A stretch of 64,000 nucleotides of DNA from Oscillospiraceae bacterium. Its GTDB lineage: Bacteria > Bacillota > Clostridia > Oscillospirales > Oscillospiraceae. Within the stretch, counting starts at the first letter, position 1. Every line of letters begins with the position of its first letter. This document shows, one piece after another, positions 1 to 64,000 of this stretch. The notes below the pieces were generated by a model that made no database searches, was not told where the DNA came from, and saw only the letters and a program-made list of their open reading frames with translations. The stretch is taken from NCBI GenBank assembly GCA_902787755.1, contig CADAHL010000009.1:1-64000 (forward strand), given 5' to 3'. The position numbers were made by a program, and so were the translations under genes.

Positions 1-70
1 CACAACCAAATTATATGCCGACAGCCGCCCCTCTTTCAAGGGACGGCTGCCGTTATTTTACTCTTTTTTC

Positions 71-99
71 GGGGCTGCCTTTTGAGACAGCCCCTTTTT
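71..99 (+). terminator. Rho-independent terminator of an upstream gene
   Basis: A 7-bp GC-rich stem (ggggctg/cagcccc) is followed by a T-run on the + strand. It probably ends a transcript entering from outside the window. A second hairpin (cagccg...cggctg, 22-49) lies just before it. Confidence 0.7.
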
Positions 100-128
100 A
101 TTTCATTGGCGTCCCGGCTTCGGGGGGG

Positions 129-1574
129 TCAGTAGGTGGCCACGGCCAGGAAACCATAAGCGGACTCGGGGGATTCCACCACGGTGATGCGCAGGGGAGT
201 GGCCGGAGCCTCATAGTTCCAGTAAGTGGACTGCTCGAAAATATCCGAAGTGATGAGGATATCGAAGCTGCCGTCCTCGTTGGCGTAAGCGCCCTGGAGG
301 GTGATGTTGCTGGCGGTGGTGTTCCAGGTGTTGACCCAGGTGCGGTCCATCAGAGCCATCTCCACCCGCCAGCGCAGATCGCAGTCATTGGCCACATATT
401 GCAGCAGGGTGGGGTAATAGTAGTCGGCGTTCCGGGTGCCGAAGTACCCGTAATAGGCCTCGGCGAACACGCAGGCAAACTCGTACATCCGGGCGGCGGT
501 GTCGGGGTCGCACTCATAGGCGTATTCCCGGATCTCACCCAGGGGATTCTCCGGCAGAACCACATATTCCGGAACGCTCTCGGGCTTCTTATAGCCTTCG
601 GGCAGGGGATTGACCAGCCACGCGTCGGGCAGATAGCGGGTACCGCCCGCCTGGTTGGAGGAGCGGTTCACAGCCTCGCCGTAGAGATACATGCAGGTGG
701 AATTGCCGCCGTCCATGTTGGAGGCGTTGATGCAGCCGAACTTGTCGTACATGATGTCGATGCAGTCGGCAAAGGTCACGCCGATGCTGTAGCCCTGGCG
801 GCCGTCAATGGCCACCATGACGATGGCGCCGTCCTCCCGCTGGCCGATGGCGGTGCGGGAGCCGATGCCGTACTCCAGAGTGTCGGGATCGATCTTGACG
901 CCGTCGGCCACCAGGGCGGGGCCGAAGCAGACCGCATCCCGGATGCCGATGCTCTCGCAGTCATAGTAGTCGTAGTAGCCGGACCACATGTGATTGTCCC
1001 AGTCCAGACCGGCGATGGGGCCGTACTGATCCACGGAGAAGTTCACGCCCTTGGCGTAGGTGATCCCTCTGGGGGGCCAGCCGTTGCCGGCGCCGGCTTC
1101 GTCCATGAAGCCGCCGGCGTTGATGCCGGCGATGGCGCCGTACTGCTCGGCCATGTCGTCCAGGGTCAGACCGTAGCCGCCCCATTCGCTGGGTTCGGGC
1201 AGGGCGGTGCCGATATAGACCCGGGAGGGGTCGAGAACGATGATGGCGTACACGGTAGCGCCCTTATAGTGGAACTTGTAGTTGATGATGCCGTCGCCGT
1301 CGTCATCGGTGAGCAGTTCGCCCACGATGGGTTCCGGCGTAGGCTCGGGCGTGGGCTCCGGCGTAGGCTCCGGAGTGGGCTCGGGCGTGGGTTCGGCGGT
1401 CTCCGCGGGGAGGGTCGGCTCGGGCGTGGGGGCGGACTCAATGGCCTCGGTGACGGGCGGCTGTTTGCCGGCGGTGTCGCCCATCTCGCTCAGAGAGCCG
1501 CAGGCGCACAGGCCCAGGGTCAGCGCCGCGGCGAGCAGCATCGCGGCGAAACGAACAAGAGAATGTGTTTTCAT
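129..1574 (-). CDS. Phosphodiester glycosidase (NAGPA-like) lipoprotein
   Basis: The 481-residue product is an exported lipoprotein. It has a basic-hydrophobic signal and the lipobox LCAC, with the lipidated Cys near residue 25. A low-complexity Thr-Pro-Glu-Pro repeat linker spans about residues 48-82. The rest matches the NAGPA/phosphodiester glycosidase family, with GINAGGF, SRTAIGQ, DGRQGYS and NMDGGNSTCMY in the expected order. Family members cleave GlcNAc-phosphodiester-type linkages and often act on cell-surface polysaccharides; the substrate here is unknown. The C-terminal 150 residues, rich in Tyr and Asp, lie outside the recognised domain. The start is preceded by an AGAAGGAAA ribosome binding site. 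Confidence 0.85.
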   Translation of the reverse strand: MKTHSLVRFAAMLLAAALTLGLCACGSLSEMGDTAGKQPPVTEAIESAPTPEPTLPAETAEPTPEPTPEPTPEPTPEPTPEPIVGELLTDDDGDGIINYKFHYKGATVYAIIVLDPSRVYIGTALPEPSEWGGYGLTLDDMAEQYGAIAGINAGGFMDEAGAGNGWPPRGITYAKGVNFSVDQYGPIAGLDWDNHMWSGYYDYYDCESIGIRDAVCFGPALVADGVKIDPDTLEYGIGSRTAIGQREDGAIVMVAIDGRQGYSIGVTFADCIDIMYDKFGCINASNMDGGNSTCMYLYGEAVNRSSNQAGGTRYLPDAWLVNPLPEGYKKPESVPEYVVLPENPLGEIREYAYECDPDTAARMYEFACVFAEAYYGYFGTRNADYYYPTLLQYVANDCDLRWRVEMALMDRTWVNTWNTTASNITLQGAYANEDGSFDILITSDIFEQSTYWNYEAPATPLRITVVESPESAYGFLAVATY

Positions 1575-1612
1575 ATTGGATGTTTCCTTCTGTTTTGATT
1601 AAGACAAGCGCA

Positions 1613-1641
1613 AATTTACTATAAAATGAACAAGAAGTCAA
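1613..1641 (-). promoter_or_regulatory. Putative sigma-A promoter of the glycosidase lipoprotein gene
   Basis: On the reverse strand TTGACT (1636-1641) and TAAATT (1613-1618) are separated by 17 bases, upstream of the lipoprotein start at 1574. The -35 overlaps the end of the preceding gene. Confidence 0.45.
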
Positions 1642-2330
1642 GGCGCAGAATGCGCCTGAGCCCTGCGCCGGATCGCTTCAGCCGCGGTGTAAAGACCCCG
1701 GCCCACCAGCAGAAAGAGAAACAGCAGGATCAGGATCACATAGAACACGCCGATGCCCAGGGTGGTAAACCCGGCGGTCTCCGGCAGAAAGCCGAACCAT
1801 CCGGCGGGAGCCTCGTAGTTCAGGAAGAGATAGGGGGCCGTCATTCCGTTCCAGCGGAAGCCCAGCGCGTCCAGGCACAGGATAAAGGCAAAGTAGCCCA
1901 CCGGCGGGACCAGAGCCATGAAAATGTGGGACTTGCGCAGAGGGGCGGCGCTGCGGCTGTCGGCGAGGAAATCTCCGACCGTCAGAACGGGATTGATCAG
2001 GTGCATGCAGAGACTGGCGAAATGATCCTGGGCGTAGGCGGCGGGGACTCCCCGGGGATCCAGCGGAGCCAGGACCAGAAGAAACACAAAGAAGGTCACG
2101 GTGATGGACACCGCCGCGGCGTATTTGAGAAGCTCGATCCCGCGGCTTCGGCCTCCGGTGATCAGCTGACCAAGCGTCACCGCGGCGGCAAACAGGTTGG
2201 ACAGCTGGGTGAAAAAGGTAAAACCGATGGGCCAGTGCAGCATCATCAGGACAGCATAGAGTGTGACGAGAACGATGAGTACTTTGCGGAGAACCCATGA
2301 AGGGGCCGGGGAATGTGTGGCTTGCGGCAA
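1638..2330 (-). CDS. Pr6Pr family integral membrane protein
   Basis: A 230-residue multi-span membrane protein with about six hydrophobic segments, for example around VLIVLVTLYAVLMMLHW, ITVTFFVFLLVLAPL and VFYVILILLFLFLLVG. The Pr6Pr-type features are the early FFTQLSNLF segment, the middle MHLINPVLTV and the late LNYEAPAGWFGF. The family is widespread and has no assigned reaction. The start chosen is a TTG at 2330, because a CAGGAGG site sits 8 bases upstream and the promoter at 2387-2415 fits. The longer open frame would run through that promoter and into the divergent GH53 gene. The last bases overlap the -35 of the next gene. Confidence 0.75.
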   Translation of the reverse strand: MPQATHSPAPSWVLRKVLIVLVTLYAVLMMLHWPIGFTFFTQLSNLFAAAVTLGQLITGGRSRGIELLKYAAAVSITVTFFVFLLVLAPLDPRGVPAAYAQDHFASLCMHLINPVLTVGDFLADSRSAAPLRKSHIFMALVPPVGYFAFILCLDALGFRWNGMTAPYLFLNYEAPAGWFGFLPETAGFTTLGIGVFYVILILLFLFLLVGRGLYTAAEAIRRRAQAHSAP

Positions 2331-2386
2331 GGACTTTTCCTCCTGTACGATAGGACTGGGGCCCGAAATCGGGCTTTTTTCGAAGT

Positions 2387-2415
2387 AGTATAAACGGAAT
2401 CCCGGAATTTGTAAA
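2387..2415 (-). promoter_or_regulatory. Sigma-A promoter for the Pr6Pr gene
   Basis: Reverse-strand TTTACA (2410-2415) and TATACT (2387-2392) with a 17-base spacer. It lies about 55 bases upstream of the TTG start, which supports the shorter gene model. Confidence 0.7.
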
Positions 2416-2445
2416 GTGGGAAAGGGCCCTGCCCCGGGGACGTGC

Positions 2446-2474
2446 TTGCCATTTCGGGGCGAATTTGATACACT
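2446..2474 (+). promoter_or_regulatory. Sigma-A promoter (extended -10) for the GH53 gene
   Basis: TTGCCA (2446-2451), a 17-base spacer, then TACACT (2469-2474) preceded by TG at -15/-14. It lies 45 bases before the GH53 start. Confidence 0.6.
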
Positions 2475-2518
2475 GAACACAAACAGACCGCTTCTGCGGC
2501 ATTTCGGAGGAAGAAACG

Positions 2519-4474
2519 ATGAAACGAATCGCGGTTTTACTGGCGTCGGTCCTGCTGCTGGGACTGCTGACCGCCTGCGGCAGCGCAGAGCAGACGGCGG
2601 CGCAGCCGGAGGAGGAGACCGGTCCGACACAGGCCGGGATCTGGGTGGAAAAAGTGGAGAACCTGCCGGAGAATTTCCTTCTCGGCGCGGATGTATCCAC
2701 GCTCCTGGCCCAGGAGGCTAGCGGCGTGCGCTACTATGACTTTGACGGACAGGAACAGGATCTGATGAAGATCCTGGCGGATTCCGGCGTCAACTGCGTT
2801 CGGGTTCGGCTGTGGGTGGATCCCTATGACAGCCAGGGCCGGGGCTACGGCGGCGGCAACTGCGATCTGGACACGGTGATCGAGCTGGGCAGACGGGCCC
2901 AGGAGAACGACATGGGTCTGCTGGTGGATTTCCACTACTCCGACTTCTGGGCCGATCCGGGCAAGCAGATGGCGCCCAAGGCCTGGAAGGGACTGAGCCC
3001 GGAGGAAAAGGCGGAGCAGATCTACGCCTATACTACCGAGAGCCTGCAGAAGATGAAAGACGCGGGCGTGACGCCCCGGATGGTTCAGATCGGCAATGAG
3101 ATCAACAACGGCCTGAGCGGGGAGAAGAGCACGCTGAATGTGAACAATCTGCTGGCCTCGGCCTCCCGCGCGGTGCGCGACTTCGACCCGGGGATCCTGA
3201 TCGCGGTCCACTACACCAATCCCGAGAGCGCAAACTACAGCAACATCGCCTATAAGCTGGCCACCAGCGGGGTGGATTACGACGTGTTCGCAACTTCCTA
3301 TTATCCCTTCTGGCACGGGACGCTGGAGAATCTGCGGGAGCAGCTGAGCACCGTGGCGGAGAAGTATGGCAAGCGGGTCATGGTGGCGGAGACCTCCTGG
3401 CCCTACACCGCGGAGGATTCCGACGGCAGCGGCAACTCCATCGGCGAGGGTGGGGTCTATGCCAAGCCCTATCCCTTCACCGTCCAGGGCCAGGCCAGGG
3501 AGCTGGCGGATGTGGCCCGTACGGTGGCGGCGGTAGGCGAGGCGGGCCTGGGCGTGTTTTATTGGGAACCGGCCTGGATCGCCGTGCCGGGGGACAGTTG
3601 GGAAGAGCGCAGCGCCAAGTGGGAGCAGTTCGGCTCCGGCTGGGCCAGCTCCTTTGCCGGGGAATACGATCCCGACGACGCGGGCCGGTACTACGGCGGT
3701 TCCTCCTGGGACAATCAGGCCCTGTTTGATCCCCAAGGCAGACCCCTGGAGAGCCTGCTGACCTTCCGGTACCTTCGCACCGGGGCTGAGACGGAGCTTA
3801 AGGTGGACAGCATCGAGCCGGTGTTCCTCACTGCCAAGCGCAATCAGCCCTTCACCCTGCCCGAGACCATCCCCGCGGTCATGAACGACGGATCCGAGAC
3901 CCAGGTGGAGGTGAACTGGGACGCCTCCGTGGATCCCGATGAGCTGGCCTCCCGGGCCGTCGGCAAGTATGAACTCAGCGGTGAGGCAGGGGGCCAGACG
4001 GTGAGATGCACGGTGGACGTGGTGGAAGAGAATCTGCTGTCGGATTTCAGCTTCGAGGAGCAGAACACCCAGGTCTGGACCATCACGGAGCTGTCAGCCG
4101 GGCCGCAGACGGACTTCCAGGTCAAGGCCATGGACGCCTTCTCCGGGGAGACCTCTCTGCACTTCTGGCACGCCAACGCCGTGGAGTTTACTGTGGAGCA
4201 GACGGTCACCGGCCTTGCTCCGGGCAAGTACCGGGCTTCGCTCCAGGCCCAGGGAGGCGACGTGGGCGAGGATGCGGTGCTGTACCTCTACGTCATTTCC
4301 GACGGAGAGCGCTACGAGCAGAGCTTCCAGTTGACCGGCTGGGTCAACTGGGCCAATCCTGTGATCGAAGGGATCCCCTGTCAGAACGGGGAGATCACCG
4401 TGGGCGCCTATATCAAGACCGCTGGAGGCGGCTGGGGCACCCTGGACGATTTTCTGCTGAATCCGGCGGATTGA
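2519..4474 (+). CDS. GH53 endo-beta-1,4-galactanase lipoprotein with Ig-like and carbohydrate-binding C-terminal domains
   Basis: A 651-residue surface lipoprotein (signal ending LLTAC) predicted to hydrolyse beta-1,4-galactan side chains of pectin. The GH53 domain covers about residues 50-420 and starts with the typical GADVSTLL. The general acid/base is Glu194 in QIGNEINNG, and the nucleophile is Glu291 in VAETSWPY. An Ig-like (Big_4 type) domain follows at about 440-515, then a galactose-binding-like jelly roll to the end. The start has a strong GGAGGAA site and its own promoter. No galactan transporter or regulator lies beside it, so uptake genes must be elsewhere. Confidence 0.93.
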   Translation: MKRIAVLLASVLLLGLLTACGSAEQTAAQPEEETGPTQAGIWVEKVENLPENFLLGADVSTLLAQEASGVRYYDFDGQEQDLMKILADSGVNCVRVRLWVDPYDSQGRGYGGGNCDLDTVIELGRRAQENDMGLLVDFHYSDFWADPGKQMAPKAWKGLSPEEKAEQIYAYTTESLQKMKDAGVTPRMVQIGNEINNGLSGEKSTLNVNNLLASASRAVRDFDPGILIAVHYTNPESANYSNIAYKLATSGVDYDVFATSYYPFWHGTLENLREQLSTVAEKYGKRVMVAETSWPYTAEDSDGSGNSIGEGGVYAKPYPFTVQGQARELADVARTVAAVGEAGLGVFYWEPAWIAVPGDSWEERSAKWEQFGSGWASSFAGEYDPDDAGRYYGGSSWDNQALFDPQGRPLESLLTFRYLRTGAETELKVDSIEPVFLTAKRNQPFTLPETIPAVMNDGSETQVEVNWDASVDPDELASRAVGKYELSGEAGGQTVRCTVDVVEENLLSDFSFEEQNTQVWTITELSAGPQTDFQVKAMDAFSGETSLHFWHANAVEFTVEQTVTGLAPGKYRASLQAQGGDVGEDAVLYLYVISDGERYEQSFQLTGWVNWANPVIEGIPCQNGEITVGAYIKTAGGGWGTLDDFLLNPAD

Positions 4475-4508
4475 CGCGGTTCGATCTCATAGAAAAGGAG
4501 GGCCTGTT

Positions 4509-6710
4509 ATGGCCAGAAGCTTTACCGCGGCCCAGGCCCGGCAGGTTCTGGAGACCTATCAGGAGCAGCTGCGGGATCTGCGCCAGAGCCTGACGGTGCC
4601 GGAGGATCAGCGCTCGGCGATCCGGCAGGCTGTGGAGCAGTACGCCATCGAGGGCGCGCTCCGGATCCTGGAGACGATCCCGGTGGAGGAGGTCAACCAG
4701 CAGAAGGAGGGGATCCGGACCCAACTGCTGCGGCAGAGCGGCTATGAGACTATGGCCGACCTCCGCAGAGCCAGCCTCTACCAGCTCATTGCCGTCAACG
4801 GCATCGGAGAGCGGATGGCGGAGCGGATCCGGGAACGGACCCGGGAGCTGGCGGAGCGGACGGAAGGGACCGTCCTGCTGCGCCTGAACGCGGACGATCG
4901 GGACGAGCGCTCCACCGGCGTGGTTCGGGCGATCTCCGTTTATCTGGACTCCCGGGAGGCGCTGGGGACCGGGCGAAGACTGTACGAGACCTATCAGGCT
5001 GAGGAAGCGGCGCAGGAAGCGCTGAGACCGGCGCTGAACGATCTGCGCTGGTTCTTTACCGGCAGCCGGAGGAAGGAGGCGGCGGAAGAAGCCTACCTAC
5101 GTCTGACCCGACTGTGCGGGAAATACGCTGATTTGACCCGCCGGACGCTGAACGATCTGATCCGGGCGGAGGGCCAGAGCGGCGAGCAGGCCTGGGAGGC
5201 CTTCCTCCGGCAGCCGACGGAGTTTACCCGGGTGCTGGAGGAGCTGTGTCCCGAGCGCCTGGGCGGGGGAGGCGTTTACGGCCTGCCCGGAGAGCTGGCG
5301 CAGGCTCTCGCTTCCGAGGAGATCTTTACCGAGGGGCTCAAGTGCACCCTGCGCCGGTATCAGGAGTGGGGCGTGCGGTATATCCTGCATCAGCGGCGGG
5401 TGCTGCTGGGGGATGAGATGGGCCTGGGAAAGACGGTCCAGGCCATCGCGGCCATGGTCACCCTGGATCACCGGAGCCCAGGGCGCTTTCTGGTGGTGTG
5501 CCCGGCCAGCGTTCTGCAGAACTGGCGCATGGAGATCCAGCGGCACAGCAATCTTCGGGTGACGCTGCTCTACGGTCCGATGAAGCAGGAGGCGCTGGAG
5601 AGCTGGCTGCAGACTGGAGGGGTCGCCGTGACCAGCTACGAGAACACGGGAAGCATCCTGCTGGAGCCGGAGCAGAGCATCACCATGCTGGTGGCGGATG
5701 AGGCCCATTACATCAAAAATCCCACGGCCAGGAGGACTGTGAACGTGCGGCGGCTCTGCCGTCACGCCGATCGGCTCCTGTTCATGACCGGCACCGCCCT
5801 GGAAAACCGGGTGGAGGAGATGATCCAGCTGGTGGAGATCCTGCGTCCTGATCTGGTGCAGGGGCTGCGGGAGCTGTCCTTCCTGGCGGCGGCGCCCCAG
5901 TTCCGGGAACAGGTGGCGCCGGTGTACTACCGCAGAAAGCGGGAGGAAGTGCTGACCGAGCTGCCGGAGCTCATGGAGAGCAGGGAGTGGTGCGTGCCGG
6001 GACCGGAGGAGACTCTGATCTATGAGACGGCGGTGCTGGCCCGGGATTATCCGGAGGCCCGCCGGGTCTCCTGGAACGTGGGAGATCTGCAAAATTCCTC
6101 GAAGGCCCGGAGAATGCTTGAGATCGTGGAGGAAGCCGAAGCTGAGGGAAGAAAGATCCTGATCTTCTCCTTCTTTCTGGAGACCGCCGCTGCGGTTCGG
6201 CGGCTCCTGGGCGACCGCTGCCTGGATCCAATCAACGGTTCGGTCCCGCCGGGCAGACGGCAGCAGATCGTAGACGAATTCAACGCCGCGCCCGCGGGCA
6301 GCGTGCTGGTCTGCCAGATCCAGTCCGGCGGTACGGGACTGAACATCCAGGGCGCCAGCGTGGTGATCCTGTGCGAGCCCCAGTTCAAGCCCTCCAGCGA
6401 AAACCAGGCGATCTCCCGGGCCTATCGCATGGGCCAGGCCAGGAACGTGCTGGTCTATCGTCTGCTGTGCGTGGGTACGGTGGACGAGCGGATCCTGGAG
6501 CTGCTGGAGGAGAAGCAGGCCGCCTTCGACGCCTTTGCGGATCAGTCGGAAGCCGGGCGGATGAGTCTGGAGCTGGATCAGCAGTCCTTCGGTCAGATCC
6601 TCCGGCAGGAGGAGGAGCGGATCCGCCGGAAGCGCGCCGCGGACCCGGAAAAACCGGATACGCCGACGGAAGATTATGGTTGTCTAACGCCGGAATCAGT
6701 AGTAGAATAA
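4509..6710 (+). CDS. SNF2-family DEAD/DEAH-box helicase
   Basis: A 733-residue SF2 ATPase of the SNF2/Rad54 class, a DNA translocase or remodeller. An N-terminal helical region with a helix-hairpin-helix (VNGIGERMAERI, about residue 98) precedes the ATPase. Motif I is LGDEMGLGKT (Lys308), motif II is ADEAH (Asp397-Glu398), motif III is MTGTALEN, and motif VI is QAISRAYRMGQ. The start has an AAAGGAGGG site 35 bases after the GH53 stop. No restriction or methylation partner is adjacent, so the role (repair or remodelling) is open. Confidence 0.9.
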   Translation: MARSFTAAQARQVLETYQEQLRDLRQSLTVPEDQRSAIRQAVEQYAIEGALRILETIPVEEVNQQKEGIRTQLLRQSGYETMADLRRASLYQLIAVNGIGERMAERIRERTRELAERTEGTVLLRLNADDRDERSTGVVRAISVYLDSREALGTGRRLYETYQAEEAAQEALRPALNDLRWFFTGSRRKEAAEEAYLRLTRLCGKYADLTRRTLNDLIRAEGQSGEQAWEAFLRQPTEFTRVLEELCPERLGGGGVYGLPGELAQALASEEIFTEGLKCTLRRYQEWGVRYILHQRRVLLGDEMGLGKTVQAIAAMVTLDHRSPGRFLVVCPASVLQNWRMEIQRHSNLRVTLLYGPMKQEALESWLQTGGVAVTSYENTGSILLEPEQSITMLVADEAHYIKNPTARRTVNVRRLCRHADRLLFMTGTALENRVEEMIQLVEILRPDLVQGLRELSFLAAAPQFREQVAPVYYRRKREEVLTELPELMESREWCVPGPEETLIYETAVLARDYPEARRVSWNVGDLQNSSKARRMLEIVEEAEAEGRKILIFSFFLETAAAVRRLLGDRCLDPINGSVPPGRRQQIVDEFNAAPAGSVLVCQIQSGGTGLNIQGASVVILCEPQFKPSSENQAISRAYRMGQARNVLVYRLLCVGTVDERILELLEEKQAAFDAFADQSEAGRMSLELDQQSFGQILRQEEERIRRKRAADPEKPDTPTEDYGCLTPESVVE

Positions 6711-6744
6711 TGCAGTAAAAATAATTTTTCAAGGAGGCACTGAC

Positions 6745-7833
6745 ATGCCCTTCGAACTCAAGCCTTACATCGCCCCGGATTTTACCCGGGAAGACCTGCG
6801 CCTGGCCCCGGAGGCCGCTCTGGTTCCCGCTCCCAAGGATGGGGTCGCGCCGGAGAACTACCACGCGCTGAGCATTTTCCCGGAATATTTCAAGATCGGC
6901 GGAAGCTGGCTCATGGCAGAGGAGAGCCGGATGGACTGCGTGCCCGTGTACGAAAACGGAAAGGTCTGGGTCCGGGAGTTCCGGCACCTGAAAAAGGGCG
7001 ACCTGGTGATCTGCGGCCGCACCGAGGACGGGCGGGACGGCATCTACGTCCATGCCCACGGCTTCGACGGCGAGGGCCGGCTGCAGGAGACCTTCGCCTT
7101 CCGGCAGAACCATAGCCGGGAGACCTCCTTCTCCAGAGACTATGACGAGATCTACGAGCTTCTGAAGCACGAGCGGGACCACGGCCACATCCTGTGGGTC
7201 ATGGGCCCGGCCTTCGCCTTCGACCACGACGCCCGGGACGCCTTCTCCAAAATCATCGAGGCAGGCTATGCCCACTCGGTGCTGGCCGGCAACGCCCTGG
7301 CCACCCACGACCTGGAGGGCGCCTATCTGGGCACCGCCCTGGGGCAGGATATCTATACCCAGCGCAATCATCCCAACGGACACTACAACCATCTGGACAC
7401 CATCAACCGGGTCCGGCTCTACGGCTCGGTCTCCGAGTTTATCAAGGCCGAGGGCATCGACAACGGCATCATCTACACCTGTGAAAAGTGCGGTGTGCCC
7501 TATGTGCTGGGCGGTTCCATTCGGGACGACGGCCCGCTGCCTCCGGTTTTCGGCGACGTGTACCAGGCCCAGGACGCCATGCGCGACCGGGTGAGACAGG
7601 CCACCACCGTGATCTGCATGGCCACCATGCTCCACTCCATCGCCGTGGGCAACATGACCCCGTCCTTCCGGGTCCTGCCTGACGGTACGGTGCGTGAGGT
7701 CTATTTCTACTGTGTGGACGTGTCGGAGTTCACCATCAACAAGCTCTCCGACCGGGGAAGCCTCTCCTCCAGAGGCATTGTCACCAACGTACAGGATTTC
7801 ATTGTCAACGTAGCAAAAGGCCTCGGACTGTAA
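6745..7833 (+). CDS. TIGR00300 family protein (LOR/SDH conserved region; possible ornithine cyclodeaminase)
   Basis: A 362-residue protein matching the TIGR00300 family, the conserved region also found in bifunctional lysine-oxoglutarate reductase/saccharopine dehydrogenase and in an archaeal NAD-dependent ornithine cyclodeaminase. Family landmarks are HILWVMGPAF, SVLAGNALATHD, GGSIRDDGPLPPVFGD, TMLHSIAVGNM and SDRGSLSSRGIVT. A reaction on ornithine or a related amino acid is therefore plausible but unproven. An AAGGAGG site precedes the ATG. It lies 18 bases before a LUD-domain gene and is probably co-transcribed with it. Confidence 0.75.
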   Translation: MPFELKPYIAPDFTREDLRLAPEAALVPAPKDGVAPENYHALSIFPEYFKIGGSWLMAEESRMDCVPVYENGKVWVREFRHLKKGDLVICGRTEDGRDGIYVHAHGFDGEGRLQETFAFRQNHSRETSFSRDYDEIYELLKHERDHGHILWVMGPAFAFDHDARDAFSKIIEAGYAHSVLAGNALATHDLEGAYLGTALGQDIYTQRNHPNGHYNHLDTINRVRLYGSVSEFIKAEGIDNGIIYTCEKCGVPYVLGGSIRDDGPLPPVFGDVYQAQDAMRDRVRQATTVICMATMLHSIAVGNMTPSFRVLPDGTVREVYFYCVDVSEFTINKLSDRGSLSSRGIVTNVQDFIVNVAKGLGL

Positions 7834-7851
7834 ACAGAAAGGGAGATCATT

Positions 7852-8481
7852 GTGAACGAAAACAGGAGCAAACGCAACGCGCTGCTGGCCCAGACCGTGA
7901 TCAAGGGCCTGCAGTCCCGGAACATATCGGGCTACTATGCCCAGAGCCGTGAGGAAGCCCTGAAGCTGGCGCTGAGCCTGATCCCCGAGGACAGCACCGT
8001 CACCATGGGCGGCGGCACCAGCGTCCACGAGATCGGGCTGGTGAAGGCCCTGAAGGAAGGCAAGTACAACTTTATCGATCGGGATGAATTCGCCGACAAG
8101 CGGGCCGCCGCACTGCTGGCCTACGACGCCGACGTGTTCCTGGCCAGCGCCAACGCTCTGACCCAGGACGGGATCCTGGTGAACATCGACGGCAATGCCA
8201 ACCGCGTTTCCGCCCTGGCCTTCGGACCGAAGAAGGTGGTTCTGATCGTGGGGATGAACAAGGTCTGCAATGACCTGGACGGGGCCATGAAGCGGGCCAG
8301 AAACGTGGCCGCGCCCATCAACGCCCAGCGCTTCAACGGCTCCACGCCCTGCACCAAAGCCGGCGCCTGCATGGACTGCAAGTCCCCGGACACCATCTGC
8401 TGCCAGTTCCTGATCACCCGCTACTCACGGCACACCGGGCGCATCCATGTGATCCTGGTCAACGACGAGCTGGGCTTCTGA
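7852..8481 (+). CDS. LUD domain (LutC/DUF162-like) protein
   Basis: A 209-residue LUD-domain protein starting at a GTG with an AAAGGGAG site. The family signature VTMGGGTSVHEIGL is at about residues 45-58, followed by ALTQDGILVNIDGNANRVSAL. LUD proteins act in lactate utilisation (LutB/LutC) and in many uncharacterised clostridial operons. Three late cysteines (TPCTKAGACMDCKS) could bind metal. There is no LutA or LutB neighbour, so lactate oxidation is not implied. The pairing with TIGR00300 suggests a joint amino-acid or hydroxyacid role. Confidence 0.8.
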   Translation: MNENRSKRNALLAQTVIKGLQSRNISGYYAQSREEALKLALSLIPEDSTVTMGGGTSVHEIGLVKALKEGKYNFIDRDEFADKRAAALLAYDADVFLASANALTQDGILVNIDGNANRVSALAFGPKKVVLIVGMNKVCNDLDGAMKRARNVAAPINAQRFNGSTPCTKAGACMDCKSPDTICCQFLITRYSRHTGRIHVILVNDELGF

Positions 8482-8490
8482 GCTGCGAAT

Positions 8491-8925
8491 ATGAGGATCA
8501 CGATCCGGAATCCGGAGGGGCTTTTGTCCCGATACACAGGGGCCGCGCCCGGACAGACTGTGAGTCTGGAAGTTCCGCGGGAGGATCTGGAGCTGGGCCC
8601 GGGCGGAATTTATGCCGTGGTCACCTGGCGGGAGCGGGAGCTGATGATCGCCATCCGCGTGGAGGAGGAATCTCCGGAGTCCCTGGCCGGGAGCTTTGTG
8701 GATGCGTATTCCATCGAGTTCGACGAGATCATGCTGTACCGCTTCCGATTGGACTGGCGCTGGATAATCTTCGGCTTCTGCAAGGTGGTTCTCTGGGCGC
8801 CGGAGAAGGTCAACGAGTTTGGCGGCGTCTTTGAAAAAACGGTGCACCGTTTCTATTTTGACCGGGAGCTGTACAAAAGAAGAGTCCACGAACGCCATGG
8901 CCTGACCCTGCCGGAGGAAGAATAA
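8491..8925 (+). CDS. Conserved hypothetical protein
   Basis: A 144-residue protein not recognised. The first half is beta-rich (RITIRNPEG, SLEVPRED, IYAVVTWRERELMIAIRVEE). The middle is aromatic with a short hydrophobic stretch (WRWIIFGFCKVVLW), and the end is basic then acidic. It begins 10 bases after the LUD gene, with no clear ribosome binding site, so it may be translationally coupled. A terminator follows. Confidence 0.6.
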   Translation: MRITIRNPEGLLSRYTGAAPGQTVSLEVPREDLELGPGGIYAVVTWRERELMIAIRVEEESPESLAGSFVDAYSIEFDEIMLYRFRLDWRWIIFGFCKVVLWAPEKVNEFGGVFEKTVHRFYFDRELYKRRVHERHGLTLPEEE

Positions 8926-8930
8926 AGAAG

Positions 8931-8964
8931 CGCCCCTGCTTTTCCGTTCGGAGAAGCAGGGGCG
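8931..8964. terminator. Bidirectional terminator between convergent genes
   Basis: A hairpin with a cgcccctgctt/aagcaggggcg stem lies between the hypothetical gene (+) and the GNAT gene (-). A T-rich tail is present on the + side. Confidence 0.75.
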
Positions 8965-8968
8965 GATT

Positions 8969-9436
8969 TTATCGCCTGACAAGCAGGGGCATATCATATT
9001 CGTCTCTTCCGTCGTCCACGAAGCCCAGAGACTTCCAGAAACGAACGGAGGCTTCCTTCTCGCTGTTGAGCTGATAGTATGCGGCACCCGTGGCCCGGGT
9101 GTAACGCTCCAGGGCTTCGAAGCAGCGGTGACCCATGCCGCCGCCCCGGTGTCCCGGGAAGACCCAGAAATCCAGGATAAAGCATTTCCCGTCCTCGCTC
9201 TGATAGATGCAGTAGGAGGCGGCTCCGACACGTACCTTCTCTTCGCAGAACCAGACCAGATGGTGCCGGTCCGGCTCCCGGCGCATGTGCTCCCAGATGA
9301 CGCCCCGGTATTCCTCGCCGGAGAAATAGGCGAGATCCTCCGGATCAGTGACGATCCCATCCTCAACGAGATATTTCAGATGTTCCCGCCAGAAGAAGTC
9401 GATTTCCCCGAGGGGGATCTCATGAAGCTCGATCAT
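8969..9436 (-). CDS. GNAT family N-acetyltransferase
   Basis: A 155-residue GCN5-type acetyltransferase. The acetyl-CoA loop is in FWVFPGHRGGGMGHRCFEAL (R-x-x-G-x-G pattern). The C-terminal motif B region reads YQLNSEKEASVRFWKSLGF. The substrate is unknown. Its ATG overlaps the stop of the upstream kinase gene by 4 bases, so the two are translated together. Confidence 0.85.
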   Translation of the reverse strand: MIELHEIPLGEIDFFWREHLKYLVEDGIVTDPEDLAYFSGEEYRGVIWEHMRREPDRHHLVWFCEEKVRVGAASYCIYQSEDGKCFILDFWVFPGHRGGGMGHRCFEALERYTRATGAAYYQLNSEKEASVRFWKSLGFVDDGRDEYDMPLLVRR

Positions 9437-9948
9437 AAGGGCCTCCCTGCAAAGTGCCGGTCCAGCCAGTCGTCGGCCTCCTGCCGGGAATGAAAGACCG
9501 TGATGCTGCGGCTGTCCTGATACTGCCGGATCAGAGAATAGATCCCGGGGAGCTGAACCTGGGGAAAGTCCAGGATATACTGCCGAAAATCCGGGTCAAG
9601 GCTGCTCTCCACCCAGGGCAGATCCTCCCGGACCTGTCCCACTCTGGCCTGAGCGCCCTCCAGGCACTGCTCCACGGGCAGATCGAAGAAGAAAACGTCC
9701 GTGCAGGCCTCAAAGCGGAGCGGGAGAGTCCTCTGATAGTTGCCGTCGATGATCCATTCCGGCTGCTCCAGAATCTGACAGATCCGTCCGTCAAAGGTCT
9801 CCCGGTCCACGTGGGTTCCGTCCGGATTGTGAAAGAGCATGTCCAGGTACCACAGGGACAGCCCGGTCCGGTCCCGGAGCTTTCTGGCAAAGGTGCTCTT
9901 GCCCGCCCCGGGGCTGCCGATGATCATGATGCGTCTGTTTTCGACCAT
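9433..9948 (-). CDS. P-loop kinase (AAA_17 / FlaR-type, adenylate-kinase-like)
   Basis: A 171-residue nucleotide kinase-like protein. The Walker A is GSPGAGKST (about residues 10-18), and the lid-like region is WIIDGNYQRTLPLRFEACD-like, as in 'topology modulation protein' relatives. The substrate is unknown. It sits between a TfoX-N gene and a GNAT gene on the same strand; the 13-base gap upstream and the 4-base overlap downstream indicate an operon. Confidence 0.75.
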   Translation of the reverse strand: MVENRRIMIIGSPGAGKSTFARKLRDRTGLSLWYLDMLFHNPDGTHVDRETFDGRICQILEQPEWIIDGNYQRTLPLRFEACTDVFFFDLPVEQCLEGAQARVGQVREDLPWVESSLDPDFRQYILDFPQVQLPGIYSLIRQYQDSRSITVFHSRQEADDWLDRHFAGRPL

Positions 9949-9961
9949 GACCGACCTCCCT

Positions 9962-10285
9962 TCAAGCCGAGGGCTTCCGCTGCCTGGGTGCGGGAAGCTC
10001 GTCGTACATGGTCTTCAGCAAGACCTCGAGAAAGACCGGATTCTCAACATCCTCTACCAGCAGCATCGCCTTGGCGCCTTCATAGGGCAGCTCTCTCATA
10101 GCCTCCGGCATCATGGAGACAGCCGAATTGGTGGGCTTGACAAGAAAGCGGTCGTCGTAAATGCCGCCCACGATTTTTCCCCTGTAGTAGAGAATATACT
10201 CGCCCATCATGGCGCGCCAGGCGACGCCGTCCAGCCCGGAAAGCTGGTCGGAGATAAACTCCATATAAGATCTGCTTGAAGGCAT
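9962..10285 (-). CDS. TfoX N-terminal domain protein
   Basis: A 107-residue single-domain TfoX-N protein. Typical segments are FISDQLSGLDGVAWRAMMGEY, YRGKIVGGIYDDRFLVKPT and LLVEDVENPVFLEVLL. In gammaproteobacteria TfoX/Sxy regulates competence. Stand-alone N-domains in Firmicutes have no defined role. The ATG has a GGAGGAC site upstream. Confidence 0.8.
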   Translation of the reverse strand: MPSSRSYMEFISDQLSGLDGVAWRAMMGEYILYYRGKIVGGIYDDRFLVKPTNSAVSMMPEAMRELPYEGAKAMLLVEDVENPVFLEVLLKTMYDELPAPRQRKPSA

Positions 10286-10378
10286 AATGCGTCCTCCTTT
10301 ACGGGGAGATCTGCCGGACGATGGATTATAGGGACATTCATGGGTATGCCTGGCTTTGCTCCGGCGCTCCCAGGATGT

Positions 10379-10409
10379 AAGAAACCCACCCGCGAGGGGT
10401 GGGCTTCTT
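10379..10409 (-). terminator. Terminator of ssrA
   Basis: A hairpin with arms aagaaacccacc and ggtgggcttctt (one G-T mismatch) begins five bases past the tmRNA 3' end. Confidence 0.7.
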
Positions 10410-10413
10410 GTAT

Positions 10414-10762
10414 TGGTGGAGATGGGGGGAGTTGAACCCCCGTCCGAAAGCGTTTTAACAGGAACTTCTCCGGGCGCAGACGGTTGTTTGAGATTCCCGC
10501 CGTCCGACGCAAGCCGTCATGCTGCGGACTTTGGTAGCTTCATGATGCATGGCACGGGCAAAGCTTACCGTACTCACGTGCACCACTGATCGACGCCCCC
10601 TCCCGGGCCGTGGTCCTCCCGGGTGGGACGCTCACTGCTTAGGCAGCGAGAAGAACGGTGTTATCGTCGTTCTTTAATTTATAAGTTGCCCATTTTATGG
10701 ATGGTAGGCGCATCCGCCCGCTATTCCTGCCTCCACACCCCCGTCGAAACCGTTACATCCCC
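10414..10762 (-). ncRNA. ssrA: tmRNA
   Basis: A 349-nt transfer-messenger RNA that rescues stalled ribosomes with SmpB. The 5' end GGGGATG (10756-10762) pairs with CATCTCC (10418-10424), and CCA is encoded at the 3' end. The conserved GGTTTCGACGG follows the 5' end, and the T-arm GGGGGTTCAACTCCCCC is intact. The tag frame ends NDDNTVLLAA then TAA (10639-10671). The exact resume codon is not certain. It lies downstream of smpB and a cyclophilin gene on the same strand. Confidence 0.95.
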
Positions 10763-10986
10763 ATATCTCGTCAGAGGAAGCCGCTCCACTCCGCTTCCGC
10801 GGTAAACGCGAGAACCGCGAAAGAATCAGCTCCGCTCCTTCTGTCCTCCTCTCAAAATCGAACCCGCTGCGCTGGGCTTCGATTTTGGGTAGAGCGTTTC
10901 GGTTTCCCGTAGGGGCGACCCTTCCGGTCGCCCTGTGATCTACGGGTTTGCAGAGGGGCGGCGAAAAACCGCCCCTGGAAATGAAC
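10763..10986. other. Spacer between cyclophilin gene and ssrA
   Basis: This 224-base spacer holds a copy of a short GC-rich palindrome (gggcgacccttccggtcgccc, about 10912-10933). It also holds a hairpin aggggcgg/ccgcccct (10954-10976) that probably terminates the cyclophilin transcript. No gene is seen. Confidence 0.5.
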
Positions 10987-11505
10987 TCAGAATTTCTCCG
11001 GCTCGGGATAGTCCACGCCGAAGGTCTCCACCGTGACCTTCTTCATCCGCTGGGGGATCCGGGGACGGTCGTTGTAATCGGTGCGGACCTCGCAGATCCT
11101 GTCCACGACCTCAATGCCCTCAATGACCTTGCCGAAGGCAGCGTACTGGCCGTCCAGATGGGGGCTGTTCTCATGCATCACGAAGAACTGGCTGCCGGCG
11201 GAGTTGGGGGCCATGGTGCGGGCCATGGACAGAACGCCGCGGTCGTGCTTCAGATCGTTCTGGAAACGATTGGCGGTGAACTCACCCTTGATGGTGTAGC
11301 CCGGGCCGCCCATGCCGGTGCCCTTGGGGTCACCGCCCTGGATCATGAAGCCGGGAATGACCCGATGGAAGATCAGACCGTCATAGAAGCCCTTCTTGAC
11401 CAGGGAGATGAAATTATTGACCGTGTTGGGGGCGATCTCGGGGTACAGCTCCGCCTTCATGACGTCGCCGTTTTCCATTTCAAAGGTGACGATAGGATTG
11501 CTCAT
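10987..11505 (-). CDS. Cyclophilin-type peptidyl-prolyl cis-trans isomerase
   Basis: A 172-residue cytoplasmic cyclophilin that isomerises Xaa-Pro bonds. Active-site segments are FHRVIPGFMIQGGDP (catalytic Arg), GVLSMARTMAPNSAGSQFFV and FGKVIEGIEVVD. There is no signal peptide. It starts directly after the smpB stop, and its ribosome site GAGAGGAACC lies within the smpB end, so the two are co-translated. Confidence 0.93.
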   Translation of the reverse strand: MSNPIVTFEMENGDVMKAELYPEIAPNTVNNFISLVKKGFYDGLIFHRVIPGFMIQGGDPKGTGMGGPGYTIKGEFTANRFQNDLKHDRGVLSMARTMAPNSAGSQFFVMHENSPHLDGQYAAFGKVIEGIEVVDRICEVRTDYNDRPRIPQRMKKVTVETFGVDYPEPEKF

Positions 11506-11982
11506 TTACTGGTTCCTCTCTTTCATAGTTCGGTCGATATCCTGCTTGGATTCCCGCTCGGCGTCGCTCTGGCGCTTGTCGTAGAGCTTCTTGCCCTTGC
11601 ACAGGCCCAGCTCCAGCTTCACACGGCTGTCCTTGAAATACAGGGACAGGGGGATGAGGGCCACGCCGTCCTGCATGACCCGGGCGTTGAGCTTCAGGAT
11701 CTCCCGCTTGTGCATCAGCAGCCGCCGGGGCCGCACCGGATCCTTGTTGAAGATGTTGCCGTGCTCATAGGGGGAGATGTGCATGCCGCGCACAAAGAGC
11801 TCTCCGTCCTTCACAGTGCAGAAGGAGTCCTTCAGATTGACCTGTCCGGCACGGATGGACTTGACCTCGGTCCCGGCCAGCTCAATGCCGGCCTCGAAGC
11901 GCTCCAGCACGAAGTAGTCGTGGAAGGCCTTCCGGTTATCCGCTATTTTTTTTACTCCCTGCTGCTTCGGCAACGTCCTCAC
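11506..11982 (-). CDS. smpB: SsrA-binding protein
   Basis: A 158-residue SmpB, the tmRNA partner that places tmRNA in the stalled ribosome. Hallmarks are IADNRKAFHDYFV, GIELAGTEVKSIR, KDSFCTVKDGELFVRGMHIS and the basic tail KGKKLYDKRQSDAERES. The gene lies upstream of ppi and ssrA on the same strand, which gathers the trans-translation components in one place. Confidence 0.97.
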   Translation of the reverse strand: MRTLPKQQGVKKIADNRKAFHDYFVLERFEAGIELAGTEVKSIRAGQVNLKDSFCTVKDGELFVRGMHISPYEHGNIFNKDPVRPRRLLMHKREILKLNARVMQDGVALIPLSLYFKDSRVKLELGLCKGKKLYDKRQSDAERESKQDIDRTMKERNQ

Positions 11983-12373
11983 TTCCTCTCCGGAAAACCA
12001 ATTATATCACAACAGTGGTAAAAAGGGAAGAAGGAATTTCCGGGCGAAGCCTTGCCCGGTCCGGACGTCCCGGAGCCATCGGGCGGAAGGCGGCAGGCCC
12101 CGGGACGCACGGAGAGGAGCCGCGCGGTCTTTCCCGGTTTCCAAACTGCGCAAGCGGAAATCAGAGCTATTACAATATGTAATCATTTCGTTTCCATACT
12201 GTTTTATATTGCGCCAAAAATGTACATAAATAGACGCTTTTGCCCTAAATATTCAAAAAAATCAACGCTTTCCAGACAAAAAATATGGAAATCTGAAAAA
12301 GGCTGTGATATACTTTTCCTGGGTTATGTAAAGTGTATTCTGTTAATTATAGAATTATCGGGAGGGAAGTCCC
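11983..12373. other. Intergenic region between smpB and the NUDIX gene
   Basis: This 391-base gap holds the divergent promoters. The left half is GC-rich, while 12160-12360 is strikingly AT-rich for this genome. No RNA gene or well-formed riboswitch is recognised. A gggagggaag site precedes the NUDIX ATG. Confidence 0.4.
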
Positions 12374-12913
12374 ATGGAATATTTCGAGAGGCGCATCGAC
12401 GGTGAGGTCAAGTACAAGGGCGTGATCGTGACGGTCCGGCTGGACCGGGCCGAGCTGCACAACGGCCGTCAGGTCAAGCGCGAGGTGGTGGAGCACCCCG
12501 GCGGCGTCACCATCCTGCCCGTGGATGAAGATCTTAACTGCTATATGGTGCGCCAGTTCCGCTACCCCTTCGGAAAGATGCTGCTGGAGGCGCCGGCGGG
12601 GAAGCTGGAGTACGGGGAAGACCCCATGGAATGCGGGGTGCGCGAGCTGTCGGAGGAGACGGGGCTGAGCGCGGAGGAGTGGACCGATCTGGGCGACTGC
12701 CGCACCTCTCCCGGTTACTCCACCGAGGTCCTGCATATCTATATGGCCAGAGGCCTGCATCAGGGCGCCAGCCATCCGGACGAGGGAGAATTTGTCAACG
12801 TGGAGAAGATCCCGCTGCAGACCCTGCTGGATCAGGTCATGGACGGTCAGATCGACGACGGAAAGACCATCATCGCCATTCTCAAAGCCGCAAAACTGCT
12901 TGGATTGAAGTAA
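12374..12913 (+). CDS. NUDIX hydrolase (ADP-ribose pyrophosphatase-like)
   Basis: A 179-residue NUDIX enzyme. The Nudix box begins at Gly76 of GKLEYGED and fits G-x5-E-x7-REL-x-EE-x-GL. The upstream GGVTILPVDED and the APAGKLEYGE context are those of ADP-ribose/ADP-sugar pyrophosphatases (YqkG/NudF type). The likely job is hydrolysis of ADP-ribose in the cytoplasm. Confidence 0.88.
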   Translation: MEYFERRIDGEVKYKGVIVTVRLDRAELHNGRQVKREVVEHPGGVTILPVDEDLNCYMVRQFRYPFGKMLLEAPAGKLEYGEDPMECGVRELSEETGLSAEEWTDLGDCRTSPGYSTEVLHIYMARGLHQGASHPDEGEFVNVEKIPLQTLLDQVMDGQIDDGKTIIAILKAAKLLGLK

Positions 12914-12992
12914 GACTTGCATTGCACCACAATATCTGGTATAATCTTCGATCAGTAATGCGTTTTCAGCAAACGCGTGGAAAGGGTATCCT

Positions 12993-14297
12993 ATGGAAAA
13001 GTATGTGATCAACGGCGGAAATGCGCTGCGCGGCGTTGTGGATATCAGCGGCGCCAAGAACGCAGCGGTGGCCATCATTCCGGCAGCTCTGCTGGTGGAA
13101 GGCGTATGCCGTATTGAAAATATTCCCCAGATCAGCGACACCGATATGCTTCTGACGATCCTGGCCGAGCTCGGCGCCAGGGTCAGCTATATCAATAAAT
13201 CGACCATTGAAATCGACTGCACCAACGCCAGATATCAGGACGCCCCCTACGATCTGATGCGCAAGATCCGGGCCTCCTATTATCTGATCGGCTCCATGCT
13301 GGGCCGCTTCGGCAGCGCCAAGACCACCATGCCCGGCGGCTGCAATTTCGGCGTGCGCCCCATTGACCAGCACGTGAAGGGCATGACCGCCCTGGGGGCC
13401 GAGGTCAGCGTGAAGAACGGCTTCGTCTACGCCGACGCGCTGGACGGACATCTGCACGGCGCGAGGATCTATCTGGACAAGGTCTCCGTGGGTGCAACCA
13501 TGAACATCATGATCGCCGCGGTCCTGGCCTCCGGCCGGACCATCATTGAGAACGCCGCCAGAGAGCCCCATATCGTGGATCTGGCAAACTTCCTCAACTC
13601 CATGGGCGCCGACGTGCGCGGCGCAGGTACCGATACCATCAAGGTCAACGGCGTGGAAAAGCTCCACGGCGGCACCTACACCATCATCCCCGATCAGATC
13701 GAGGCGGGCACCTATATGGTCGCCGCCGCGGCCACCGGGGGAGAAGTCCTGGTCCGCAACGTGATCCCCAAGCACCTGGAGTGCATCAGCGCCAAGCTAC
13801 GCGAGACCGGCACCATCGTCCAGGAGTACGAGGATTCCGTCCTGGTGAAGGGCGCCAGCGTCCTGCGCAGGTGCAACATCAAGACCATGCCCTATCCTGG
13901 CTTCCCCACGGATATGCAGCCCCAGATGGGCGTGCTGCTGTGCCTGGCAAACGGCACCTCGGTGATCAACGAGGGTATTTACGACAACCGCTTCAAGTAC
14001 GTCAACGAGCTGCGCAAGATGGGCGCGGAGATCCAGGTGGACGGCCACATCGCCATCATCGAGGGCGGGCGGAAGCTCACCGGCGCGCCGGTCATGGCCT
14101 GCGATCTGCGGGCCGGAGCGGCCATGGTCATTGCGGGCATGTGCGCCAGCGGCGAGACCCAGGTGGAGGATATCCACTTTATCGAGCGCGGCTATGAGAA
14201 TTTCGTGGGCAAGCTCCAGGCCCTGGGCGCGGATATCCGCATCGAGACGATCCCCGACGATCCCGACAACGGGGAGAAGATCTTCTCGCTGAACTGA
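12993..14297 (+). CDS. murA: UDP-N-acetylglucosamine 1-carboxyvinyltransferase
   Basis: A 434-residue MurA that transfers enolpyruvate from PEP to UDP-GlcNAc, the first committed step of peptidoglycan synthesis. The substrate-binding NGGNALRGVVDISGAKNAA is at the start. The catalytic, fosfomycin-sensitive Cys117 is in PGGCNFG. The length is standard. A TGATGG junction overlaps the next gene by one base, so murA, walJ and rlmH are translationally linked. Firmicutes often carry two MurA paralogues, and which one this is cannot be told here. Confidence 0.95.
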   Translation: MEKYVINGGNALRGVVDISGAKNAAVAIIPAALLVEGVCRIENIPQISDTDMLLTILAELGARVSYINKSTIEIDCTNARYQDAPYDLMRKIRASYYLIGSMLGRFGSAKTTMPGGCNFGVRPIDQHVKGMTALGAEVSVKNGFVYADALDGHLHGARIYLDKVSVGATMNIMIAAVLASGRTIIENAAREPHIVDLANFLNSMGADVRGAGTDTIKVNGVEKLHGGTYTIIPDQIEAGTYMVAAAATGGEVLVRNVIPKHLECISAKLRETGTIVQEYEDSVLVKGASVLRRCNIKTMPYPGFPTDMQPQMGVLLCLANGTSVINEGIYDNRFKYVNELRKMGAEIQVDGHIAIIEGGRKLTGAPVMACDLRAGAAMVIAGMCASGETQVEDIHFIERGYENFVGKLQALGADIRIETIPDDPDNGEKIFSLN

Positions 14298-15082
14298 TGG
14301 AGGTCTGCGTATTCGCCAGCGGCTCCTCCGGGAACTGTCTGCTGGTCTCCGACGGCGGGACCCGGGTGCTGATCGACGCCGGGATCTCCCTGCGGAGGAT
14401 CGAAAAGGCCCTGGGCTCTGTCGGGATAAGCTTATCTGAGATCGACGGAGTGCTCATCACCCATGAGCACTCCGATCATATTTCCGGGCTGGAGATGCTG
14501 GGCAAGTATGGCAGCGCGCCGATCCTGGCGCCTCGTACCGTGGCCTCCCGGCTGTTGTGGCGCTTTCCCCAGCTGCAGGAGAAGCTGCGGATCATCCCGG
14601 TGGAGGAGCCCTTTTCCCTGGGAGAACTGGAGATCCGGGCCTTCCACAGCTCCCACGATACGGATGAAAGCGTGGGCTACCGGATCCGGGGGACCGGGAT
14701 CTACGCCCATCTCACCGACACCGGAGTGGTAACGGAGGAGATGCTCCGGTATCTCCGGGGAGCCGACACGGTGCTGCTGGAGTCCAATCACGACGAGATG
14801 ATGCTGCGCTTCGGGCCCTACCCCATGCAGCTGAAAAAACGGATCCTGTCGGATCGGGGGCATCTGTCCAACGCCCGTTGCGCCGAGACAGCCCGGAGCC
14901 TGGCCGAGAGCGGGACCCGGCGGATCATTCTGGGGCACCTGAGCAAGGAAAACAACACGCCTGCCAAGGCCATGGCCGAAACCGGACAGGCCCTGCTGGA
15001 CACGCAGACGGAGCTGTTCTGCGCGCCGGTCCTGGGCTGCCTGCGGGTGCCGGTGGAGCCGGGGGAGGAAAGACCGTGCTGA
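14297..15082 (+). CDS. walJ: MBL-fold metallohydrolase, WalJ/YycJ-like
   Basis: A 261-residue metallo-beta-lactamase-fold protein with the metal motif THEHSDH (about residues 55-61) and later HSSHDTDES, ESNHDE and ILGHLSKENN. It begins FASGSSGN, as WalJ/YycJ proteins do. In Bacillus WalJ influences cell-wall and replication coordination; its substrate is not settled. It overlaps murA by one base and rlmH by seven. Confidence 0.85.
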   Translation: MEVCVFASGSSGNCLLVSDGGTRVLIDAGISLRRIEKALGSVGISLSEIDGVLITHEHSDHISGLEMLGKYGSAPILAPRTVASRLLWRFPQLQEKLRIIPVEEPFSLGELEIRAFHSSHDTDESVGYRIRGTGIYAHLTDTGVVTEEMLRYLRGADTVLLESNHDEMMLRFGPYPMQLKKRILSDRGHLSNARCAETARSLAESGTRRIILGHLSKENNTPAKAMAETGQALLDTQTELFCAPVLGCLRVPVEPGEERPC

Positions 15083-15558
15083 ACGTAAAGCTGATCTGTG
15101 TGGGGAAGATGCGGGAGCGATGGTTCGTGGACGCGTTTTCCGAGTACCGGAAGCGTCTGGCCGCGTACTGCAGACTGGAGCTTGTGGAACCGGAGGAGCG
15201 GCGTCTGTCCGAAAAGCCCTCCGACGGCGAGATCCGCCAGGCTCTGGAAAAGGAAGGAGAGGAGATCCTGAAGGCCATCCCCCCGGACGCCTTTGTGGTC
15301 TGCCTCTGCGTAGAGGGCCAGCAGATGCCCTCGGAAGGCATGGCGGAGCTGATAAGCCGGCAGGAGAACTCCGGCAAGCCCAGGCTCTGTTTTGTGATCG
15401 GCGGTTCTTACGGCCTTGCTGACAGCGTGAAGGCCCGGGCCGACCGGAAGCTGAGTATGTCGAAGATGACCTTTCCCCACCATCTGGCCCGGGTCATGCT
15501 GATCGAACAGCTGTACCGGGGCTTCAAGATCCTGGAAGGGTCCCGATATCACAAATAA
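15076..15558 (+). CDS. rlmH: 23S rRNA (pseudouridine1915-N3)-methyltransferase
   Basis: A 160-residue SPOUT methyltransferase that methylates pseudouridine 1915 in helix 69 of 23S rRNA. The start is a GTG at 15076, behind a GGGGGAGGAAAG site and overlapping the walJ stop by seven bases. Diagnostic segments are LICVGKMRERWF, CFVIGGSYGLAD (SAM knot) and LSMSKMTFPHHLARVMLIEQLYRGF. The length equals the usual 155-160 residues. Confidence 0.95.
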   Translation: MLNVKLICVGKMRERWFVDAFSEYRKRLAAYCRLELVEPEERRLSEKPSDGEIRQALEKEGEEILKAIPPDAFVVCLCVEGQQMPSEGMAELISRQENSGKPRLCFVIGGSYGLADSVKARADRKLSMSKMTFPHHLARVMLIEQLYRGFKILEGSRYHK

Positions 15559-15579
15559 GGCTTGAAAGGAGCGATTCCG

Positions 15580-15894
15580 ATGGACGAAGAAAAGAGCATT
15601 TCCTGGGGACATTATCTGTATGGCGAGGTCTTGGAGAGCTGGCCCAGAACGCCGGACGGCGAGACGGAGCGGCCGGTGTTCCTGTGCACCCGCAGCTGTA
15701 CGGATCTGTCCGATCAGCTGACCATGAACATGCTGAAGGCCTACGGCATCCCCTGTATCAGTATGGAACGGGGCGAGGGAAGTCTGGGCAAGGTGGTCCT
15801 GGGCATCCCGGGCTATGGCGTGGATATCTATGTGCCTGAAAGCCTGGCGAAGGACGCCGAAAAGCTCCTGGAGGAGCCGACGGAAGAGGAATAA
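15580..15894 (+). CDS. DUF2007-like putative signal-transducing protein
   Basis: A 104-residue small protein. It contains an alpha-beta domain resembling the DUF2007 family (MLKAYGIPCISMERG, then LGIPGYGVDIYVPESLAKDAEKLL). The ATG at 15580 is preferred over an upstream TTG because a GAAAGGAG site lies 9 bases before it. It closes the murA-rlmH transcript, and a terminator follows. Confidence 0.65.
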   Translation: MDEEKSISWGHYLYGEVLESWPRTPDGETERPVFLCTRSCTDLSDQLTMNMLKAYGIPCISMERGEGSLGKVVLGIPGYGVDIYVPESLAKDAEKLLEEPTEEE

Positions 15895-15928
15895 TATACT
15901 TTTAGAGAGACAAGGAAACACAAAAAAG

Positions 15929-15957
15929 GGGCTGTGAAAAGAGATTTTTCACAGCCC
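15929..15957. terminator. Bidirectional terminator
   Basis: A perfect stem gggctgtgaaaa/ttttcacagccc is flanked by A-run and T-run on opposite sides. It ends both the rlmH-side transcript and the leftward cysS transcript. Confidence 0.9.
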
Positions 15958-15976
15958 TTTTTTGGAATGTTTAGAA

Positions 15977-17428
15977 TCAGATCCTGTGCCACTTCGCGCC
16001 ATGGGGAATGTCGATGACCTCCACGCCTTCAACCTTCAGCTCGTCCCGGATCCGGTCGGCCTCGGCGAAGTTTTTGGCCTTCTTGGCGTCCTGACGGGCC
16101 CGGATCTTTGCTTCCACAGCCTCGTCCGCCTCGCCGCTCTCGGAGATGATGGTGAACTCTCCGGCAGTGACGGCCTGCTTCTTCAGCTCTTCCCGTTTGG
16201 CTTCGGCCTTCTCCAGCAGGCTCAGGCCCAGGACCCGGTCAAAATCACCCAGAACCCAGAGCTTGGTCTCATCGTTGGTCTTGGCCTTCAGCACGTCGTA
16301 CAGAGCGGTAACGGCCAGGGAGGTGTTCAGATCGTTGTCCAGACCGGCCGTGAAGCGGCTCTTCAGCTCCTGCGCCGCGGCCTGGTCGATCTCGCCGTCG
16401 CCGGGCTTGAGGGCGGCGACCTTGGCGATCAGCTTGTTGTAGGTCACCTGGGCGTTCGACATGATCTCCCAGGAGAACATCAGGGACTTGCGGTAGTGGC
16501 TCTGCAGGCAGTACAGGCGGTAGGCCAGGGGATCGAAGCCCTTCTCCTCCAGCAGGGAGACGGTGAGGAACTCGCCCTTGGACTTGGACATTTTGCCGGA
16601 GGCCACCAGCAGATGGGACACATGGACCCACCAGTTGCACCACTTGTGACCCAGATAGCCCTCGCTCTGCACGATCTCGTTGGTGTGGTGGGGGAAGGCG
16701 TTGTCGATGCCGCCGCAGTGGATGTCCAGATCCCCGCCGAAGTGCTTGAGGGCGATGCCGGAGCACTCAATGTGCCAGCCGGGATAACCCACGCCCCAGG
16801 GAGAATCCCACTTCAGGGCCTGATCCTCGAACTTGGACTTGGTGAACCACAGCACAAAGTCGTTCTTGTTGCGCTTATTGCCGTCTTCTTCCACGCCCTC
16901 GCGCACGCCAACGTCCAGGTCGCCGGCGTTGAAGTCGTTGAAGACGTAGTAATGCTCCATGGTGGAAGTGTCGAAGTACACGTTGCCGCCGGCAAAGTAG
17001 GCGTGGCCGGTGTCCATCAGCTTCTGAATGATCTCAATGTAGAAATCCACCAGGCCGGTGGCGGGCTCCACCACGTCGGGGGTCTTGATGTTGAGCTTTG
17101 CGCAGTCGGAGAAGAAGGCGTCGGTATAGAACTTGGCGATCTCCATCACGCTCTTGTGCTCCCGCTTGGCGCCCTTGAGCATCTTGTCCTCGCCCTCGTC
17201 GGCGTCGGAGGTCAAATGGCCCACGTCGGTAATATTCATGACGCGCTTGACGTTGTAGCCCAGGTAGCGCAGATACTTCTCCAGCACGTCCTCCATGATG
17301 TAGGAGCGCAGGTTGCCGATATGGGCGTAGTGATAGACCGTAGGGCCGCAGGTGTACATCTTGACGATGTCGGGGTTGTTGGGAACAAATTCGTCCCGGG
17401 TACGGGTGGCGGAATTATACAGTTTCAT
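15977..17428 (-). CDS. cysS: Cysteine--tRNA ligase
   Basis: A 483-residue class I synthetase that charges tRNA-Cys. The HIGH motif is HIGN at residues 36-39, and KMSKS is at about residue 278. The zinc-binding Cys27 in YTCGPTVY and the CSGIALKHFGGDLDIHCGG segment are present. The C-terminal DALR-like region and the ending DIPHGAKWHRI are complete. It is the last gene of the leftward block, 12 bases after pgsA. Confidence 0.97.
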   Translation of the reverse strand: MKLYNSATRTRDEFVPNNPDIVKMYTCGPTVYHYAHIGNLRSYIMEDVLEKYLRYLGYNVKRVMNITDVGHLTSDADEGEDKMLKGAKREHKSVMEIAKFYTDAFFSDCAKLNIKTPDVVEPATGLVDFYIEIIQKLMDTGHAYFAGGNVYFDTSTMEHYYVFNDFNAGDLDVGVREGVEEDGNKRNKNDFVLWFTKSKFEDQALKWDSPWGVGYPGWHIECSGIALKHFGGDLDIHCGGIDNAFPHHTNEIVQSEGYLGHKWCNWWVHVSHLLVASGKMSKSKGEFLTVSLLEEKGFDPLAYRLYCLQSHYRKSLMFSWEIMSNAQVTYNKLIAKVAALKPGDGEIDQAAAQELKSRFTAGLDNDLNTSLAVTALYDVLKAKTNDETKLWVLGDFDRVLGLSLLEKAEAKREELKKQAVTAGEFTIISESGEADEAVEAKIRARQDAKKAKNFAEADRIRDELKVEGVEVIDIPHGAKWHRI

Positions 17429-17440
17429 GGGCAGCTCCTG

Positions 17441-17959
17441 TTACTTGACGTCGGAAAAGACGTCTTTGTTTTTGATGAAGTATTCCACGCCGGAATAGAC
17501 GGTGGTGAGAACGATCAGCGCGGTGACGATGCCGTTCACCGCGGGCACGCCGCCGAACAGCAGCATGGCGGCCAGACCCACCATGGTCACGGCGGTCTTG
17601 ATCTTGCCGGACCAGGCGGCGGCGATGACCCTCTGCTGCTCCACCGCGATCAGCCGCAGGCCGGACACGGCGAATTCCCGGAACAGCACGATGGCCACGG
17701 CCCAGCCGGGCATCTGCCCCTTGTCAACGAAGAAGCACATGGCGGCCAGCACCAGCATTTTATCCGCCAGGGGATCCATGAATTTGCCGAAATCGGTGAT
17801 CTGGTTGTAATGCCGGGCGATATAGCCGTCCAGGAAATCGCTGACGCAGGCCAGAACGTACACCGCGAAGGCCCAGACCGGCTTGTTCAGATAGGCCAGC
17901 AGCAGAAAAACCGGCACGGCCACGATGCGCCCGATGGTGATCTTGTTGGCGGTAGTCAT
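17441..17959 (-). CDS. pgsA: CDP-diacylglycerol--glycerol-3-phosphate 3-phosphatidyltransferase
   Basis: A 172-residue integral membrane enzyme that makes phosphatidylglycerolphosphate. The CDP-alcohol phosphotransferase signature is visible as DFLDGYIARHYNQITDFGK then MDPLADK. Four to five membrane segments are seen. The ATG overlaps the rimO stop by 4 bases. Confidence 0.95.
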   Translation of the reverse strand: MTTANKITIGRIVAVPVFLLLAYLNKPVWAFAVYVLACVSDFLDGYIARHYNQITDFGKFMDPLADKMLVLAAMCFFVDKGQMPGWAVAIVLFREFAVSGLRLIAVEQQRVIAAAWSGKIKTAVTMVGLAAMLLFGGVPAVNGIVTALIVLTTVYSGVEYFIKNKDVFSDVK

Positions 17960-19278
17960 GAATCGGCCTCCTCTCCATAGAGAATCCCATCCTCGGCGGA
18001 AGAGATGGCGACATTAACGATCCGGCCCTCCCTGGCCAGACCCTGGAAGCGGACCTCGCCGTCGATATCCGGGGAGTCGGCGTAGCTGCGGCCCACCCAG
18101 CACTGCTCGTCCTCGTCGTAGTCGGTGACCAGCACGGGGATGGTTTTGCCCACAAAGCTCTGGCAGAACTCGTCCATGATGGGAGCCTGGAGTTCCAGGA
18201 TCAGGTCGGCCCGGCGCTGGGCGGTCTCCTCGTCGGGGCGCTCCATCTTTGCCGCGGGGGTGCCCTCCTCGGGAGAGAAGGGGAACACGCCCACCCGCTG
18301 GATCTTTGCTTCCTTCAGAAACTCACACAGCTCCTCAAACTCGGCCTCGCCCTCGCCGGGAAGCCCGGCGATCAGACTGGTGCGCAGGACCAGACCGGGG
18401 ATGCGCCGCCGCAGCTCGGCAAAGAGCGCGCGGATCTCGCCGCCGGTACCCTTCCGGTTCATGCGCTTGAGGATCCGGTCGTTGATGTGCTGGATAGGGA
18501 TGTCCAGATACTTGACGATCTTGTCGTTGGAGGCGATCTCGTCGATGAGCTCGTCGTCGAACTGGTCCGGGTACAGATAGTGCAGCCGGATCCATTGGAT
18601 CCCCTCAATTTTCGCAAGCTCCCGGCACAGGGCGGCCAGACTGCGCTTGCCGTAAAGATCGGTACCGTAGCGGGTGATGTCCTGAGCGATGACAATCAGC
18701 TCCTTCACCCCGTGCTCAGCCAGCTCTCGGGCCTCCGCCAGCACGTTCTCCATGGAACGGGAGCGATAGCGGCCCCGGATGTAGGGAATGGCACAGAAGG
18801 CGCAGAAGTTGTCGCAGCCCTCGGCAATGCGCAGATAAGCCCAGCCCGGACCGGTGGAGACGACCCGGGAGATCTCCTCCACGGGCGCGTTCTTGTCCCC
18901 GAACAGGCTCAGGCCCCGACCGTCCATCACGGCGTTGGCGGCCTTGACGATGTCCCCGAAGCTGCCCACACCCAGCACGGCGTCAATTTCCGGCAGTTCC
19001 TGAAGGATCGTGCCCTGATAGCGCTCGGAGAGGCAGCCGGTGACGATCAGTCCGCCCAGGCGGCCCTGCTTTTTCAGCTCCGCCATCTCCAGAATGGTGT
19101 CGATGGCCTCGCTCTTGGCGGCGTCGATAAAGCCGCAGGTGTTGACAATGGCCAGATCCGCCCCATCCGGGTCCGGGACCAGGGTGTAGCCGGCCTCGTC
19201 CAGAAGGTACAGCATCTGCTCGCTGTTCACCAGATTTTTCGCGCATCCCAGAGAGATGAGCGCAAAGGTCTTTTCCAT
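17956..19278 (-). CDS. rimO: Ribosomal protein S12 methylthiotransferase
   Basis: A 440-residue radical-SAM methylthiotransferase that modifies an Asp of ribosomal protein S12. The N-terminal UPF0004 domain has ISLGCAKNLVNSE and VNTCGFI cysteines. The radical-SAM cysteines are Cys155, Cys159 and Cys162 (GCDNFCAFC). A TRAM domain ends the protein. The order recX-rimO-pgsA is common in Clostridia. Confidence 0.96.
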   Translation of the reverse strand: MEKTFALISLGCAKNLVNSEQMLYLLDEAGYTLVPDPDGADLAIVNTCGFIDAAKSEAIDTILEMAELKKQGRLGGLIVTGCLSERYQGTILQELPEIDAVLGVGSFGDIVKAANAVMDGRGLSLFGDKNAPVEEISRVVSTGPGWAYLRIAEGCDNFCAFCAIPYIRGRYRSRSMENVLAEARELAEHGVKELIVIAQDITRYGTDLYGKRSLAALCRELAKIEGIQWIRLHYLYPDQFDDELIDEIASNDKIVKYLDIPIQHINDRILKRMNRKGTGGEIRALFAELRRRIPGLVLRTSLIAGLPGEGEAEFEELCEFLKEAKIQRVGVFPFSPEEGTPAAKMERPDEETAQRRADLILELQAPIMDEFCQSFVGKTIPVLVTDYDEDEQCWVGRSYADSPDIDGEVRFQGLAREGRIVNVAISSAEDGILYGEEADS

Positions 19279-19293
19279 AGGTTATTCCCCAAC

Positions 19294-19902
19294 TCAATCT
19301 TCTTCAATGTCTGTGACCCGGCCCAGGGCCGAGCGGATCTCCTCCCAGCTGTAGCCCCGGCGGGAGAGGGAAGCGGAGAGCTTGCGCACCGCGTCCCTGT
19401 CCGAGGGATCCCGGAGCTTGGAGGCGATGAGCCTGTCCAGCTTCTCATCCGGGGCCGGCGCCTGCGCCATGGCGTCCTCCCAGTACTCTCTGGGAACGCC
19501 CCGGCGACCGAGCTCCGAGCGGATCCGGCCCGCGCCATAGCCCTTTCCGCCGTAGTGACGGGCCACCCGGGCGGCGTAATCCGCGTCGTTGAGGTAGCCC
19601 CGTTCCTCCAGCCAGTCCAGGCTGAACAGAACGGCGTCCTCGTTTTCCCCCTTTTCCCGGAGCTTCTTTTCCAGCTCCCGGCGGGACATGGGCCGGTGGG
19701 ACAGATACTCCAGCGCCCGGTCTCGACAGAGGGAGCGACAGGAATTCCGGCGCAGCTCCGACAGCGCGTCCTCCTCCAGATCCTTTCCGGCAAAGAGCCG
19801 CAGGGAGGCTATAACGCCCAGGCTGGTTCTGATCTCCTCTCCGTCCTCCAGGATCACGGTCACCCGGTCGGCGGAGGTCTGTTTCAAATGTCGGATCGTC
19901 AT
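19294..19902 (-). CDS. recX: Regulatory protein RecX
   Basis: A 202-residue RecX with three-helix repeats: YLSHRPMSRRELEKKLREKG, FSLDWLEERGYLNDADYA and IRSELGRRGVPREYWEDA. RecX modulates RecA filaments. The gene lies directly downstream of recA, but that recA is broken while recX is intact. Confidence 0.92.
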   Translation of the reverse strand: MTIRHLKQTSADRVTVILEDGEEIRTSLGVIASLRLFAGKDLEEDALSELRRNSCRSLCRDRALEYLSHRPMSRRELEKKLREKGENEDAVLFSLDWLEERGYLNDADYAARVARHYGGKGYGAGRIRSELGRRGVPREYWEDAMAQAPAPDEKLDRLIASKLRDPSDRDAVRKLSASLSRRGYSWEEIRSALGRVTDIEED

Positions 19903-19922
19903 ACGTTATCAAACCAACAAAT

Positions 19923-19950
19923 CCGTGACGAGGGGTTGCCCTCGTCACGG
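19923..19950 (-). terminator. Hairpin between recA and recX
   Basis: A perfect 12-bp stem ccgtgacgaggg/ccctcgtcacgg is followed on the reverse strand by a modest T-rich stretch. It is a likely terminator or attenuator after recA. Confidence 0.65.
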
Positions 19951-19973
19951 TTTGACTTTCTATTCGCTCGCGC

Positions 19974-21057
19974 TCAGCCTTCGTCGAAATCGTCGGCGGA
20001 GACGTTCACGCCCGGCATCTCGGCGATGCGGCCGGAGGCCTGGGCGGCCTTCCTGGCCTGGGGGGACATGAGCTTGTAGGCGTTGTCCCGGATCTGCTGC
20101 TCCACCCGTTCCCGGGCTTCCTCGTTGTTTTGCAGATAGTCCTTCACGCCGTCACGGCCCTGGATGCGCTGGCCGTCCACGGTGAACCAGGCACCGGCCT
20201 TGTCGATGATCTCCAGCTTCACGCCCAGATCCACGATCTCGCCCACCCGGGAGATGCCTTCGCCGTACATGATGTCGAACTCCGCTTCCCGGAAGGGAGG
20301 GGCGACCTTGTTCTTGACGACCTTGGCTCTCGTCCGGTTGCCGATCATCTCGCCGTTGACCTTCAGCGTCTCGATACGGCGCACGTCGATGCGCACGGAG
20401 GCGTAGTATTTCAGGGCCAGACCGCCGGGCGTGGTCTCGGGGTTGCCGTACATGACGCCGATCTTCTGGCGCAGCTGGTTGATGAAGAGCCAGCCTCCGC
20501 ATGGCCTGGCTCATCAGACGGGCCAGGGCGCCCACCACCGTGTCGCCGATCTCGCCGTCCAGCTCGGACTTCGGGATCAGGGCGGCCACGGAGTCGATGA
20601 CCAGCACGTCGATGGCGCCGGAGCGGACCAGAGACTCGGCAATGTCCAGAGCCTGCTCGCCGGAATCGGGCTGGGAAATGAGCAGACTGTCGATGTCAAC
20701 GCCAAGGGCTCTGGCATAGGCGGGCTCCAGGGCGTGCTCCACGTCGATATACGCGGCCACGCCGTTGTTCCTCTGGGCGGAGGCCACGATGTGCAGGGCC
20801 AGGGTGGTCTTGCCGGAGGCCTCGGGACCGTAGATCTCCACGATCCTGCCCCGGGGAACGCCGCCGATGCCCAGCGCCAGGTCCAGAGACAGGGAGCCGG
20901 TGGACAGGGCTTCCACGTTCACGGAGATATCGTCGCCAAGGCGCATGATGGTGCCCTTGCCGTAATCCTTCTCGATCTTTGCAATGGCGGTCTCCAGAGC
21001 CTTCTTCTTGTCGGAAGAGGGGGCCACAGGGACCGGCGCTTTTTTCTTTTCTGCCAT
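19974..21057 (-). pseudogene. recA: Recombinase A gene, frameshifted by an internal deletion
   Basis: The N-terminal part reads as RecA from 21057: MRLGDD, the Walker [25 protein letters not shown], and the [10 protein letters not shown] helix. The frame then changes at about 20487. The downstream frame resumes exactly at [22 protein letters not shown] and continues to the acidic C-terminus DDFDEG at 19974. Compared with RecA proteins recalled from memory, about ten residues between AMRRLA and FINQ are missing, an out-of-frame loss of roughly 32 bases. If real, the product stops being RecA after about residue 190 and lacks loop L2. A sequencing or assembly error is possible. Confidence 0.85.
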
Positions 21058-21090
21058 GCTGTTCTCTCCTTTTTTCTTGTTTCCGAGGAA

Positions 21091-21099
21091 AGTATATCA
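21091..21099 (-). promoter_or_regulatory. Putative extended -10 promoter of recA
   Basis: Reverse-strand TGATATACT, an extended -10, lies about 35 bases before the recA start. A GGAGAG site precedes the ATG. No clear GAAC-N4-GTTC LexA box is visible nearby. Confidence 0.4.
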
Positions 21100-21128
21100 A
21101 AAGATATGTCCAATAAACCGGACTTTTG

Positions 21129-21992
21129 TTACTCGAGATAAGTCCGTCCGAAGACCACGCGGTCCACGTTCAGGGTGTCTTTGCGAGTATCGGCGGAGGC
21201 AAAGCCCGCAGCCAGGATCATCTCCCTGACCTCGTCGGCCTGACCCTCTCCCACCTCGAAGAGCAGGTAGCCGCCGGGCTTCAGGAGGCTCTTCCAGTAC
21301 TTGAGGATGCTCTTGTAGAAGCGCAGTCCGTCCTCGCCGCCGTCCAGAGCCCAGATGGGCTCGTAATCCCGAACGGAGCTGTCCAGCGTCAGGATCTCGC
21401 CGCTGGGGATGTAGGGGGGATTGGAGACGATCATATCAAAGCTCCCCATGCCCAGGGGAGGGGAAGCGGTGGCGTCGGCCTGGCGGGTGATGCAGCGGGA
21501 GGAGAAGCCGTATTCGGCCAGGTTCTTCCGGCACACGGCCAGCGCGCTTGCGCTGATATCCACGGCCACCAGCTTGCTGGCGGGAAAGACCCGGGCCAGG
21601 GCGCAGGCGATACACCCGGAGCCGCAGCAAAGATCCAGGATCCGGGCGTCCATCTTCCGGCCCATGAAGAGTTCCCTGGCGGTGGTCACCAAAAGCTCGG
21701 TATCCATGCGGGGGATCAGCACGTCCGGCGTCACGGTCAGGGGAAGGCCATAAAACTCCCAGGTGCCGGTGATGTAGGCCACCGGCTCACCCCGCATCCG
21801 GCGGGCCAGGGAATCGGTGACCTTTTCCTCCACCGCCGGGCTGGAATACAGATTCAGATCCCGCAGCAGCTGCTCGGGGGTCTTTCCGGCGGCCTGGGCC
21901 ACCAGCAGACGGGCCTCCAGATTACAGCTCTCGATACCGCATTGTTTTAGCTGGGTGCGGGCGGACAGATACAGATCGTTATATGTTTTCAT
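21129..21992 (-). CDS. prmC: Peptide chain release factor N5-glutamine methyltransferase
   Basis: A 287-residue PrmC/HemK enzyme that methylates the Gln of the GGQ motif in RF1 and RF2. The N-terminal helical domain ends near YITGTWEFYGLPL. The SAM motif is ILDLCCGSGCIA, and the catalytic NPPY is in VSNPPYIPSGE. It lies 13 bases after the DUF1385 gene. Confidence 0.95.
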   Translation of the reverse strand: MKTYNDLYLSARTQLKQCGIESCNLEARLLVAQAAGKTPEQLLRDLNLYSSPAVEEKVTDSLARRMRGEPVAYITGTWEFYGLPLTVTPDVLIPRMDTELLVTTARELFMGRKMDARILDLCCGSGCIACALARVFPASKLVAVDISASALAVCRKNLAEYGFSSRCITRQADATASPPLGMGSFDMIVSNPPYIPSGEILTLDSSVRDYEPIWALDGGEDGLRFYKSILKYWKSLLKPGGYLLFEVGEGQADEVREMILAAGFASADTRKDTLNVDRVVFGRTYLE

Positions 21993-22005
21993 CGTGACCT
22001 CCCAC

Positions 22006-22974
22006 TCAGGCGCCCCACAGGTCGCTGCCCTTTTCCTCGGGGATGACCAGCTCCAGCGCGCGGATGGCGCACTCGATCATGGAATCGTCCGGCTCATTGG
22101 TGGTGATGCGCTGCAGCCATTTGCCGGGGGCGGAGAGAACGGCGGACAGCCAGTTGTCGTGACCGCCGCACCAGCGGTTCATCTCGTAGCTCAGACCCAC
22201 CACCACGGGCAGGAGCAGCAGATGGCAGCCCACCCGGGCGAAGAGATTGGTGACAGGGAAGATGAAGTTGAAGAGCAGATTCACCAGAATGCTCACCAGC
22301 ACCACCACCAGCAGGAAGCTGGTGCCGCAGCGGGGATGGAAGCGGCTCTGCGTCCGCACGTTCTCCACCGTCAGAGGCAGGCCCTTCTCGTAGCAGAAGA
22401 TGCTCTTGTGCTCGGCGCCGTGGTAAGAGAACAGGCGGCGGATATCCTTGACCCTGCTGACCAGGGCCATATAGCCCAGCAGGATCCCGACCCGCAGGAC
22501 GCCCTCCAGTAGATTGATGAGGGGCAGGGAGAAAGCCTGCTTAAAGTTCAGAAGCCTCACCAGCAGAGAGGGGAGAAACACGAACAGCAGCAGGGACAGG
22601 CCGATGCCCAGCACGACCGAGGTGCCGATAATGAGCTTCTGGGCCTTCTCCTCGGGGAAATGGTCCTGGATCCACAGATCCAGCTTATCCGGCTCGCCGA
22701 TCTCCTCCTCGGGGACCAGGCTGGCGGAATAGCTCAGGGCCTGCATGCCCTTGATCATGGAGTCCACAAATACGGCGGAGCCCCGGACGAAGGGCAGACC
22801 CAGGAAGGGATGACGCTCCTTGAAGGGAACGAAGTCCTCGGTTTTCTCCACCAGACCGTCGGCGGTGCGGCAGACGATAGCCTGCTTTCTGGGGCCGCGC
22901 ATGAGAATGCCCTCGATCAGGGCCTGGCCGCCGATCGAGGTGCGGAAGGAACAGCTTGCGTTGGATTCGGGCAT
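22006..22974 (-). CDS. yqhQ: DUF1385 membrane protein (YqhQ-like)
   Basis: A 322-residue DUF1385 protein. The start has the family signature SIGGQALIEGILMRGP. The centre has FSYHGAEHKSIFCYEKG and SRFHPRCGTSFLLVVVLVS, and there are about four membrane spans. No biochemical function is established. It commonly precedes prmC in Clostridia, as here. Confidence 0.9.
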   Translation of the reverse strand: MPESNASCSFRTSIGGQALIEGILMRGPRKQAIVCRTADGLVEKTEDFVPFKERHPFLGLPFVRGSAVFVDSMIKGMQALSYSASLVPEEEIGEPDKLDLWIQDHFPEEKAQKLIIGTSVVLGIGLSLLLFVFLPSLLVRLLNFKQAFSLPLINLLEGVLRVGILLGYMALVSRVKDIRRLFSYHGAEHKSIFCYEKGLPLTVENVRTQSRFHPRCGTSFLLVVVLVSILVNLLFNFIFPVTNLFARVGCHLLLLPVVVGLSYEMNRWCGGHDNWLSAVLSAPGKWLQRITTNEPDDSMIECAIRALELVIPEEKGSDLWGA

Positions 22975-22991
22975 GAAAAGGTCTCCTTATG

Positions 22992-23996
22992 TTACTCTAC
23001 ACTTGTCTTGGAATTGAGGGGAAGGATCACCGTGACCCGGCAGCCCTTCTCCGGGGCGTTCTCCACCAGGAGCTTGCCCTTGTGGCGGGTGACAATCTCG
23101 TCGCAGACGGAAAGGCCGATGCCGGTGCCCCGGTTCCGGGAGCTGCCCTTGTAAAACTTCTCCTTCACGTGGGGAAGCTCACCCTCGGGGATGCCGTGGC
23201 CGTAGTCCCGGATGGTGATGTGAACGCCGTCGTCCATGCGCTGGATGCCCACGTCCACCTTCTTGCCGTCGCCGCCGTGGTTGACGGCGTTGTCCAGCAG
23301 GTTCAGAAAGACCTGCTTGAGCCGCTCCGGATCGCCGGGGATCAGAGGGATCTCGGCGGGAGCGGGGGTATAGTTGATCTCCATGCCGGCCTGGCGCATC
23401 AGCTCACCGTAGGTGAACAGCGCGTCCTCCAGCTCGGCGGAGATGTCGATGAGCTCGATGCGCAGATTGAAGCGGCCGTCCTGGATCCGGGTGAACTCCA
23501 GAAGCTCGGTCACCATGCCGGTCAGACGCTCAGCCTCCCGGGAGATGATATGGATGCCCTTGAGGGAATCGCCCTGGACGGCCTCGTCATAGGCGATGGT
23601 CTCCGCCCAGCCGGTGATGGCGGTCAGGGGAGTGCGCAGCTCGTGAGAGACCTGGGAAATGAAGTCGGTCCTGGCCTTTTCCGCCTGGGCCACCTTCTCG
23701 GACATGTCGTTGATGGCCTCGGTGAGCCGGCCGATCTCATTGTCGGGGATGTTCTCCAGCTTGCTGCCGTAGCTGCCTTCGGCGATCTGCCGGGCAAACT
23801 CGGTCAGGGAATCGATGGGATCGGAGACGCTGCGCCAGAACCAGAGGATCAGGTAGATGAGGTACAGGCACATCACGCTCATCACGCCTACGGCCAGGTA
23901 GCGCAGACCGCGCGTGGCGGCCCAGACCCCGAACAGCAGCAGGGCGATCCCGGCGATCCCGGAAAAGATCAGCTGGATCTTCAGTTTGTTGAACAT
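22992..23996 (-). CDS. Sensor histidine kinase
   Basis: A 334-residue membrane kinase. Two adjacent membrane spans (about residues 10-55) with almost no external loop are followed by a HAMP-like segment. The HisKA box SHELRTPLTAITGW carries the phospho-acceptor His118. The ATP-binding domain has NLLDNAVNHGG, DYGHGIPEGELPHVKEKFY and GTGIGLSV. The lack of an extracellular sensor suggests membrane or intracellular sensing. It is paired with the response regulator immediately upstream. Confidence 0.93.
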   Translation of the reverse strand: MFNKLKIQLIFSGIAGIALLLFGVWAATRGLRYLAVGVMSVMCLYLIYLILWFWRSVSDPIDSLTEFARQIAEGSYGSKLENIPDNEIGRLTEAINDMSEKVAQAEKARTDFISQVSHELRTPLTAITGWAETIAYDEAVQGDSLKGIHIISREAERLTGMVTELLEFTRIQDGRFNLRIELIDISAELEDALFTYGELMRQAGMEINYTPAPAEIPLIPGDPERLKQVFLNLLDNAVNHGGDGKKVDVGIQRMDDGVHITIRDYGHGIPEGELPHVKEKFYKGSSRNRGTGIGLSVCDEIVTRHKGKLLVENAPEKGCRVTVILPLNSKTSVE

Positions 23997-24030
23997 GGAT
24001 GTAACTTCCTGTCGGTTGGAATGGGAGGGA

Positions 24031-24720
24031 TCAGTAGCCCCACTTGTAGCCGTAGCCCCAGACGGTGGTCAGATACTCCGGCTCGGTGGGATCCGCCTCG
24101 ATCTTGATGCGGAGCCTGCGGATGTTCACGTCCACGGTCTTAAGCTCGCCGGAGAAGCTGTCGCCCCAGACGGCGGAGAGAATATCTTCCCGGCTCATGG
24201 CTTTTCCGGGATTTTCCATGAAGAGCTTGACCAGCAGATATTCAATCTGGGTCAGCTTCAGGCGCTGACCGTTCTTCTCCAGGGTCCGGTTGCGGGTGTT
24301 GAGCACGAAGGGCCCCCGGACGATCTCCACCCGGGCCTTCTCGTCCTCATCCACACCCAGACGGCGCACCAGCGCGTCCACCCGGGCGGTGAGCTCCGCG
24401 GGGGAGAAGGGCTTGGTCACGTAGTCGTCGGCGCCGGTCATGAGCCCCGTGACCTTGTCGATCTCCTGGCTCTTAGCGGTGAGCATGATGATGCCCATCT
24501 TGGAGCCGGAGGCGCGGATCCTGCGGCAGACCTCAAAGCCGTCGATGCCGGGCAGCATCACGTCCAGCAGACCGAGACAGATATCCGGGTTCACCTTCAA
24601 CTGCTCCAGGGCCTGTTCGCCGGTCTCGGCCTCGATGGGTTCGTACCCGTTGCGGCGAAGGTTAATGACGATAAAGCTGCGGATGTTGGATTCATCCTCC
24701 AAAACCAGTATCTTTTTCAT
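24031..24720 (-). CDS. OmpR/PhoB-family response regulator
   Basis: A 229-residue regulator. The receiver domain starts at the chosen ATG (MKKILVLEDE), with phospho-acceptor Asp53 in LLDVMLPG and Lys in VTKPFSP. The winged-helix output domain has LTQIEYLLVKLFMENPGKAMSREDIL and VDVNIRRLRIKIE. The start at 24720 has an AAGGAG site. An in-frame ATG at 24804 with a stronger GAGGAGA site would add 28 residues before the receiver domain and is a possible alternative. Confidence 0.93.
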   Translation of the reverse strand: MKKILVLEDESNIRSFIVINLRRNGYEPIEAETGEQALEQLKVNPDICLGLLDVMLPGIDGFEVCRRIRASGSKMGIIMLTAKSQEIDKVTGLMTGADDYVTKPFSPAELTARVDALVRRLGVDEDEKARVEIVRGPFVLNTRNRTLEKNGQRLKLTQIEYLLVKLFMENPGKAMSREDILSAVWGDSFSGELKTVDVNIRRLRIKIEADPTEPEYLTTVWGYGYKWGY

Positions 24721-24847
24721 TGAAGAAACTCCTTGTTCCAGAGAGTAGTCACGTTTGGAACCGGCCTGATCCGGGGTCTCCGGCGTGCCAGGTGTATTTT
24801 TCATATTCGTCTCCTCGCAGAACGTGATAAACAAACTTCGACGGCTA

Positions 24848-24856
24848 ATTATAACA
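24848..24856 (-). promoter_or_regulatory. Putative extended -10 promoter of the two-component operon
   Basis: Reverse-strand TGT-TATAAT (TATAAT at 24848-24853) with no good -35. It lies just before the long-start ATG of the response regulator. Confidence 0.45.
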
Positions 24857-24973
24857 CAGCTTTTACAAAAATGGTAGAGGAAGTTTCAAATTCCGTCCGT
24901 ATATTTTGCAAGAGAGTGACAATGGAAGTCTTTCCTCGGCAAAGGGTCTTCCGCGCGGGCGCGAAAATGGCTA

Positions 24974-25002
24974 TCGACTTTACCCGGGAAATATGGTAAA
25001 AT
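24974..25002 (+). promoter_or_regulatory. Putative promoter of the GTPase-NYN gene
   Basis: TCGACT (24974-24979), a 17-base spacer, then TAAAAT (24997-25002). It lies 32 bases before the ATG at 25035, which has an AAAGGAGGG site. Confidence 0.55.
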
Positions 25003-25034
25003 CATAGACCATATCATACAAAGGAGGGAACGCA

Positions 25035-27668
25035 ATGGCCGAGGGCGCCAAACAGATCTGCGTGGGGCTGCTGGCCCATGTGGACGCCGGGAAGACCACC
25101 CTTTCCGAGGCCATGCTGTACCTCTCCGGACGCCTGAAGAAGCTGGGCCGGGTGGATCACCGGGACAGCTTTCTGGATACCCACAGCCTGGAGCGGCAGC
25201 GGGGCATCACCATCTTTTCCAAGCAGGCGGTGTTCCCTCTGGGCGACAAGACCGTGACGCTGCTGGATACGCCGGGGCATGTGGACTTTTCCGCCGAAAT
25301 GGAACGGGCGCTGGGCGTCGTGGACTGCGCGGTGCTGGTGATCAGCGGAACCGATGGCGTCCAGGCCCATACCGAGACCCTGTGGCGGCTGCTGGAGCGC
25401 CGAAGACTTCCCTGCCTGATCTTCGTGACCAAGATGGACCTGGCCCGGCAGGACAAGCAGCAGCTGATGGAGGAGCTGAAGACCCGGCTGGATCCCCGCT
25501 GCGCCGATTTCACCCTCCGGGGCGAAGCCCTGCAGGAGGAGCTGGCCATGACCGGAGAGAAGCTCATGGACGAGATCCTGTCCGGGCGCCTCCCGGATCG
25601 GACGCGCCTGTCCGGAGCGCTGCGGTCCCGAGAGCTGTTTCCGGTGTTCTTCGGTTCCGGGCTGAAGCTGGACGGTGTGGAGGCGCTGCTGGAGGCGCTG
25701 CATGATCTGGTGGAGCCGCCGGAGGACCGGGGGGCCTTTTCCGCCCGGGTCTTCAAAATCGCCCGGGATCCCCAGGGGAACCGGCTGAGCTTCCTGCGGG
25801 TCCTCTCCGGGGAACTGAAGGTTCGTTCTCCGCTGCGATACGAAGACGAGGCCGGACAGCAGCTGGAGGAGAAGATCACCCAGCTGCGGATCTATTCCGG
25901 CGCGAAATTCGAGACCACGGAGACCCTGACCGCCGGACAGCTGGGGGCGGCGCTGGGCCTGAGCGGCACCTGGCCCGGGCAGGGTCTGGGGGAGGCCTCC
26001 GATTCCGGACGCCCCGCCCTGGAGCCGGTGATGAGTTATCGGCTGCTGCTGCCTTACGGCGCGGATCCGGCCCAGTGGATGCCCCGGCTCCGGGTGCTTG
26101 GGGAGGAGGATCCCCAGCTGCATCTGCGCTGGAACGAGCGCCTGCGGCAGATCGAGCTGCGCCTAATGGGCCGGGTGCAGGCGGAGGTCTTTCGGAGCCT
26201 GGTAAAGGAACGCTTCGACCTGGACGTGGGCCTGTCGGAGGGGCGGGTCCTGTACCGGGAGACCATTGCCGACACGGTGGAGGGCGTGGGTCACTTCGAG
26301 CCTCTGCGGCACTACGCCGAGGTCCATCTGATCCTGGAGCCTCTTCCCCGGGGCAGCGGCGTGGTGGCCGACAGCGTCTGTCCCGAGGACAGCCTGGATC
26401 GGAACTGGCAGCGGCTCATCCTGGGACACATTCTGGAAAAACACCACCTGGGCGTGCTCACCGGCTCGCCTGTTACCGATGTAAAAAACACCCTGGCTGC
26501 CGGCCGGGCCCATCTGAAGCACACCGAGGGAGGGGACTTCCGGCAGGCCACCTACCGGGCCATCCGACAGGGCCTGATGAAGGCCGAGAGCGTGCTGCTG
26601 GAGCCTTGGTATTGCTTCACCCTGGAAGTACCACCGGACCAGATCGGCCGGGCCATCAGCGACGTGCGGGCGATGAACGGCGTGTTTGAGGCGCCGGAGG
26701 AGAACGGGGAACTGGTCCGGCTCCGGGGCAGCGCGCCGGTTGCCGCCATGAACGCCTATGGCGATGAGTTGATGAGTTATACCCACGGCCGGGGGCGGCT
26801 CTCGCTTCGGCCCGAGGGCTACCGGCCGGTGAAGGAGCAGGAGAAGCTGGTATCCTCCTTCGGCTACGATCCCACGGCGGACCTGGAAAATACCCCGGAT
26901 TCGGTGTTCTGCGCCCACGGCGCCGGCTTCAACGTGCGCTGGGATCAGGTGGAGCAGTATATGCACCTGGACAGCGTCCTCAGGCCCCGGACGGAGGAGC
27001 CCCCGGCCGCGCCCCGGAGAAACCTCTCCATCGACGAGCGGGAGCTGGAAGCCATCATGGAGCGGGAGTTCGGGCCCATCCGGCGGCCCCAGTACCGGGC
27101 CGGGGAGCGGAACGAGGCTCCGGTGTCCATTACCATCCGGGAGCGGAAGCAGTATGTGATCGTGGACGGCTACAACGTGATTTTTGCCTCCGAGGAGCTC
27201 AAGCGCCTGGCCTCGGAGAAGCTGGAACTGGCCCGGGGGCGGCTGATGGATCTGCTGTCCAGCTATGCGGGCTTTACGAAGTCCCAGCTGGTGCTGGTCT
27301 TCGACGGCTTCCGGACCCCGGGCAATCCGGGCTCCCGGACCGAGTATCACAACATCCATGTGGCCTTCACCCCGGATGGGGAATCCGCCGACGCCTATAT
27401 CGAGCGGCTGGTGGACGAGATCGGCAAAAACTACGACGTGCGCGTCATTACCAGCGATTCTCTGATCCGGCTCAGCGCGCTGCGCTCGGGCGTTCTGCGA
27501 ACCAGCTCCGGAGAGTTCCTGGCGGAGCTGGAGTGGACTCTGGAGCAGATCGGGGAAGTGCTGAAGAAATCCAATCAGGGAGCGCATCTGACGAAACTGA
27601 GAGATGGAACAAAACGAATTGATCCGGCGGGCGGAGGATCTGAACCGCCGCTGCCAAAGAAACAGTGA
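25035..27668 (+). CDS. EF-G/TetM-like translation GTPase fused to a C-terminal YacP/Rae1-type NYN nuclease domain
   Basis: An 877-residue two-part protein. The first ~650 residues are an EF-G/ribosomal-protection GTPase: G1 AHVDAGKTT (residues 14-22), G2 RGITI, G3 DTPGHVDF (Asp78), and G4 TKMD instead of NKxD. Domains II-V follow (FEAPEENGEL, YRPVKEQEKL). Residues ~707-860 form a YacP-like NYN domain with acidic residues in VDGYNVIF (Asp711), VFDGFRTPG, SADAYIERLVDE and VITSDSLI. In Bacillus, Rae1 (YacP) cuts mRNA in the ribosomal A site. This fusion would place a nuclease on a GTPase that binds the same site. The 3' end overlaps ylmH by 65 bases. A tetracycline-resistance role is not assumed. 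Confidence 0.88.
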   Translation: MAEGAKQICVGLLAHVDAGKTTLSEAMLYLSGRLKKLGRVDHRDSFLDTHSLERQRGITIFSKQAVFPLGDKTVTLLDTPGHVDFSAEMERALGVVDCAVLVISGTDGVQAHTETLWRLLERRRLPCLIFVTKMDLARQDKQQLMEELKTRLDPRCADFTLRGEALQEELAMTGEKLMDEILSGRLPDRTRLSGALRSRELFPVFFGSGLKLDGVEALLEALHDLVEPPEDRGAFSARVFKIARDPQGNRLSFLRVLSGELKVRSPLRYEDEAGQQLEEKITQLRIYSGAKFETTETLTAGQLGAALGLSGTWPGQGLGEASDSGRPALEPVMSYRLLLPYGADPAQWMPRLRVLGEEDPQLHLRWNERLRQIELRLMGRVQAEVFRSLVKERFDLDVGLSEGRVLYRETIADTVEGVGHFEPLRHYAEVHLILEPLPRGSGVVADSVCPEDSLDRNWQRLILGHILEKHHLGVLTGSPVTDVKNTLAAGRAHLKHTEGGDFRQATYRAIRQGLMKAESVLLEPWYCFTLEVPPDQIGRAISDVRAMNGVFEAPEENGELVRLRGSAPVAAMNAYGDELMSYTHGRGRLSLRPEGYRPVKEQEKLVSSFGYDPTADLENTPDSVFCAHGAGFNVRWDQVEQYMHLDSVLRPRTEEPPAAPRRNLSIDERELEAIMEREFGPIRRPQYRAGERNEAPVSITIRERKQYVIVDGYNVIFASEELKRLASEKLELARGRLMDLLSSYAGFTKSQLVLVFDGFRTPGNPGSRTEYHNIHVAFTPDGESADAYIERLVDEIGKNYDVRVITSDSLIRLSALRSGVLRTSSGEFLAELEWTLEQIGEVLKKSNQGAHLTKLRDGTKRIDPAGGGSEPPLPKKQ

Positions 27669-28350
27669 ACTGACCCACACCAACTTTCTCAGTCCCGCCG
27701 AGCGGGCGGAGTTGGAGGCCTGGGCCAGACATATGCCGGACTGTCGGGTGCGGTTCTTCGGCGGCGATGAAGACTGCGAGAGGACCCTGGCCTTCTTTCT
27801 GCCGGACTGGATGGAAGAGGACTCGGCCGAGCTTTCGGAGTACCTGCGGGCCATGGCCATCACGGCGTATTTTGGCACACCGGCGCACCGGGACTATCTG
27901 GGTGCTCTGCTGGGCATGGGCATCGACCGCCAGTGGCTGGGGGATATCCGGGTCATCGGGAACGAGGCCAGCATTTTCTGCCTGCCCAGCGTGCTGCGGC
28001 ATTTGCTGAGCATCGAGAAGGTGGGACGCTGCGGGGTGAAGACCCGGGAACTTGCCCTTTCCCAGGTGCCCGCGCCTGAACGGAGAGTGAAGGAAAAGCG
28101 CTTCTCAGTTCAGTCCATGCGCCTGGACGCGGTACTGGCCGGACTCTTCGATCTCAGCCGCTCCGAGGCTGCACGGCAGATCCGGGCGGGCCTGGTAACG
28201 GTCAACTACCTGGACTGCCAAAAATGCGATCTTCCCATATCCGAAGGGGATATCCTCGCCCTTCGGGGGAAGGGCAAGGCGAAGGTCACCGGCACCGGCG
28301 GCGAGAGCCGGAAGGGAAGACTGTTCATCTACGGAGAAGTATTATTGTGA
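27604..28350 (+). CDS. ylmH: YlmH-type S4 domain RNA-binding protein
   Basis: A 248-residue protein with an N-terminal YlmH domain (FLSPAERAELE, FFGGDEDCERTLAFFLPDW, YLGALLGMGIDRQWLGDI). The C-terminal S4 RNA-binding domain is FSVQSMRLDAVLAGLFDLSR then AGLVTVNY. YlmH proteins bind RNA and ribosomes and have been linked to ribosome-associated quality control. The start lies inside the 3' end of the GTPase-NYN gene, so the two are coupled, and both point to ribosome rescue. Confidence 0.88.
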   Translation: MEQNELIRRAEDLNRRCQRNSELTHTNFLSPAERAELEAWARHMPDCRVRFFGGDEDCERTLAFFLPDWMEEDSAELSEYLRAMAITAYFGTPAHRDYLGALLGMGIDRQWLGDIRVIGNEASIFCLPSVLRHLLSIEKVGRCGVKTRELALSQVPAPERRVKEKRFSVQSMRLDAVLAGLFDLSRSEAARQIRAGLVTVNYLDCQKCDLPISEGDILALRGKGKAKVTGTGGESRKGRLFIYGEVLL

Positions 28351-28515
28351 GTGAAGAGTGAAAAGTGAAGAGTGAAAAGTTATGGTGTCCCGCGAGGCGG
28401 GACGGATGATAATGAATGCCGCAAGGCGGCATATCAAAACTTATCACTCTTCGCCCTTATCTCTTCACTAAATTCCGAACTCCGAACTCCGAATTCCGAA
28501 TTTCCTAAGCACTAT
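28351..28515. repeat. Intergenic repeat cluster with hairpins
   Basis: Tandem gtgaagagtgaaaagt-like units are followed by hairpins gtcccgc/gcgggac and atgccgc/gcggcat, then tccgaactccgaactccg-type repeats. The same modules recur at 31069-31101 and 31915-32180. No gene is seen. Confidence 0.7.
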
Positions 28516-28537
28516 TTTACATAGAAGGAGAAAACCG

Positions 28538-29755
28538 ATGAGAGCATACGAGAGACTGATCCGCTACGCGAAGATCCATACCGCCAGTGCCGAGGACCTG
28601 AGCAGAACACCCACCACCGAGCGTCAGTTCGATCTGGCCCGGCTGTTGGCCGAAGAGATGAGGGAGCTGGGCCTGGAAAACGTCAAAGTGGACGAGCACG
28701 CCTATACCTACGGCTTTCTGCCCGCCAACGAAGGCATGGAGCACAAACCCTGCATCGGATTCATCGCTCATCTGGATACCATCCCCGACTTCAGCGGTGA
28801 AAACGTGCAGCCCACCCTGGTCCCCGACTACGATGGTGGCGTGATACCCCTGGGTGACAGCGGCCGGGTACTGGATCCGGAGCAGTTTCCCCACCTGAAG
28901 GAGCTGGTGGGACACACCCTCATCACCACCGACGGCACCACCGTCCTGGGCGCTGACGACAAGGCCGGCGTGGCCGAGATCATGACCCTGGCAGAGGAGC
29001 TGATCCGGGAAAAGCTGCCTCACGGGCCCATCGCCCTGTGCTTTACCCCCGACGAGGAGGTGGGCCACGGAGCGGATCTGCTGGATCTGGAGGCCTTCGG
29101 GGCGGACTTTGCCTACACCGTGGACGGCGGAGAGCCCTGGGAGCTCAACTGCGAGACCTTCAACGCCGCCGGAGCGCTGCTGGAGGTCAACGGGGTGAAC
29201 ATCCATCCCGGCAGCGCCAAGGGAAAGATGATCAACGCCAGCCTGGTCGCCATGGAGGCCAACGCCATGCTGCCCGCCGCCGAGCGCCCGGAGCACACGG
29301 AAGGGCATGAGGGCTTCTTCCACCTGACCGAGATGAAGGGCAGCGTGGAGCGGGCGGAGCTGCACTATATCATCCGGGACCATTCCGCCGCCGAATTCGA
29401 CAGCCGGGAGCGCTGCCTGCGGCAGATCGAGAAGTTCCTGAACGAGAAGTACGGCGAGGGCACGGTGAAGCTCACCATCCGGGAGCAGTATCGGAACATG
29501 ATCGAGGCCCTGGCCGGGCACATGCAGGTGGTGGAGCTGGCGGAAAAGGCCATTGAAAAGGCCGGTCTTGCGCCCCAGCGGGTGCCAGTCCGGGGCGGCA
29601 CGGACGGCAGTCATCTGTCCTACCGGGGGTTGCCCTGCCCGAACCTGGGCACCGGCGGCTACTGCTGCCACGGTCCCTATGAGCACGCCAGCGTGGAGAA
29701 GATGGACCAGGTGGTTCGGATCCTGCACAACATCGTGGCGCTGAATCTGGAGTGA
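28538..29755 (+). CDS. pepT: Peptidase T (tripeptide aminopeptidase)
   Basis: A 405-residue zinc aminopeptidase of family M20B that removes the N-terminal residue of tripeptides. The metal ligands are in GFIAHLDTIPD, LGADDKAGVAE and TPDEEVGHGAD. The late conserved RGGTDGSHLSYRGLPCPNLGTGG is complete. A GAAGGAG site precedes the ATG. The family length is about 405-410. Confidence 0.95.
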   Translation: MRAYERLIRYAKIHTASAEDLSRTPTTERQFDLARLLAEEMRELGLENVKVDEHAYTYGFLPANEGMEHKPCIGFIAHLDTIPDFSGENVQPTLVPDYDGGVIPLGDSGRVLDPEQFPHLKELVGHTLITTDGTTVLGADDKAGVAEIMTLAEELIREKLPHGPIALCFTPDEEVGHGADLLDLEAFGADFAYTVDGGEPWELNCETFNAAGALLEVNGVNIHPGSAKGKMINASLVAMEANAMLPAAERPEHTEGHEGFFHLTEMKGSVERAELHYIIRDHSAAEFDSRERCLRQIEKFLNEKYGEGTVKLTIREQYRNMIEALAGHMQVVELAEKAIEKAGLAPQRVPVRGGTDGSHLSYRGLPCPNLGTGGYCCHGPYEHASVEKMDQVVRILHNIVALNLE

Positions 29756-29793
29756 GCAGACGGAAGCGGATCTGAGAGAAAGGAGAGCGGCGT

Positions 29794-31104
29794 ATGGAAA
29801 AGAAGCTGGGATGGCGCACGTGGCTGACGCTGATCCTTGTGGGCCTGTTCGGGCAGTTTGCCTGGACCATAGAGAACATGTACTTCAACGTGTTCCTCTA
29901 CAACACCATTTCCACCGATCCGGGCTATATCGCGGCCATGGTGGCCTGGTCCGCCGGCGCGGCCACGGTGACGACCCTGGTGATGGGCGCTCTCTCCGAC
30001 CGGGTTGGCAAACGCAAGATCTTCATCTGCGTGGGCTATCTGCTCTGGGGCCTGTCCACAGCCGCCTTCGGCTACGTGACCCCGGAGAACGCCGCCCGGC
30101 TCTTTCCCGGGGCCAACGGCGTGGCGTCAGCCGCCATGCTGGTGGTGATCCTGGACTGCGTGATGACCTTCTTCGGCTCCAGCGCCAACGATGCGGCCTT
30201 CAACGCCTATGTCACGGACGTGACAGAGAGCGGAAACCGGGGCCGGGCCGAGAGCGTGCTGGCAATCCTGCCGCTGGTGTCCATGCTGATCATTTTCGGC
30301 GCCTTCGACGGCCTGACTCAGCAGGGGAGATGGCGGGAGTTCTTCAACATCTTCGGCCTGGCGGTGAGCGCCGTGGGCGTCCTGTGCCTGTTCCTGGTGA
30401 AGGACGTGCCGGGACTGAAACCCCGGAAGGGGAATTACCTGCGGGAGCTGCTCTACGGCCTGGATCCCCGGGTCTGGCGGGCTAACCCCGAACTGTATGT
30501 GAGCCTGGGGGCCTTCTGCCTGTTCTCCATCGCCTTTCAGATCTGCTACCCCTACCTGATCGTGTATATCCAGAACTATCTGCACATCAACGACTATGCC
30601 ATCGTGCTGGGCGTGGTGCTGATCCTGGCCTCCCTGGCCAGCGTCCTGTCCGGGCGCTGGATCGACAAGATCGGCAAGCTGCGCTTCAGCCTGCCTGCCG
30701 CCGGGATCATGTTTCTGGGCCTTCTGGGAATGTACGTGGTGCGCGGCAGGATCGGCGTGATCGTGGCCGGAACCGTGATGATGAGCGGGTATATGATGCT
30801 CTCGGCGGCCCTGAGCGCCAATATCCGGGACTGGACCCCGGAGGATCAGGCGGGACATTTTCAGGGCATCCGCATGATCTTCGCGGTGCTGCTGCCCATG
30901 ATCATCGGCCCCTGGATCGGGGCCGCGGTGATCCGCAGCAGCGACAGCACTTATATCGAGCTGGGCCAGGTCAAGACCGTGCCCACGCCCGGCATCTACC
31001 TGGCCGCGGCCATCGCCCTGCTGACGATCCTGGTCCCCATCCTCGTGCTGCGCCGCCGGGAGAAAAGGGCAGTTCGGAATTCGGAGTTCGGAGTTCGGAA
31101 GTGA
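29794..31104 (+). CDS. MFS transporter
   Basis: A 436-residue major facilitator with about 12 membrane spans. The loop 2-3 motif is GALSDRVGKRKIF. The sequence resembles the SLC45/sugar-proton symporter group (QFAWTIENMYFNVFLYN start, DGLTQQGRWREFFNIFG loop). The substrate is not determinable. It follows pepT by 38 bases and ends in the repeat ttcggaattcggagttcgg, so the last five codons are derived from a dispersed repeat. Confidence 0.85.
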   Translation: MEKKLGWRTWLTLILVGLFGQFAWTIENMYFNVFLYNTISTDPGYIAAMVAWSAGAATVTTLVMGALSDRVGKRKIFICVGYLLWGLSTAAFGYVTPENAARLFPGANGVASAAMLVVILDCVMTFFGSSANDAAFNAYVTDVTESGNRGRAESVLAILPLVSMLIIFGAFDGLTQQGRWREFFNIFGLAVSAVGVLCLFLVKDVPGLKPRKGNYLRELLYGLDPRVWRANPELYVSLGAFCLFSIAFQICYPYLIVYIQNYLHINDYAIVLGVVLILASLASVLSGRWIDKIGKLRFSLPAAGIMFLGLLGMYVVRGRIGVIVAGTVMMSGYMMLSAALSANIRDWTPEDQAGHFQGIRMIFAVLLPMIIGPWIGAAVIRSSDSTYIELGQVKTVPTPGIYLAAAIALLTILVPILVLRRREKRAVRNSEFGVRK

Positions 31105-32178
31105 GTGGACGAATGTGCAGGGCTTAGTGCCCAGTGCTCAGAATATAGACCGGGGCGGTACGTTGATTCGTACTGCCCCGGTTTTCTTCGCCCGCAGGGG
31201 CCGATGCCCAGCCCATGGCCGGGCATGCGGACATGCAGCGCGTTTCGGTCATGCCGTAGTGGCCGACGCCCTGGTTGGCCCTTGCTTCCCCCCTCTGGGG
31301 GAAGTGGCCGAAGGCCGATAGGGGCGCCTTCCGCTTTGCTTCACCCTTTAGATTATGCCGTAGGGGCGCCCTCCGCTTCGCTTCGCCCTCGCGGTCGCCC
31401 GCGCGGGCCGCAAGCCCCCCTTGCCTAAAGGGGGGTGGCCCGCAGGGCCGGGGGGATATTGATTCGGTAGACCCGCGCGGTACGGTCCTGGTTTCGCGTA
31501 TCCCCTCGGTGAACGCGAAGAGAGACGGTATTCTTTCTCTTTGCTTGCCCAAAAAGAAAGAACCAAAGAGAAACGACACTCGGGAGGGGAAGATTGCGAT
31601 TTCTTCCCCTCCCGAGACCTACCCTAATGAAAATGCCCAAGAGGGGAGAGCCCCCTCTTGGAACACCCCCGGGCCGTACGGATCCGCCCGGGGGTGCTGT
31701 GTTCTTCGGGTCTCCCCGCCGGGCATTCGCTTCTTGCCTCCCCCTCAGGGGGAGGTGTCGCGAAGCGACGGAAGGGGCGCTCCCCGACGGGCGGGGACGA
31801 GCCCCGCCCCTACAGTGAAAAGGTACGTTCCCGCTCAATTTCGAATTGCCCGGGTGCCGACCTCTGCACGAAAAACGGATGACGACCAGGGGGTATGTCA
31901 CCTTGTCACCCCGAGAATAGGTAATAGCGAAGAGTGAATCATGAATAGTTGTGGTATCACCTTCGGGGGACGGATTGGAATTCATGCCGCGAAGCGGCAT
32001 ACCACTACTCTTTACTCTTCACGATTCGATATTCGCTATATAATCGTTATAACAAAAACCGGGATGGTACGAATTATCGCACCACCCCGGTTTCCGGTCT
32101 TAAAAATACATTCTAAAAACAAAGAACCGTGCGCAGCAATTCTCGCTTAATTCCGAATTCCGAACTCCAAACTCCGAA
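31069..32178. repeat. 1-kb repeat-rich intergenic region without genes
   Basis: This stretch contains ttcgg-type direct repeats (31069-31101). It has a hairpin ccggggcggtac...gtactgccccgg with T-tail (31150-31181). A reverse copy of the 30-base repeat also found at 44666 and 51254 lies at 31256-31281. GC-rich palindromes with gccccccttgcctaaagggggg-like cores lie near 31410 and 31740. A cgggaggggaag/cttcccctcccg palindrome (31592-31618) and a second ccgggatggtac hairpin (32059-32090) follow. Open frames here have repetitive composition and no domains, so no CDS is called. Confidence 0.75.
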
Positions 32179-33198
32179 TTAATATCCGAAGATCTTGCTC
32201 CGGTCGATGTCCTTCAGACTGGCCGCGCCGCACATGGTCATGGTGCTCTTAAGCTCGCCCACGATCTTATCCATATACACCCGGAAGCCCTCTTCCCCGG
32301 CACCGTAGATAGCGGTGAGGATGGGCCGCCCGATCAGCACGCCGTCGGCGCCCAGAGCCAGGGCCCGGAACACGTCCACGCCCGAGCGGATGCCGCCGTC
32401 CACCAGAATGGTGATCCGATCCTTTACCGCGTCGGCGATGGCGGGCAGCACCTCGGCGGTGGAGGGCACGCCGCCCTGGACCCGACCTCCGTGATTGGAG
32501 ACCACAATGGCGTGGGCTCCGGCCTCCACGGCCTTCTTGGCTCCGGCCACGGTCATGATGCCTTTGATGATGAAAGGCCGTCCGGCGTAGTCGATGATCT
32601 GGCGCATTTCCTCCACGCTCTTGCTGCCGGCGTTGGGATTCATGGCCTTCAGGAAGGGCAGACCCGCGCCGTCCACGTCCATGGCCACGGCGAACACGTC
32701 CGCCTGCTCCACGATATCCAGCTTCTCAAACACGAACTCCTTGTTCCAGGGCTTGATGGTGGGGATGCCCATGCCGCCCACGGCCTGCATGTCCTTCACC
32801 GCGCTCTTCATGATCTCCGGATTCACGCCGTCTCCGGTGAGGGCGGCGATGCCGTAGTTGGCGGCGGCGGGGACCAGAATGGAGTTGTAGGTGAAGTCGG
32901 TGTGCTTGTCGCCGTAGTGCAGATTCAGCGCGCCCAGAGGCGCGGCGAAGATGGGGGCGGAGAAGCGGTGACCGAACATCTCAAAGGAGATATCCGGCTC
33001 CACGTTGGGACACAGAGTGTCCATGTTCACAAGGACCTCCTGCCACTTGTCGTAGTTTCTGGCGGCAGTGGGGCCGGGGTATTTGCAGCCGGGGCCGGGC
33101 ATCGCGTTGCCGCAGGCGCGGCCGTTGCAGACGGGACAGGCCTTGCAGTAAGGCCCGATACATTCTCTGGCAGCGGCCAGAACTTCCGGATAGGTCAT
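32179..33198 (-). CDS. FMN-dependent alpha-hydroxy-acid oxidising protein
   Basis: A 339-residue TIM-barrel flavoprotein of the lactate/glycolate oxidase family. FMN-binding segments are FAAPLGALNL, FIIKGIMTVAGAKKA and ILVDGGIRSGVDVFRALALGADGVLIGRP. The catalytic His lies in VVSNHGGR. A Cys-rich N-terminus (CIGPYCKACPVCNGRACGN) precedes the barrel and is typical of clostridial members; its role is unknown. Oxidation of L-lactate or another 2-hydroxyacid is likely. A TAAGGAGG site precedes the ATG. Confidence 0.85.
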   Translation of the reverse strand: MTYPEVLAAARECIGPYCKACPVCNGRACGNAMPGPGCKYPGPTAARNYDKWQEVLVNMDTLCPNVEPDISFEMFGHRFSAPIFAAPLGALNLHYGDKHTDFTYNSILVPAAANYGIAALTGDGVNPEIMKSAVKDMQAVGGMGIPTIKPWNKEFVFEKLDIVEQADVFAVAMDVDGAGLPFLKAMNPNAGSKSVEEMRQIIDYAGRPFIIKGIMTVAGAKKAVEAGAHAIVVSNHGGRVQGGVPSTAEVLPAIADAVKDRITILVDGGIRSGVDVFRALALGADGVLIGRPILTAIYGAGEEGFRVYMDKIVGELKSTMTMCGAASLKDIDRSKIFGY

Positions 33199-33534
33199 GG
33201 GGATCTGCCTCCTTACTATTTATCGAATATGATTATAATGCTTATCTGATGGCGAAAAGCGAAAACGCTTTTCGCCGTGCAGCAAAACAGCTGGGCTGTT
33301 TTGCCGGGTACGATGATCATTATGGAGCCGGAAGGGGAGTTTGTCAACGATAATTCTGTGTTGAGTGTTCAGTGCTTGGGAAATCGTGCTCAGGACAGGG
33401 AACGGGACGATACGAACCTCGTGTACCGCCCCCGTTTTTCTGTGTACTGCGTACCGGTGACAAGGTGACAAGGTGACAGCCCCCGGGGTCGTCATCCGGT
33501 TTTCGGGCAGAGATCGTCACCCGGCAGCTTCCCC
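33199..33534. other. Intergenic region with tandem hairpins
   Basis: This 336-base gap holds two adjacent perfect hairpins: ggcgaaaagcg/cgcttttcgcc (33251-33276) and gcaaaacag/ctgttttgc (33282-33304). A degenerate copy of the ccgggN-tac terminator repeat lies at 33400-33440. No gene is recognised. Confidence 0.55.
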
Positions 33535-34428
33535 TTATCTCTCCACGCCCGTTCCGTCGAATTCCGGGATCATCTCCCCGGTGGCGGCCTCGGGCTCCTG
33601 CCAGTAGCCGTCCTCGATCCCCCGGCGGATCATGTATTCCACCAGGTCCGCGTTCAGGTCCGGGTCTACGGTGCGCTGCAGCTCGGGATACCGCTCCAGG
33701 CCGGGCATGGGGGTGTACTGGCTCATGAGAGAAAACAGCACGCTGCCCCGGGGAAATTCCTCGGCCACAAAGTCGATCACGTCCATGGCCGTCTCCCGCT
33801 GAGCCGGCAGGATCAGATGCCGGATGAGAACGCCGGACTGAAGCAGGCCTTCCTCGTCCATCCGGTAAGGCCCCACCTGGCGGTACATCTCCCGGATGGC
33901 TGCCGGAGCAACCGCCGGATAATCCTTCGCAAAGGACCAGCGTAGGGCAAGGTCGGCGCGGGTGTACTTATAGTCCGGCATATAGACCTGCACCAGGCCC
34001 TCCAGCCGCCGGAGGCTCTCCACCGACTCATAGCCGCTGCTGTTCCAGACCACCGGGATCCCCAACTCCAGCCCATCCAGCGCCTGGGCGATCGCCCGGA
34101 CGTAGTGGGCCCCGGTGACCAGATTGATGTTGTGCACTCCCTGATCCCGCAGCCGCAGCATCAGATCCCGCAGCTGAGGCACCGACAGCGCTTCGCCCTC
34201 GCCGCCCCGGCTGATCTCATGGTTCTGGCAGAACACGCATCTCAGATTGCAGCCGGTGAAGAAGACGGTGCCCGAACCCCGGACGCCGCTGATGCAGGGC
34301 TCCTCTCCGAAGTGGGGGGCGGCCCGGGCGATCCGGGGCAGCAGGGGAGAGCGGCAGACGCCGCCGGGGACGGTATCCGCCCGGAGGGCTCCGCAGCTTC
34401 TCGGGCAGTCCCGGCAGAGAATTTCCAT
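33535..34428 (-). CDS. PflA-like radical SAM protein
   Basis: A 297-residue radical-SAM enzyme with CNLRCVFCQN (CxxxCxxC) at about residues 60-68. The N-terminus has two more Cys clusters (CRDCPRSCGALR, GGVCRSP). The sequence matches the clostridial radical-SAM group annotated as PflA-like or AmmeMemoRadiSam-related. There is no pyruvate formate-lyase or other glycyl radical enzyme beside it, so the target is unknown. Confidence 0.8.
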   Translation of the reverse strand: MEILCRDCPRSCGALRADTVPGGVCRSPLLPRIARAAPHFGEEPCISGVRGSGTVFFTGCNLRCVFCQNHEISRGGEGEALSVPQLRDLMLRLRDQGVHNINLVTGAHYVRAIAQALDGLELGIPVVWNSSGYESVESLRRLEGLVQVYMPDYKYTRADLALRWSFAKDYPAVAPAAIREMYRQVGPYRMDEEGLLQSGVLIRHLILPAQRETAMDVIDFVAEEFPRGSVLFSLMSQYTPMPGLERYPELQRTVDPDLNADLVEYMIRRGIEDGYWQEPEAATGEMIPEFDGTGVER

Positions 34429-34541
34429 GGATCATCAACCTTTCCGGGTTTTGTACAATAAGGGCAAAATGCACAAATTTCACACATTGACAGGCCAATT
34501 ATACCGCGAATTTGTTAAATGTGCAAGAACTTGAAAAAATG

Positions 34542-34581
34542 CTAAAATAGGTTATCAAAATTCGGAATTTTGTGCTAAAAT
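34542..34581 (+). promoter_or_regulatory. Tandem extended -10 boxes upstream of trmL
   Basis: TGC-TAAAAT occurs at 34539-34547 and again at 34573-34581 (TAAAAT at 34576-34581). TTATCA lies 18 bases before the second. This is a likely promoter for the trmL-pgk block. Confidence 0.45.
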
Positions 34582-34625
34582 GTCCCAGGACTGGTTGAAG
34601 AGATACTGTTCTTTGGAGGAATGGC

Positions 34626-35111
34626 ATGGTCGACATCGTTTTGGTGGAACCGGAGATCCCTCATAACACCGGAGCGATCGCCCGCACCTGCGCCTGCACC
34701 GGCGCCAGGCTTCATCTCATCAAGCCCCTGGGCTTCGAAATCAGCGACAAATGGGTCAAACGCTGCGGTCTGGATTACTGGCATCTGGTGGATCTGCACG
34801 TCTATGATAACCTGGAGGAGTACTTCGCCTCTCGGGGCGACAAAGGCCTCTGGCTGCTGACCACCAAGGCGCCCCGGGACTATACCCGGGCGGATCTGTC
34901 CGGCGATGTGAGCCTGATGTTCGGCAAGGAGACCGCGGGCCTGCCTCTGTGGCTGAGAGAGAAGTACCGGGACCGGTGTCTGCGCATCCCCATGGTCTCC
35001 GGGGCCAGAAGTCTGAACCTGTCCAACTCCGCTGCGATCCTGGCCTATGAGGCGCTGCGTCAGCAGGGCTTCCCGGGCCTCAACCCCACCGGCGAGATGG
35101 CCGGAGAATAA
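34626..35111 (+). CDS. trmL: tRNA (cytidine/uridine-2'-O-)-methyltransferase TrmL
   Basis: A 161-residue SPOUT enzyme that methylates the wobble base of tRNA-Leu. Signatures are VLVEPEIPHNTGAIARTC, LMFGKETAGLP and IPMVSGARSLNLSNSAAI. The length is standard. The start has a GGAGGAA site. Confidence 0.95.
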   Translation: MVDIVLVEPEIPHNTGAIARTCACTGARLHLIKPLGFEISDKWVKRCGLDYWHLVDLHVYDNLEEYFASRGDKGLWLLTTKAPRDYTRADLSGDVSLMFGKETAGLPLWLREKYRDRCLRIPMVSGARSLNLSNSAAILAYEALRQQGFPGLNPTGEMAGE

Positions 35112-35149
35112 AACAGCTGCCAAATTAAAATTTTTTAGGGAGGATACAC

Positions 35150-36415
35150 ATGAACTACAGCAAAAAGACCGTTTACGATGTGGACGTAAAGGGCAAGAAG
35201 GTTCTGCTCCGCTGCGACTTCAACGTCCCCCAGGACAAGAAGACCGGCGAGATCACCAGCAACAAGCGTATCGTTGCCGCTATCCCCACCATCAAGTATC
35301 TGCTGGAGCACGGCGCCGCTGTCATTGCCTGCTCTCATCTGGGCAAGCCCGCGGCCACTTTCGACAGCTACGTGAAGAAGCAGGTCGAGAAGGGCAAGAA
35401 CGCCGAGGATATCACCAAGGAAGACTGGGAGAAGTCCCTGAAGAAGCTGACCCTGGCTCCCGTTGCCAAGCGCCTGAGCGAACTGCTGGGTCAGGACGTG
35501 ATCTTCGCCACCGACACCATCGGCGAGGACGCCAAGGCCAAGGCCGCCGCTCTGCAGCCCGGCCAGATCATGCTGCTGGAGAATCTGCGCTTTGCCAAGG
35601 GCGAGACCAAGAACGACCCCGCCTTCGCCAAGGCTCTGGCCGACATGGCCGAGATCTTCGTGTCCGACGCCTTCGGCACCGTGCACCGCGCTCACGCCTC
35701 CACCGCCGGTGTGGCCAACTATCTGCCCGCCTATTCCGGTCTGCTGGTGGACAAGGAGCTGAGCATCATGGGCAAGGCTCTGGATAACCCCGCCCGTCCC
35801 TTCGTGGCCGTTCTGGGCGGCGCCAAGGTTTCCGACAAGATCAACGTCATCAACAACCTGCTGGAGAAGGCCGACACCATCATCATCGGCGGCGGCATGG
35901 CCTACACCTTCAAGGCTGCTCAGGGCTTCAAGATCGGCAAGTCCCTGCTGGAGGCCGACCGCATCGACTACGCCAAGGACATGATCGCCAAGGCCGAGGC
36001 CAAGGGCGTGAAGTTCCTGCTGCCCGTTGACAACATCTGCGCCAAGGAGTTTTCCGCCGACGCCGAGCCCGTCCTGGTGGAGGGCGACATCGCCGACGAT
36101 CTCATGGGCATGGACATCGGCCCCAAGACCCGGGAGCTGTTTGCCGCGGCCGTCAAGGGCGCTGGCACTATCGTGTGGAACGGACCCATGGGCGTGTTCG
36201 AGTTTGAGGCGTTTGCCGAAGGCACCAAGGCTATGGCCCGCGCCCTGGCCGAGTCCGGCGCCGTGACCATCGTGGGCGGCGGCGACTCCGCCTCCGCTGT
36301 GGAGAAGCTGGGCTTTGCCGACAAGATCACCCATATCTCCACCGGCGGCGGCGCTTCCCTGGAGTTCCTGGAAGGCAAGGAGCTGCCGGGCGTGGCCTGC
36401 CTGCTGGACAAGTAA
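35150..36415 (+). CDS. pgk: Phosphoglycerate kinase
   Basis: A 421-residue glycolytic kinase that converts 1,3-bisphosphoglycerate and ADP to 3-phosphoglycerate and ATP. Signatures are [38 protein letters not shown] and [12 protein letters not shown], and the end [20 protein letters not shown] is complete. It is followed by tpiA and gpmI. Its codon use (AAG, CTG, GCC-rich) looks like that of a highly expressed gene. Confidence 0.98.
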
Positions 36416-36454
36416 TCAGTGCTTCAAATTTAGAAAACGAGGATAGGAAAAAAG

Positions 36455-37228
36455 ATGAACAGAAAGTACCGTAAAACCATCATCGCCGGCAACTGGAAGA
36501 TGAACCAGCTGGCCTCCACCATCAAGCCCTTTATGGAAGAGCTGAAGGGAAACCTCCCCAAGACCAAGACCTGTGACGTGGTCATCTGCGCCCCCGCGGT
36601 CATGGTTCCCGCTCTGATCCGCGCCGGCAAGGAGTGCAAGGTCGCTCCGGGCGCTCAGGACGTTTCCAAGTATGAGAAGGGCGCCTACACCGGCGAGGTT
36701 TCTGCCGATCAGCTCAGCGATATCGGCGTGAAGTACTGCATCGTCGGCCATTCCGAGCGTCGTCAGTACCACGGTGAGGACGATATGCTTGTCAACGCCA
36801 AGGCCAAGGCTCTGCTGAACAAGGGCATCAACCCCATCATCTGCGTGGGCGAGAGCCTGGAGCAGCGGGAGATGGACCTGACCATGGAGTACGTGGCCTA
36901 CCAGGTCAAGGCTGCCCTGAACGGCATCGACGCCACTCAGCTGCGGCACTGCGTCATCGCCTATGAGCCCATCTGGGCCATCGGCACCGGCAAGACCGCC
37001 ACTTCCGAGCAGGCCCAGGAGGTCTGCGAAGGCATCCGTGCCGTCATCCGCAAGATCTACGGCGCCCGTCCCGCCCGTGCCGTCAGCATCCTGTACGGCG
37101 GCAGCATGAACGCCAAGAACGCTGCCGAGCTGCTGGCCCAGCCCGACATCGACGGCGGCCTGATCGGCGGCGCCTCCCTGAAGCCCGCTGACTTCGCCAC
37201 CATTATCGCCGCTACCGCCCAGGAGTAA
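36455..37228 (+). CDS. tpiA: Triosephosphate isomerase
   Basis: A 257-residue TIM barrel that interconverts DHAP and GAP. The start is IIAGNWKMNQ. The catalytic His is in IVGHSERR, the catalytic Glu in AYEPIWAIGTGKTA, and the phosphate loop is YGGSMNAKN. Forty bases separate it from pgk. Confidence 0.98.
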   Translation: MNRKYRKTIIAGNWKMNQLASTIKPFMEELKGNLPKTKTCDVVICAPAVMVPALIRAGKECKVAPGAQDVSKYEKGAYTGEVSADQLSDIGVKYCIVGHSERRQYHGEDDMLVNAKAKALLNKGINPIICVGESLEQREMDLTMEYVAYQVKAALNGIDATQLRHCVIAYEPIWAIGTGKTATSEQAQEVCEGIRAVIRKIYGARPARAVSILYGGSMNAKNAAELLAQPDIDGGLIGGASLKPADFATIIAATAQE

Positions 37229-37240
37229 AAACACCATCAA

Positions 37241-37272
37241 GGGGACGCGAAGAGACCTTTGCGTCCCTTTTT
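37241..37272 (+). terminator. Terminator or attenuator between tpiA and gpmI
   Basis: A stem aaggggacgc/gcgtccctt is followed by a T5 run. It may reduce rather than stop read-through into gpmI. Confidence 0.7.
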
Positions 37273-37302
37273 CAAACCCATAAAAGGAAGGTTTATTTTT
37301 CT

Positions 37303-38814
37303 ATGAAGAAAGCAGTATTTATCATCCTTGACGGCTTCGGCATCGCCCCTCCCACCGCCGGCAACGCCATCGCCCAGGCCAAGAAGCCCAATCTGGACAA
37401 GCTCTTTTCCGAGTATCCCTGCACCCAGCTGCAGGCCTCCGGGCTGGACGTGGGTCTGCCCGAGGGACAGATGGGCAACTCCGAGGTGGGCCACACCAAT
37501 ATCGGGGCCGGCCGGGTGGTGTTCCAGATCCTGCCCAAGATCACCCAGGAGATCGAGACCGGCAAGTTCTTCCAGAACGAGGTCTATATCAAGGCCATGG
37601 AGGACGCCAAGGCAGGCGGTAAGGCCCTGCACATTCTGGGCCTGCTGTCCGATGGCGGCGTACACAGCCATATCAAGCACATCTTCGCTATCCTGGATAT
37701 GGCCAAGTCCCGGGGCCTGGAGAAGGTCTACGTCCACTGCTTCCTGGACGGCCGTGATGTGCCGCCCACCAGCGGCGCCGGCTTCGTGGAAAAGCTGAAC
37801 GAGAAGTGCAAGGAGCTTGGCAACGCCCGGATCGCCACCATCCAGGGCCGCTTCTGGGGCATGGACCGCGACAAGCGCTGGGACCGTGTGGAGAAGGGCT
37901 ATGAGGCCATCGTCTGCGGCGAGGGCGTCCAGGATCCCGATCCTGTCCACGCCGTGAAGGCCAGCTATGAAGCGGGCAAGACCGATGAGTTCGTGGAGCC
38001 TGTGGTGGTCTGCCCCGAGGGCCAGATCAATGAGGGCGACAGCGTCATCTTCATGAACTTCCGTCCCGACCGGGCCCGTGAGATGACCTGGGCGCTGAAT
38101 CTGCCCGAGTTCGACGGCTTTGCCCGGAAGAAGACCGTGTATCCTCTCAGCTATGTCTGCACTGCCCAGTACGACGAGGCCCTGCCTCTGCCCATCGCCT
38201 ATCCCCCCGAGGTCATCGAGAATACCATCGGCGATCTCATTGCCGCCCACGGCCTGAAGCAGTTCCGTGTGGCCGAGACCGAGAAGTACGCTCACGTCAC
38301 CTTCTTCTTCAACGGCGGCGTGGAGAAGCAGTGCGAGGGCGAGGACCGCTGCCTGGTGCCCTCTCCCAAGGAATTCCCCACTTACGACCTGATCCCTCAG
38401 ATGAGCGCGGAGAAGGTGGCCGACAAGGTGGTGGAGGCCATCGCATCCGAGCAGTATGCCCTGATCGTCTGCAACTTCGCCAACTGCGACATGGTGGGTC
38501 ACACCGGCGTCATGGAAGCCGCTGTCAAGGCGGTGGAGACGGTGGACGGCTGCATGGGCCGCATCATCGCCGAGGTGGAAAAGCATGACGACGTGGTGCT
38601 GCTGGTGACTGCCGACCACGGCAACGCCGACGTGATGTTCGACGAGACCGGCAAGGTCAATACCGCCCACACCACCAATCCCGTGCCCTTCTGCGTGCGT
38701 CAGAAGGGGATCGAGCTGCAGCCCGGCAGACTTGCGGATATCTCTCCCACCATCCTCAAGCTCATCGGCCTGGAGCAGCCGAAGGAAATGACCGGCAAGT
38801 GCCTGATCGTGTGA
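37303..38814 (+). CDS. gpmI: 2,3-bisphosphoglycerate-independent phosphoglycerate mutase
   Basis: A 503-residue manganese-dependent mutase (3-PG to 2-PG). The phospho-acceptor Ser60 is in GNSEVGHTNIGAGR. Metal ligands lie in DGFGIAPP, NCDMVGHTG and TADHGNAD. The substrate loop is HCFLDGRDVPP. It completes a pgk-tpiA-gpmI block; gap and eno are not adjacent. Confidence 0.97.
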   Translation: MKKAVFIILDGFGIAPPTAGNAIAQAKKPNLDKLFSEYPCTQLQASGLDVGLPEGQMGNSEVGHTNIGAGRVVFQILPKITQEIETGKFFQNEVYIKAMEDAKAGGKALHILGLLSDGGVHSHIKHIFAILDMAKSRGLEKVYVHCFLDGRDVPPTSGAGFVEKLNEKCKELGNARIATIQGRFWGMDRDKRWDRVEKGYEAIVCGEGVQDPDPVHAVKASYEAGKTDEFVEPVVVCPEGQINEGDSVIFMNFRPDRAREMTWALNLPEFDGFARKKTVYPLSYVCTAQYDEALPLPIAYPPEVIENTIGDLIAAHGLKQFRVAETEKYAHVTFFFNGGVEKQCEGEDRCLVPSPKEFPTYDLIPQMSAEKVADKVVEAIASEQYALIVCNFANCDMVGHTGVMEAAVKAVETVDGCMGRIIAEVEKHDDVVLLVTADHGNADVMFDETGKVNTAHTTNPVPFCVRQKGIELQPGRLADISPTILKLIGLEQPKEMTGKCLIV

Positions 38815-38880
38815 GTGCTCAGAATATAGTGCTCAGGAAAGTTTTCCGGGGTGGTACCCTGATCGGTACCACCCCGGTTT
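38815..38880 (+). terminator. Terminator within a dispersed repeat, after gpmI
   Basis: A perfect stem ccggggtggtacc/ggtaccaccccgg (38846-38877) is followed by TTTTCTTTT. It is preceded by two agtgctcag repeats. The same layout recurs at 31132-31185. Confidence 0.85.
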
Positions 38881-38898
38881 TCTTTTCCTGCTTACGGA

Positions 38899-39411
38899 TT
38901 AGCTGTCGAAGGCCGGGTTTACGGCGTAGAGGTTCTTCTGATCCATCCGGTCCATGCTCAGCCGCAGACCCTCGCCGAAACGCTGATAGTGGACCACCTC
39001 CCGCTCCCGCAGGAAGCGGATCACGTCGTTCACGTCCGGATCGTCGGACAGGCGGAGAATGTTGTCATAGGTCACCCGGGCCTTCTGCTCGGCGGCCAGA
39101 TCCTCGTTCAGATCGGCGATCACGTCGCCCTTGACCTGCATGGAGGCCGCCGTCCAGGGAAAACCGGAAGCTGCGGTGGGGTAGACCCCGGCGGTGTGGT
39201 CCACGAAATAGGTCTCCAGTCCCGCCCGCTTGACCTCTTCCGGGCTCATCTCCCGGGTCAGCTGATGAATAATGGCCGCCACCATCTCCAGGTGCCCCAG
39301 CTCCTCCACGCCGATATCCGTCAACAGACCCTGCAGTTCGGGGTAGGGCATGGAGTAGCGCTGGTGCAGATAGCGCATGGACGCGCCGAGCTCCCCGTCA
39401 GGACCACCTAA
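38899..39411 (-). pseudogene. cotJC: Manganese catalase (CotJC-like), 3' part only, interrupted by the prophage
   Basis: About 170 residues of the C-terminal part of a CotJC-type manganese catalase remain, from LGGPDGELGASMRYLHQRYSMP to the natural end NPAFDS. Visible metal ligands include Glu and His in GVEELGHLEMV and in REREVVHYQRF. The N-terminal half is absent; the frame runs instead into the serine recombinase region. The break lies at GGP, about 39,400-39,415. The missing half is expected at the right end of the prophage, outside this window. Confidence 0.85.
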
Positions 39412-39425
39412 TTGCAGAAACCGAT
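39395..39425. other. Probable attachment site (left end of prophage)
   Basis: Here the CotJC reading frame (GGTGGTCCTGACGGGGAG on the reverse strand) stops matching, and the recombinase 3' end begins 10-20 bases away. The exact crossover dinucleotide cannot be fixed without the other end. Confidence 0.6.
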
Positions 39426-39430
39426 AATAA

Positions 39431-40876
39431 TCAGCTATAGAAAAAAACGAGCAGCTTGGCGTTGGCTTTGTCGTAGACGATACGGGAAATGATAGATCGC
39501 AGGGCCTGGCCTTTGGCGGACTCGCTCTGGTCGGGATCCCGGATGATCTCCAGGACGGAGAGGACCTTCTCGGAGAAGGCCACCGGATCCAGTTGGGCGG
39601 CTTTGAATTTTGCCTGGGCATCCTGACGCTGCTGCTCCAGATCGGCGATCTGAGCGGCCAGGGCGGCCTTGCGGGAGGCGAATTCCTCCAGCGTATATAT
39701 CCCGCCCTCGTAGGCTTCCATGATCCGGCGCATCTTTAGATTCTCCACGTCGATCAGGTGGTCGAAGTCCGGGGCGTCGGTGTCGGGCCTGCTGGGCTGC
39801 TCCGGATCTACCGGAAAGGACAGCGTTACCACGGCGTTTTCCAGGTACTGCGTGATCAGACGGTTGGCCTTGGCAATCGATAGGCAGTGGGAGGTATGGC
39901 ACTTGCCCCGCCCATAATTGTGGCACTGCATGGATGGACAGGCGGCGGTCAGACGGATGAGAGTCGCGCCGCAGCAGGAGCAGCGAACAAGGCCCTTCAG
40001 CATCCACTCCAGGGGCTGCTCTCGGCGCTGATAGCGTCCGAACCGGGCGGCTTCGCTGGCGATCCGCGCCTGGACGGCGTCGAACAGCTCCCGGTCCACG
40101 ATGGGCTCATGGGTGCCGGGATACAGATTCTCCTCGCAGTCCTTCCCGCCCCGGTGGTAGTTGCCCTTGCCGCCGGCCTTATTCCAGCGGAGATAGCCGA
40201 TATAGACCGGATTCGTCAGCATGTACTCCACCCAACGGTTGTCCGGAGGGTTCCCGCGCTTGGTTCGGATTCCAGCCTGGCCCAGCTCGGTGGCGATGGT
40301 GCGCATACCCTTTCCGCCCAGGTAGTCCCGGAAGATCCGCCGCACCAGATCGGCGTCGGCGTTGGGAATATAGCGCTTGTCGATGATATCATAGCCAAAG
40401 CTGGGAGCAGTTACCGGTTCGCCCCGGCTGAGCTTCTCGGCCATGCCGCGCTTCACTTCGCCGGAGAGCCGGATGGAATAGAATTCGTCCATCCACTCCA
40501 GGATCCGCTCGATCAGACTGCCGAAGGGGCCCTCGGCCAGCGGCTCGGAGATGGAGATCACCTCCACGCCGGAGCGGGCCAGCATGGATTTGTAGACGAT
40601 GCTCTCCTCCTGGTTCCGGGCGAAGCGGCTGAACTTCCAGACCAGGATCACTTCAAAGGGCTTTTCTGTTGCTTTGGCATAGCCGATCATCTGGTTGAAG
40701 GCCGGGCGCTTCCTGGCGCTGCGGCCGGAGATCCCGTCGTCTGTGAACACGAATTCATCCGGCACGACCATGTCGTTCCTGGCTGCATAGTCCCGGATCA
40801 GCTTCAGCTGCGAGTCCAAAGAATATTCGTCCTGCTTCTCCGTGGACACCCGGAGATAAGCAGCAGCGGTGCGCAT
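39431..40876 (-). CDS. Large serine recombinase (integrase)
   Basis: A 481-residue site-specific recombinase. The resolvase-type catalytic domain has the nucleophile Ser11 in YLRVSTEKQ, then DDGISGRSARKRPAF and WKFSRFARNQEE. The recombinase domain and a zinc ribbon (CSCCGATL with CHNYGRGKCHTSHC) follow. A long coiled coil (about 390-450) ends the protein. It reads toward the interrupted catalase gene. Integrase-attachment geometry of this kind is typical for phages that use serine integrases. Confidence 0.95.
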   Translation of the reverse strand: MRTAAAYLRVSTEKQDEYSLDSQLKLIRDYAARNDMVVPDEFVFTDDGISGRSARKRPAFNQMIGYAKATEKPFEVILVWKFSRFARNQEESIVYKSMLARSGVEVISISEPLAEGPFGSLIERILEWMDEFYSIRLSGEVKRGMAEKLSRGEPVTAPSFGYDIIDKRYIPNADADLVRRIFRDYLGGKGMRTIATELGQAGIRTKRGNPPDNRWVEYMLTNPVYIGYLRWNKAGGKGNYHRGGKDCEENLYPGTHEPIVDRELFDAVQARIASEAARFGRYQRREQPLEWMLKGLVRCSCCGATLIRLTAACPSMQCHNYGRGKCHTSHCLSIAKANRLITQYLENAVVTLSFPVDPEQPSRPDTDAPDFDHLIDVENLKMRRIMEAYEGGIYTLEEFASRKAALAAQIADLEQQRQDAQAKFKAAQLDPVAFSEKVLSVLEIIRDPDQSESAKGQALRSIISRIVYDKANAKLLVFFYS

Positions 40877-40940
40877 CGACAGCGCCTCCTTTCTTCACAT
40901 CCCGCCCCGGAGAGATCCGGGGCGTTTTTCTTTACTCAGA

Positions 40941-41498
40941 TCAGCGATCCAGGGAGAGGCCAACAGTCGACAAAAACGCCAGCCGGGCATCCACCACTTC
41001 GAGGCGGCACTGATCCACCAACTCCTCGCACTCTTCGAGCAGCTTGCGGTATTCGCTGCCGCCAAATTGGGCGTAGCTCACGATGTACAGGGAATAATTC
41101 TGAGTGGCGTCGAAGAAGGCCTGGGCGGCTTTGATGTAATCCTGAGCGTAGTCGTTGTTTACGCCGATGACCCGGAGCTCGGACGGGTATTTCTTGTCTA
41201 TCCGCTCCGTGATGCTAACGACGTCCTCCTTGTCGCTGCGGATGGGGCCGTGGTTATCGTAATATTTGTCGTAGGCGTGCACGTATTCATCGGCGCCGAC
41301 CATGAAATTCCAGAGGTTCCGGTCGATGGCGGCATAGTCCCGCGCGGTCTCCTCATCCAGGTGCAGCACAGGCTCGGCTTCATATCCCTCGACCCGCTCC
41401 GTGTACAGAATCTGGATGTACCTGGACGGCTTGGCACCGCAGGCGGTCAGCGTCAGGAGCATGGACAGGGCCACCAAAAGCACAATGATTCTTCTCAT
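40941..41498 (-). CDS. Prophage-encoded lipoprotein of unknown function
   Basis: A 185-residue protein with a signal peptide ending LTLTAC (lipidated Cys about residue 20). The rest is helical and charged with no recognised domain. It lies in the lysogeny module between integrase and repressor genes, on the same strand. Lipoproteins at this place in other temperate phages can block superinfection. That role is possible here but only by position. Confidence 0.65.
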   Translation of the reverse strand: MRRIIVLLVALSMLLTLTACGAKPSRYIQILYTERVEGYEAEPVLHLDEETARDYAAIDRNLWNFMVGADEYVHAYDKYYDNHGPIRSDKEDVVSITERIDKKYPSELRVIGVNNDYAQDYIKAAQAFFDATQNYSLYIVSYAQFGGSEYRKLLEECEELVDQCRLEVVDARLAFLSTVGLSLDR

Positions 41499-41552
41499 AG
41501 TCTCCTCCTTATTCTGCCCCGCCCCGGAGAGATCCAGGGCGGTTTTTCCTTA

Positions 41553-41954
41553 CTACCGATCCATTGCCAGGTTGCCGTGCTGGTAGAACCAGACGGCCTT
41601 GATCATGAAGTCGTCAGTCACGTCAAAATACTCGGCCAGCTGCCATGGCTCAGAATAGCCTTGGGAGACGGCGCGCTTCAGCTCGTCCTTCGGGACGAGT
41701 TTTTTTATTGCCCATTTGTCGGCCTTATTCTCGCAGCGCTGCCGGATCCAGCGAGGATCCCCGCGGCTGTAGAACGCCGCCCTGGCGCAGTGGCCGAGCT
41801 CGTGGGCGAAGTGCACCCGCTCCACTGCTCCGCCATAGGCCAGGGACGCATCCATGCAGATCGCGCCGGGGACAGACATAGACACGGTCTCGGGAATGTT
41901 GCCGGTAAAGACTTCAACGCCGAGCATCTCGGCGGTCTGGAACAATTCGATCAA
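41553..41954 (-). CDS. ImmA/IrrE-family metallopeptidase
   Basis: A 133-residue zinc protease with the HExxH motif in VHFAHELGHCARAAF. The family includes ImmA, which cleaves its partner repressor ImmR to induce a mobile element. The next gene upstream is the XRE repressor, and the ATG overlaps its stop by 4 bases, the usual repressor-protease arrangement. Confidence 0.88.
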   Translation of the reverse strand: MIELFQTAEMLGVEVFTGNIPETVSMSVPGAICMDASLAYGGAVERVHFAHELGHCARAAFYSRGDPRWIRQRCENKADKWAIKKLVPKDELKRAVSQGYSEPWQLAEYFDVTDDFMIKAVWFYQHGNLAMDR

Positions 41955-42301
41955 TTCTTTCCCTTTTCCTTTTCTCTCTGTTTTACGAAGGCTGCGAAGC
42001 GCTTGACCTCTTCATACATCTCGTCGGTAATCTCGCCGTCCCCACCAAAGAGGGCAAATTTGATGTCGTCATCCGTGGCCGGGCTGCCCTTTGCCGGGGT
42101 GGGGGTGGGGTCGTCGGTTTTTCCGATCAGGTAGTCGATGCTGACACCGTAAAAATTGGCAAAGCGGATCAGCATCTCCGAATTCGGCTCGCGGTCCTCC
42201 TTCTCATAGCTGATATAGGTAGTATATGGAATTCCAAGAGCTTGTGCAGTCTCTTTCATATTTCTCCCGGAGTTTTGCCGCAGTTGCTTCAGCTTGATCA
42301 T
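41951..42301 (-). CDS. XRE-family repressor (CI/ImmR-like)
   Basis: A 116-residue protein. The helix-turn-helix is MKETAQALGIPYTTYISYEKEDREP near the start, and FYGVSIDYLIGKTDD is typical of Firmicute phage repressors. The C-terminal part is short and acidic with no S24 protease domain, so control is probably through the neighbouring ImmA-like protease. The ATG at 42301 with a GAGGAGGTGATC site is preferred over a longer start. Confidence 0.9.
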   Translation of the reverse strand: MIKLKQLRQNSGRNMKETAQALGIPYTTYISYEKEDREPNSEMLIRFANFYGVSIDYLIGKTDDPTPTPAKGSPATDDDIKFALFGGDGEITDEMYEEVKRFAAFVKQREKEKGKN

Positions 42302-42497
42302 TAGATCACCTCCTCTTTCAATAATTATTACACAATATGAGTAAAATAGCAACAACAAATTACACGTTTTCGGAAATATTCACAAAAAGAAGGTGCACAA
42401 AACGTGTATTCTTCTACTTGCCAATACCCGATACGTGTAGTATATTATACCCAGCCGATACACAAAACGTGTATCGCATGAAATGGGAGGTGAGTTT
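42302..42497. promoter_or_regulatory. Prophage immunity control region: divergent promoters and four operators
   Basis: The rightward promoter is TTGCCA (42418-42423), a 17-base spacer, then TATATT (42441-42446). The leftward promoter is TTGTTG (42350-42355 reversed), 17 bases, then TGTAAT (42327-42332 reversed). Operator cores ACGTGTA occur at 42361-42370 (reversed), 42399-42408, 42430-42439 (inside the rightward spacer) and 42457-42475. The last is a perfect inverted repeat GATACAC-N5-GTGTATC. Three of four share AAAACGTGTA. Confidence 0.75.
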
Positions 42498-42701
42498 TTG
42501 TTTTATCCGAACATAGCGGCGGAGCGGGCCAAGCGCCGGATGAGCCTGGATGCGATGGCCAGAGAACTGGGAGTGACCCGAAAGACCATCTATAACTGGG
42601 AGACGTCCGGGAACATCCCGCAGTCTGCCCTGGAGCGGATGTCGGCACTGTTTGGCTGCAGTATCGACTACCTCCTGAATAATCCTCAGGCAACACAATG
42701 A
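42498..42701 (+). CDS. Cro-like XRE DNA-binding protein
   Basis: A 67-residue helix-turn-helix protein. Key segments are LDAMARELGVTRKTIYNWETSG and the terminal LFGCSIDYLL. It diverges from the repressor gene. The start is taken as TTG at 42498 because GGGAGGTGA (42485-42493) is correctly spaced; the ATG at 42483 lies before that site. Confidence 0.82.
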   Translation: MFYPNIAAERAKRRMSLDAMARELGVTRKTIYNWETSGNIPQSALERMSALFGCSIDYLLNNPQATQ

Positions 42702-42782
42702 TAGCAGAAACACAGTCCGATAAACCGGACACGCAAGTGTCCAAGCGGTCGAAACATATCTTTGAAGGAGGTGAGGAAGAAC

Positions 42783-43004
42783 ATGGCGGCGAAGAAGAGC
42801 AGAGGCAGGGAGATCACGGTGGTCGGGATCCTGATCCTGGAGGACGGGACCCCGGTGCCCATGGACGAGGCCACGCCGGAGCAGATCGAGCATTTCCGGG
42901 AACGGGCCACGGCCAGGCTCAGCGCCGTCATGAGCGCCTACTATACACATCATCCGGAAGAATACCTGAAATTAGGAAGGACGAAAGACAATGGCGACGT
43001 GTAA
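42783..43004 (+). CDS. Small phage early protein
   Basis: A 73-residue protein, basic at the start (MAAKKSRGRE) with a predicted alpha/beta remainder (ITVVGILILEDGTPVPMDEATPE, written in part). No family is recognised. An ATG at 42762 would extend it by seven codons. It overlaps the next gene by 14 bases. Confidence 0.6.
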   Translation: MAAKKSRGREITVVGILILEDGTPVPMDEATPEQIEHFRERATARLSAVMSAYYTHHPEEYLKLGRTKDNGDV

Positions 43005-43689
43005 AAGACCCTGCCTGTACCGGGTCCCGAAGGAATCAGAGAGCTATTGCCATGGGCAGGGCTGCCGGTACATCGAGATCACAGGCCACAGCCGGGTGGC
43101 CAGGGTGTACAAGCAGTTGGGCGTCAAACAGCTGACCGCCGCGGCCGAGGAGCTGCTGCGACCCAAGAACTGCCCCTGCTTTGTGGATCGGCTGGGCCGG
43201 AAATCGCCGCCGCCCGAAGAGCCGGCCAGGAAGGCGCCGGCGGTCCGGGAGGCCTGGAGGAAGGTGGACCCGGCAAAGATCCGGGCGCTGTACGAGCAGG
43301 GGCTGACGGACCGGCAGATCGCCGAGAAGCTGGAGTGCACCACAACGCCGATCTACGCCTGGCGGAAACGCTGGGGCAAAGCGGCGCATGCGGAAAAGCC
43401 CCGGGGCAAGGTGGATCCGGAGCTGGCGCTGAAGCTGTACCTGGAAGGCAAGAATGACCGGGAGATCGGCGAGGCCATGGGCTGTAGCCACAGCGCCGTG
43501 GCCTGGTGGCGCACCAGGAACGGCCTGCAGACGCTGCAGGGTCCGGAGCGCTACGACTGGTCGAAGGCGCTGCCCCTGTACCGGGCGGGCGCCACGGACA
43601 AGCAGATCGCCGCGGCGGTGGGATGCTCGGTCTCCGGCGCCAGAGAATGGCGGCGCCGGGTCACGGAAGCGGAAAGGGGAAAGCAGTGA
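42991..43689 (+). CDS. Phage protein with three tandem helix-turn-helix repeats
   Basis: A 232-residue protein. The N-terminal ~70 residues hold six cysteines (CKRPCLYR, CHGQGCRY, CPCF) that could bind metal. Then come three resolvase-like HTH repeats: LTDRQIAEKLECTTTPIYAW, KNDREIGEAMGCSHSAVAWW and ATDKQIAAAVGCSVSGAREW, each ~40-50 residues apart with basic linkers. The layout suggests recognition of a long or repeated DNA site. The target is unknown. Confidence 0.75.
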   Translation: MATCKRPCLYRVPKESESYCHGQGCRYIEITGHSRVARVYKQLGVKQLTAAAEELLRPKNCPCFVDRLGRKSPPPEEPARKAPAVREAWRKVDPAKIRALYEQGLTDRQIAEKLECTTTPIYAWRKRWGKAAHAEKPRGKVDPELALKLYLEGKNDREIGEAMGCSHSAVAWWRTRNGLQTLQGPERYDWSKALPLYRAGATDKQIAAAVGCSVSGAREWRRRVTEAERGKQ

Positions 43690-43856
43690 AGACGTTGAGA
43701 CGAAACCTTTGCAAGGACTGCGAGGACACCCTGAGGAAGGCCGGGCTCGTTTATCGGCAGCGGCACCGGGAGGCGGATGCAAGCCTGTGCGACTGGTGCC
43801 ACAAGCAGCGGGTCCTCCGGAGGTTCGAGATCCAGTATGAGCGAAACAAAATGTAA
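43686..43856 (+). CDS. Small zinc-ribbon-like phage protein
   Basis: A 56-residue basic protein with CKDCEDTL and CDWCHKQR, a likely four-Cys zinc site. The GTG start overlaps the previous stop by 4 bases, with a GGAAAGGGG site. A similar protein lies at 51,092 (CWNCLEDVKKAG...CEGCGKRR). Confidence 0.65.
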   Translation: MKTLRRNLCKDCEDTLRKAGLVYRQRHREADASLCDWCHKQRVLRRFEIQYERNKM

Positions 43857-44103
43857 CGGCTGCCGCTTCCTTCGGTGGGAGCATTTCCGTGGTACCTGGG
43901 CGGCGCTGTGCACGGATCCGGACAAGCCCATGATGGGCGAGAGACGGACCCTGCAGGTCGGCGAAGTCTGGCCGGAGAGCGGGGAGCCCGCGGTGATCCG
44001 GCCGGTGTGGTGTGGGAAGGCTCCGGGATGCGGGGACAACCCTTCCACCGCTGACGCGGTCCCCCTCCCCTTAGACAGGGGAGGCAGCAAGGAAAATAAA
44101 TAA
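43837..44103 (+). CDS. Cys-rich phage protein with repeat-derived C-terminus
   Basis: An 88-residue protein starting SETKCNGCRFLRWEHF, with further Cys at ALCTDPD, VWCGK and PGCG. The last ~25 codons lie inside a dispersed GC-rich palindromic repeat (44028-44096) and are low-complexity, so the natural end was probably earlier. It overlaps the preceding gene by 20 bases. Confidence 0.55.
   Translation: MSETKCNGCRFLRWEHFRGTWAALCTDPDKPMMGERRTLQVGEVWPESGEPAVIRPVWCGKAPGCGDNPSTADAVPLPLDRGGSKENK
44028..44096. repeat. Dispersed GC-rich palindromic repeat inside a CDS
   Basis: The core cggggacaaccc...cccctccccttagacaggggaggc matches similar cores near 52050-52110, 58712-58770, 31405-31440 and 31735-31790. 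Confidence 0.6.
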
Positions 44104-44170
44104 AGAGGCCGCCCCCGTTGGCGGACGGGAAGCGGCCAGAGTCTCAAAAGACAAGGAGAGTATACCAAAA

Positions 44171-44326
44171 ATGATAACAAAAATCAAGAGAAGCCTGCGC
44201 TCCTGGGCCATCGCCCTGGCGGTGCTGCTGTTCCTGGGGCAGATCCAGGACGAGATCGTGGGGCTGATCGTGCTGATCGCCCTGGGCCTGATGCTGGGCG
44301 CGAAGCTCCTGGAGGCGGCGCCATGA
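44171..44326 (+). CDS. Small phage membrane protein
   Basis: A 51-residue protein with two hydrophobic segments (SWAIALAVLLFLG and VGLIVLIALGLMLGA) and a basic N-terminus, forming a probable helical hairpin. It begins ATGATAACAAAAATC after a GGAGAG site and overlaps the next gene by 4 bases. Its function is unknown. Confidence 0.6.
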   Translation: MITKIKRSLRSWAIALAVLLFLGQIQDEIVGLIVLIALGLMLGAKLLEAAP

Positions 44327-44490
44327 TGCAGCCGGAAATGTTGAGGAACCCGATCCCCATCAATGGGGTGGTCTGGGATCAGGCCAGCTGGACCTGGCAG
44401 GTGTGGTCTCCGGATATGGAGACGGTGATGGAGTTCAAGGACTTCTGGACGGCGGTGATCTATGCGATGGAGGTGGAGGGATGGCGGTGA
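44323..44490 (+). CDS. Small Trp-rich phage protein
   Basis: A 55-residue acidic protein with several tryptophans (VVWDQASWTWQVWSPD, FWTAVIY, EGWR). It has short overlaps with both neighbours. No family is recognised. Confidence 0.5.
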   Translation: MMQPEMLRNPIPINGVVWDQASWTWQVWSPDMETVMEFKDFWTAVIYAMEVEGWR

Positions 44491-44744
44491 TGGTGTTGTC
44501 GGGGATCTGCTTTGTACTGCTGTGCACGGTGTTCCTCTGCCTCTATGTGATCTGGCGCCAGGGACTCGACGCGGAAAACCGGGAAGCTGAGGTCGAGCTG
44601 GCCCGCGCCGAGCGGGACCGGTACAAGAAGCTGGCGGAGGATGCGATCCGGGCCAAGGCGGAAGAGAGCGGGCCAACCAGGGCGTCGGCCCCTACAAAGA
44701 GACCCTATGTGACGCCGGTGATGGAGATCATCGAGGAGGAATGA
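44481..44744 (+). CDS. Single-span phage membrane protein with repeat insertion
   Basis: An 87-residue protein with an N-terminal membrane helix (VLSGICFVLLCTVFLCLYVIW) and a charged coiled coil (ENREAEVELARAERDRYKK). Residues about 62-72 (SGPTRASAPTK) are encoded by the 30-base dispersed repeat at 44666-44695. The ATG at 44481 follows a GGAGGTGGAGG site. Confidence 0.6.
   Translation: MAVMVLSGICFVLLCTVFLCLYVIWRQGLDAENREAEVELARAERDRYKKLAEDAIRAKAEESGPTRASAPTKRPYVTPVMEIIEEE
44666..44695 (+). repeat. 30-base dispersed repeat, copy 1 (in CDS)
   Basis: It is identical base for base to 51254-51283. A reverse copy with one mismatch is at 31256-31281 in the host spacer. Here it reads as SGPTRASAPT. 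Confidence 0.85.
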
Positions 44745-45043
44745 GCATGAGTGGAATTTACATCCCTGATATGAGCCTGCCCGGAGAGGAAGATTTGTGG
44801 ATAGTCGTAAGAAAAGACGGTTCGTTCACTTATAACGTTAGAGAAGGCTGGCAAGATGGAAAGCAAAAAACCGTCCCCGTCCCGCCGCATGGGAGGCTGG
44901 GCGATCTGGATGCGTTGGCGGAGTATGTGCATCAGCAAGATGATTGGCTTTCCGAAACAGCAATCCATGCCTTTTGCGGAATCTTATGCAAGACTCCCGC
45001 TATCATCCCGGCAGAGCCGCTTAACGAGGAGGTGAATGAGTAA
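44741..45043 (+). CDS. Hypothetical phage protein
   Basis: A 100-residue soluble protein (LPGEEDLWIVVRKDGSFTY, GRLGDLDALAEYV). The GRLGDLDAL phrase is common in phage early proteins of unknown role. Base composition is more AT-rich than in its neighbours. The ATG overlaps the preceding stop. Confidence 0.55.
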   Translation: MSMSGIYIPDMSLPGEEDLWIVVRKDGSFTYNVREGWQDGKQKTVPVPPHGRLGDLDALAEYVHQQDDWLSETAIHAFCGILCKTPAIIPAEPLNEEVNE

Positions 45044-45186
45044 TGGTAGAGAACTGTAAATATTGCTGGCAGAACTGCCCTAACGCGGGCCAAGAAGGGA
45101 AAGACGAGACCGACGTCTGCGAATTTTACAATGGGCCTTGGGAAGACACCGTCCCAGCGGAGGAAAAGGAGGCCGACCATGACTGA
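45043..45186 (+). CDS. Small Cys-rich phage protein
   Basis: A 47-residue acidic protein with CKYCWQNC and a later Cys (DVCEFY), a possible metal site. It starts in the TAATG overlap with the preceding gene and has a GAGGAGGTGA site. Confidence 0.5.
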   Translation: MVENCKYCWQNCPNAGQEGKDETDVCEFYNGPWEDTVPAEEKEADHD

Positions 45187-45628
45187 CCGCCTCCAACTCA
45201 GACCGTGTGATTTCCAGACCGCCGTGCGGTTTGTCGGAGAGCATCACAGGCACAACAAGCCGCCAATAGGGCATAAATTTTCCATCGCTTGCTATGCCGG
45301 AGACCGTCTCTGCGGTGTGTGCATGGTTGGCAGACCGATTGGGCGCTACTTGGACGATGGGCTGACGCTTGAGGTCAACCGATGCTGCACGGACGGGACG
45401 CGAAACGCTTGCACGATGCTGTATGGGGCCGCACAACGAGCCGCCGCCGCGCTTGGCTACAAGCGGCTCATTACCTACACTCTGGAGTCGGAAAATGGGT
45501 CAAGCCTTAGAGCATCAAACTGGATCTGTGACGGTCAGGCTGGGGGGACTCATTGGACTGGGCAACGATACGAGCAGACAGAGATGGTCTTGGGAGAAAT
45601 GAAAGTGAGATGGAGGAAGGAACTATGA
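45179..45628 (+). CDS. XF1762 family protein
   Basis: A 149-residue protein matching the XF1762 phage family, GNAT-like in fold. Family landmarks are FVGEHHRHNKPPIGHKFSIA, VGRPIGRYLDDGLTLEVNR, CTDGTRNACTMLYGAAQRAA and LGYKRLITYTL. The biochemical role is not known. The ATG at 45179 has an AAGGAGG site. Confidence 0.85.
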   Translation: MTDRLQLRPCDFQTAVRFVGEHHRHNKPPIGHKFSIACYAGDRLCGVCMVGRPIGRYLDDGLTLEVNRCCTDGTRNACTMLYGAAQRAAAALGYKRLITYTLESENGSSLRASNWICDGQAGGTHWTGQRYEQTEMVLGEMKVRWRKEL

Positions 45629-45774
45629 GTGACCGCCTTACCCGCTGGGAGGGCCAAGACGAGGACGGCCCAAGAGCCGTGATGGTTCACCGGGACAAGC
45701 CCTTCCATGAAGCGTTCCAAGAGATTCTGCGCAAGCTTGCGAAGTATGAGGACCTGGAGGAGAACGATGGTTAA
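45625..45774 (+). CDS. Small phage protein
   Basis: A 49-residue acidic protein (SDRLTRWEGQDEDG, EILRKLAKYEDLEE). It overlaps both neighbours by a few bases. The KLAKYEDLEE ending is common among small phage early proteins. Confidence 0.55.
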   Translation: MSDRLTRWEGQDEDGPRAVMVHRDKPFHEAFQEILRKLAKYEDLEENDG

Positions 45775-46876
45775 GGTATGGCAGCCGGGCGGGCATAAGG
45801 AGACTCGGGACGAGAAGCTGTACCGCCTGCAGACCAATGCTCAGCGGATCGCCCTGCCCTACGGGGCCAAGGTCAACATGGCCCAGAGGCGGATCAGGGA
45901 GTGGGCGGATTTCTGTTGGGATAACGGAAAAAACTACGCCGTATCGGTGGGTGGCCTGGACAGCATCACTCTCCTGGCCCTGTGCCGCAAGACGCTGCAT
46001 GAGGACGTGCCAGGGATCTCTGTCTCGGTCCTGGAGGACAAGAGCATCCAGCGGGTCCACCGGGAGATGGGCGTGATCCCGATCAAGCCTCTGAAAAGCA
46101 AGGTCCAGGTCCTCCAAGAGGACGGCTTCCCAGTGGTCTCCAAACTGGCCGCCGCCAAGATCGCCCGGCTTCAGACGCCAGGAGACGACAGCCCCATCAT
46201 CCGGGCCTATATGACCGGGGACATGGGCGCCTGGGGCGGCTTCGGCCACAACGACCGCTTCAAACTGCCAGACCGCTGGGTGGAGCTTTTCGGAGGACTG
46301 TATGCGGAAATGCGCCCGGACCTCAAATGCAAGGTTGCGCCGTTTAAGGTCTCTGATCAGTGTTGCTACTGGCTCAAGGAGCTGCCTGCCCAGCAGTACC
46401 AGCAAGAGCACAACATCTGGCCATTCCTTGGCCTGATGCAATCTGAGGGCGGACGCCGGCAGTATTCCCTCCGGGCCCACGGCTGCAACTATGTGGGCGA
46501 GACTACGGCCAGAAGCTGCCCGTTCAACTACTTCACCCGTCAGGATCTTCTGCAGCTTGCCCTGGATCTGGGCGTGCACGTGCCGGATATCTACGGCGAG
46601 ATTGTGATGGACCCGGACGGCACCCTGCGGACCACCAAGGCCCAGAGGACAGGCTGCTCCATGTGCGGCTTCGGGATCCACCTGGACAGCAGGCCCCACC
46701 ACTTTGACCTGCTTCGGGAGCAGAATCCCAAGGAGTGGGAATTTTGGATGTACCGATGCTGCACCGACCCGGCGACGGGCGAGAAATACGGCTGGGGCCG
46801 TGTCCTGGACTGGATCGGCGTGGGCTGGGAAAACCGCCCGGACACCGATTGCGTCGGGCAATACTCATTGTTTTAG
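45767..46876 (+). CDS. PP-loop ATPase, phosphoadenosine phosphosulfate reductase-like
   Basis: A 369-residue protein of the PAPS-reductase/ATP-pyrophosphatase fold. The PP-loop is VSVGGLDSITLLAL, a variant of SGGxDS. Later cysteines cluster as RSCPFNYF, TGCSMCGFG and YRCCTDP, suggesting an Fe-S or zinc site. Related phage proteins occur beside methyltransferases; DndC, which acts in DNA phosphorothioation, shares the fold. It lies 8 bases before a C5-methyltransferase gene. A nucleic-acid thiolation or other modification role is an inference. Confidence 0.75.
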   Translation: MVKVWQPGGHKETRDEKLYRLQTNAQRIALPYGAKVNMAQRRIREWADFCWDNGKNYAVSVGGLDSITLLALCRKTLHEDVPGISVSVLEDKSIQRVHREMGVIPIKPLKSKVQVLQEDGFPVVSKLAAAKIARLQTPGDDSPIIRAYMTGDMGAWGGFGHNDRFKLPDRWVELFGGLYAEMRPDLKCKVAPFKVSDQCCYWLKELPAQQYQQEHNIWPFLGLMQSEGGRRQYSLRAHGCNYVGETTARSCPFNYFTRQDLLQLALDLGVHVPDIYGEIVMDPDGTLRTTKAQRTGCSMCGFGIHLDSRPHHFDLLREQNPKEWEFWMYRCCTDPATGEKYGWGRVLDWIGVGWENRPDTDCVGQYSLF

Positions 46877-46884
46877 GGGGAAGT

Positions 46885-48603
46885 ATGAAAGCACAAACAA
46901 ATCTGTTCAATGAGATCATCGTCGACAACTTTGCAGGAGGCGGTGGAGCCTCCACGGGAATCGAGCTGGCTACTGGGCGCCCGGTGGCCATTGCCATCAA
47001 CCACGACCCGGCGGCGATCCTGATGCACAAGACGAATCACCCGCACACTCTGCACCTGCAGGCGTCCGTCTGGGACGTGGACCCTGTGGACGTTTGCGCG
47101 GGCCGCCCGGTTGGCCTGGCATGGTTCAGCCCGGACTGCAAGCACTTTTCCAAGGCCAAGGGAAGCGCCCTGGTAGACCGTAACATCAGGGGCCTTGCCT
47201 GGATCGTTCTGCGCTGGGCGGGAACCGTGCGGCCCAGAGTCATCATGCTGGAAAACGTGGAGGAGTTCCAGACCTGGGGTCCGGTACGCAAAGGCAAGCC
47301 GGTCAGAAGCAAGCAGGGCCAGACTTTCCGAAAGTGGCTCAGTCAGCTTGAGGCTCTGGGCTATCGGGTGGAGCATCGGGAACTTGTTGCTGCTGACTAC
47401 GGCGCCCCAACTACCCGCAAGCGCTTTGTGCTGATCGCCCGCTGTGACGGTCGGCCTATCGTCTGGCCGGAGCGGACCCACGCACCGAATGGCAGCGAGG
47501 AGGTCAGATCCGGGCGGCTTCTGCCATGGCGGTCCGCCGCTGAGATCATCGACTGGACCGTGCCGATGTTTTCCATCTTCGCCAGCAAGCAGGAGATCCG
47601 GGAGCAATACGGCGTAAATGCTGTTCGCCCGCTGGCCGACAACACCCTGCGGCGAATCATCCGCGGCGTTGACAAGTTCACGATCCGGAGTGGGAAGCCC
47701 TTCCTGGTGCCGACCGGCTATGGTGAGCGCAATGGTCAGGCGCCGAGGATCCATGACATTGACCGTCCGGTCCCCACGGTTGTCTCCACCTGCAAACAAA
47801 ATCTGGTGGAGCCTGTGCTGGCACCGGTTACGCTCTCCAATACCGGCGGCTCATCCGGCACTCCCGCAGATCAGCCCATCGGTACTGTGCGCACGGCGGG
47901 CGGACAGATCCTGGCCTCCGCCAATCTGATCCAGTACCACACCGAGCAGACCGAGAGTGTCCGGGCAAACGGGCTGAGAGAGCCGCTTCCCACGGCGGAC
48001 GCCTCCAACCGTTACGGGCTGGTAGCCGCAAATCTGGTGGAATATTATACCGGCGGTAGGCCGTTAAGCCTGGAGGCCCCGATGCACACCGCCACTTCCC
48101 ACGACCGGGAATCGCTGATTGCCGCCCATGTGGCGGAGTTCAAGGGCCAGGACCTGGGCCAAAGCCCGGAGAGGCCGCTGCGCACCATAACGGCAAGCGC
48201 GGGAGAGTTTGCGGCTGTTGCGGTCCGGGTGGAGCAATATGCCCCCGGAACGGCGCTCGGCTGCTGGCCGCAGATACGCGCCCTACTCAACAAGCACTGC
48301 GGTTATTCGCTTGCTGACGACCAGATTCTTCTGCTGCGGATTGGCGGGACCTGGTATTACCTCTCGGACATTACCATGCGGATGCTGACGCCGAGGGAGC
48401 TGTACGCGGCCATGGGCTTTCCGCCGGATTACATCATCGACCGGGACTATACCGGCAAGGAGTATCCAAAGACCCAGCAGGTGGCCCGATGCGGGAACGC
48501 CGTGTGCCCGCCGATGGCCTCCGCTGTGGTCCGGGCCAATTTTCCAGAGTGGGCTGTGCAGATCCGTACCATGGCGGAGCTGGAAAAGGCGGTGGCGCTG
48601 TGA
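46885..48603 (+). CDS. DNA (cytosine-5-)-methyltransferase
   Basis: A 572-residue C5-methyltransferase. Motif I is DNFAGGGGASTGIE, the nucleophile is Cys85 in FSPDCKHFSKAKG (Asp replaces the usual Pro before Cys), motif VI is ENVEEF, and motif VIII is ADYGAPTTRKRFVLIA. Motifs IX-X (LTPRELYAAMGFP, RCGNAVCPPMA) come after a long ~280-residue insert that serves as target recognition. It overlaps the next gene by 4 bases. Likely use is protection of phage DNA from host restriction. Confidence 0.92.
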   Translation: MKAQTNLFNEIIVDNFAGGGGASTGIELATGRPVAIAINHDPAAILMHKTNHPHTLHLQASVWDVDPVDVCAGRPVGLAWFSPDCKHFSKAKGSALVDRNIRGLAWIVLRWAGTVRPRVIMLENVEEFQTWGPVRKGKPVRSKQGQTFRKWLSQLEALGYRVEHRELVAADYGAPTTRKRFVLIARCDGRPIVWPERTHAPNGSEEVRSGRLLPWRSAAEIIDWTVPMFSIFASKQEIREQYGVNAVRPLADNTLRRIIRGVDKFTIRSGKPFLVPTGYGERNGQAPRIHDIDRPVPTVVSTCKQNLVEPVLAPVTLSNTGGSSGTPADQPIGTVRTAGGQILASANLIQYHTEQTESVRANGLREPLPTADASNRYGLVAANLVEYYTGGRPLSLEAPMHTATSHDRESLIAAHVAEFKGQDLGQSPERPLRTITASAGEFAAVAVRVEQYAPGTALGCWPQIRALLNKHCGYSLADDQILLLRIGGTWYYLSDITMRMLTPRELYAAMGFPPDYIIDRDYTGKEYPKTQQVARCGNAVCPPMASAVVRANFPEWAVQIRTMAELEKAVAL

Positions 48604-51095
48604 CCTATCTTGACTTTTTGCGTTCCAAAATTGAGGTTGCCCCGGTGAGCGGCTTTACCGTGGATCCGTCAGCGCTCTCCCCGGTGCTCAAGCCTCACCA
48701 GCGGGATGCGGTGGTATGGGCGCTGGCCGGAGGACGGCGGGCACTGTTTGAGAGCTTCGGCCTGGGTAAGACCCTCCAGGAGCTGGAATACTGCCGCCTG
48801 GTGCTGCAGCATGAGGGCGGGAAGGCCCTGATCGTGCTGCCGCTGGGCGTCCGCCAGGAGTTCAGACGTGACGCTGTGCAGCTGTTGGGCATGGAGGAAC
48901 CGCGATACATCACAAGCCCAAGCGAGGCCACAGAGGTCGGAAAGATCTATCTGACCAACTATGAGCGTGTCCGGGACGGCGAGATCGACCCGAAGGACTT
49001 CACCGCCTGCGTCCTGGATGAGGCGGCGGTGCTGCGGTCCTTTGGCAGCAAGACATACCAGACCTTTCTTCCCAAGTTCAAGGGTGTCAAATATAAGCTC
49101 GTCGCCACAGCGACACCCGCCCCAAACCGGCTGAAAGAGCTGATCCACTACGCCGGATTCCTTGAGGTCATGGATACCGGACAGGCCCTGACCCGCTTCT
49201 TTCAGCGGGACAGCACAAAGGCCAACAATCTGACCCTGTACCCGCACAAGGAAGAAGAGTTTTGGCTGTGGGTATCTTCCTGGGCGCTGTTCATCTCTAA
49301 ACCTTCGGATCTGGGGTATGACGATGAGGGCTACGCCCTTCCGCCAATGGATGTCCGGCCTCACATGATCTCCAGGGGTTACGAGGGGATCACCGACAAG
49401 GACGGACAGTACAAGTTAATGAACGACGCCGCCACCAGTCTGCAAGAGGCAGCGCGGGAGAAGAAAGATAGCATTGCGGCCCGCTGTGCCATGGCCAAAG
49501 AGATCGTGGACAGCGACCCGGACGCCCACTTCATCCTATGGCATGACCGGGAGGAGGAACGGCACGAGCTGAAGCGACTCATGCCGGAGGCAGTAGAGAT
49601 CTACGGCACGATGGACTACGACGAGCGAGAGCGCAGGGTGATGGACTTCTCCGACGGGAAAACCCGGCTCTTCGCCACAAAGAAAAGCCTCTCCGGTTGC
49701 GGCTGCAACTTCCAGCGGCATTGTCACCGGGCTATCTTTGTGGGCATTGACTATGAATTCCATGATTTCATCCAGGCGGTCCACCGCATCTACCGCTTCC
49801 TCCAGACGGAGCAGGTCATTATCGACATCCTCTATACCGAGGCAGAGGAGCCGATCTTCCGGGTGCTGATGGAGAAGTGGAAGCAGCACAACGAGCAGCA
49901 AGAGCGGATGCGGGAAATCATCCGGAAATACGGGCTGAACGAGGCGGCACAGGCCGAGCGCATGGCCCGAAGCATAGGAGTTGAGACAGTGAGAGTTGAC
50001 GGAAAACGCTTCACCGCCATTCATGGCGACTGCGTGGAGGAGACGGCCAAGATGGAGGAGAACAGTGTTGACATGATCCTGACTTCCATTCCCTTCTCCA
50101 ATCATTACGAGTACACACCAAGCTATAACGACTTCGGCCACAACGAGAACACGGCCCGCTTCTTCGAGCAGATGGATTTTCTCAGCCCGGAGCTGCTGCG
50201 GGTTCTGCGCCCCGGCCGGGTGTTTGCCTGCCACGTCAAGGATCGGGTGCTCTTCGGAAACGCCACAGGAACCGGAATGCCAACCATGGAGCCTTTCCAC
50301 GCCATGTGCATCCAGCACTACATGAAGCATGGTTTTCAGTACTTCGGCATGATAACGGTGGTGACCGATGTGGTGCGGGAGAACAATCAGACCTACCGCC
50401 TGGGCTGGACGGAGCAGTGCAAGGACGGAACCAAAATGGGCGTTGGCTGCCCCGAGTACATTCTGCTGTTCCGGAAGCTGCCCACCGACACCTCCACAGC
50501 TTATGCTGATGTGCCGGTCAAAAAGAGCAAAGGGGACTATACCCGCGCCCAGTGGCAGATCGACGCCCACGGCTATTGGCGCAGCAGCGGGGACAGGCTG
50601 CTGACCAAAGCGGAGATTCAGGCCGCACCGGTAGACAGGCTGCAGGCCATGTACCGTAAATACAGCCGGGAGACAGTCTATGACTATGCCGAGCACGTCC
50701 AGATTGCAAAGAAACTGGACGAGGACGGCCATCTGCCTGCCACCTTCATGGTGGTGGCGCCTGGATCCTGGTCCGAAGAAGTCTGGGACGATGTAAACCG
50801 GATGCGTACGCTGAATACCAGCCAGAGCCAAAGGCGCCAGCAGATGCACGTCTGCCCGCTGCAGTTTGACATTGTAGACCGACTCATTAACCGCTACACC
50901 AATGAGGGTGATCTGGTCTTTGACCCCTTCGGCGGGATCGGCACCGTGCCCCTGCGGGCGGTCATTGCCGGGAGACGTGGCCTGATGACGGAGCTCAACC
51001 CGGACTATTTTCGGGACGCTGTTGGCTACCTGGACGCCGAAGAAGCGAAGATCGACACGCCGACGCTATTTGATCTAATGGAGGGCCAGGTATGA
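48600..51095 (+). CDS. SNF2-like helicase fused to an amino-methyltransferase
   Basis: An 831-residue fusion. Residues ~25-450 form an SF2 helicase: motif I ESFGLGKTLQ (Lys57), motif II LDEAA (Asp140), motif III VATATPAPNR and motif VI-like QAVHRIYRF. Residues ~470-815 form an N4-cytosine/N6-adenine-type methyltransferase. It has TSIPFSNHYEY (catalytic loop, 495-499, with Ile in place of the usual Pro) and DPFGGIGTVPLRA (from residue 775) for SAM binding. The GTG start overlaps the C5-methyltransferase stop by 4 bases. Confidence 0.88.
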   Translation: MTYLDFLRSKIEVAPVSGFTVDPSALSPVLKPHQRDAVVWALAGGRRALFESFGLGKTLQELEYCRLVLQHEGGKALIVLPLGVRQEFRRDAVQLLGMEEPRYITSPSEATEVGKIYLTNYERVRDGEIDPKDFTACVLDEAAVLRSFGSKTYQTFLPKFKGVKYKLVATATPAPNRLKELIHYAGFLEVMDTGQALTRFFQRDSTKANNLTLYPHKEEEFWLWVSSWALFISKPSDLGYDDEGYALPPMDVRPHMISRGYEGITDKDGQYKLMNDAATSLQEAAREKKDSIAARCAMAKEIVDSDPDAHFILWHDREEERHELKRLMPEAVEIYGTMDYDERERRVMDFSDGKTRLFATKKSLSGCGCNFQRHCHRAIFVGIDYEFHDFIQAVHRIYRFLQTEQVIIDILYTEAEEPIFRVLMEKWKQHNEQQERMREIIRKYGLNEAAQAERMARSIGVETVRVDGKRFTAIHGDCVEETAKMEENSVDMILTSIPFSNHYEYTPSYNDFGHNENTARFFEQMDFLSPELLRVLRPGRVFACHVKDRVLFGNATGTGMPTMEPFHAMCIQHYMKHGFQYFGMITVVTDVVRENNQTYRLGWTEQCKDGTKMGVGCPEYILLFRKLPTDTSTAYADVPVKKSKGDYTRAQWQIDAHGYWRSSGDRLLTKAEIQAAPVDRLQAMYRKYSRETVYDYAEHVQIAKKLDEDGHLPATFMVVAPGSWSEEVWDDVNRMRTLNTSQSQRRQQMHVCPLQFDIVDRLINRYTNEGDLVFDPFGGIGTVPLRAVIAGRRGLMTELNPDYFRDAVGYLDAEEAKIDTPTLFDLMEGQV

Positions 51096-51301
51096 AGGTG
51101 ACAAGGCGGCTGTGCTGGAACTGCCTGGAGGACGTGAAGAAGGCCGGGATCCGGTATGAGCGGCTGACCGGCACCACCGGGTGGATGGACAAGTGCGAGG
51201 GCTGCGGAAAGCGGCGCCTCATTGAGGAATACGTGATCGAGATCCGCGGACGAGAGCGGGCCAACCAGGGCGTCGGCCCCTACGAAAGGAGAATGATATG
51301 A
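51092..51301 (+). CDS. Small zinc-ribbon phage protein ending in a dispersed repeat
   Basis: A 69-residue protein with CWNCLED and CEGCGKRR (four-Cys site), resembling the protein at 43686. Its end (ERANQGVGPYERRM) is encoded by the 30-base repeat at 51254-51283. The ATG overlaps the previous stop by 4 bases. Confidence 0.62.
   Translation: MKVTRRLCWNCLEDVKKAGIRYERLTGTTGWMDKCEGCGKRRLIEEYVIEIRGRERANQGVGPYERRMI
51254..51283 (+). repeat. 30-base dispersed repeat, copy 2 (in CDS)
   Basis: It is identical to 44666-44695 but read in another frame (ERANQGVGPY). Confidence 0.85.
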
Positions 51302-51843
51302 AACTGAAAGCGATTGCCCGGCTGGTGAAGCAGGCCGGGGTTCTGGTGCTCTGGGATGAGGGCAGGTGGATCGGGACCGGAGAGGCCATGTATTCCTCCC
51401 CGCTGCCCGGCCTGGACGAGGATCAGATCCTGACCGTGCTGGACCTGAGCGCCAAGGAGCAGGAGAAGATCGAGATCCGCTGGGGCAGCGAGGACGAGCG
51501 GGGATGGGATCTGGAGGACCGGCCCGAGGAGCCGGAGCTGCGCTGGCCCAAGCTGATTCTGAGCATCGGGGGAGAGAGCTGGATCCCCTTTCGGGCGCCG
51601 CTCAGCCCGGCGCCGGCGCTGCTGCGGGCGGATCTGCTGGCGCCCCTCCGGGACAGCCGGGAGCAGCTGCGGGTCTGCCAGCGGCGGAACGCGGCGGGGG
51701 AGCCCTATCTGGTGGTGTGCGCCGGGTGGATGGTGCTGTCGGTGTTTCAGCCGGGCAGCCCCTCCGGCCTGTGGGACGAGCTGCACGAGCTTTCCAAGCC
51801 CGTGGGCTTTGACCCGGCCACCGGGGAGGTGGTGGCGGAATGA
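51298..51843 (+). CDS. Hypothetical phage protein
   Basis: A 181-residue soluble protein not recognised. It starts LKAIARLVKQAGVLVLWDEG and has VLDLSAKEQEKIEIRWGS. Its second half is Leu/Pro-rich with VVCAGWMVLSVFQPG. It overlaps both neighbours by 4 bases and so belongs to the early operon. Confidence 0.6.
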   Translation: MKLKAIARLVKQAGVLVLWDEGRWIGTGEAMYSSPLPGLDEDQILTVLDLSAKEQEKIEIRWGSEDERGWDLEDRPEEPELRWPKLILSIGGESWIPFRAPLSPAPALLRADLLAPLRDSREQLRVCQRRNAAGEPYLVVCAGWMVLSVFQPGSPSGLWDELHELSKPVGFDPATGEVVAE

Positions 51844-52193
51844 CGCTGCTGGAGAAGGCCGTGGAGATGACCGGGTGGGCGCCGGAGCTGATCCGGGACA
51901 AGCTGTGCCCCTCGGATCTGGAGATGGAGGAGGACCGATATACCATAAACGGCTGCGAAGTTCTCAAAGAGCTGGGCAGCTGCCGGGCCTGCTGGGGGCG
52001 GGAAGTGGAGAGCGGGCTGCCGGGAGTGTCGCCCCCTACGGACGAAATGGGGAGCGGGGACAACCCCTCCGGCCTTCGGCCACCTCCCCTTGCACAAGGG
52101 AGGCAGGAGTGGGCGTCAAGTACGTCGGCCCCTGCGGGGAGAACGGAGCCCCTTCCGCCTGCGGCACCTCCCCCAAAGGGGGAGGCGGGATGA
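51840..52193 (+). CDS. Hypothetical phage protein with a C-terminus formed from repeats
   Basis: The first ~60 of 117 residues look ordinary (LLEKAVEMTGWAPELIRDKL, two Cys in SCRACW). From about residue 62 the protein is Pro/Gly/Ser-rich (GVSPPTDEMGSGDNPSGL) because it reads through two tandem dispersed palindromes (52020-52189). The original stop was probably earlier. Confidence 0.5.
   Translation: MTLLEKAVEMTGWAPELIRDKLCPSDLEMEEDRYTINGCEVLKELGSCRACWGREVESGLPGVSPPTDEMGSGDNPSGLRPPPLAQGRQEWASSTSAPAGRTEPLPPAAPPPKGEAG
52020..52189. repeat. Two dispersed GC-rich palindromic repeats in tandem
   Basis: The cores cctccccttgcacaagggaggc and cctcccccaaagggggaggc are accompanied by ggcctt/cggcc arms. 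They resemble copies near 31400, 31740, 44030 and 58720. Confidence 0.65.
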
Positions 52194-52417
52194 GCGATCC
52201 GATCTTTATCAGGCTGTGCAGGAAGTGCGCGTCGGCTACCAGCTGGCAGAGAGGCCGGCCGCGGGGGTACATGCTCCTGGAGGAGCCGGAGAGCGGGAAG
52301 ACGCTGACCTGCCCCATGTGCTTCCGGCCCGCGACGGTCTATCGCTATGAGTTCGTGGCGAGGCCGCCGCAGCAGGCGCCAAAGACCGGCGGCGGGGAGC
52401 GGGCCAGAAGCAGTTGA
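52190..52417 (+). CDS. Small Cys-containing phage protein
   Basis: A 75-residue protein with CRKC and CPMC, a likely zinc ribbon, and a basic tail. Its ribosome site (gggggaggcggg) lies within the preceding repeat, so the insertion has supplied or replaced the translation signal. Confidence 0.58.
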   Translation: MSDPIFIRLCRKCASATSWQRGRPRGYMLLEEPESGKTLTCPMCFRPATVYRYEFVARPPQQAPKTGGGERARSS

Positions 52418-52652
52418 TCCCGGATCCTGCGCTCTCGAAAGAGAGCGTGGGCTCGGAGACCAACGGACCTTGAAAACCGAAGACAAAAAAGAAATGAGAA
52501 CGGCGCCCACGCGCGTGCGCGTGTGCGTGCGTTCTTATGATTGACCTTTAAGCGTCTAAGGTTTCGACAGAATCTAAAATCACACTGGGATCGGCAGTCG
52601 GGGATCCTCTCTCCGTCCGCCGATCCGCTCAGCGGAATATGGGAGGAGCGGG
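52418..52652. other. Candidate replication-origin region before the HUH Rep gene
   Basis: No gene is seen. At 52509-52532 the sequence alternates purine and pyrimidine (cgcgcgtgcgcgtgtgcgtg core), a Z-DNA-type tract. An inverted repeat ggatcggc...gccgatcc spans about 52589-52626. The position just upstream of the Rep gene suits an initiation site, but a nick site cannot be assigned. Confidence 0.35.
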
Positions 52653-53456
52653 ATGCAAATCATGGAGTACCACATCATCAGCGGAAACGTCATCGAGACC
52701 CGGCGGAGCTACATGGCCATGAGGCCCAGGAAGCGGCGGGGAACCAGGGTGGCCGGGGCCAGCTCCCAGAAGAAGATCCTGGCCAACGAGCGGGAGACGG
52801 TGAAGCGCCTGGCCAGGATCCTGAACTGCAATTTTTCCACGGGGCTGCTGTGGGTGACGCTCAAATACTCCAACGGCAGACTGCCGGAGAGCTATGAGGA
52901 GGCGCAGAAGACTATGGAGAAATTTCTGCGGAAGCTGAGAGCGGGCGTGGAGGGCCTGAAGTATGTGGACGTCACAGCCAACTGGAGCCCCAAGCACGAC
53001 CGGCCGGCCCGCCTGCATCACCACATCGCCCTGCCGGTGGACCTGAGCCTGGACGCGCTGCGCCGGCTCTGGCCGGAGGGAGAGATCTACATAGAGACCG
53101 TCTCCCGGCCGGGGGATCTGACGGGCCTGGCCGCCTATATGCTGGCAAACGTCCGGGGTCTGGAGCCGGGCAAGAAAAAGTACAGCTGCTCCAAGGGCCT
53201 CAAAAAGCCCGTCTATACCGAGCCCAGGCCCGTGGACGAGATCGAGGGCGTCCAGGCCCTGCCGGAGACCTGGGTGGTGGACGGCGAGACCAGCCGGGAC
53301 GACGAGGGCCGGGTGATCGGCAGCTATATCCGGGCGGTGGCCCAGGAGCCGCCCAAGGTCCGGGGGAGCATGGTGATTCTGCCCCGGAGGAAGAAAAGGA
53401 AACAGTCCTTCGGGGACGGGGAGAGTCTGGCGGAGATCCGCCGGGCCGACGATTGA
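52653..53456 (+). CDS. HUH-type (G2P/ORF2-like) replication-associated protein
   Basis: A 267-residue protein resembling rolling-circle replication proteins. It has a metal-binding HUH-like triad H122-H124 in RLHHHIALP and a candidate nucleophile Tyr162 in LAAYMLANVRG. The upstream strand FSTGLLWVTLKYSN fits motif I. The ATG has a GGGAGGAGCGGG site. No DnaB, DnaC or primase gene is in the early region, so this may be the phage's replication initiator. Confidence 0.72.
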   Translation: MQIMEYHIISGNVIETRRSYMAMRPRKRRGTRVAGASSQKKILANERETVKRLARILNCNFSTGLLWVTLKYSNGRLPESYEEAQKTMEKFLRKLRAGVEGLKYVDVTANWSPKHDRPARLHHHIALPVDLSLDALRRLWPEGEIYIETVSRPGDLTGLAAYMLANVRGLEPGKKKYSCSKGLKKPVYTEPRPVDEIEGVQALPETWVVDGETSRDDEGRVIGSYIRAVAQEPPKVRGSMVILPRRKKRKQSFGDGESLAEIRRADD

Positions 53457-53471
53457 GAGGGGGAGCGGAGC

Positions 53472-53909
53472 ATGAAAACGAGTGACTGGCTGATCCCGCG
53501 GCTGCGGGAACTGAACGGAGAGCGGGAAGCGCTCATTGCCATCCCGGAGCGGATCCAGACCCTGAAGCTGTCCTTCGGGGCGATCCGGGCCGCCAGGACG
53601 GACGGAGATCCGGTGTCGGGAGGCACCAACCGGCGGGAGGATGCGCTGCTGGCCAACATCGCCGAGCGGGATCGCCTGCGGCAGAATCTGGAGGTCACCC
53701 GGCGGGAAGTGGAGCAGCTGGAGCGGGCCCTGAAAAAGCTCAGCGAGGACGAGCGCCTGATCATCGATCGCTTTTACATCGATCGGCCCAGGGACCACGT
53801 GGAGCGCCTCTGTGAGGAGCTGCACCTGGAAAAGAGCCAGGTCTACGAGCTGAAGAACCGGGCGCTGATCAGCCTGGCGCGGGCGCTCTACGGCCAGGTG
53901 AATCTGTAG
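53472..53909 (+). CDS. Sigma-70 region 4-like phage regulator (ArpU-type)
   Basis: A 145-residue protein with a coiled-coil first part (about residues 5-95) and a C-terminal helix-turn-helix (LSEDERLIIDRFYID, then ERLCEELHLEKSQVYELKNRAL). This layout is shared by ArpU/DUF1492 late regulators of Firmicute phages. It lies just before the late genes and a promoter at 53946, so late transcription control is likely. Confidence 0.8.
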   Translation: MKTSDWLIPRLRELNGEREALIAIPERIQTLKLSFGAIRAARTDGDPVSGGTNRREDALLANIAERDRLRQNLEVTRREVEQLERALKKLSEDERLIIDRFYIDRPRDHVERLCEELHLEKSQVYELKNRALISLARALYGQVNL

Positions 53910-53945
53910 GCCGGAAAAATCCCGGACGATTTTTGCACAGGGCCG

Positions 53946-53954
53946 TGCTATAAT
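53946..53954 (+). promoter_or_regulatory. Probable phage late promoter (extended -10)
   Basis: TGC-TATAAT is a perfect extended -10 without a consensus -35, as expected if an activator such as the 53472 product supplies the -35 contact. Confidence 0.55.
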
Positions 53955-54046
53955 GGCAGCATGGAAAAAAGGCGGTGAGATACCCGCCGATCATACTGCC
54001 GGGCGGCTCCTGTGCTGGATCATGGGGGCCGCCATCTTTTTTGCCT

Positions 54047-54235
54047 ATGGAAGTGAGAACGCTGTGCCCGCGGTGCCGGGCCAATTATCTGGACGCCGGC
54101 TACCGGCTGCGGCTGATCCCGGGGCGCTATCGGCAGCCCTGCGATCTGTGCACCCGTCCCGGCAACTCCTACTCCCTGGAGGATCAAGATGCTCAAAGCC
54201 TGCAGTATTTGCGGCAGAATCCACAAACGCGGTGA
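54047..54235 (+). CDS. Small Cys-rich phage protein
   Basis: A 62-residue protein with CPRCRANY and CDLC, a likely zinc site. An upstream GTG at 53975 would add 24 residues. It overlaps the HNH gene. The start is uncertain. Confidence 0.5.
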   Translation: MEVRTLCPRCRANYLDAGYRLRLIPGRYRQPCDLCTRPGNSYSLEDQDAQSLQYLRQNPQTR

Positions 54236-54620
54236 GATCTGCCCGAAGGCAGCCAAGCGCCGCTATCTTCGCCGGGAGGAGGAGCGGGGGCGCTACACCT
54301 ACGCCTTCGCCAAGCTATCCCAGCAGATCAAGGCGCGGCAGTCCCAGCTCTGTCCTCTGTGCCTGCTGGCGGGAGATCTGAGGCCCAAGCCCCTGGAGAC
54401 CCACCACATCGAGAAGATCGTGGACCGGCCTGATCTGCTGCTGGACGACGCGAATCTGATCGCGCTGTGCAATGAGCATCATCGTCAGGCCGACGAGGGC
54501 GAGATCGAGAAGTCCGTGCTCCGGGATCTGGCCGCCGAAAGGGACGGATCGGAGTCCCCCCCGGCCTGGGTGACCCTCGTTTATTCTCGCCGCGAAACCA
54601 CAGGCCCCACCCAAAAATAA
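54189..54620 (+). CDS. HNH endonuclease
   Basis: A 143-residue HNH nuclease. An N-terminal Cys pair (CSICG, ICP) is followed by CPLCLLAG, the catalytic LETHHIEKI, and LIALCNEHHRQ. HNH proteins beside terminase genes assist genome packaging in many HK97-type phages. It is followed at once by terS. Confidence 0.88.
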   Translation: MLKACSICGRIHKRGEICPKAAKRRYLRREEERGRYTYAFAKLSQQIKARQSQLCPLCLLAGDLRPKPLETHHIEKIVDRPDLLLDDANLIALCNEHHRQADEGEIEKSVLRDLAAERDGSESPPAWVTLVYSRRETTGPTQK

Positions 54621-54734
54621 GAAAAATTCCCAAAATGAAAAATCCGCCAGAAATGGGACAAGCCAGGGGCAGGCGGCGGGGAGGCCGGAGAAGTCGATCC
54701 CCTTCGGGGGATCGAGGCGGAGGAGGTGAAACGG

Positions 54735-55223
54735 ATGGCCAGACCGAGCAAGTCTGCGGAGATTCTGGAAAGTGAAGGGAAATCCCACCGGACGAAAGCG
54801 GAAATCGAGCAGAGAAAAGCGGCGGAGGCTGCCGTCCTCACCGGAATCAAGATGAGCGAGAGCCCCGAAGTCAAGGTGGATCCGGTAGCCCATGCAGAGT
54901 TCCGCCGAGTGAAGAAGATCCTGACCGCCGCCGGGAAGTTTGACGCGCTGTATGAAGCTGTCATCAACGACTACTGCCTGGCAAAGTCGGACATCGCCAG
55001 ATATCAAGCGCTGCGGGCGGAGGTCGAGCAGCAGGAGGACCTGAAGCCGGTGGACAAGCTGGACGCGCTGCTCTCCTGTGACCGCATGATTGAGAAGCTG
55101 AAGAAGAAGCGCTTCGACATCGAGAAGGAGAACGGTATGACTATCGCCTCCTCTGCCAGGGCCATCCCGAAGAAGGTGACCCGGGAGGCAAATCCGCTGC
55201 TGGAGATCCTGAGCAATGGATGA
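54735..55223 (+). CDS. Terminase small subunit (P27-like)
   Basis: A 162-residue basic protein with the P27-type layout. It has an N-terminal basic region (ARPSKSAEILESEGK), AHAEFRRVKKIL, YEAVINDYCLAKSD, and ANPLLEIL at the end. It probably binds phage DNA to start packaging. The ATG at 54735 has an AGGAGGTGA site. It overlaps terL by 8 bases. Confidence 0.83.
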   Translation: MARPSKSAEILESEGKSHRTKAEIEQRKAAEAAVLTGIKMSESPEVKVDPVAHAEFRRVKKILTAAGKFDALYEAVINDYCLAKSDIARYQALRAEVEQQEDLKPVDKLDALLSCDRMIEKLKKKRFDIEKENGMTIASSARAIPKKVTREANPLLEILSNG

Positions 55224-56892
55224 GCTGCGAAGCGGCAAGGCCGTGGCTTATGCTCGCTGGTGCCTGCCCGAGGACAACCGAAAGGTGCCCAGATACGTCC
55301 GGATGCAGGCCAGACAATGGCTGGACATTGTGGAGGGCCGGGACCCGTCGGCCCGGATCGACGAGGCAAGGTATCGGAAGATCTGCAAGCTGCTGCGAGT
55401 GATCATACACCCGGACCTGAAGGCGCCGCTGTACGACACGCTGGAGGATTACGCCTGGTTCCTGATCACCGCGGTGTTCTGCACGGTAGATCCGGCCGGA
55501 AACCGATATTTCGAGACGGTGCTGCTGGAAATCGCACGAAAGAACTTCAAGACCTTCAACAGCGCCGTGATCTTCATTCTGTTGATGCTCACCGAGCCTC
55601 GCTTCTCCCGCTTCTTTTCGGTAGCGCCGGATCTGAAGCTGTCCTCGGAGCTGAAACTGGCCATTCGGAAGATCATCAAGTCCTCGCCGCTGCTGGACGA
55701 CAAGGTTTTCAAGACCCTGCGCTCGGAGATCCGCTGCCCGCTGACGGACAGCGAATACACGCCCCTGGCCTACAGCGAGGACAAGATGGACGGCAAGCTG
55801 CCCAACGCTTTCCTGGCTGACGAGGCCGGAGCCATGGACTCCTATCCCATCGAGGCCATGCGCTCGGGCCAGATCACCCTGGACAGCAAGCTGGGCATCA
55901 TCATCTCCACCCAGTACCCAAACGACGACAACGGGATGATCGACGAGATCGACATCTCGAAGAAAACCCTGGACGGCCTGCTGGAAGACCGGCAGCGCTT
56001 TTCCTTGCTCTATGAGCCGGATCCGGAGCTGCTGAAGGACGAGCTCTGGATGACGGATGACACACTGATCTATCAGGCAAATCCGGTGGCGGTGAAGAAC
56101 GAGAAGATCTTCCGGGCCATCGTGAAGCTGAGAACGTCGGCGGCCCTCTATCCCAACAAGCGGGAAAACTTTCTCTGCAAGCATCTGAACATCAAATTCC
56201 GGGGCCTGGGCGTAGAGGGCTATGTGGACATGGACGCCCTGCGGCCATGCGCGGTCCAGCCGGATCCGGAGTGGTGGCGGGGCCGCCGGGTGTGGCTGGG
56301 CCTGGACCTGAGCCAGAGCGACGACAATACCGCCGTGGCCATGGTCACCGCCGAGGACGGGATGCTCTATGCCAGGGTCTGGGGCTTCATCCCGGCGGAC
56401 GCCGTGGAGAAGAAGACCAAGAAGGAAAAGCTCAATTACGAGCGCCTGATCCGGGAGGGGCTGTGCATCGCCTGCGGCGATTCCATCATCGACTACTCCG
56501 CCGTGGAGGAGCACATCCTGGCCCTGCCGGAGAACTACGGGGTGGAGATCGTCCAGGTGGGCTATGACCGTTGGAACGCCATCTCGACCGTCCAGAAGTT
56601 GGAGGCGGCGGGGATCGAATGCGTGGAGATCAAGCAGCACTCCAGCGTGCTGCACAGCCCCACCAAGCTCCTGCGGGAGAAGATCCTGTCAGGGCTCTTC
56701 CGATACGGCCGGAACCGGCTGCTGGAGGTCAATTTTGAGAACGCCCGCTGCACCGAGGACACCAACCGGAACAAATACGTCAACAAGAAAAAGAGCGCCG
56801 GCAAGGTGGACGAGGTGGTGGCGATCATCAACGCCGTCTACCTGGTCGAGCAGGATCTGCTCAACGCCGGCAGCTTCCTGATCCAATACTGA
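55216..56892 (+). CDS. Terminase large subunit
   Basis: A 558-residue packaging ATPase-nuclease. The Walker A-like EIARKNFKT is at about residue 110, and Walker B is NAFLADEAGAM. The C-terminal RNase H-like nuclease starts WLGLDLSQSDDNTAVAMV, with later Asp in VQVGYDRWNA and DEVVAIINAVYL. The length is normal. Confidence 0.95.
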   Translation: MDELRSGKAVAYARWCLPEDNRKVPRYVRMQARQWLDIVEGRDPSARIDEARYRKICKLLRVIIHPDLKAPLYDTLEDYAWFLITAVFCTVDPAGNRYFETVLLEIARKNFKTFNSAVIFILLMLTEPRFSRFFSVAPDLKLSSELKLAIRKIIKSSPLLDDKVFKTLRSEIRCPLTDSEYTPLAYSEDKMDGKLPNAFLADEAGAMDSYPIEAMRSGQITLDSKLGIIISTQYPNDDNGMIDEIDISKKTLDGLLEDRQRFSLLYEPDPELLKDELWMTDDTLIYQANPVAVKNEKIFRAIVKLRTSAALYPNKRENFLCKHLNIKFRGLGVEGYVDMDALRPCAVQPDPEWWRGRRVWLGLDLSQSDDNTAVAMVTAEDGMLYARVWGFIPADAVEKKTKKEKLNYERLIREGLCIACGDSIIDYSAVEEHILALPENYGVEIVQVGYDRWNAISTVQKLEAAGIECVEIKQHSSVLHSPTKLLREKILSGLFRYGRNRLLEVNFENARCTEDTNRNKYVNKKKSAGKVDEVVAIINAVYLVEQDLLNAGSFLIQY

Positions 56893-56905
56893 GGAGTGAG
56901 AAAAC

Positions 56906-58447
56906 ATGGGACTTTTTGACTGGCTCCGCCGCCGGGAGGATCGGGCGGAGGGCGAGGTGGAAGTGGAGGACGCCCTGCTGCGGGCCATCCTTGGAAAGAG
57001 CACCGTGGACCGGAAGATGGCCCTGCAGGTGCCCACCGTCTCCGGCGGCATCGATCTGATCGCCGGGATCATCGCCCAGACGCCCATCGGCCTCTACAAA
57101 GAGGAAAACGGCAAGACCCGTCCGGTGACCGGGGATCCCCGGCTGAGGCTGCTCAACGACGAGCCGGAGGACAACATGGACGCCAATCAATTCTGGCGGG
57201 CCGTGGTGGCGGACTACTACCTGGGCAAGGGCGCCTACATCTTCATGAACCGCCGGAAGGGCAAGGTGGTGTCCCTGCACTATGTGCCGGAGGACAAGAT
57301 CAGCGTCCAGGCGAAAGAGGACCCCATCTTCAAGGACTTCGACCTGCAGGTGAACGGCCAGCTCTACCAGCCGCGGCACTTTATCAAGATCCTGCGCAAC
57401 TCCCGCGACGGCGCCACCGGGACGCCCATCACCGAGGAGAGCGCCAAGCTCATCCAGGTGGCTTACCGGTCCATGATTATGGAGCTGGCCATGGCCACCA
57501 GAGGCGGCAACAAGAAGGGTTTTTTGCAGAGCGACAAGCCTTTGAGCGACGCCGCCATGGAGAAGCTGAAGGCCGGGTGGAAAGAGGTCTACGGCGCTCA
57601 GGACAATTCGGCCATGGTCCTCAACAACGGCGTCACCTTCAAGGAGTGCACGGAAACAGCCGCAGAGCTGCAGCTGGACGAGAACAAGAAGACCAACGCC
57701 AACGAATTCGCGAAGATCTTCCACGTCTCGCCGGACGTGGTTTCCGGCCGGTCCGCGGATCTGGAGGGCCTGGTGAAGCTGGCGGCCATGCCGCTGATGA
57801 CGGCCATCCAGTGTGCTCTGAACAAGGATCTGCTGCTGGAGCGGGAGAAGGGAAGCCTGTACTTTGCCTTCGATACCAAGGAGCTGCTGAAGGGCTCGCT
57901 GCGGGAGCGGATGGAGGCCTACAAGACCGCCGTGGAGGCCAACATCATGCAGATCGACGAGGTCCGCTTCGCCGAGGATCTGGAGCCCCTGGGCCTGAGC
58001 TGGATCAAGCTGGGCCTGCAGGACGTGCTCTACGATCCCAAGACCAAGACCATCTACACCCCCAACACCAACCAGACCGCCACCATGGGCGAAAAGACGG
58101 TGCCTGGGGCGGCGAAATCCGAGGATCCGCCCTTGCAGGAGCGGGCCGATGATGGTAATATAGAGGAGCGGGGAAACCCGAACCACGATCCCACCAACGG
58201 ACGATTCACCAGCGGAGCGGGCGGGGGAAGCGCAGGCGGAGAGGGCGAGCGCCCATTTGCCAAGAAACCGCTGGCTCTGTCGAAGAGGGAATACGCCCAT
58301 GTGACAAGCGAGATCAGCACCCACTTCGAGGCGAGGTATAAGGGCAAAACAAGAGGCGTCATATATCTCTCCGACGGAAGTTACAGCTTCGAAATACGCG
58401 GATTTGGCGACTATAATATTTTTGCAAAGAAAGGGCTAAAGAAATGA
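56906..58447 (+). CDS. Portal protein (HK97 type) with an extra C-terminal domain
   Basis: A 513-residue protein. Residues 1-~415 are an HK97-type portal (TVSGGIDLIAGIIAQTPIGLY, FWRAVVADYYLGKGAY, KTNANEFAKIFHVSPDVVSG). A Gly/Ser-rich linker follows (NPNHDPTNGRFTSGAGGGSA). The last ~60 residues form a separate basic domain (LSKREYAHVTSEISTHF, GFGDYNIFAKKGLKK) coded by more AT-rich DNA. Such tails on phage head proteins are often toxin-like. The gene overlaps a small acidic gene by 4 bases. Confidence 0.9.
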   Translation: MGLFDWLRRREDRAEGEVEVEDALLRAILGKSTVDRKMALQVPTVSGGIDLIAGIIAQTPIGLYKEENGKTRPVTGDPRLRLLNDEPEDNMDANQFWRAVVADYYLGKGAYIFMNRRKGKVVSLHYVPEDKISVQAKEDPIFKDFDLQVNGQLYQPRHFIKILRNSRDGATGTPITEESAKLIQVAYRSMIMELAMATRGGNKKGFLQSDKPLSDAAMEKLKAGWKEVYGAQDNSAMVLNNGVTFKECTETAAELQLDENKKTNANEFAKIFHVSPDVVSGRSADLEGLVKLAAMPLMTAIQCALNKDLLLEREKGSLYFAFDTKELLKGSLRERMEAYKTAVEANIMQIDEVRFAEDLEPLGLSWIKLGLQDVLYDPKTKTIYTPNTNQTATMGEKTVPGAAKSEDPPLQERADDGNIEERGNPNHDPTNGRFTSGAGGGSAGGEGERPFAKKPLALSKREYAHVTSEISTHFEARYKGKTRGVIYLSDGSYSFEIRGFGDYNIFAKKGLKK

Positions 58448-58641
58448 GCGAGGGGAAAAGCATCAAAGAATTGGCAGAAGCTATTGATGACTCTTATGAG
58501 GATTTCGTTCGTTGGGTGACCGAGTTTGCTGAAGAGCGGGCAGATTTGGAACCGAAGCTCAGGCAGTTCATTACTGGCAAGACGAATATCACAAGCTCTG
58601 ATGTTCTCGAGTATATCGACGATGTACTTGATCCCAAGTAA
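58444..58641 (+). CDS. Small acidic protein, candidate immunity partner of the portal C-terminal domain
   Basis: A 65-residue strongly acidic helical protein (ELAEAIDDSYEDFVRWV, ADLEPKLRQFI, VLEYIDDVLDPK). Its DNA is more AT-rich than the phage backbone. It overlaps the toxin-like 3' end of the portal gene by 4 bases and is followed by a terminator, as an immunity gene would be. No family is recognised. Confidence 0.6.
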   Translation: MSEGKSIKELAEAIDDSYEDFVRWVTEFAEERADLEPKLRQFITGKTNITSSDVLEYIDDVLDPK

Positions 58642-58667
58642 GTCACAACAACCAAATACACCCGCAC

Positions 58668-58700
58668 AAGCATCTTGTTGAAAAACAGGGTGCTTTTTTC
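58668..58700 (+). terminator. Terminator after the small acidic gene
   Basis: A stem agcatcttgtt/aacagggtgct (with G-T pairs) is followed by TTTTTT. A terminator inside a phage head operon is unusual and marks the preceding module as an insertion. Confidence 0.65.
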
Positions 58701-58711
58701 ATGCCTGAAAG

Positions 58712-58770
58712 ACAGGAGAATCCCCCAGTCCGGCTGACGCCGGACAGCCCCCTTTAGGCAAGGGGGCCTA
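58712..58770. repeat. Dispersed GC-rich palindromic repeat
   Basis: The pieces gtccggctgacgccggac and ccccctttaggcaagggggcc match the family at 31405-31440 and 52020-52189. Confidence 0.6.
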
Positions 58771-58789
58771 AGAGGAAGGAGAGACTGAA

Positions 58790-59404
58790 ATGAAAATCGA
58801 AATTCGGGCGGACGGCGCCCACATCTCCGGCTATGTGAACGCCACGGAGAAGAAAAGCCGCCCGGTGATGACGCCTCACGGCAAGGTGATTGAGGTTATC
58901 GAGCCCAGGGCCTTTGAACAGGCCATCGAGAGGGCCGGAAACATCACCGTGAGCGTGGATCACGATCAGACCCACATCTACGCCAGCACCGAGGCCGGTA
59001 CCTGCACCCTCTACGAGGACCCCATCGGCCTGCATGCCGACGTGCTGATCACCGATCCGGAGCTGATCCAGCTGGCCAAGGCCGGGAAGATCCGGGGCTG
59101 GAGCTTTGGCATGTACAACGTGGTGGACGAGCTGGAGCCTCGGGCGGACGAGCTGCCCATCCGGCACGTCAAGAGCCTGGATCTGGACCACCTGACCCTG
59201 GTGGTACACAAAAATCCCGTCTATTCCGCCACGTCCGTGGAGCTGCGCGCGGACGCGGAAGTGCAGATGGAGACCCGCAGCAGCGAGGAAACCCCGCAAA
59301 TCTCGGAGACTGAGCCGAAAGAGGCTGAGCCTCCGATTTTTGATATCGACAGTTACAGGCGGAGGGCCGAGGCCCTCAGAAACAACAGAGGAGGAAAAAA
59401 ATGA
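58790..59404 (+). CDS. HK97-family prohead protease
   Basis: A 204-residue serine protease that matures the capsid. The fold is that of herpesvirus assemblins. The catalytic His is in VSVDHDQTH, the catalytic Ser in GWSFGMYNV, and a second His-containing strand is SLDLDHLTLV. It overlaps the capsid gene by 4 bases. Confidence 0.93.
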   Translation: MKIEIRADGAHISGYVNATEKKSRPVMTPHGKVIEVIEPRAFEQAIERAGNITVSVDHDQTHIYASTEAGTCTLYEDPIGLHADVLITDPELIQLAKAGKIRGWSFGMYNVVDELEPRADELPIRHVKSLDLDHLTLVVHKNPVYSATSVELRADAEVQMETRSSEETPQISETEPKEAEPPIFDIDSYRRRAEALRNNRGGKK

Positions 59405-60546
59405 ATCTGAAAGCACTGTACGAGAAGCGCGACGAGCTCCAGAACCAGCTGGACGCCATCGTCAACACCGCCCAGACCGAGGTCCGGGCCATGACTGAGG
59501 ACGAGCAGGGCGAATTTGACCGCCTGGAGGGCGAGATCCGGGCCCTGGACGAGACCATCGCGCGGGCCGAGCGGGCCAGAGCTGCCCAGCATCCTGCCCA
59601 GTCCGGCAGCCAGGAGACCGAGGAGCGGGCCGACGAGCAGGTCTTCGTGGACTACATCCAGGGCCGCGTCAAGGAGATGCGCGCCGGCGAGCAGAATGTC
59701 ACCATGGCAAACAACGGCGCCGTGATCCCCACGAGCATCGCCAACCGCATTATCAAGGCCGTGAAGGACCGCTGCCCCATCCTGGCCGGCGCTCAGATGT
59801 ACGCCGTCAAGGGTACCCTGAAGATCCCCGTGTGGGGCAACGCCAACACCACCCACAACATCCATGTGGGCTACCAGACCGAGTTCACCGAGATCACTGC
59901 TGACGCCGGCAAGTTCACCAGCGTCGACCTGGGCGGTTTCCTGGCCGGTGCTCTAACCCTGATCGGCAAGAGCGTGGCCAACAACGCCGCCGTGGACGTG
60001 GTGGCCTTCATCATCGACGCCATGGCCGAGGAGATCGCCGTCTTCATCGAGGGCGAGCTGCTGAAGGGCTCCGGCACCAATGCTGCCCAGGGCGCCCTGA
60101 ACACCACCAACAGCCTGACCGCTGCCGCGGCTGCCGCTGTCACCGCCGACGAGCTGATCACTCTGCAGAGCAAGGTGAAGCAGGCCTTCCAGCGCAACGC
60201 CTGCTGGACCATGCACCCCGACACCTTCGCCGCGGTGAAGAAGCTGAAGGACGGCAACAGCCGCTACCTGCTGCAGGACGATATCACCGGCGAATTCCCC
60301 TATCGCCTGCTGGGCAAGCCCGTGTATCTGTCCGACAACATGCCCACCATGGCCGCCGGCGCCAAGGCGATCCTGTACGGCGACTACTCCGGCCTGGCCG
60401 TGAACATGCGCGAGGCCATCTCCATCGAGGTCCTGCGCGAGAAGTACGCCACTCAGCATGCCCTGGGCGTCGTGGCCTGGTTCGAATTCGACTCCAAGGT
60501 CGCCAACGCTCAGAAGCTGGCCGTGCTGACCATGAAGGCGTCCTGA
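59401..60546 (+). CDS. Major capsid protein (HK97 fold)
   Basis: A 381-residue capsid protein. An N-terminal coiled-coil delta domain (about residues 1-75, LYEKRDELQNQLDAIV) is probably removed by the protease. The HK97 core has IPTSIANRIIKAVKDRCPIL, CWTMHPDTFAAVKKLKD and LLGKPVYLSDNMP. Codon use is strongly biased, as for an abundant structural protein. Confidence 0.95.
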   Translation: MNLKALYEKRDELQNQLDAIVNTAQTEVRAMTEDEQGEFDRLEGEIRALDETIARAERARAAQHPAQSGSQETEERADEQVFVDYIQGRVKEMRAGEQNVTMANNGAVIPTSIANRIIKAVKDRCPILAGAQMYAVKGTLKIPVWGNANTTHNIHVGYQTEFTEITADAGKFTSVDLGGFLAGALTLIGKSVANNAAVDVVAFIIDAMAEEIAVFIEGELLKGSGTNAAQGALNTTNSLTAAAAAAVTADELITLQSKVKQAFQRNACWTMHPDTFAAVKKLKDGNSRYLLQDDITGEFPYRLLGKPVYLSDNMPTMAAGAKAILYGDYSGLAVNMREAISIEVLREKYATQHALGVVAWFEFDSKVANAQKLAVLTMKAS

Positions 60547-60557
60547 GGAGCTGAGCC

Positions 60558-60875
60558 ATGACCTATGAGGGCCTGACCCTGTCCGGGGCGGCGTTGGACC
60601 AGGACACGGTGCAAAAATTCCTGCGCCTGGACCGGGATCAGGTCCAGTTGGATGTCCTGCTGCTCTGCCAGACGGCTGCGATGAATTACATCCTGGAATA
60701 CACGGGCCTGACGGAAGAGGAGGTGGCCGGTCATGACGACCTGGCCATCGCCTTCCTGGTCCTGGTCCAGGACATGTACGACAACCGCACGCTGCACCCG
60801 GACACCAAGTACGCCAACAGCGCCAACCGGGTTGTCACCGGCATCCTGGATCTGCATCGGAGGAATCTGGTATGA
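60558..60875 (+). CDS. Head-tail connector (gp6-like)
   Basis: A 105-residue helical protein of the HK97 gp6/SPP1 gp15 type (DVLLLCQTAAMNYILEYTGL, AIAFLVLVQDMYDNR). It attaches below the portal. It overlaps the next gene by 4 bases. Confidence 0.82.
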   Translation: MTYEGLTLSGAALDQDTVQKFLRLDRDQVQLDVLLLCQTAAMNYILEYTGLTEEEVAGHDDLAIAFLVLVQDMYDNRTLHPDTKYANSANRVVTGILDLHRRNLV

Positions 60876-61210
60876 ACGTGAATCCCGGAGAGATGAACAA
60901 GCGGATCCGGATCGAACGGATGAGCAGGGAGCAGGACGCGGCGGGCTACGGCCCCAAGACCTGGGAGCCGGTGCTGGAGGCCTGGGCCAAGGTGACCCGG
61001 GAGAGCGGCTCGGAGCTGCGGCAGCGGGAGGCGGATTACAGCCTGGAGAACCTGCGGCTGCTGCTCCGGACTCCGGCGCAGGTAATCAACCGGAAAATGA
61101 CGGTGGTTTACCGGGGCCGACGCTACGAGATCGACTATCTCAACGACTACGGCGATCGGGGCGAGTATCTGGAGATGCTCGTCCACCGGCGCACTCTGGA
61201 GGCGAGCTGA
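60872..61210 (+). CDS. Head closure / head-tail adaptor protein (SPP1 gp16-like)
   Basis: A 112-residue beta protein with the family pattern NPGEMNKRIRIERMSREQDAA, then WAKVTRESGSE and YRGRRYEIDYLNDYGDRGEY. It closes the packaged head. Confidence 0.85.
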   Translation: MNVNPGEMNKRIRIERMSREQDAAGYGPKTWEPVLEAWAKVTRESGSELRQREADYSLENLRLLLRTPAQVINRKMTVVYRGRRYEIDYLNDYGDRGEYLEMLVHRRTLEAS

Positions 61211-61211
61211 C

Positions 61212-61538
61212 ATGAGCACCGAGGAGATCATCCGCAAGGCGCTGCTGACGGTGCTGCCTGCGGTTGAGCCGGAGGGATACGACGGCGAGGAGGCGGAATA
61301 TCTGACTTTCTCCTGCGACGAGCGGCCCGCTCTCTTCGGGGACGACACAGCCCAGGAGCGGGTGGCGGATGTGCTGGTCAGCTGGTACGCGCCGGTGGGG
61401 ACCAATCCCAAGACCCGCCGCCGGGCGATCTGCAAGGCGCTGGAGGAGGCCGGGTGCACCAGCCCAAGGGTGACCAACGCCTCAGACGAGGAGGGGCTGC
61501 ACCAGTCCTTTGAGTGCGAACGGGAGGTTGAGGACTGA
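61212..61538 (+). CDS. Probable tail-completion/terminator protein
   Basis: A 108-residue protein without a clear sequence signature (EIIRKALLTVLPAVEPEGYDG, VADVLVSWYAPVGTNPKTRRR). In HK97-type gene orders a tail terminator lies near the gp10-like gene, so the call rests on position. It overlaps the next gene by one base. Confidence 0.55.
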   Translation: MSTEEIIRKALLTVLPAVEPEGYDGEEAEYLTFSCDERPALFGDDTAQERVADVLVSWYAPVGTNPKTRRRAICKALEEAGCTSPRVTNASDEEGLHQSFECEREVED

Positions 61539-61966
61539 TGGCCAGCTTCCGCGTGGACGGTCTGGATGATCTCATTGAGTCCACCAGCCACATGTCCAGG
61601 ATCCCGGACGGCGTAAAGTCCAACATTCTCACCGCCATGGGCGAGGTAATCCGGAAGGCACAGGCAGCCCTCGCCGACCGGATCCTCTCCGGCCCCTACG
61701 CCACCGGAGGAACGGCAAGGGCACTGTCGCTGTCAAAACCGAAGCTGGACGGAGGCGAGAACCGCATCAGCGTCACCTTCAAGGGATCGCGGCAGCGGGG
61801 CGGAGAAAAGAAGCCTACCCGCAACGCCGTTATCGCCTTTATCAACGAATTTGGCAAGAGGGGCCAGCCGGCCAGGCCCTTCATCAAGCAGGCCAACGAC
61901 CAGGCCGGAGACCAGGCCGTGGAGGCCGGAGCCAGAGTGTTTTACGACTGGCTTGAAAAACAATAA
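61538..61966 (+). CDS. HK97 gp10-family protein (tail component)
   Basis: A 142-residue protein of the HK97 gp10 family. It begins VDGLDDLIESTSHMSRIPDG, with VIRKAQAALADRIL in the middle and FINEFGKRGQPARPFIKQAND near the end, the usual signature. It acts in head-tail joining. Confidence 0.88.
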   Translation: MASFRVDGLDDLIESTSHMSRIPDGVKSNILTAMGEVIRKAQAALADRILSGPYATGGTARALSLSKPKLDGGENRISVTFKGSRQRGGEKKPTRNAVIAFINEFGKRGQPARPFIKQANDQAGDQAVEAGARVFYDWLEKQ

Positions 61967-61978
61967 GGAGGAACCCAA

Positions 61979-62545
61979 ATGGCAAAATACGGTGCAAGAT
62001 ACATCAAATTTGCGCCCTTCGCGTCCACCAATCCCGAGCCGGAGAACGCCTATCCCAACTACGGTACGGTTGTGGACATGAGCAAGCTGGTCAAGGTGTC
62101 GGACAATCCTTCCGTGGCGGAGGGCAAGCTTCACGGTGACGACGAGCTGGCCGAATACGCCGCTGAATTTACGGAGGCCGACGTCGACGTGGAGGTGACC
62201 GAGGTTTCCAACGCCATGGGTGCCGCCATCCTGGGGGCGACTCTGGGCACGGACGGCGACCTGGAGCAGGGCGGCGACGACGCTGCCCCCTACGGCGGCC
62301 TGGGCTTCATCACCTGCAAGGTGATCAACGGCGTCAAGGGCTATGCCGGCGTCTATTATCCCAAGGCAAAGGCCCAGATCCAGGGCGAGGAGTATGAGAC
62401 CAAGGGCGAAAGCATCACCTTCGTCACCGGTAAGCTGCGCTTCAAAGCTTTCCAGGCAGCCAACGGCAAGTGGAAGGTGACTTCCGGGGTCAAGGCGACC
62501 TTCGCGGCGGCCAAGACCTGGCTTGACGGGAAGCTGGGCGGATGA
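61979..62545 (+). CDS. Major tail (tube) protein
   Basis: A 188-residue protein of the phi13-type tail tube family. Visible segments are YGARYIKFAPFAST, KLVKVSDNPSVAEGKLHGDD, DVDVEVTEVSNAMGAAILGA and YETKGESITFVTGKL. It overlaps the next gene by 4 bases. Confidence 0.9.
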   Translation: MAKYGARYIKFAPFASTNPEPENAYPNYGTVVDMSKLVKVSDNPSVAEGKLHGDDELAEYAAEFTEADVDVEVTEVSNAMGAAILGATLGTDGDLEQGGDDAAPYGGLGFITCKVINGVKGYAGVYYPKAKAQIQGEEYETKGESITFVTGKLRFKAFQAANGKWKVTSGVKATFAAAKTWLDGKLGG

Positions 62546-63009
62546 TCTCCTACAGCTACAGGGGTGGCAATTACCACCTCTACTTCAACTTGGCCGCTCT
62601 GCTGGACTTTAAAGAAAAGTATCAGGATCAGAACCTGGTGGAGCTGATCTCCCGGAATGACCGGGAGGGCCTGGAGGCGGCGGTGTGGCTGCTGTGCCAG
62701 CTGAGCCGTCAGGGCGAGCTCTATCGGCGCTATCTGGGGGAGGACCCGGGCCAGGTGCTGGATTATGAGCGCACGCTCCTGAGCCTGACGCCCGCCGAAC
62801 AGCCCATGATGCAGGCGGCGCTGATGGCCGCGGTGGCCGAGGGCTTCCGCCGGGAGCACCCGGAGGAAGGGGCGGACGATCCCTGGCTGCAGGAATATGA
62901 GGCAGAGCACAGCACAAAAAAAGCCTCAGCCGGGCGGAGATTTGTCTGCTTCTGTCGCAGGCTCTGGGCCTCTCTCTCAAAGAGGGGCTCCATCTCCCGC
63001 CCGGCTTGA
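62542..63009 (+). CDS. Tail assembly chaperone G (zero-frame product)
   Basis: A 155-residue protein that starts with the tail-chaperone fold (YFNLAALLDFKEKYQ, LLCQLSRQGELYRRYLG). It lies between the tail tube and tape measure genes. Translation in the zero frame ends at 63009. The last ~28 codons after the slippery site are basic and atypical, as expected for a read-through of the other frame. Most ribosomes would make this form. Confidence 0.82.
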   Translation: MISYSYRGGNYHLYFNLAALLDFKEKYQDQNLVELISRNDREGLEAAVWLLCQLSRQGELYRRYLGEDPGQVLDYERTLLSLTPAEQPMMQAALMAAVAEGFRREHPEEGADDPWLQEYEAEHSTKKASAGRRFVCFCRRLWASLSKRGSISRPA

Positions 63010-63080
63010 TGTCGGACATGCTCCGACTGAGGCGGGGCACAGAGGAGGAAGATAAGGATGCCGGCGACACGGACGATTAG
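62542..63080 (+). CDS. Tail assembly chaperone GT, made by -1 frameshifting
   Basis: A shift at the A7 run (62916-62922, zero frame ACA-AAA-AAA) moves ribosomes to a frame that stays open to TAG at 63078-63080. This gives a 179-residue protein whose added T part has SLSRAEICLLLSQALGL, then LPPGLMSDMLRLRRG and an acidic end. This T part is the expected one for G-T fusions of long-tailed phages. A stem gccgggcgg/ccgcccggc spans about 62928-63004. Confidence 0.8.
62916..62922 (+). promoter_or_regulatory. Programmed -1 ribosomal frameshift site (A AAA AAA G)
   Basis: The heptamer is in the correct phase for X-XXY-YYZ slippage. It is followed by a GC-rich stem pairing around 62928-62941 with around 62991-63004. 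Confidence 0.75.
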
Positions 63081-64000
63081 CACCACCATTGCCCTCAACG
63101 GCGAAGCGGCCTACCGCAGGAGCATGGAGGAGATCAACCGCAGCCTGCGGACGCTCAAGGCAGAGACCCAGGCCGCTGCCGCCGCTTTCCAGAGCGAGGG
63201 CCGGACCATGCAGAGCCTGACCAGCTATCAGCAGCGGCTCCAGGCTCAGTATGATCAGCTCAGAGTCAAGCAGGAGAGCCTGAAGCAGGCGGTCCAGGAT
63301 GCGTCCCGGATCTACGGCGACAACTCCAAAGAAGCAGATCGGCACAGGGCCGCTCTGGCCAATGTGGAGGCGGAGATGAACCGCCTGCAGGGCGAGATGA
63401 ACCGGACGGAAACCGAGCTGCAGGAGCTGCGCCAGGCCGAGCAGGGCGCCGCAGACGGCGCCAACGACATGGCCGGCGGGATGCAGGGCGCGGCCCAGTC
63501 CATGGGCGTGAGCACCATCGCCATCGGCAACATGCTGGCGGATCTGGCCCGCAGGGCGGCCCGCTTCCTGGCGGACGCCGCAAAAGCGGGGATCGAGTAC
63601 AACGCTGAGATGCAGTCCTACACCCAGGCGCTGACCAACTCCCTGGGCAGCGCCGAGGCAGCCGCTGCAGCCCTCAGCGCCATCAAGCTGGACGCGGCGG
63701 TGACGCCCTATTCCGTGGCGGCTCTGACCAGAGCCAATCAGCTGCTGATCTCCACGGGCATCAGCGCCGAGAGCGCCCGCGCTACCATCAACGCCCTGTC
63801 CGAGGCGATCTCCGCTACGGGCGGCGGCAACGACGAGCTGCAGCGCATGGCCCAGAATCTGCAGCAGATCCAGAACGTGGGCAAGGCCAGCGCCATGGAT
63901 ATCAAGCAGTTTCAGATGGCCGGTATCGACGTCTACGGCATCCTGGCTGACTACACAGGTCAAACCGTGCAAGAGGTACAGGATCTGACCATCACCTACG
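63058..64000 (+). CDS. Tail tape measure protein, N-terminal part (runs off the window)
   Basis: The open frame continues past the window end; 314 residues are visible. The N-terminus is a long coiled coil (INRSLRTLKAETQAAAAAF, NVEAEMNRLQGEMNRTETEL). It is followed by the tape measure core (MGVSTIAIGNMLADLARRA, then LTNSLGSAEAAAAALSAIK, MAQNLQQIQNVGKASAMDIK). It sets tail length. The ATG has an AGAGGAGGAAG site and overlaps the end of the GT frame. Confidence 0.92.
   Translation, partial: MPATRTISTTIALNGEAAYRRSMEEINRSLRTLKAETQAAAAAFQSEGRTMQSLTSYQQRLQAQYDQLRVKQESLKQAVQDASRIYGDNSKEADRHRAALANVEAEMNRLQGEMNRTETELQELRQAEQGAADGANDMAGGMQGAAQSMGVSTIAIGNMLADLARRAARFLADAAKAGIEYNAEMQSYTQALTNSLGSAEAAAAALSAIKLDAAVTPYSVAALTRANQLLISTGISAESARATINALSEAISATGGGNDELQRMAQNLQQIQNVGKASAMDIKQFQMAGIDVYGILADYTGQTVQEVQDLTITY

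Follow-up and report, generated by a model that had tools for sequence, protein, structure and literature searches.

An EF-G-like GTPase fused to a Rae1-type RNase domain in Clostridia, a candidate ribosome factor nearly exclusive with stand-alone Rae1

How does an RNase that requires translation, such as Rae1, reach the right ribosomes? This question can be approached directly through a fusion, found in nature, of such an enzyme to a ribosome-type GTPase. The window (the whole stretch of 64,000 nucleotides analysed here, from an Oscillospiraceae bacterium) carries such a gene. A sequence-only reading had described a GTPase and a NYN nuclease domain fused in one frame. We found this arrangement as described, in a single ATG-started frame of 877 amino acids. 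Its features are the following.

24974..25002, + strand: promoter-like site upstream (9/12 matches, with TG ahead of the second hexamer; by consensus only)
25035..27668, + strand: fused gene, 877 aa, with EF-G-like GTPase, C-terminal extension, linker and NYN/Rae1-type RNase; single frame, ATG start
25056..25715, + strand: G domain, residues 8-227 (Pfam GTP_EFTU 3.7e-49; place in its own genome)
25428..25439, + strand: G4 motif TKMD, residues 132-135
25737..25970, + strand: domain II, residues 235-312 (Pfam EF-G_D2 27.1 bits, at the cut-off of 27)
26025..26234, + strand: domain III, residues 331-400 (Pfam EFG_III 19.5 bits, below the cut-off of 27; EF-G fold of the model)
26241..26588, + strand: domain IV, residues 403-518 (Pfam EFG_IV 7.9e-17)
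26502..26543, + strand: domain IV loop, residues 490-503 (K495 corresponds to Pro-509 of TetM-type proteins, H493 to the His of EF-G rows)
26592..26840, + strand: domain V, residues 520-602 (Pfam EFG_C 1.6e-18)
26841..26969, + strand: C-terminal extension, residues 603-645, core S-V-F-C...W, common to unfused relatives
26970..27149, + strand: linker, residues 646-705, mostly of low confidence in the predicted model
27042..27074, + strand: linker motif, residues 670-680
27156..27578, + strand: NYN/YacP (Rae1-type) RNase domain, residues 708-848 (Pfam NYN_YacP 7.2e-37)
27604..28350, + strand: neighbouring ylmH-like S4 protein, overlapping the fused gene by 65 nt

An annotation artefact or a frameshift joining two genes is excluded. 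The window gene and 40 relatives from other genomes, picked from long-frame matches, are all single frames. The window fusion shares 44-69% identity with 39 aligned relatives (40 of the 41 fusions were submitted). Among the named loci checked, 75 of 80 are fused. In three of the remaining five (L167, L169 and L176), the contig runs out before the NYN region is reached, L189 is unfused, and L210 consists of two frames.

The GTPase half presents the G motifs AHVDAGKTT (G1), RGIT, DTPGH and T132-K-M-D (G4). DTPGH and most G1 residues are invariant across the fusions. The predicted fold is that of EF-G, with five domains, and the switch-II histidine is present, as in translational GTPases of the EF-G superfamily. 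Likewise, the domain order and a histidine in the domain IV loop are shared with EF-G and its bacterial paralogues. However, the fused GTPases form a separate tree group, and their scores lie far under the cut-offs of the EF-G models. For EF-G proper (TIGR00484), the window protein reaches 251 bits against a cut-off of 659. Profile matches to EF-G and TetM-type chains stop about where the C-terminal extension starts. The TKMD form of G4 had earlier been given weight as a signal of nucleotide specificity, which the comparison does not bear out. The first residue is N in 34 of the 41 fusions, T in 6 and S in 1, and TKMD is a minority variant of NKxD. Threonine is a common variant at this position, so the case for altered specificity is weak.

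The ribosome protection proteins TetM and TetO are also five-domain, EF-G-like GTPases. The fusion might then protect against tetracycline or another A-site drug, the GTPase dislodging the drug and the added NYN domain helping by cutting RNA. The accessible text of Atkinson 2015 (PMC4342817) proposes RNase-aided tetracycline resistance for a fusion of Tet and a YacP-like NYN domain, and its HMM survey put such fusions in the Tet class. The top NCBIfam model by score for the window fusion is tet_protect (381 bits). With this model, the fusion outscores EF-G in most fusion genomes searched (448.5 against 392.9 bits in G355, for example). One fusion, WP_306784676.1, carries the NCBI label TetM/TetW/TetO/TetS family. 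Nevertheless, the cut-off is 775 bits (NF012153), and the listed fusions all score below 457. In the window's own genome, EF-G is above the fusion (378.7 against 376.3 bits). Only one of 30 chosen genomes has matches over 775 bits, in genes other than the fusion, and in G192 the fusion stands beside two true protection genes (852 and 819 bits). Pro-509 of TetM touches C1054 in the drug site, according to the accessible part of PMC8161019. In this column, 39 of the 41 fusions and 24 of the 26 unfused rows have lysine, and the window loop has K495 in place of the drug-site proline. The C-terminal extension also differs from that of TetM and TetO. Both plasmid-listed fusions examined sit on replicons typed non-mobilizable. 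We consider drug protection very improbable, and by its sequence the window fusion is not a resistance protein of the TetM type. At least one fusion is publicly labelled as tetracycline resistance. Because the fusions are without the drug-site residue, it is probably wrong to include them in counts of resistance genes.

The architecture itself has been described. The accessible text of Atkinson 2015 (PMC4342817) reports Tet plus YacP-like NYN in ten clostridial species, the same two-part architecture in Clostridiales and very probably the same family. That account has ten species, the Tet class and the resistance idea, whereas ours has 135 of 393 genomes, a protein distinct from the TetM type and a near-exclusion with Rae1. 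Our literature search found no functional study or biochemistry for any fusion member (a 2018 paper on the distribution of Rae1 may mention fusions). Within the literature searched, the genome counts, the near-exclusion, the tree history, the non-TetM status and the linker motif are new here.

The NYN half is Rae1-like by sequence, with E 1e-15 and about 30% identity to Rae1/YacP of Bacillus subtilis (5mq8, 5mq9). Its predicted fold matches the same structures (TM 0.75-0.77), the sole three matches at E <= 0.001. The NYN_YacP motifs DGYN, VFD, TAD.YIE and TSD are found, with SAD for TAD in the window. The acidic residues, which the sequence-only reading called intact, are indeed so. Six residues of catalytic type (D711, N714, D757, D786, E790 and D808) are invariant in all 73 NYN domains, 41 fused and 32 stand-alone, 16 of the latter coming from one family code. 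The window also has its own oddities, S719 against W in 40 of 41 fusions and R812 against Q in 34 of 41. Columns 769, 811, 812 and 822 are near-invariant in stand-alone rows and variable in fusions. This is expected if another part of the protein handles ribosome binding. In B. subtilis, Rae1 is made as a free protein, with 181 residues in the solved chains, and its gene is co-transcribed with yacO/rlmB. Here, the domain is tethered to a GTPase, and the gene is placed elsewhere than next to rlmB (yacO). In one genome (G340), an extra NYN copy adjoins an rlmB-like frame, labelled by eye.

The accessible text of PMC4342817 cites a proposal that YacP-like NYN domains help rRNA and tRNA to mature. 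The fusion could accordingly serve in the processing or decay of ribosomes or tRNA, with an NYN domain that, on the ribosome, cuts rRNA or tRNA and not mRNA. However, the nearest characterised relative, Rae1, is an endoribonuclease that destabilises mRNAs in a translation-dependent way (PMC10100781), and it shares its catalytic residues and many of those in the core with the fused domain. We regard an rRNA or tRNA target as quite improbable, and mRNA as the more plausible substrate.

The fusion is present in 135 of 393 Clostridia genomes, over 25 family codes of the sample, as found by two profile searches that were built on a fusion-only alignment (A1) and lean to fusions. At most seven candidates per genome were scored in the class search. 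A full stand-alone Rae1/yacP occurs in one of the 135 fusion genomes and in 113 of the 256 others (a raw count, with no correction for descent). The check proposed at the outset, that fusion genomes lack a stand-alone yacP, thus came out as predicted in 134 of 135. Five family codes (f42, f43, f47, f48 and f67) each mix members having the fusion with members having the stand-alone gene. Roughly one in three of the Clostridia sampled carries the fusion, which has taken the place of free Rae1. Four genomes of the window's genus (G012, G015, G026 and G033), 93-99% complete, lack both modules. So, the fused gene is dispensable.

The GTPase is found without a fused NYN domain in 27 of the 393 genomes, 6 of them without any NYN, a lower bound because the profile alignment came from fusions only. 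It therefore has a job of its own. Stand-alone Rae1 accompanies the unfused GTPase in 21 of these 27 genomes, against 92 of 229. Most of the 21 belong to one family code (f58), and for this reason we claim no functional link.

In the NYN tree, the fused domains make up a single cluster (SH-aLRT 97), and one stand-alone row, from G265, falls among them. The fused GTPases likewise make up a single cluster (SH-aLRT 97), which takes in one NYN-less row, from Bifidobacterium. In another tree run, the fused group had an SH-aLRT of 89. These trees were made by a quick method with SH-aLRT support only, on 147 columns for NYN and omitting two short or split unfused genes (L322, L323) for the GTPase. 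They fit a single fusion, followed by one fission and one loss of NYN. In the GTPase tree, the protection proteins and EF-G, both on long branches, join each other, which calls for caution.

Across the 41 fusions, the linker spans 60-99 residues. Its motif is present in 40 of them, and in 1 of 7500 shuffles. The first, narrower pattern matched 24 of 41 and was broadened after looking at the data. The fairer count is therefore that of 75 further loci, none identical to the 41 over the last 300 residues, where 69 have it. It is absent from the unfused tails (0/26) and the stand-alone NYN proteins (0/32). These results bear on a reading in which the two halves share a chain but work independently, the GTPase being a housekeeping or stress variant of EF-G and the NYN domain only riding along near ribosomes. 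Both halves do occur alone, as the unfused GTPases, the G265 NYN domain and the Bifidobacterium GTPase illustrate. Nevertheless, fusions extend over 25 family codes, and the linker motif is seen only in them. Independent jobs seem to us rather unlikely.

The explanation we prefer, with about an even chance of being right, is a ribosome factor of Clostridia, encoded on the chromosome and dispensable, that replaces free Rae1 through GTPase-delivered, ribosome-dependent mRNA cleavage. The GTPase half, an EF-G paralogue, would bind ribosomes that have paused or stalled, at their empty A site, as EF-G does. It would depart upon GTP hydrolysis. The NYN half, kept close by the linker, could then move into the vacated A site and cut the mRNA as Rae1 does. 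Rae1 is believed to work in the A site, and so is domain IV of EF-G and TetM. Sitting there and cutting at the same time would pose a steric problem, so the two modules should act in turn.

A bolder form is a one-chain bacterial no-go-decay machine. In it, the EF-G-like half would sense and clear the stalled A site, GTP hydrolysis would hand over to the Rae1 half, and the linker motif would be the timing hinge. We hold this to be unlikely. In yeast no-go decay, Hbs1 and Cue2 are separate proteins, and the nuclease fold is unrelated. The likeness, by analogy, is that of a GTPase (Hbs1) and an endonuclease (Cue2) at stalled ribosomes (PMC6598757).

A tblastn search with the NYN domain alone matched 24 records in a set of 72,556 from plasmids, of which 23 are typed non-mobilizable and one mobilizable. 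Among 50,697 phage records, it matched 11. The four records examined are all fused. Two are the plasmid-listed ones mentioned above. The other two, 'Bacteriophage sp.' entries that carry no annotation, have frames of 878 and 890 codons, and we take them for putative bacterial contigs. The idea of a mobile gene was rejected. A defence system was also rejected, the sole match being a weak one to LeoA (E 0.0025).

Outside the window's genus, no widely shared neighbours were found. The ylmH neighbour had been advanced as an argument for ribosome quality control. It is the next gene in all 7 loci of this genus and in 0 of 34 elsewhere, so it is a trait of the genus only, and a partnership beyond it was rejected. 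On the other flank of the fused gene, opposite to ylmH, lies a divergent response-regulator-like frame, labelled by eye.

The fused gene encodes a protein with an EF-G-like GTPase, a C-terminal extension, a linker and a YacP/Rae1-type NYN RNase in one chain. Its features are listed below, and residue numbers refer to this protein.

25035-27668, + strand: fused GTPase-NYN gene, one ATG-started frame, 877 residues
Residues 8-227: EF-Tu/EF-G G domain (Pfam)
Residues 403-518: EF-G domain IV (Pfam)
Residues 520-602: EF-G domain V (Pfam)
Residues 708-848: YacP-like NYN (Pfam)

Domain II reaches the Pfam cut-off and domain III is below it. The predicted full-length structure has a mean pLDDT of 81 and a pTM of 0.61. 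Its best structural matches are EF-G structures (50 shown, E 4.2e-45 or better), with TM 0.33-0.58 over the whole model. Past domain V, the C-terminal extension is folded in the model until about residue 645. The linker that follows is largely of low confidence and contains a short helix (668-679), and the NYN domain comes last. Modelled alone (mean pLDDT 81), this domain matched only B. subtilis Rae1 at E <= 0.001 (5mq9 twice, 5mq8; TM 0.75-0.77). Likewise, the NYN sequence search returned the same two entries, 5mq8 and 5mq9 (E 1e-15).

The sequence-only reading took the two modules as one protein, and the fusion is indeed no isolated artefact. An unbroken single frame is present in the window and in 40 relatives, hand-picked from long-frame matches in other genomes. 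We also scanned named genomes with a profile of domain IV, domain V and the extension, built from 26 fusions. This gave at least 596 confirmed stretches; the best 80, in a ranking biased (like the profile) toward fusions resembling the window's, comprise 75 fusions, three loci whose contig stops short of the NYN region, one unfused GTPase and one split over two frames. Named carriers include Ruminococcus flavefaciens, Intestinimonas butyriciproducens, Eubacterium sp. 14-2 and a Lachnoclostridium. The window's genome and 59 relatives were also searched: 34 of the 60 have an NYN match, every one in a frame of 619-1229 codons. Fused frames (878 and 890 codons) also occur in two 'Bacteriophage sp.' records of human stool origin that carry no annotation (loci L337 and L339) and are perhaps bacterial contigs.

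We surveyed 393 Clostridia genomes (G-numbers), each at least 90% complete. Fusions were called from frame length together with the presence of an NYN match in that genome; in the extracted sets, they were traced along the chain. The GTPase is present in 163 genomes (fusion-made profile, E <= 1e-60). An NYN_YacP match occurs in 250 and is absent in 143. The fusion is found in 135: 127 intact frames (822-1045 codons), four truncated where the contig ends (G130, G228, G241, G351) and four with a broken frame (G103, G121, G246, G291). In a phylum-wide sample searched for the GTPase only, 34 of 398 genomes have it. Of the 14 control genomes in the family search, only B. subtilis and Synechococcus elongatus gave an NYN.

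Additional NYN matches turned up in five fusion genomes. In G177, G230, G264 and G426 they are fragments scoring 21.0-26.5 bits, within frames 49-165 codons long. G340 alone has a complete second NYN gene (174 codons, 171.5 bits), which adjoins an rlmB-like frame. Among non-fusion genomes, 115/258 have a match, or 113/256 after leaving out G212, whose 313-codon frame lies at a contig edge, and G317, whose match is a mere scrap of 22 bits. Frames of 160-226 codons account for 112 of these 113; G342 (locus L344) carries the domain within a 330-codon gene that extends beyond it in both directions and lacks the GTPase. So the check suggested earlier, whether fusion genomes lack a stand-alone yacP, comes out in favour of such a lack: a full copy is present in 1/135 of them versus 113/256 of the others (Fisher p ~1e-24, not corrected for descent). 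Both states occur within five family codes. Within family f47, both are found in the one genus code g56: seven of its members carry the fusion, and G110 carries only a stand-alone gene of 168 codons. In f48, the single stand-alone case is G265.

The fusion system is dispensable, since four well-covered genomes of the window's genus lack both modules and 143/393 genomes lack the NYN. The GTPase also has a role of its own, because six of the 393 genomes keep an intact unfused GTPase without any NYN; a seventh, G259, has the GTPase in two frames. Twelve Clostridioides difficile plasmid records (~100 kb) carry NYN-domain genes; the nine rows listed share 32.8% identity with the NYN of the window.

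The GTPase tree holds 82 rows (41 fused, 25 unfused, 2 TetM-type, 14 EF-G-type). Fused and unfused rows form one group (SH-aLRT 99), and the fused rows form one subgroup (97) that includes an unfused gene of Bifidobacterium polysaccharolyticum. An earlier 68-row tree gave the same groups, with support 89 for the fused one. How the TetM-type and EF-G-type rows are placed relative to each other is uncertain in these trees (program warning). In the NYN tree (73 domains, 147 columns), the 41 fused domains fall in one group (97) that includes one stand-alone domain, from G265. This gene (L309:2787-3308) lies between manganese exporter-like and aminoacyl-tRNA synthetase-like frames (labels by eye), and the GTPase of G265 falls in the unfused group. 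Since its NYN groups with the fused domains, it is a probable fission product. The Bifidobacterium gene (L189:2529-4550) encodes a fused-group GTPase that lacks the NYN half; transfer to Actinomycetota and loss of the nuclease are likely. Most simply, the fusion arose once, was later split once, and once lost its NYN with transfer to Bifidobacterium, in directions that the trees leave unproven.

Catalytic motifs are well preserved. A14-H-V-D17, G19-K-T-T-L23, G57-I-T59 and D78-T-P-G-H82 are invariant in 40 aligned fusions. At position 132, in the G4 motif (TKMD, as pointed out earlier), the 41 fusions have N (34), T (6) or S (1). In the NYN domain, D711, G712, Y713, N714, F756, D757, T779, D786, I789, E790, V804, T806, D808 and G819 are invariant in all 41 fused and 32 stand-alone sequences. 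Other columns are relaxed in the fusions compared with stand-alone proteins: E at 769 (12/41 versus 29/32), E at 811 (18/41 versus 29/32), Q at 812 (34/41 versus 32/32) and R at 822 (24/41 versus 32/32). With T769, I811, R812, and S719 where 40/41 fusions have W, the window's nuclease may depart from the usual form more than most do, judging from these residues.

The sequence-only reading proposed an A-site mRNA-cleaving factor. The near-exclusion with Rae1 suggests that the NYN half does Rae1's job. We favour a predicted hand-over between the two halves, because EF-G and TetM occupy overlapping positions in the A site (excerpt of PMC8161019). The GTPase half would bind the ribosome, hydrolyse GTP and depart; the tethered NYN half would then enter the A site. 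The relaxed NYN columns agree with the GTPase taking over binding.

The linker spans 60-99 residues (median 74), with many charged residues. Nearly all fusions share a motif of the type E-L-x-x-I-F-x-x-T-Y-G (window 27042-27074). The pattern, set after looking at the sequences, matches 40/41 fusions, 69/75 further named fusions and 1/7500 shuffled linkers. By our own reading, five of the six misses among the further fusions are one position off. It was not found after the extension's F-C in unfused GTPases (0/26), nor in stand-alone NYN proteins (0/32).

A TetM-type protein was rejected by sequence, as the window fusion scores 381 bits against a cut-off of 775 (curated model). We scored fusions against EF-G with this Tet model in 30 hand-picked genomes. 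Only G192 exceeds the cut-off, with two tetracycline-protection genes (L275 and L295; 852 and 819 bits) separate from its fusion. The window's genome gave 376.3 bits for the fusion and 378.7 for its own EF-G. In most other fusion genomes the fusion outscores EF-G (for example, 448.5 versus 392.9 in G355), all far below the cut-off. These higher scores agree with the deep link of such fusions to Tet proteins reported by Atkinson (excerpt of PMC4342817).

TetM Pro-509 sits in the drug site and contacts C1054 (excerpt of PMC8161019). The column of L275 Pro-509 holds Lys in 39/41 fusions and 24/26 unfused rows. Two columns before, at what we take to be EF-G's tip His, His is present in 38/41 fusions, 26/26 unfused and 14/14 EF-G rows, whereas the two protection proteins have Tyr. 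The C-terminal extension of the fusions also differs from that of TetM-type proteins. NCBI labels of two fusions differ: TetM/TetW/TetO/TetS protein versus 'translation factor GTPase family protein'. The Agathobacter rectalis fusion (L336:1628-4429) has the former label, yet a K-H-T loop replaces the protection-protein loop; a misannotation is probable.

The architecture was already reported in 2015 from ten clostridial species, with RNase-aided resistance proposed (excerpt of PMC4342817). Our literature search, with the two main Rae1 papers outside it, found no later study of it. The present work adds how widespread the fusion is, how rarely it coexists with a full Rae1 gene, its history, how it is set apart from TetM-type proteins, and its linker motif.

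The next gene encodes a YlmH-like S4 protein and overlaps the fusion by 65 nt. YlmH is able to act in ribosome-associated quality control (excerpt of PMC11317155). The ylmH link pointed out earlier is not a general trait: the cluster adjoins the fusion in 7/7 loci of the window's genus and 0/34 others. Its co-transcription with the fusion may be meaningful in this genus. Outside the genus, no neighbour recurs widely (frames of at least 80 residues). The window also carries a tmRNA gene (10414-10762, - strand, 157.5 bits). Finally, a recA-like gene (label by eye; 19974-21057, - strand) is divided between two reading frames (ORFs 21057-20152 and 20453-19974); the probable cause is a frameshift from assembly or sequencing.
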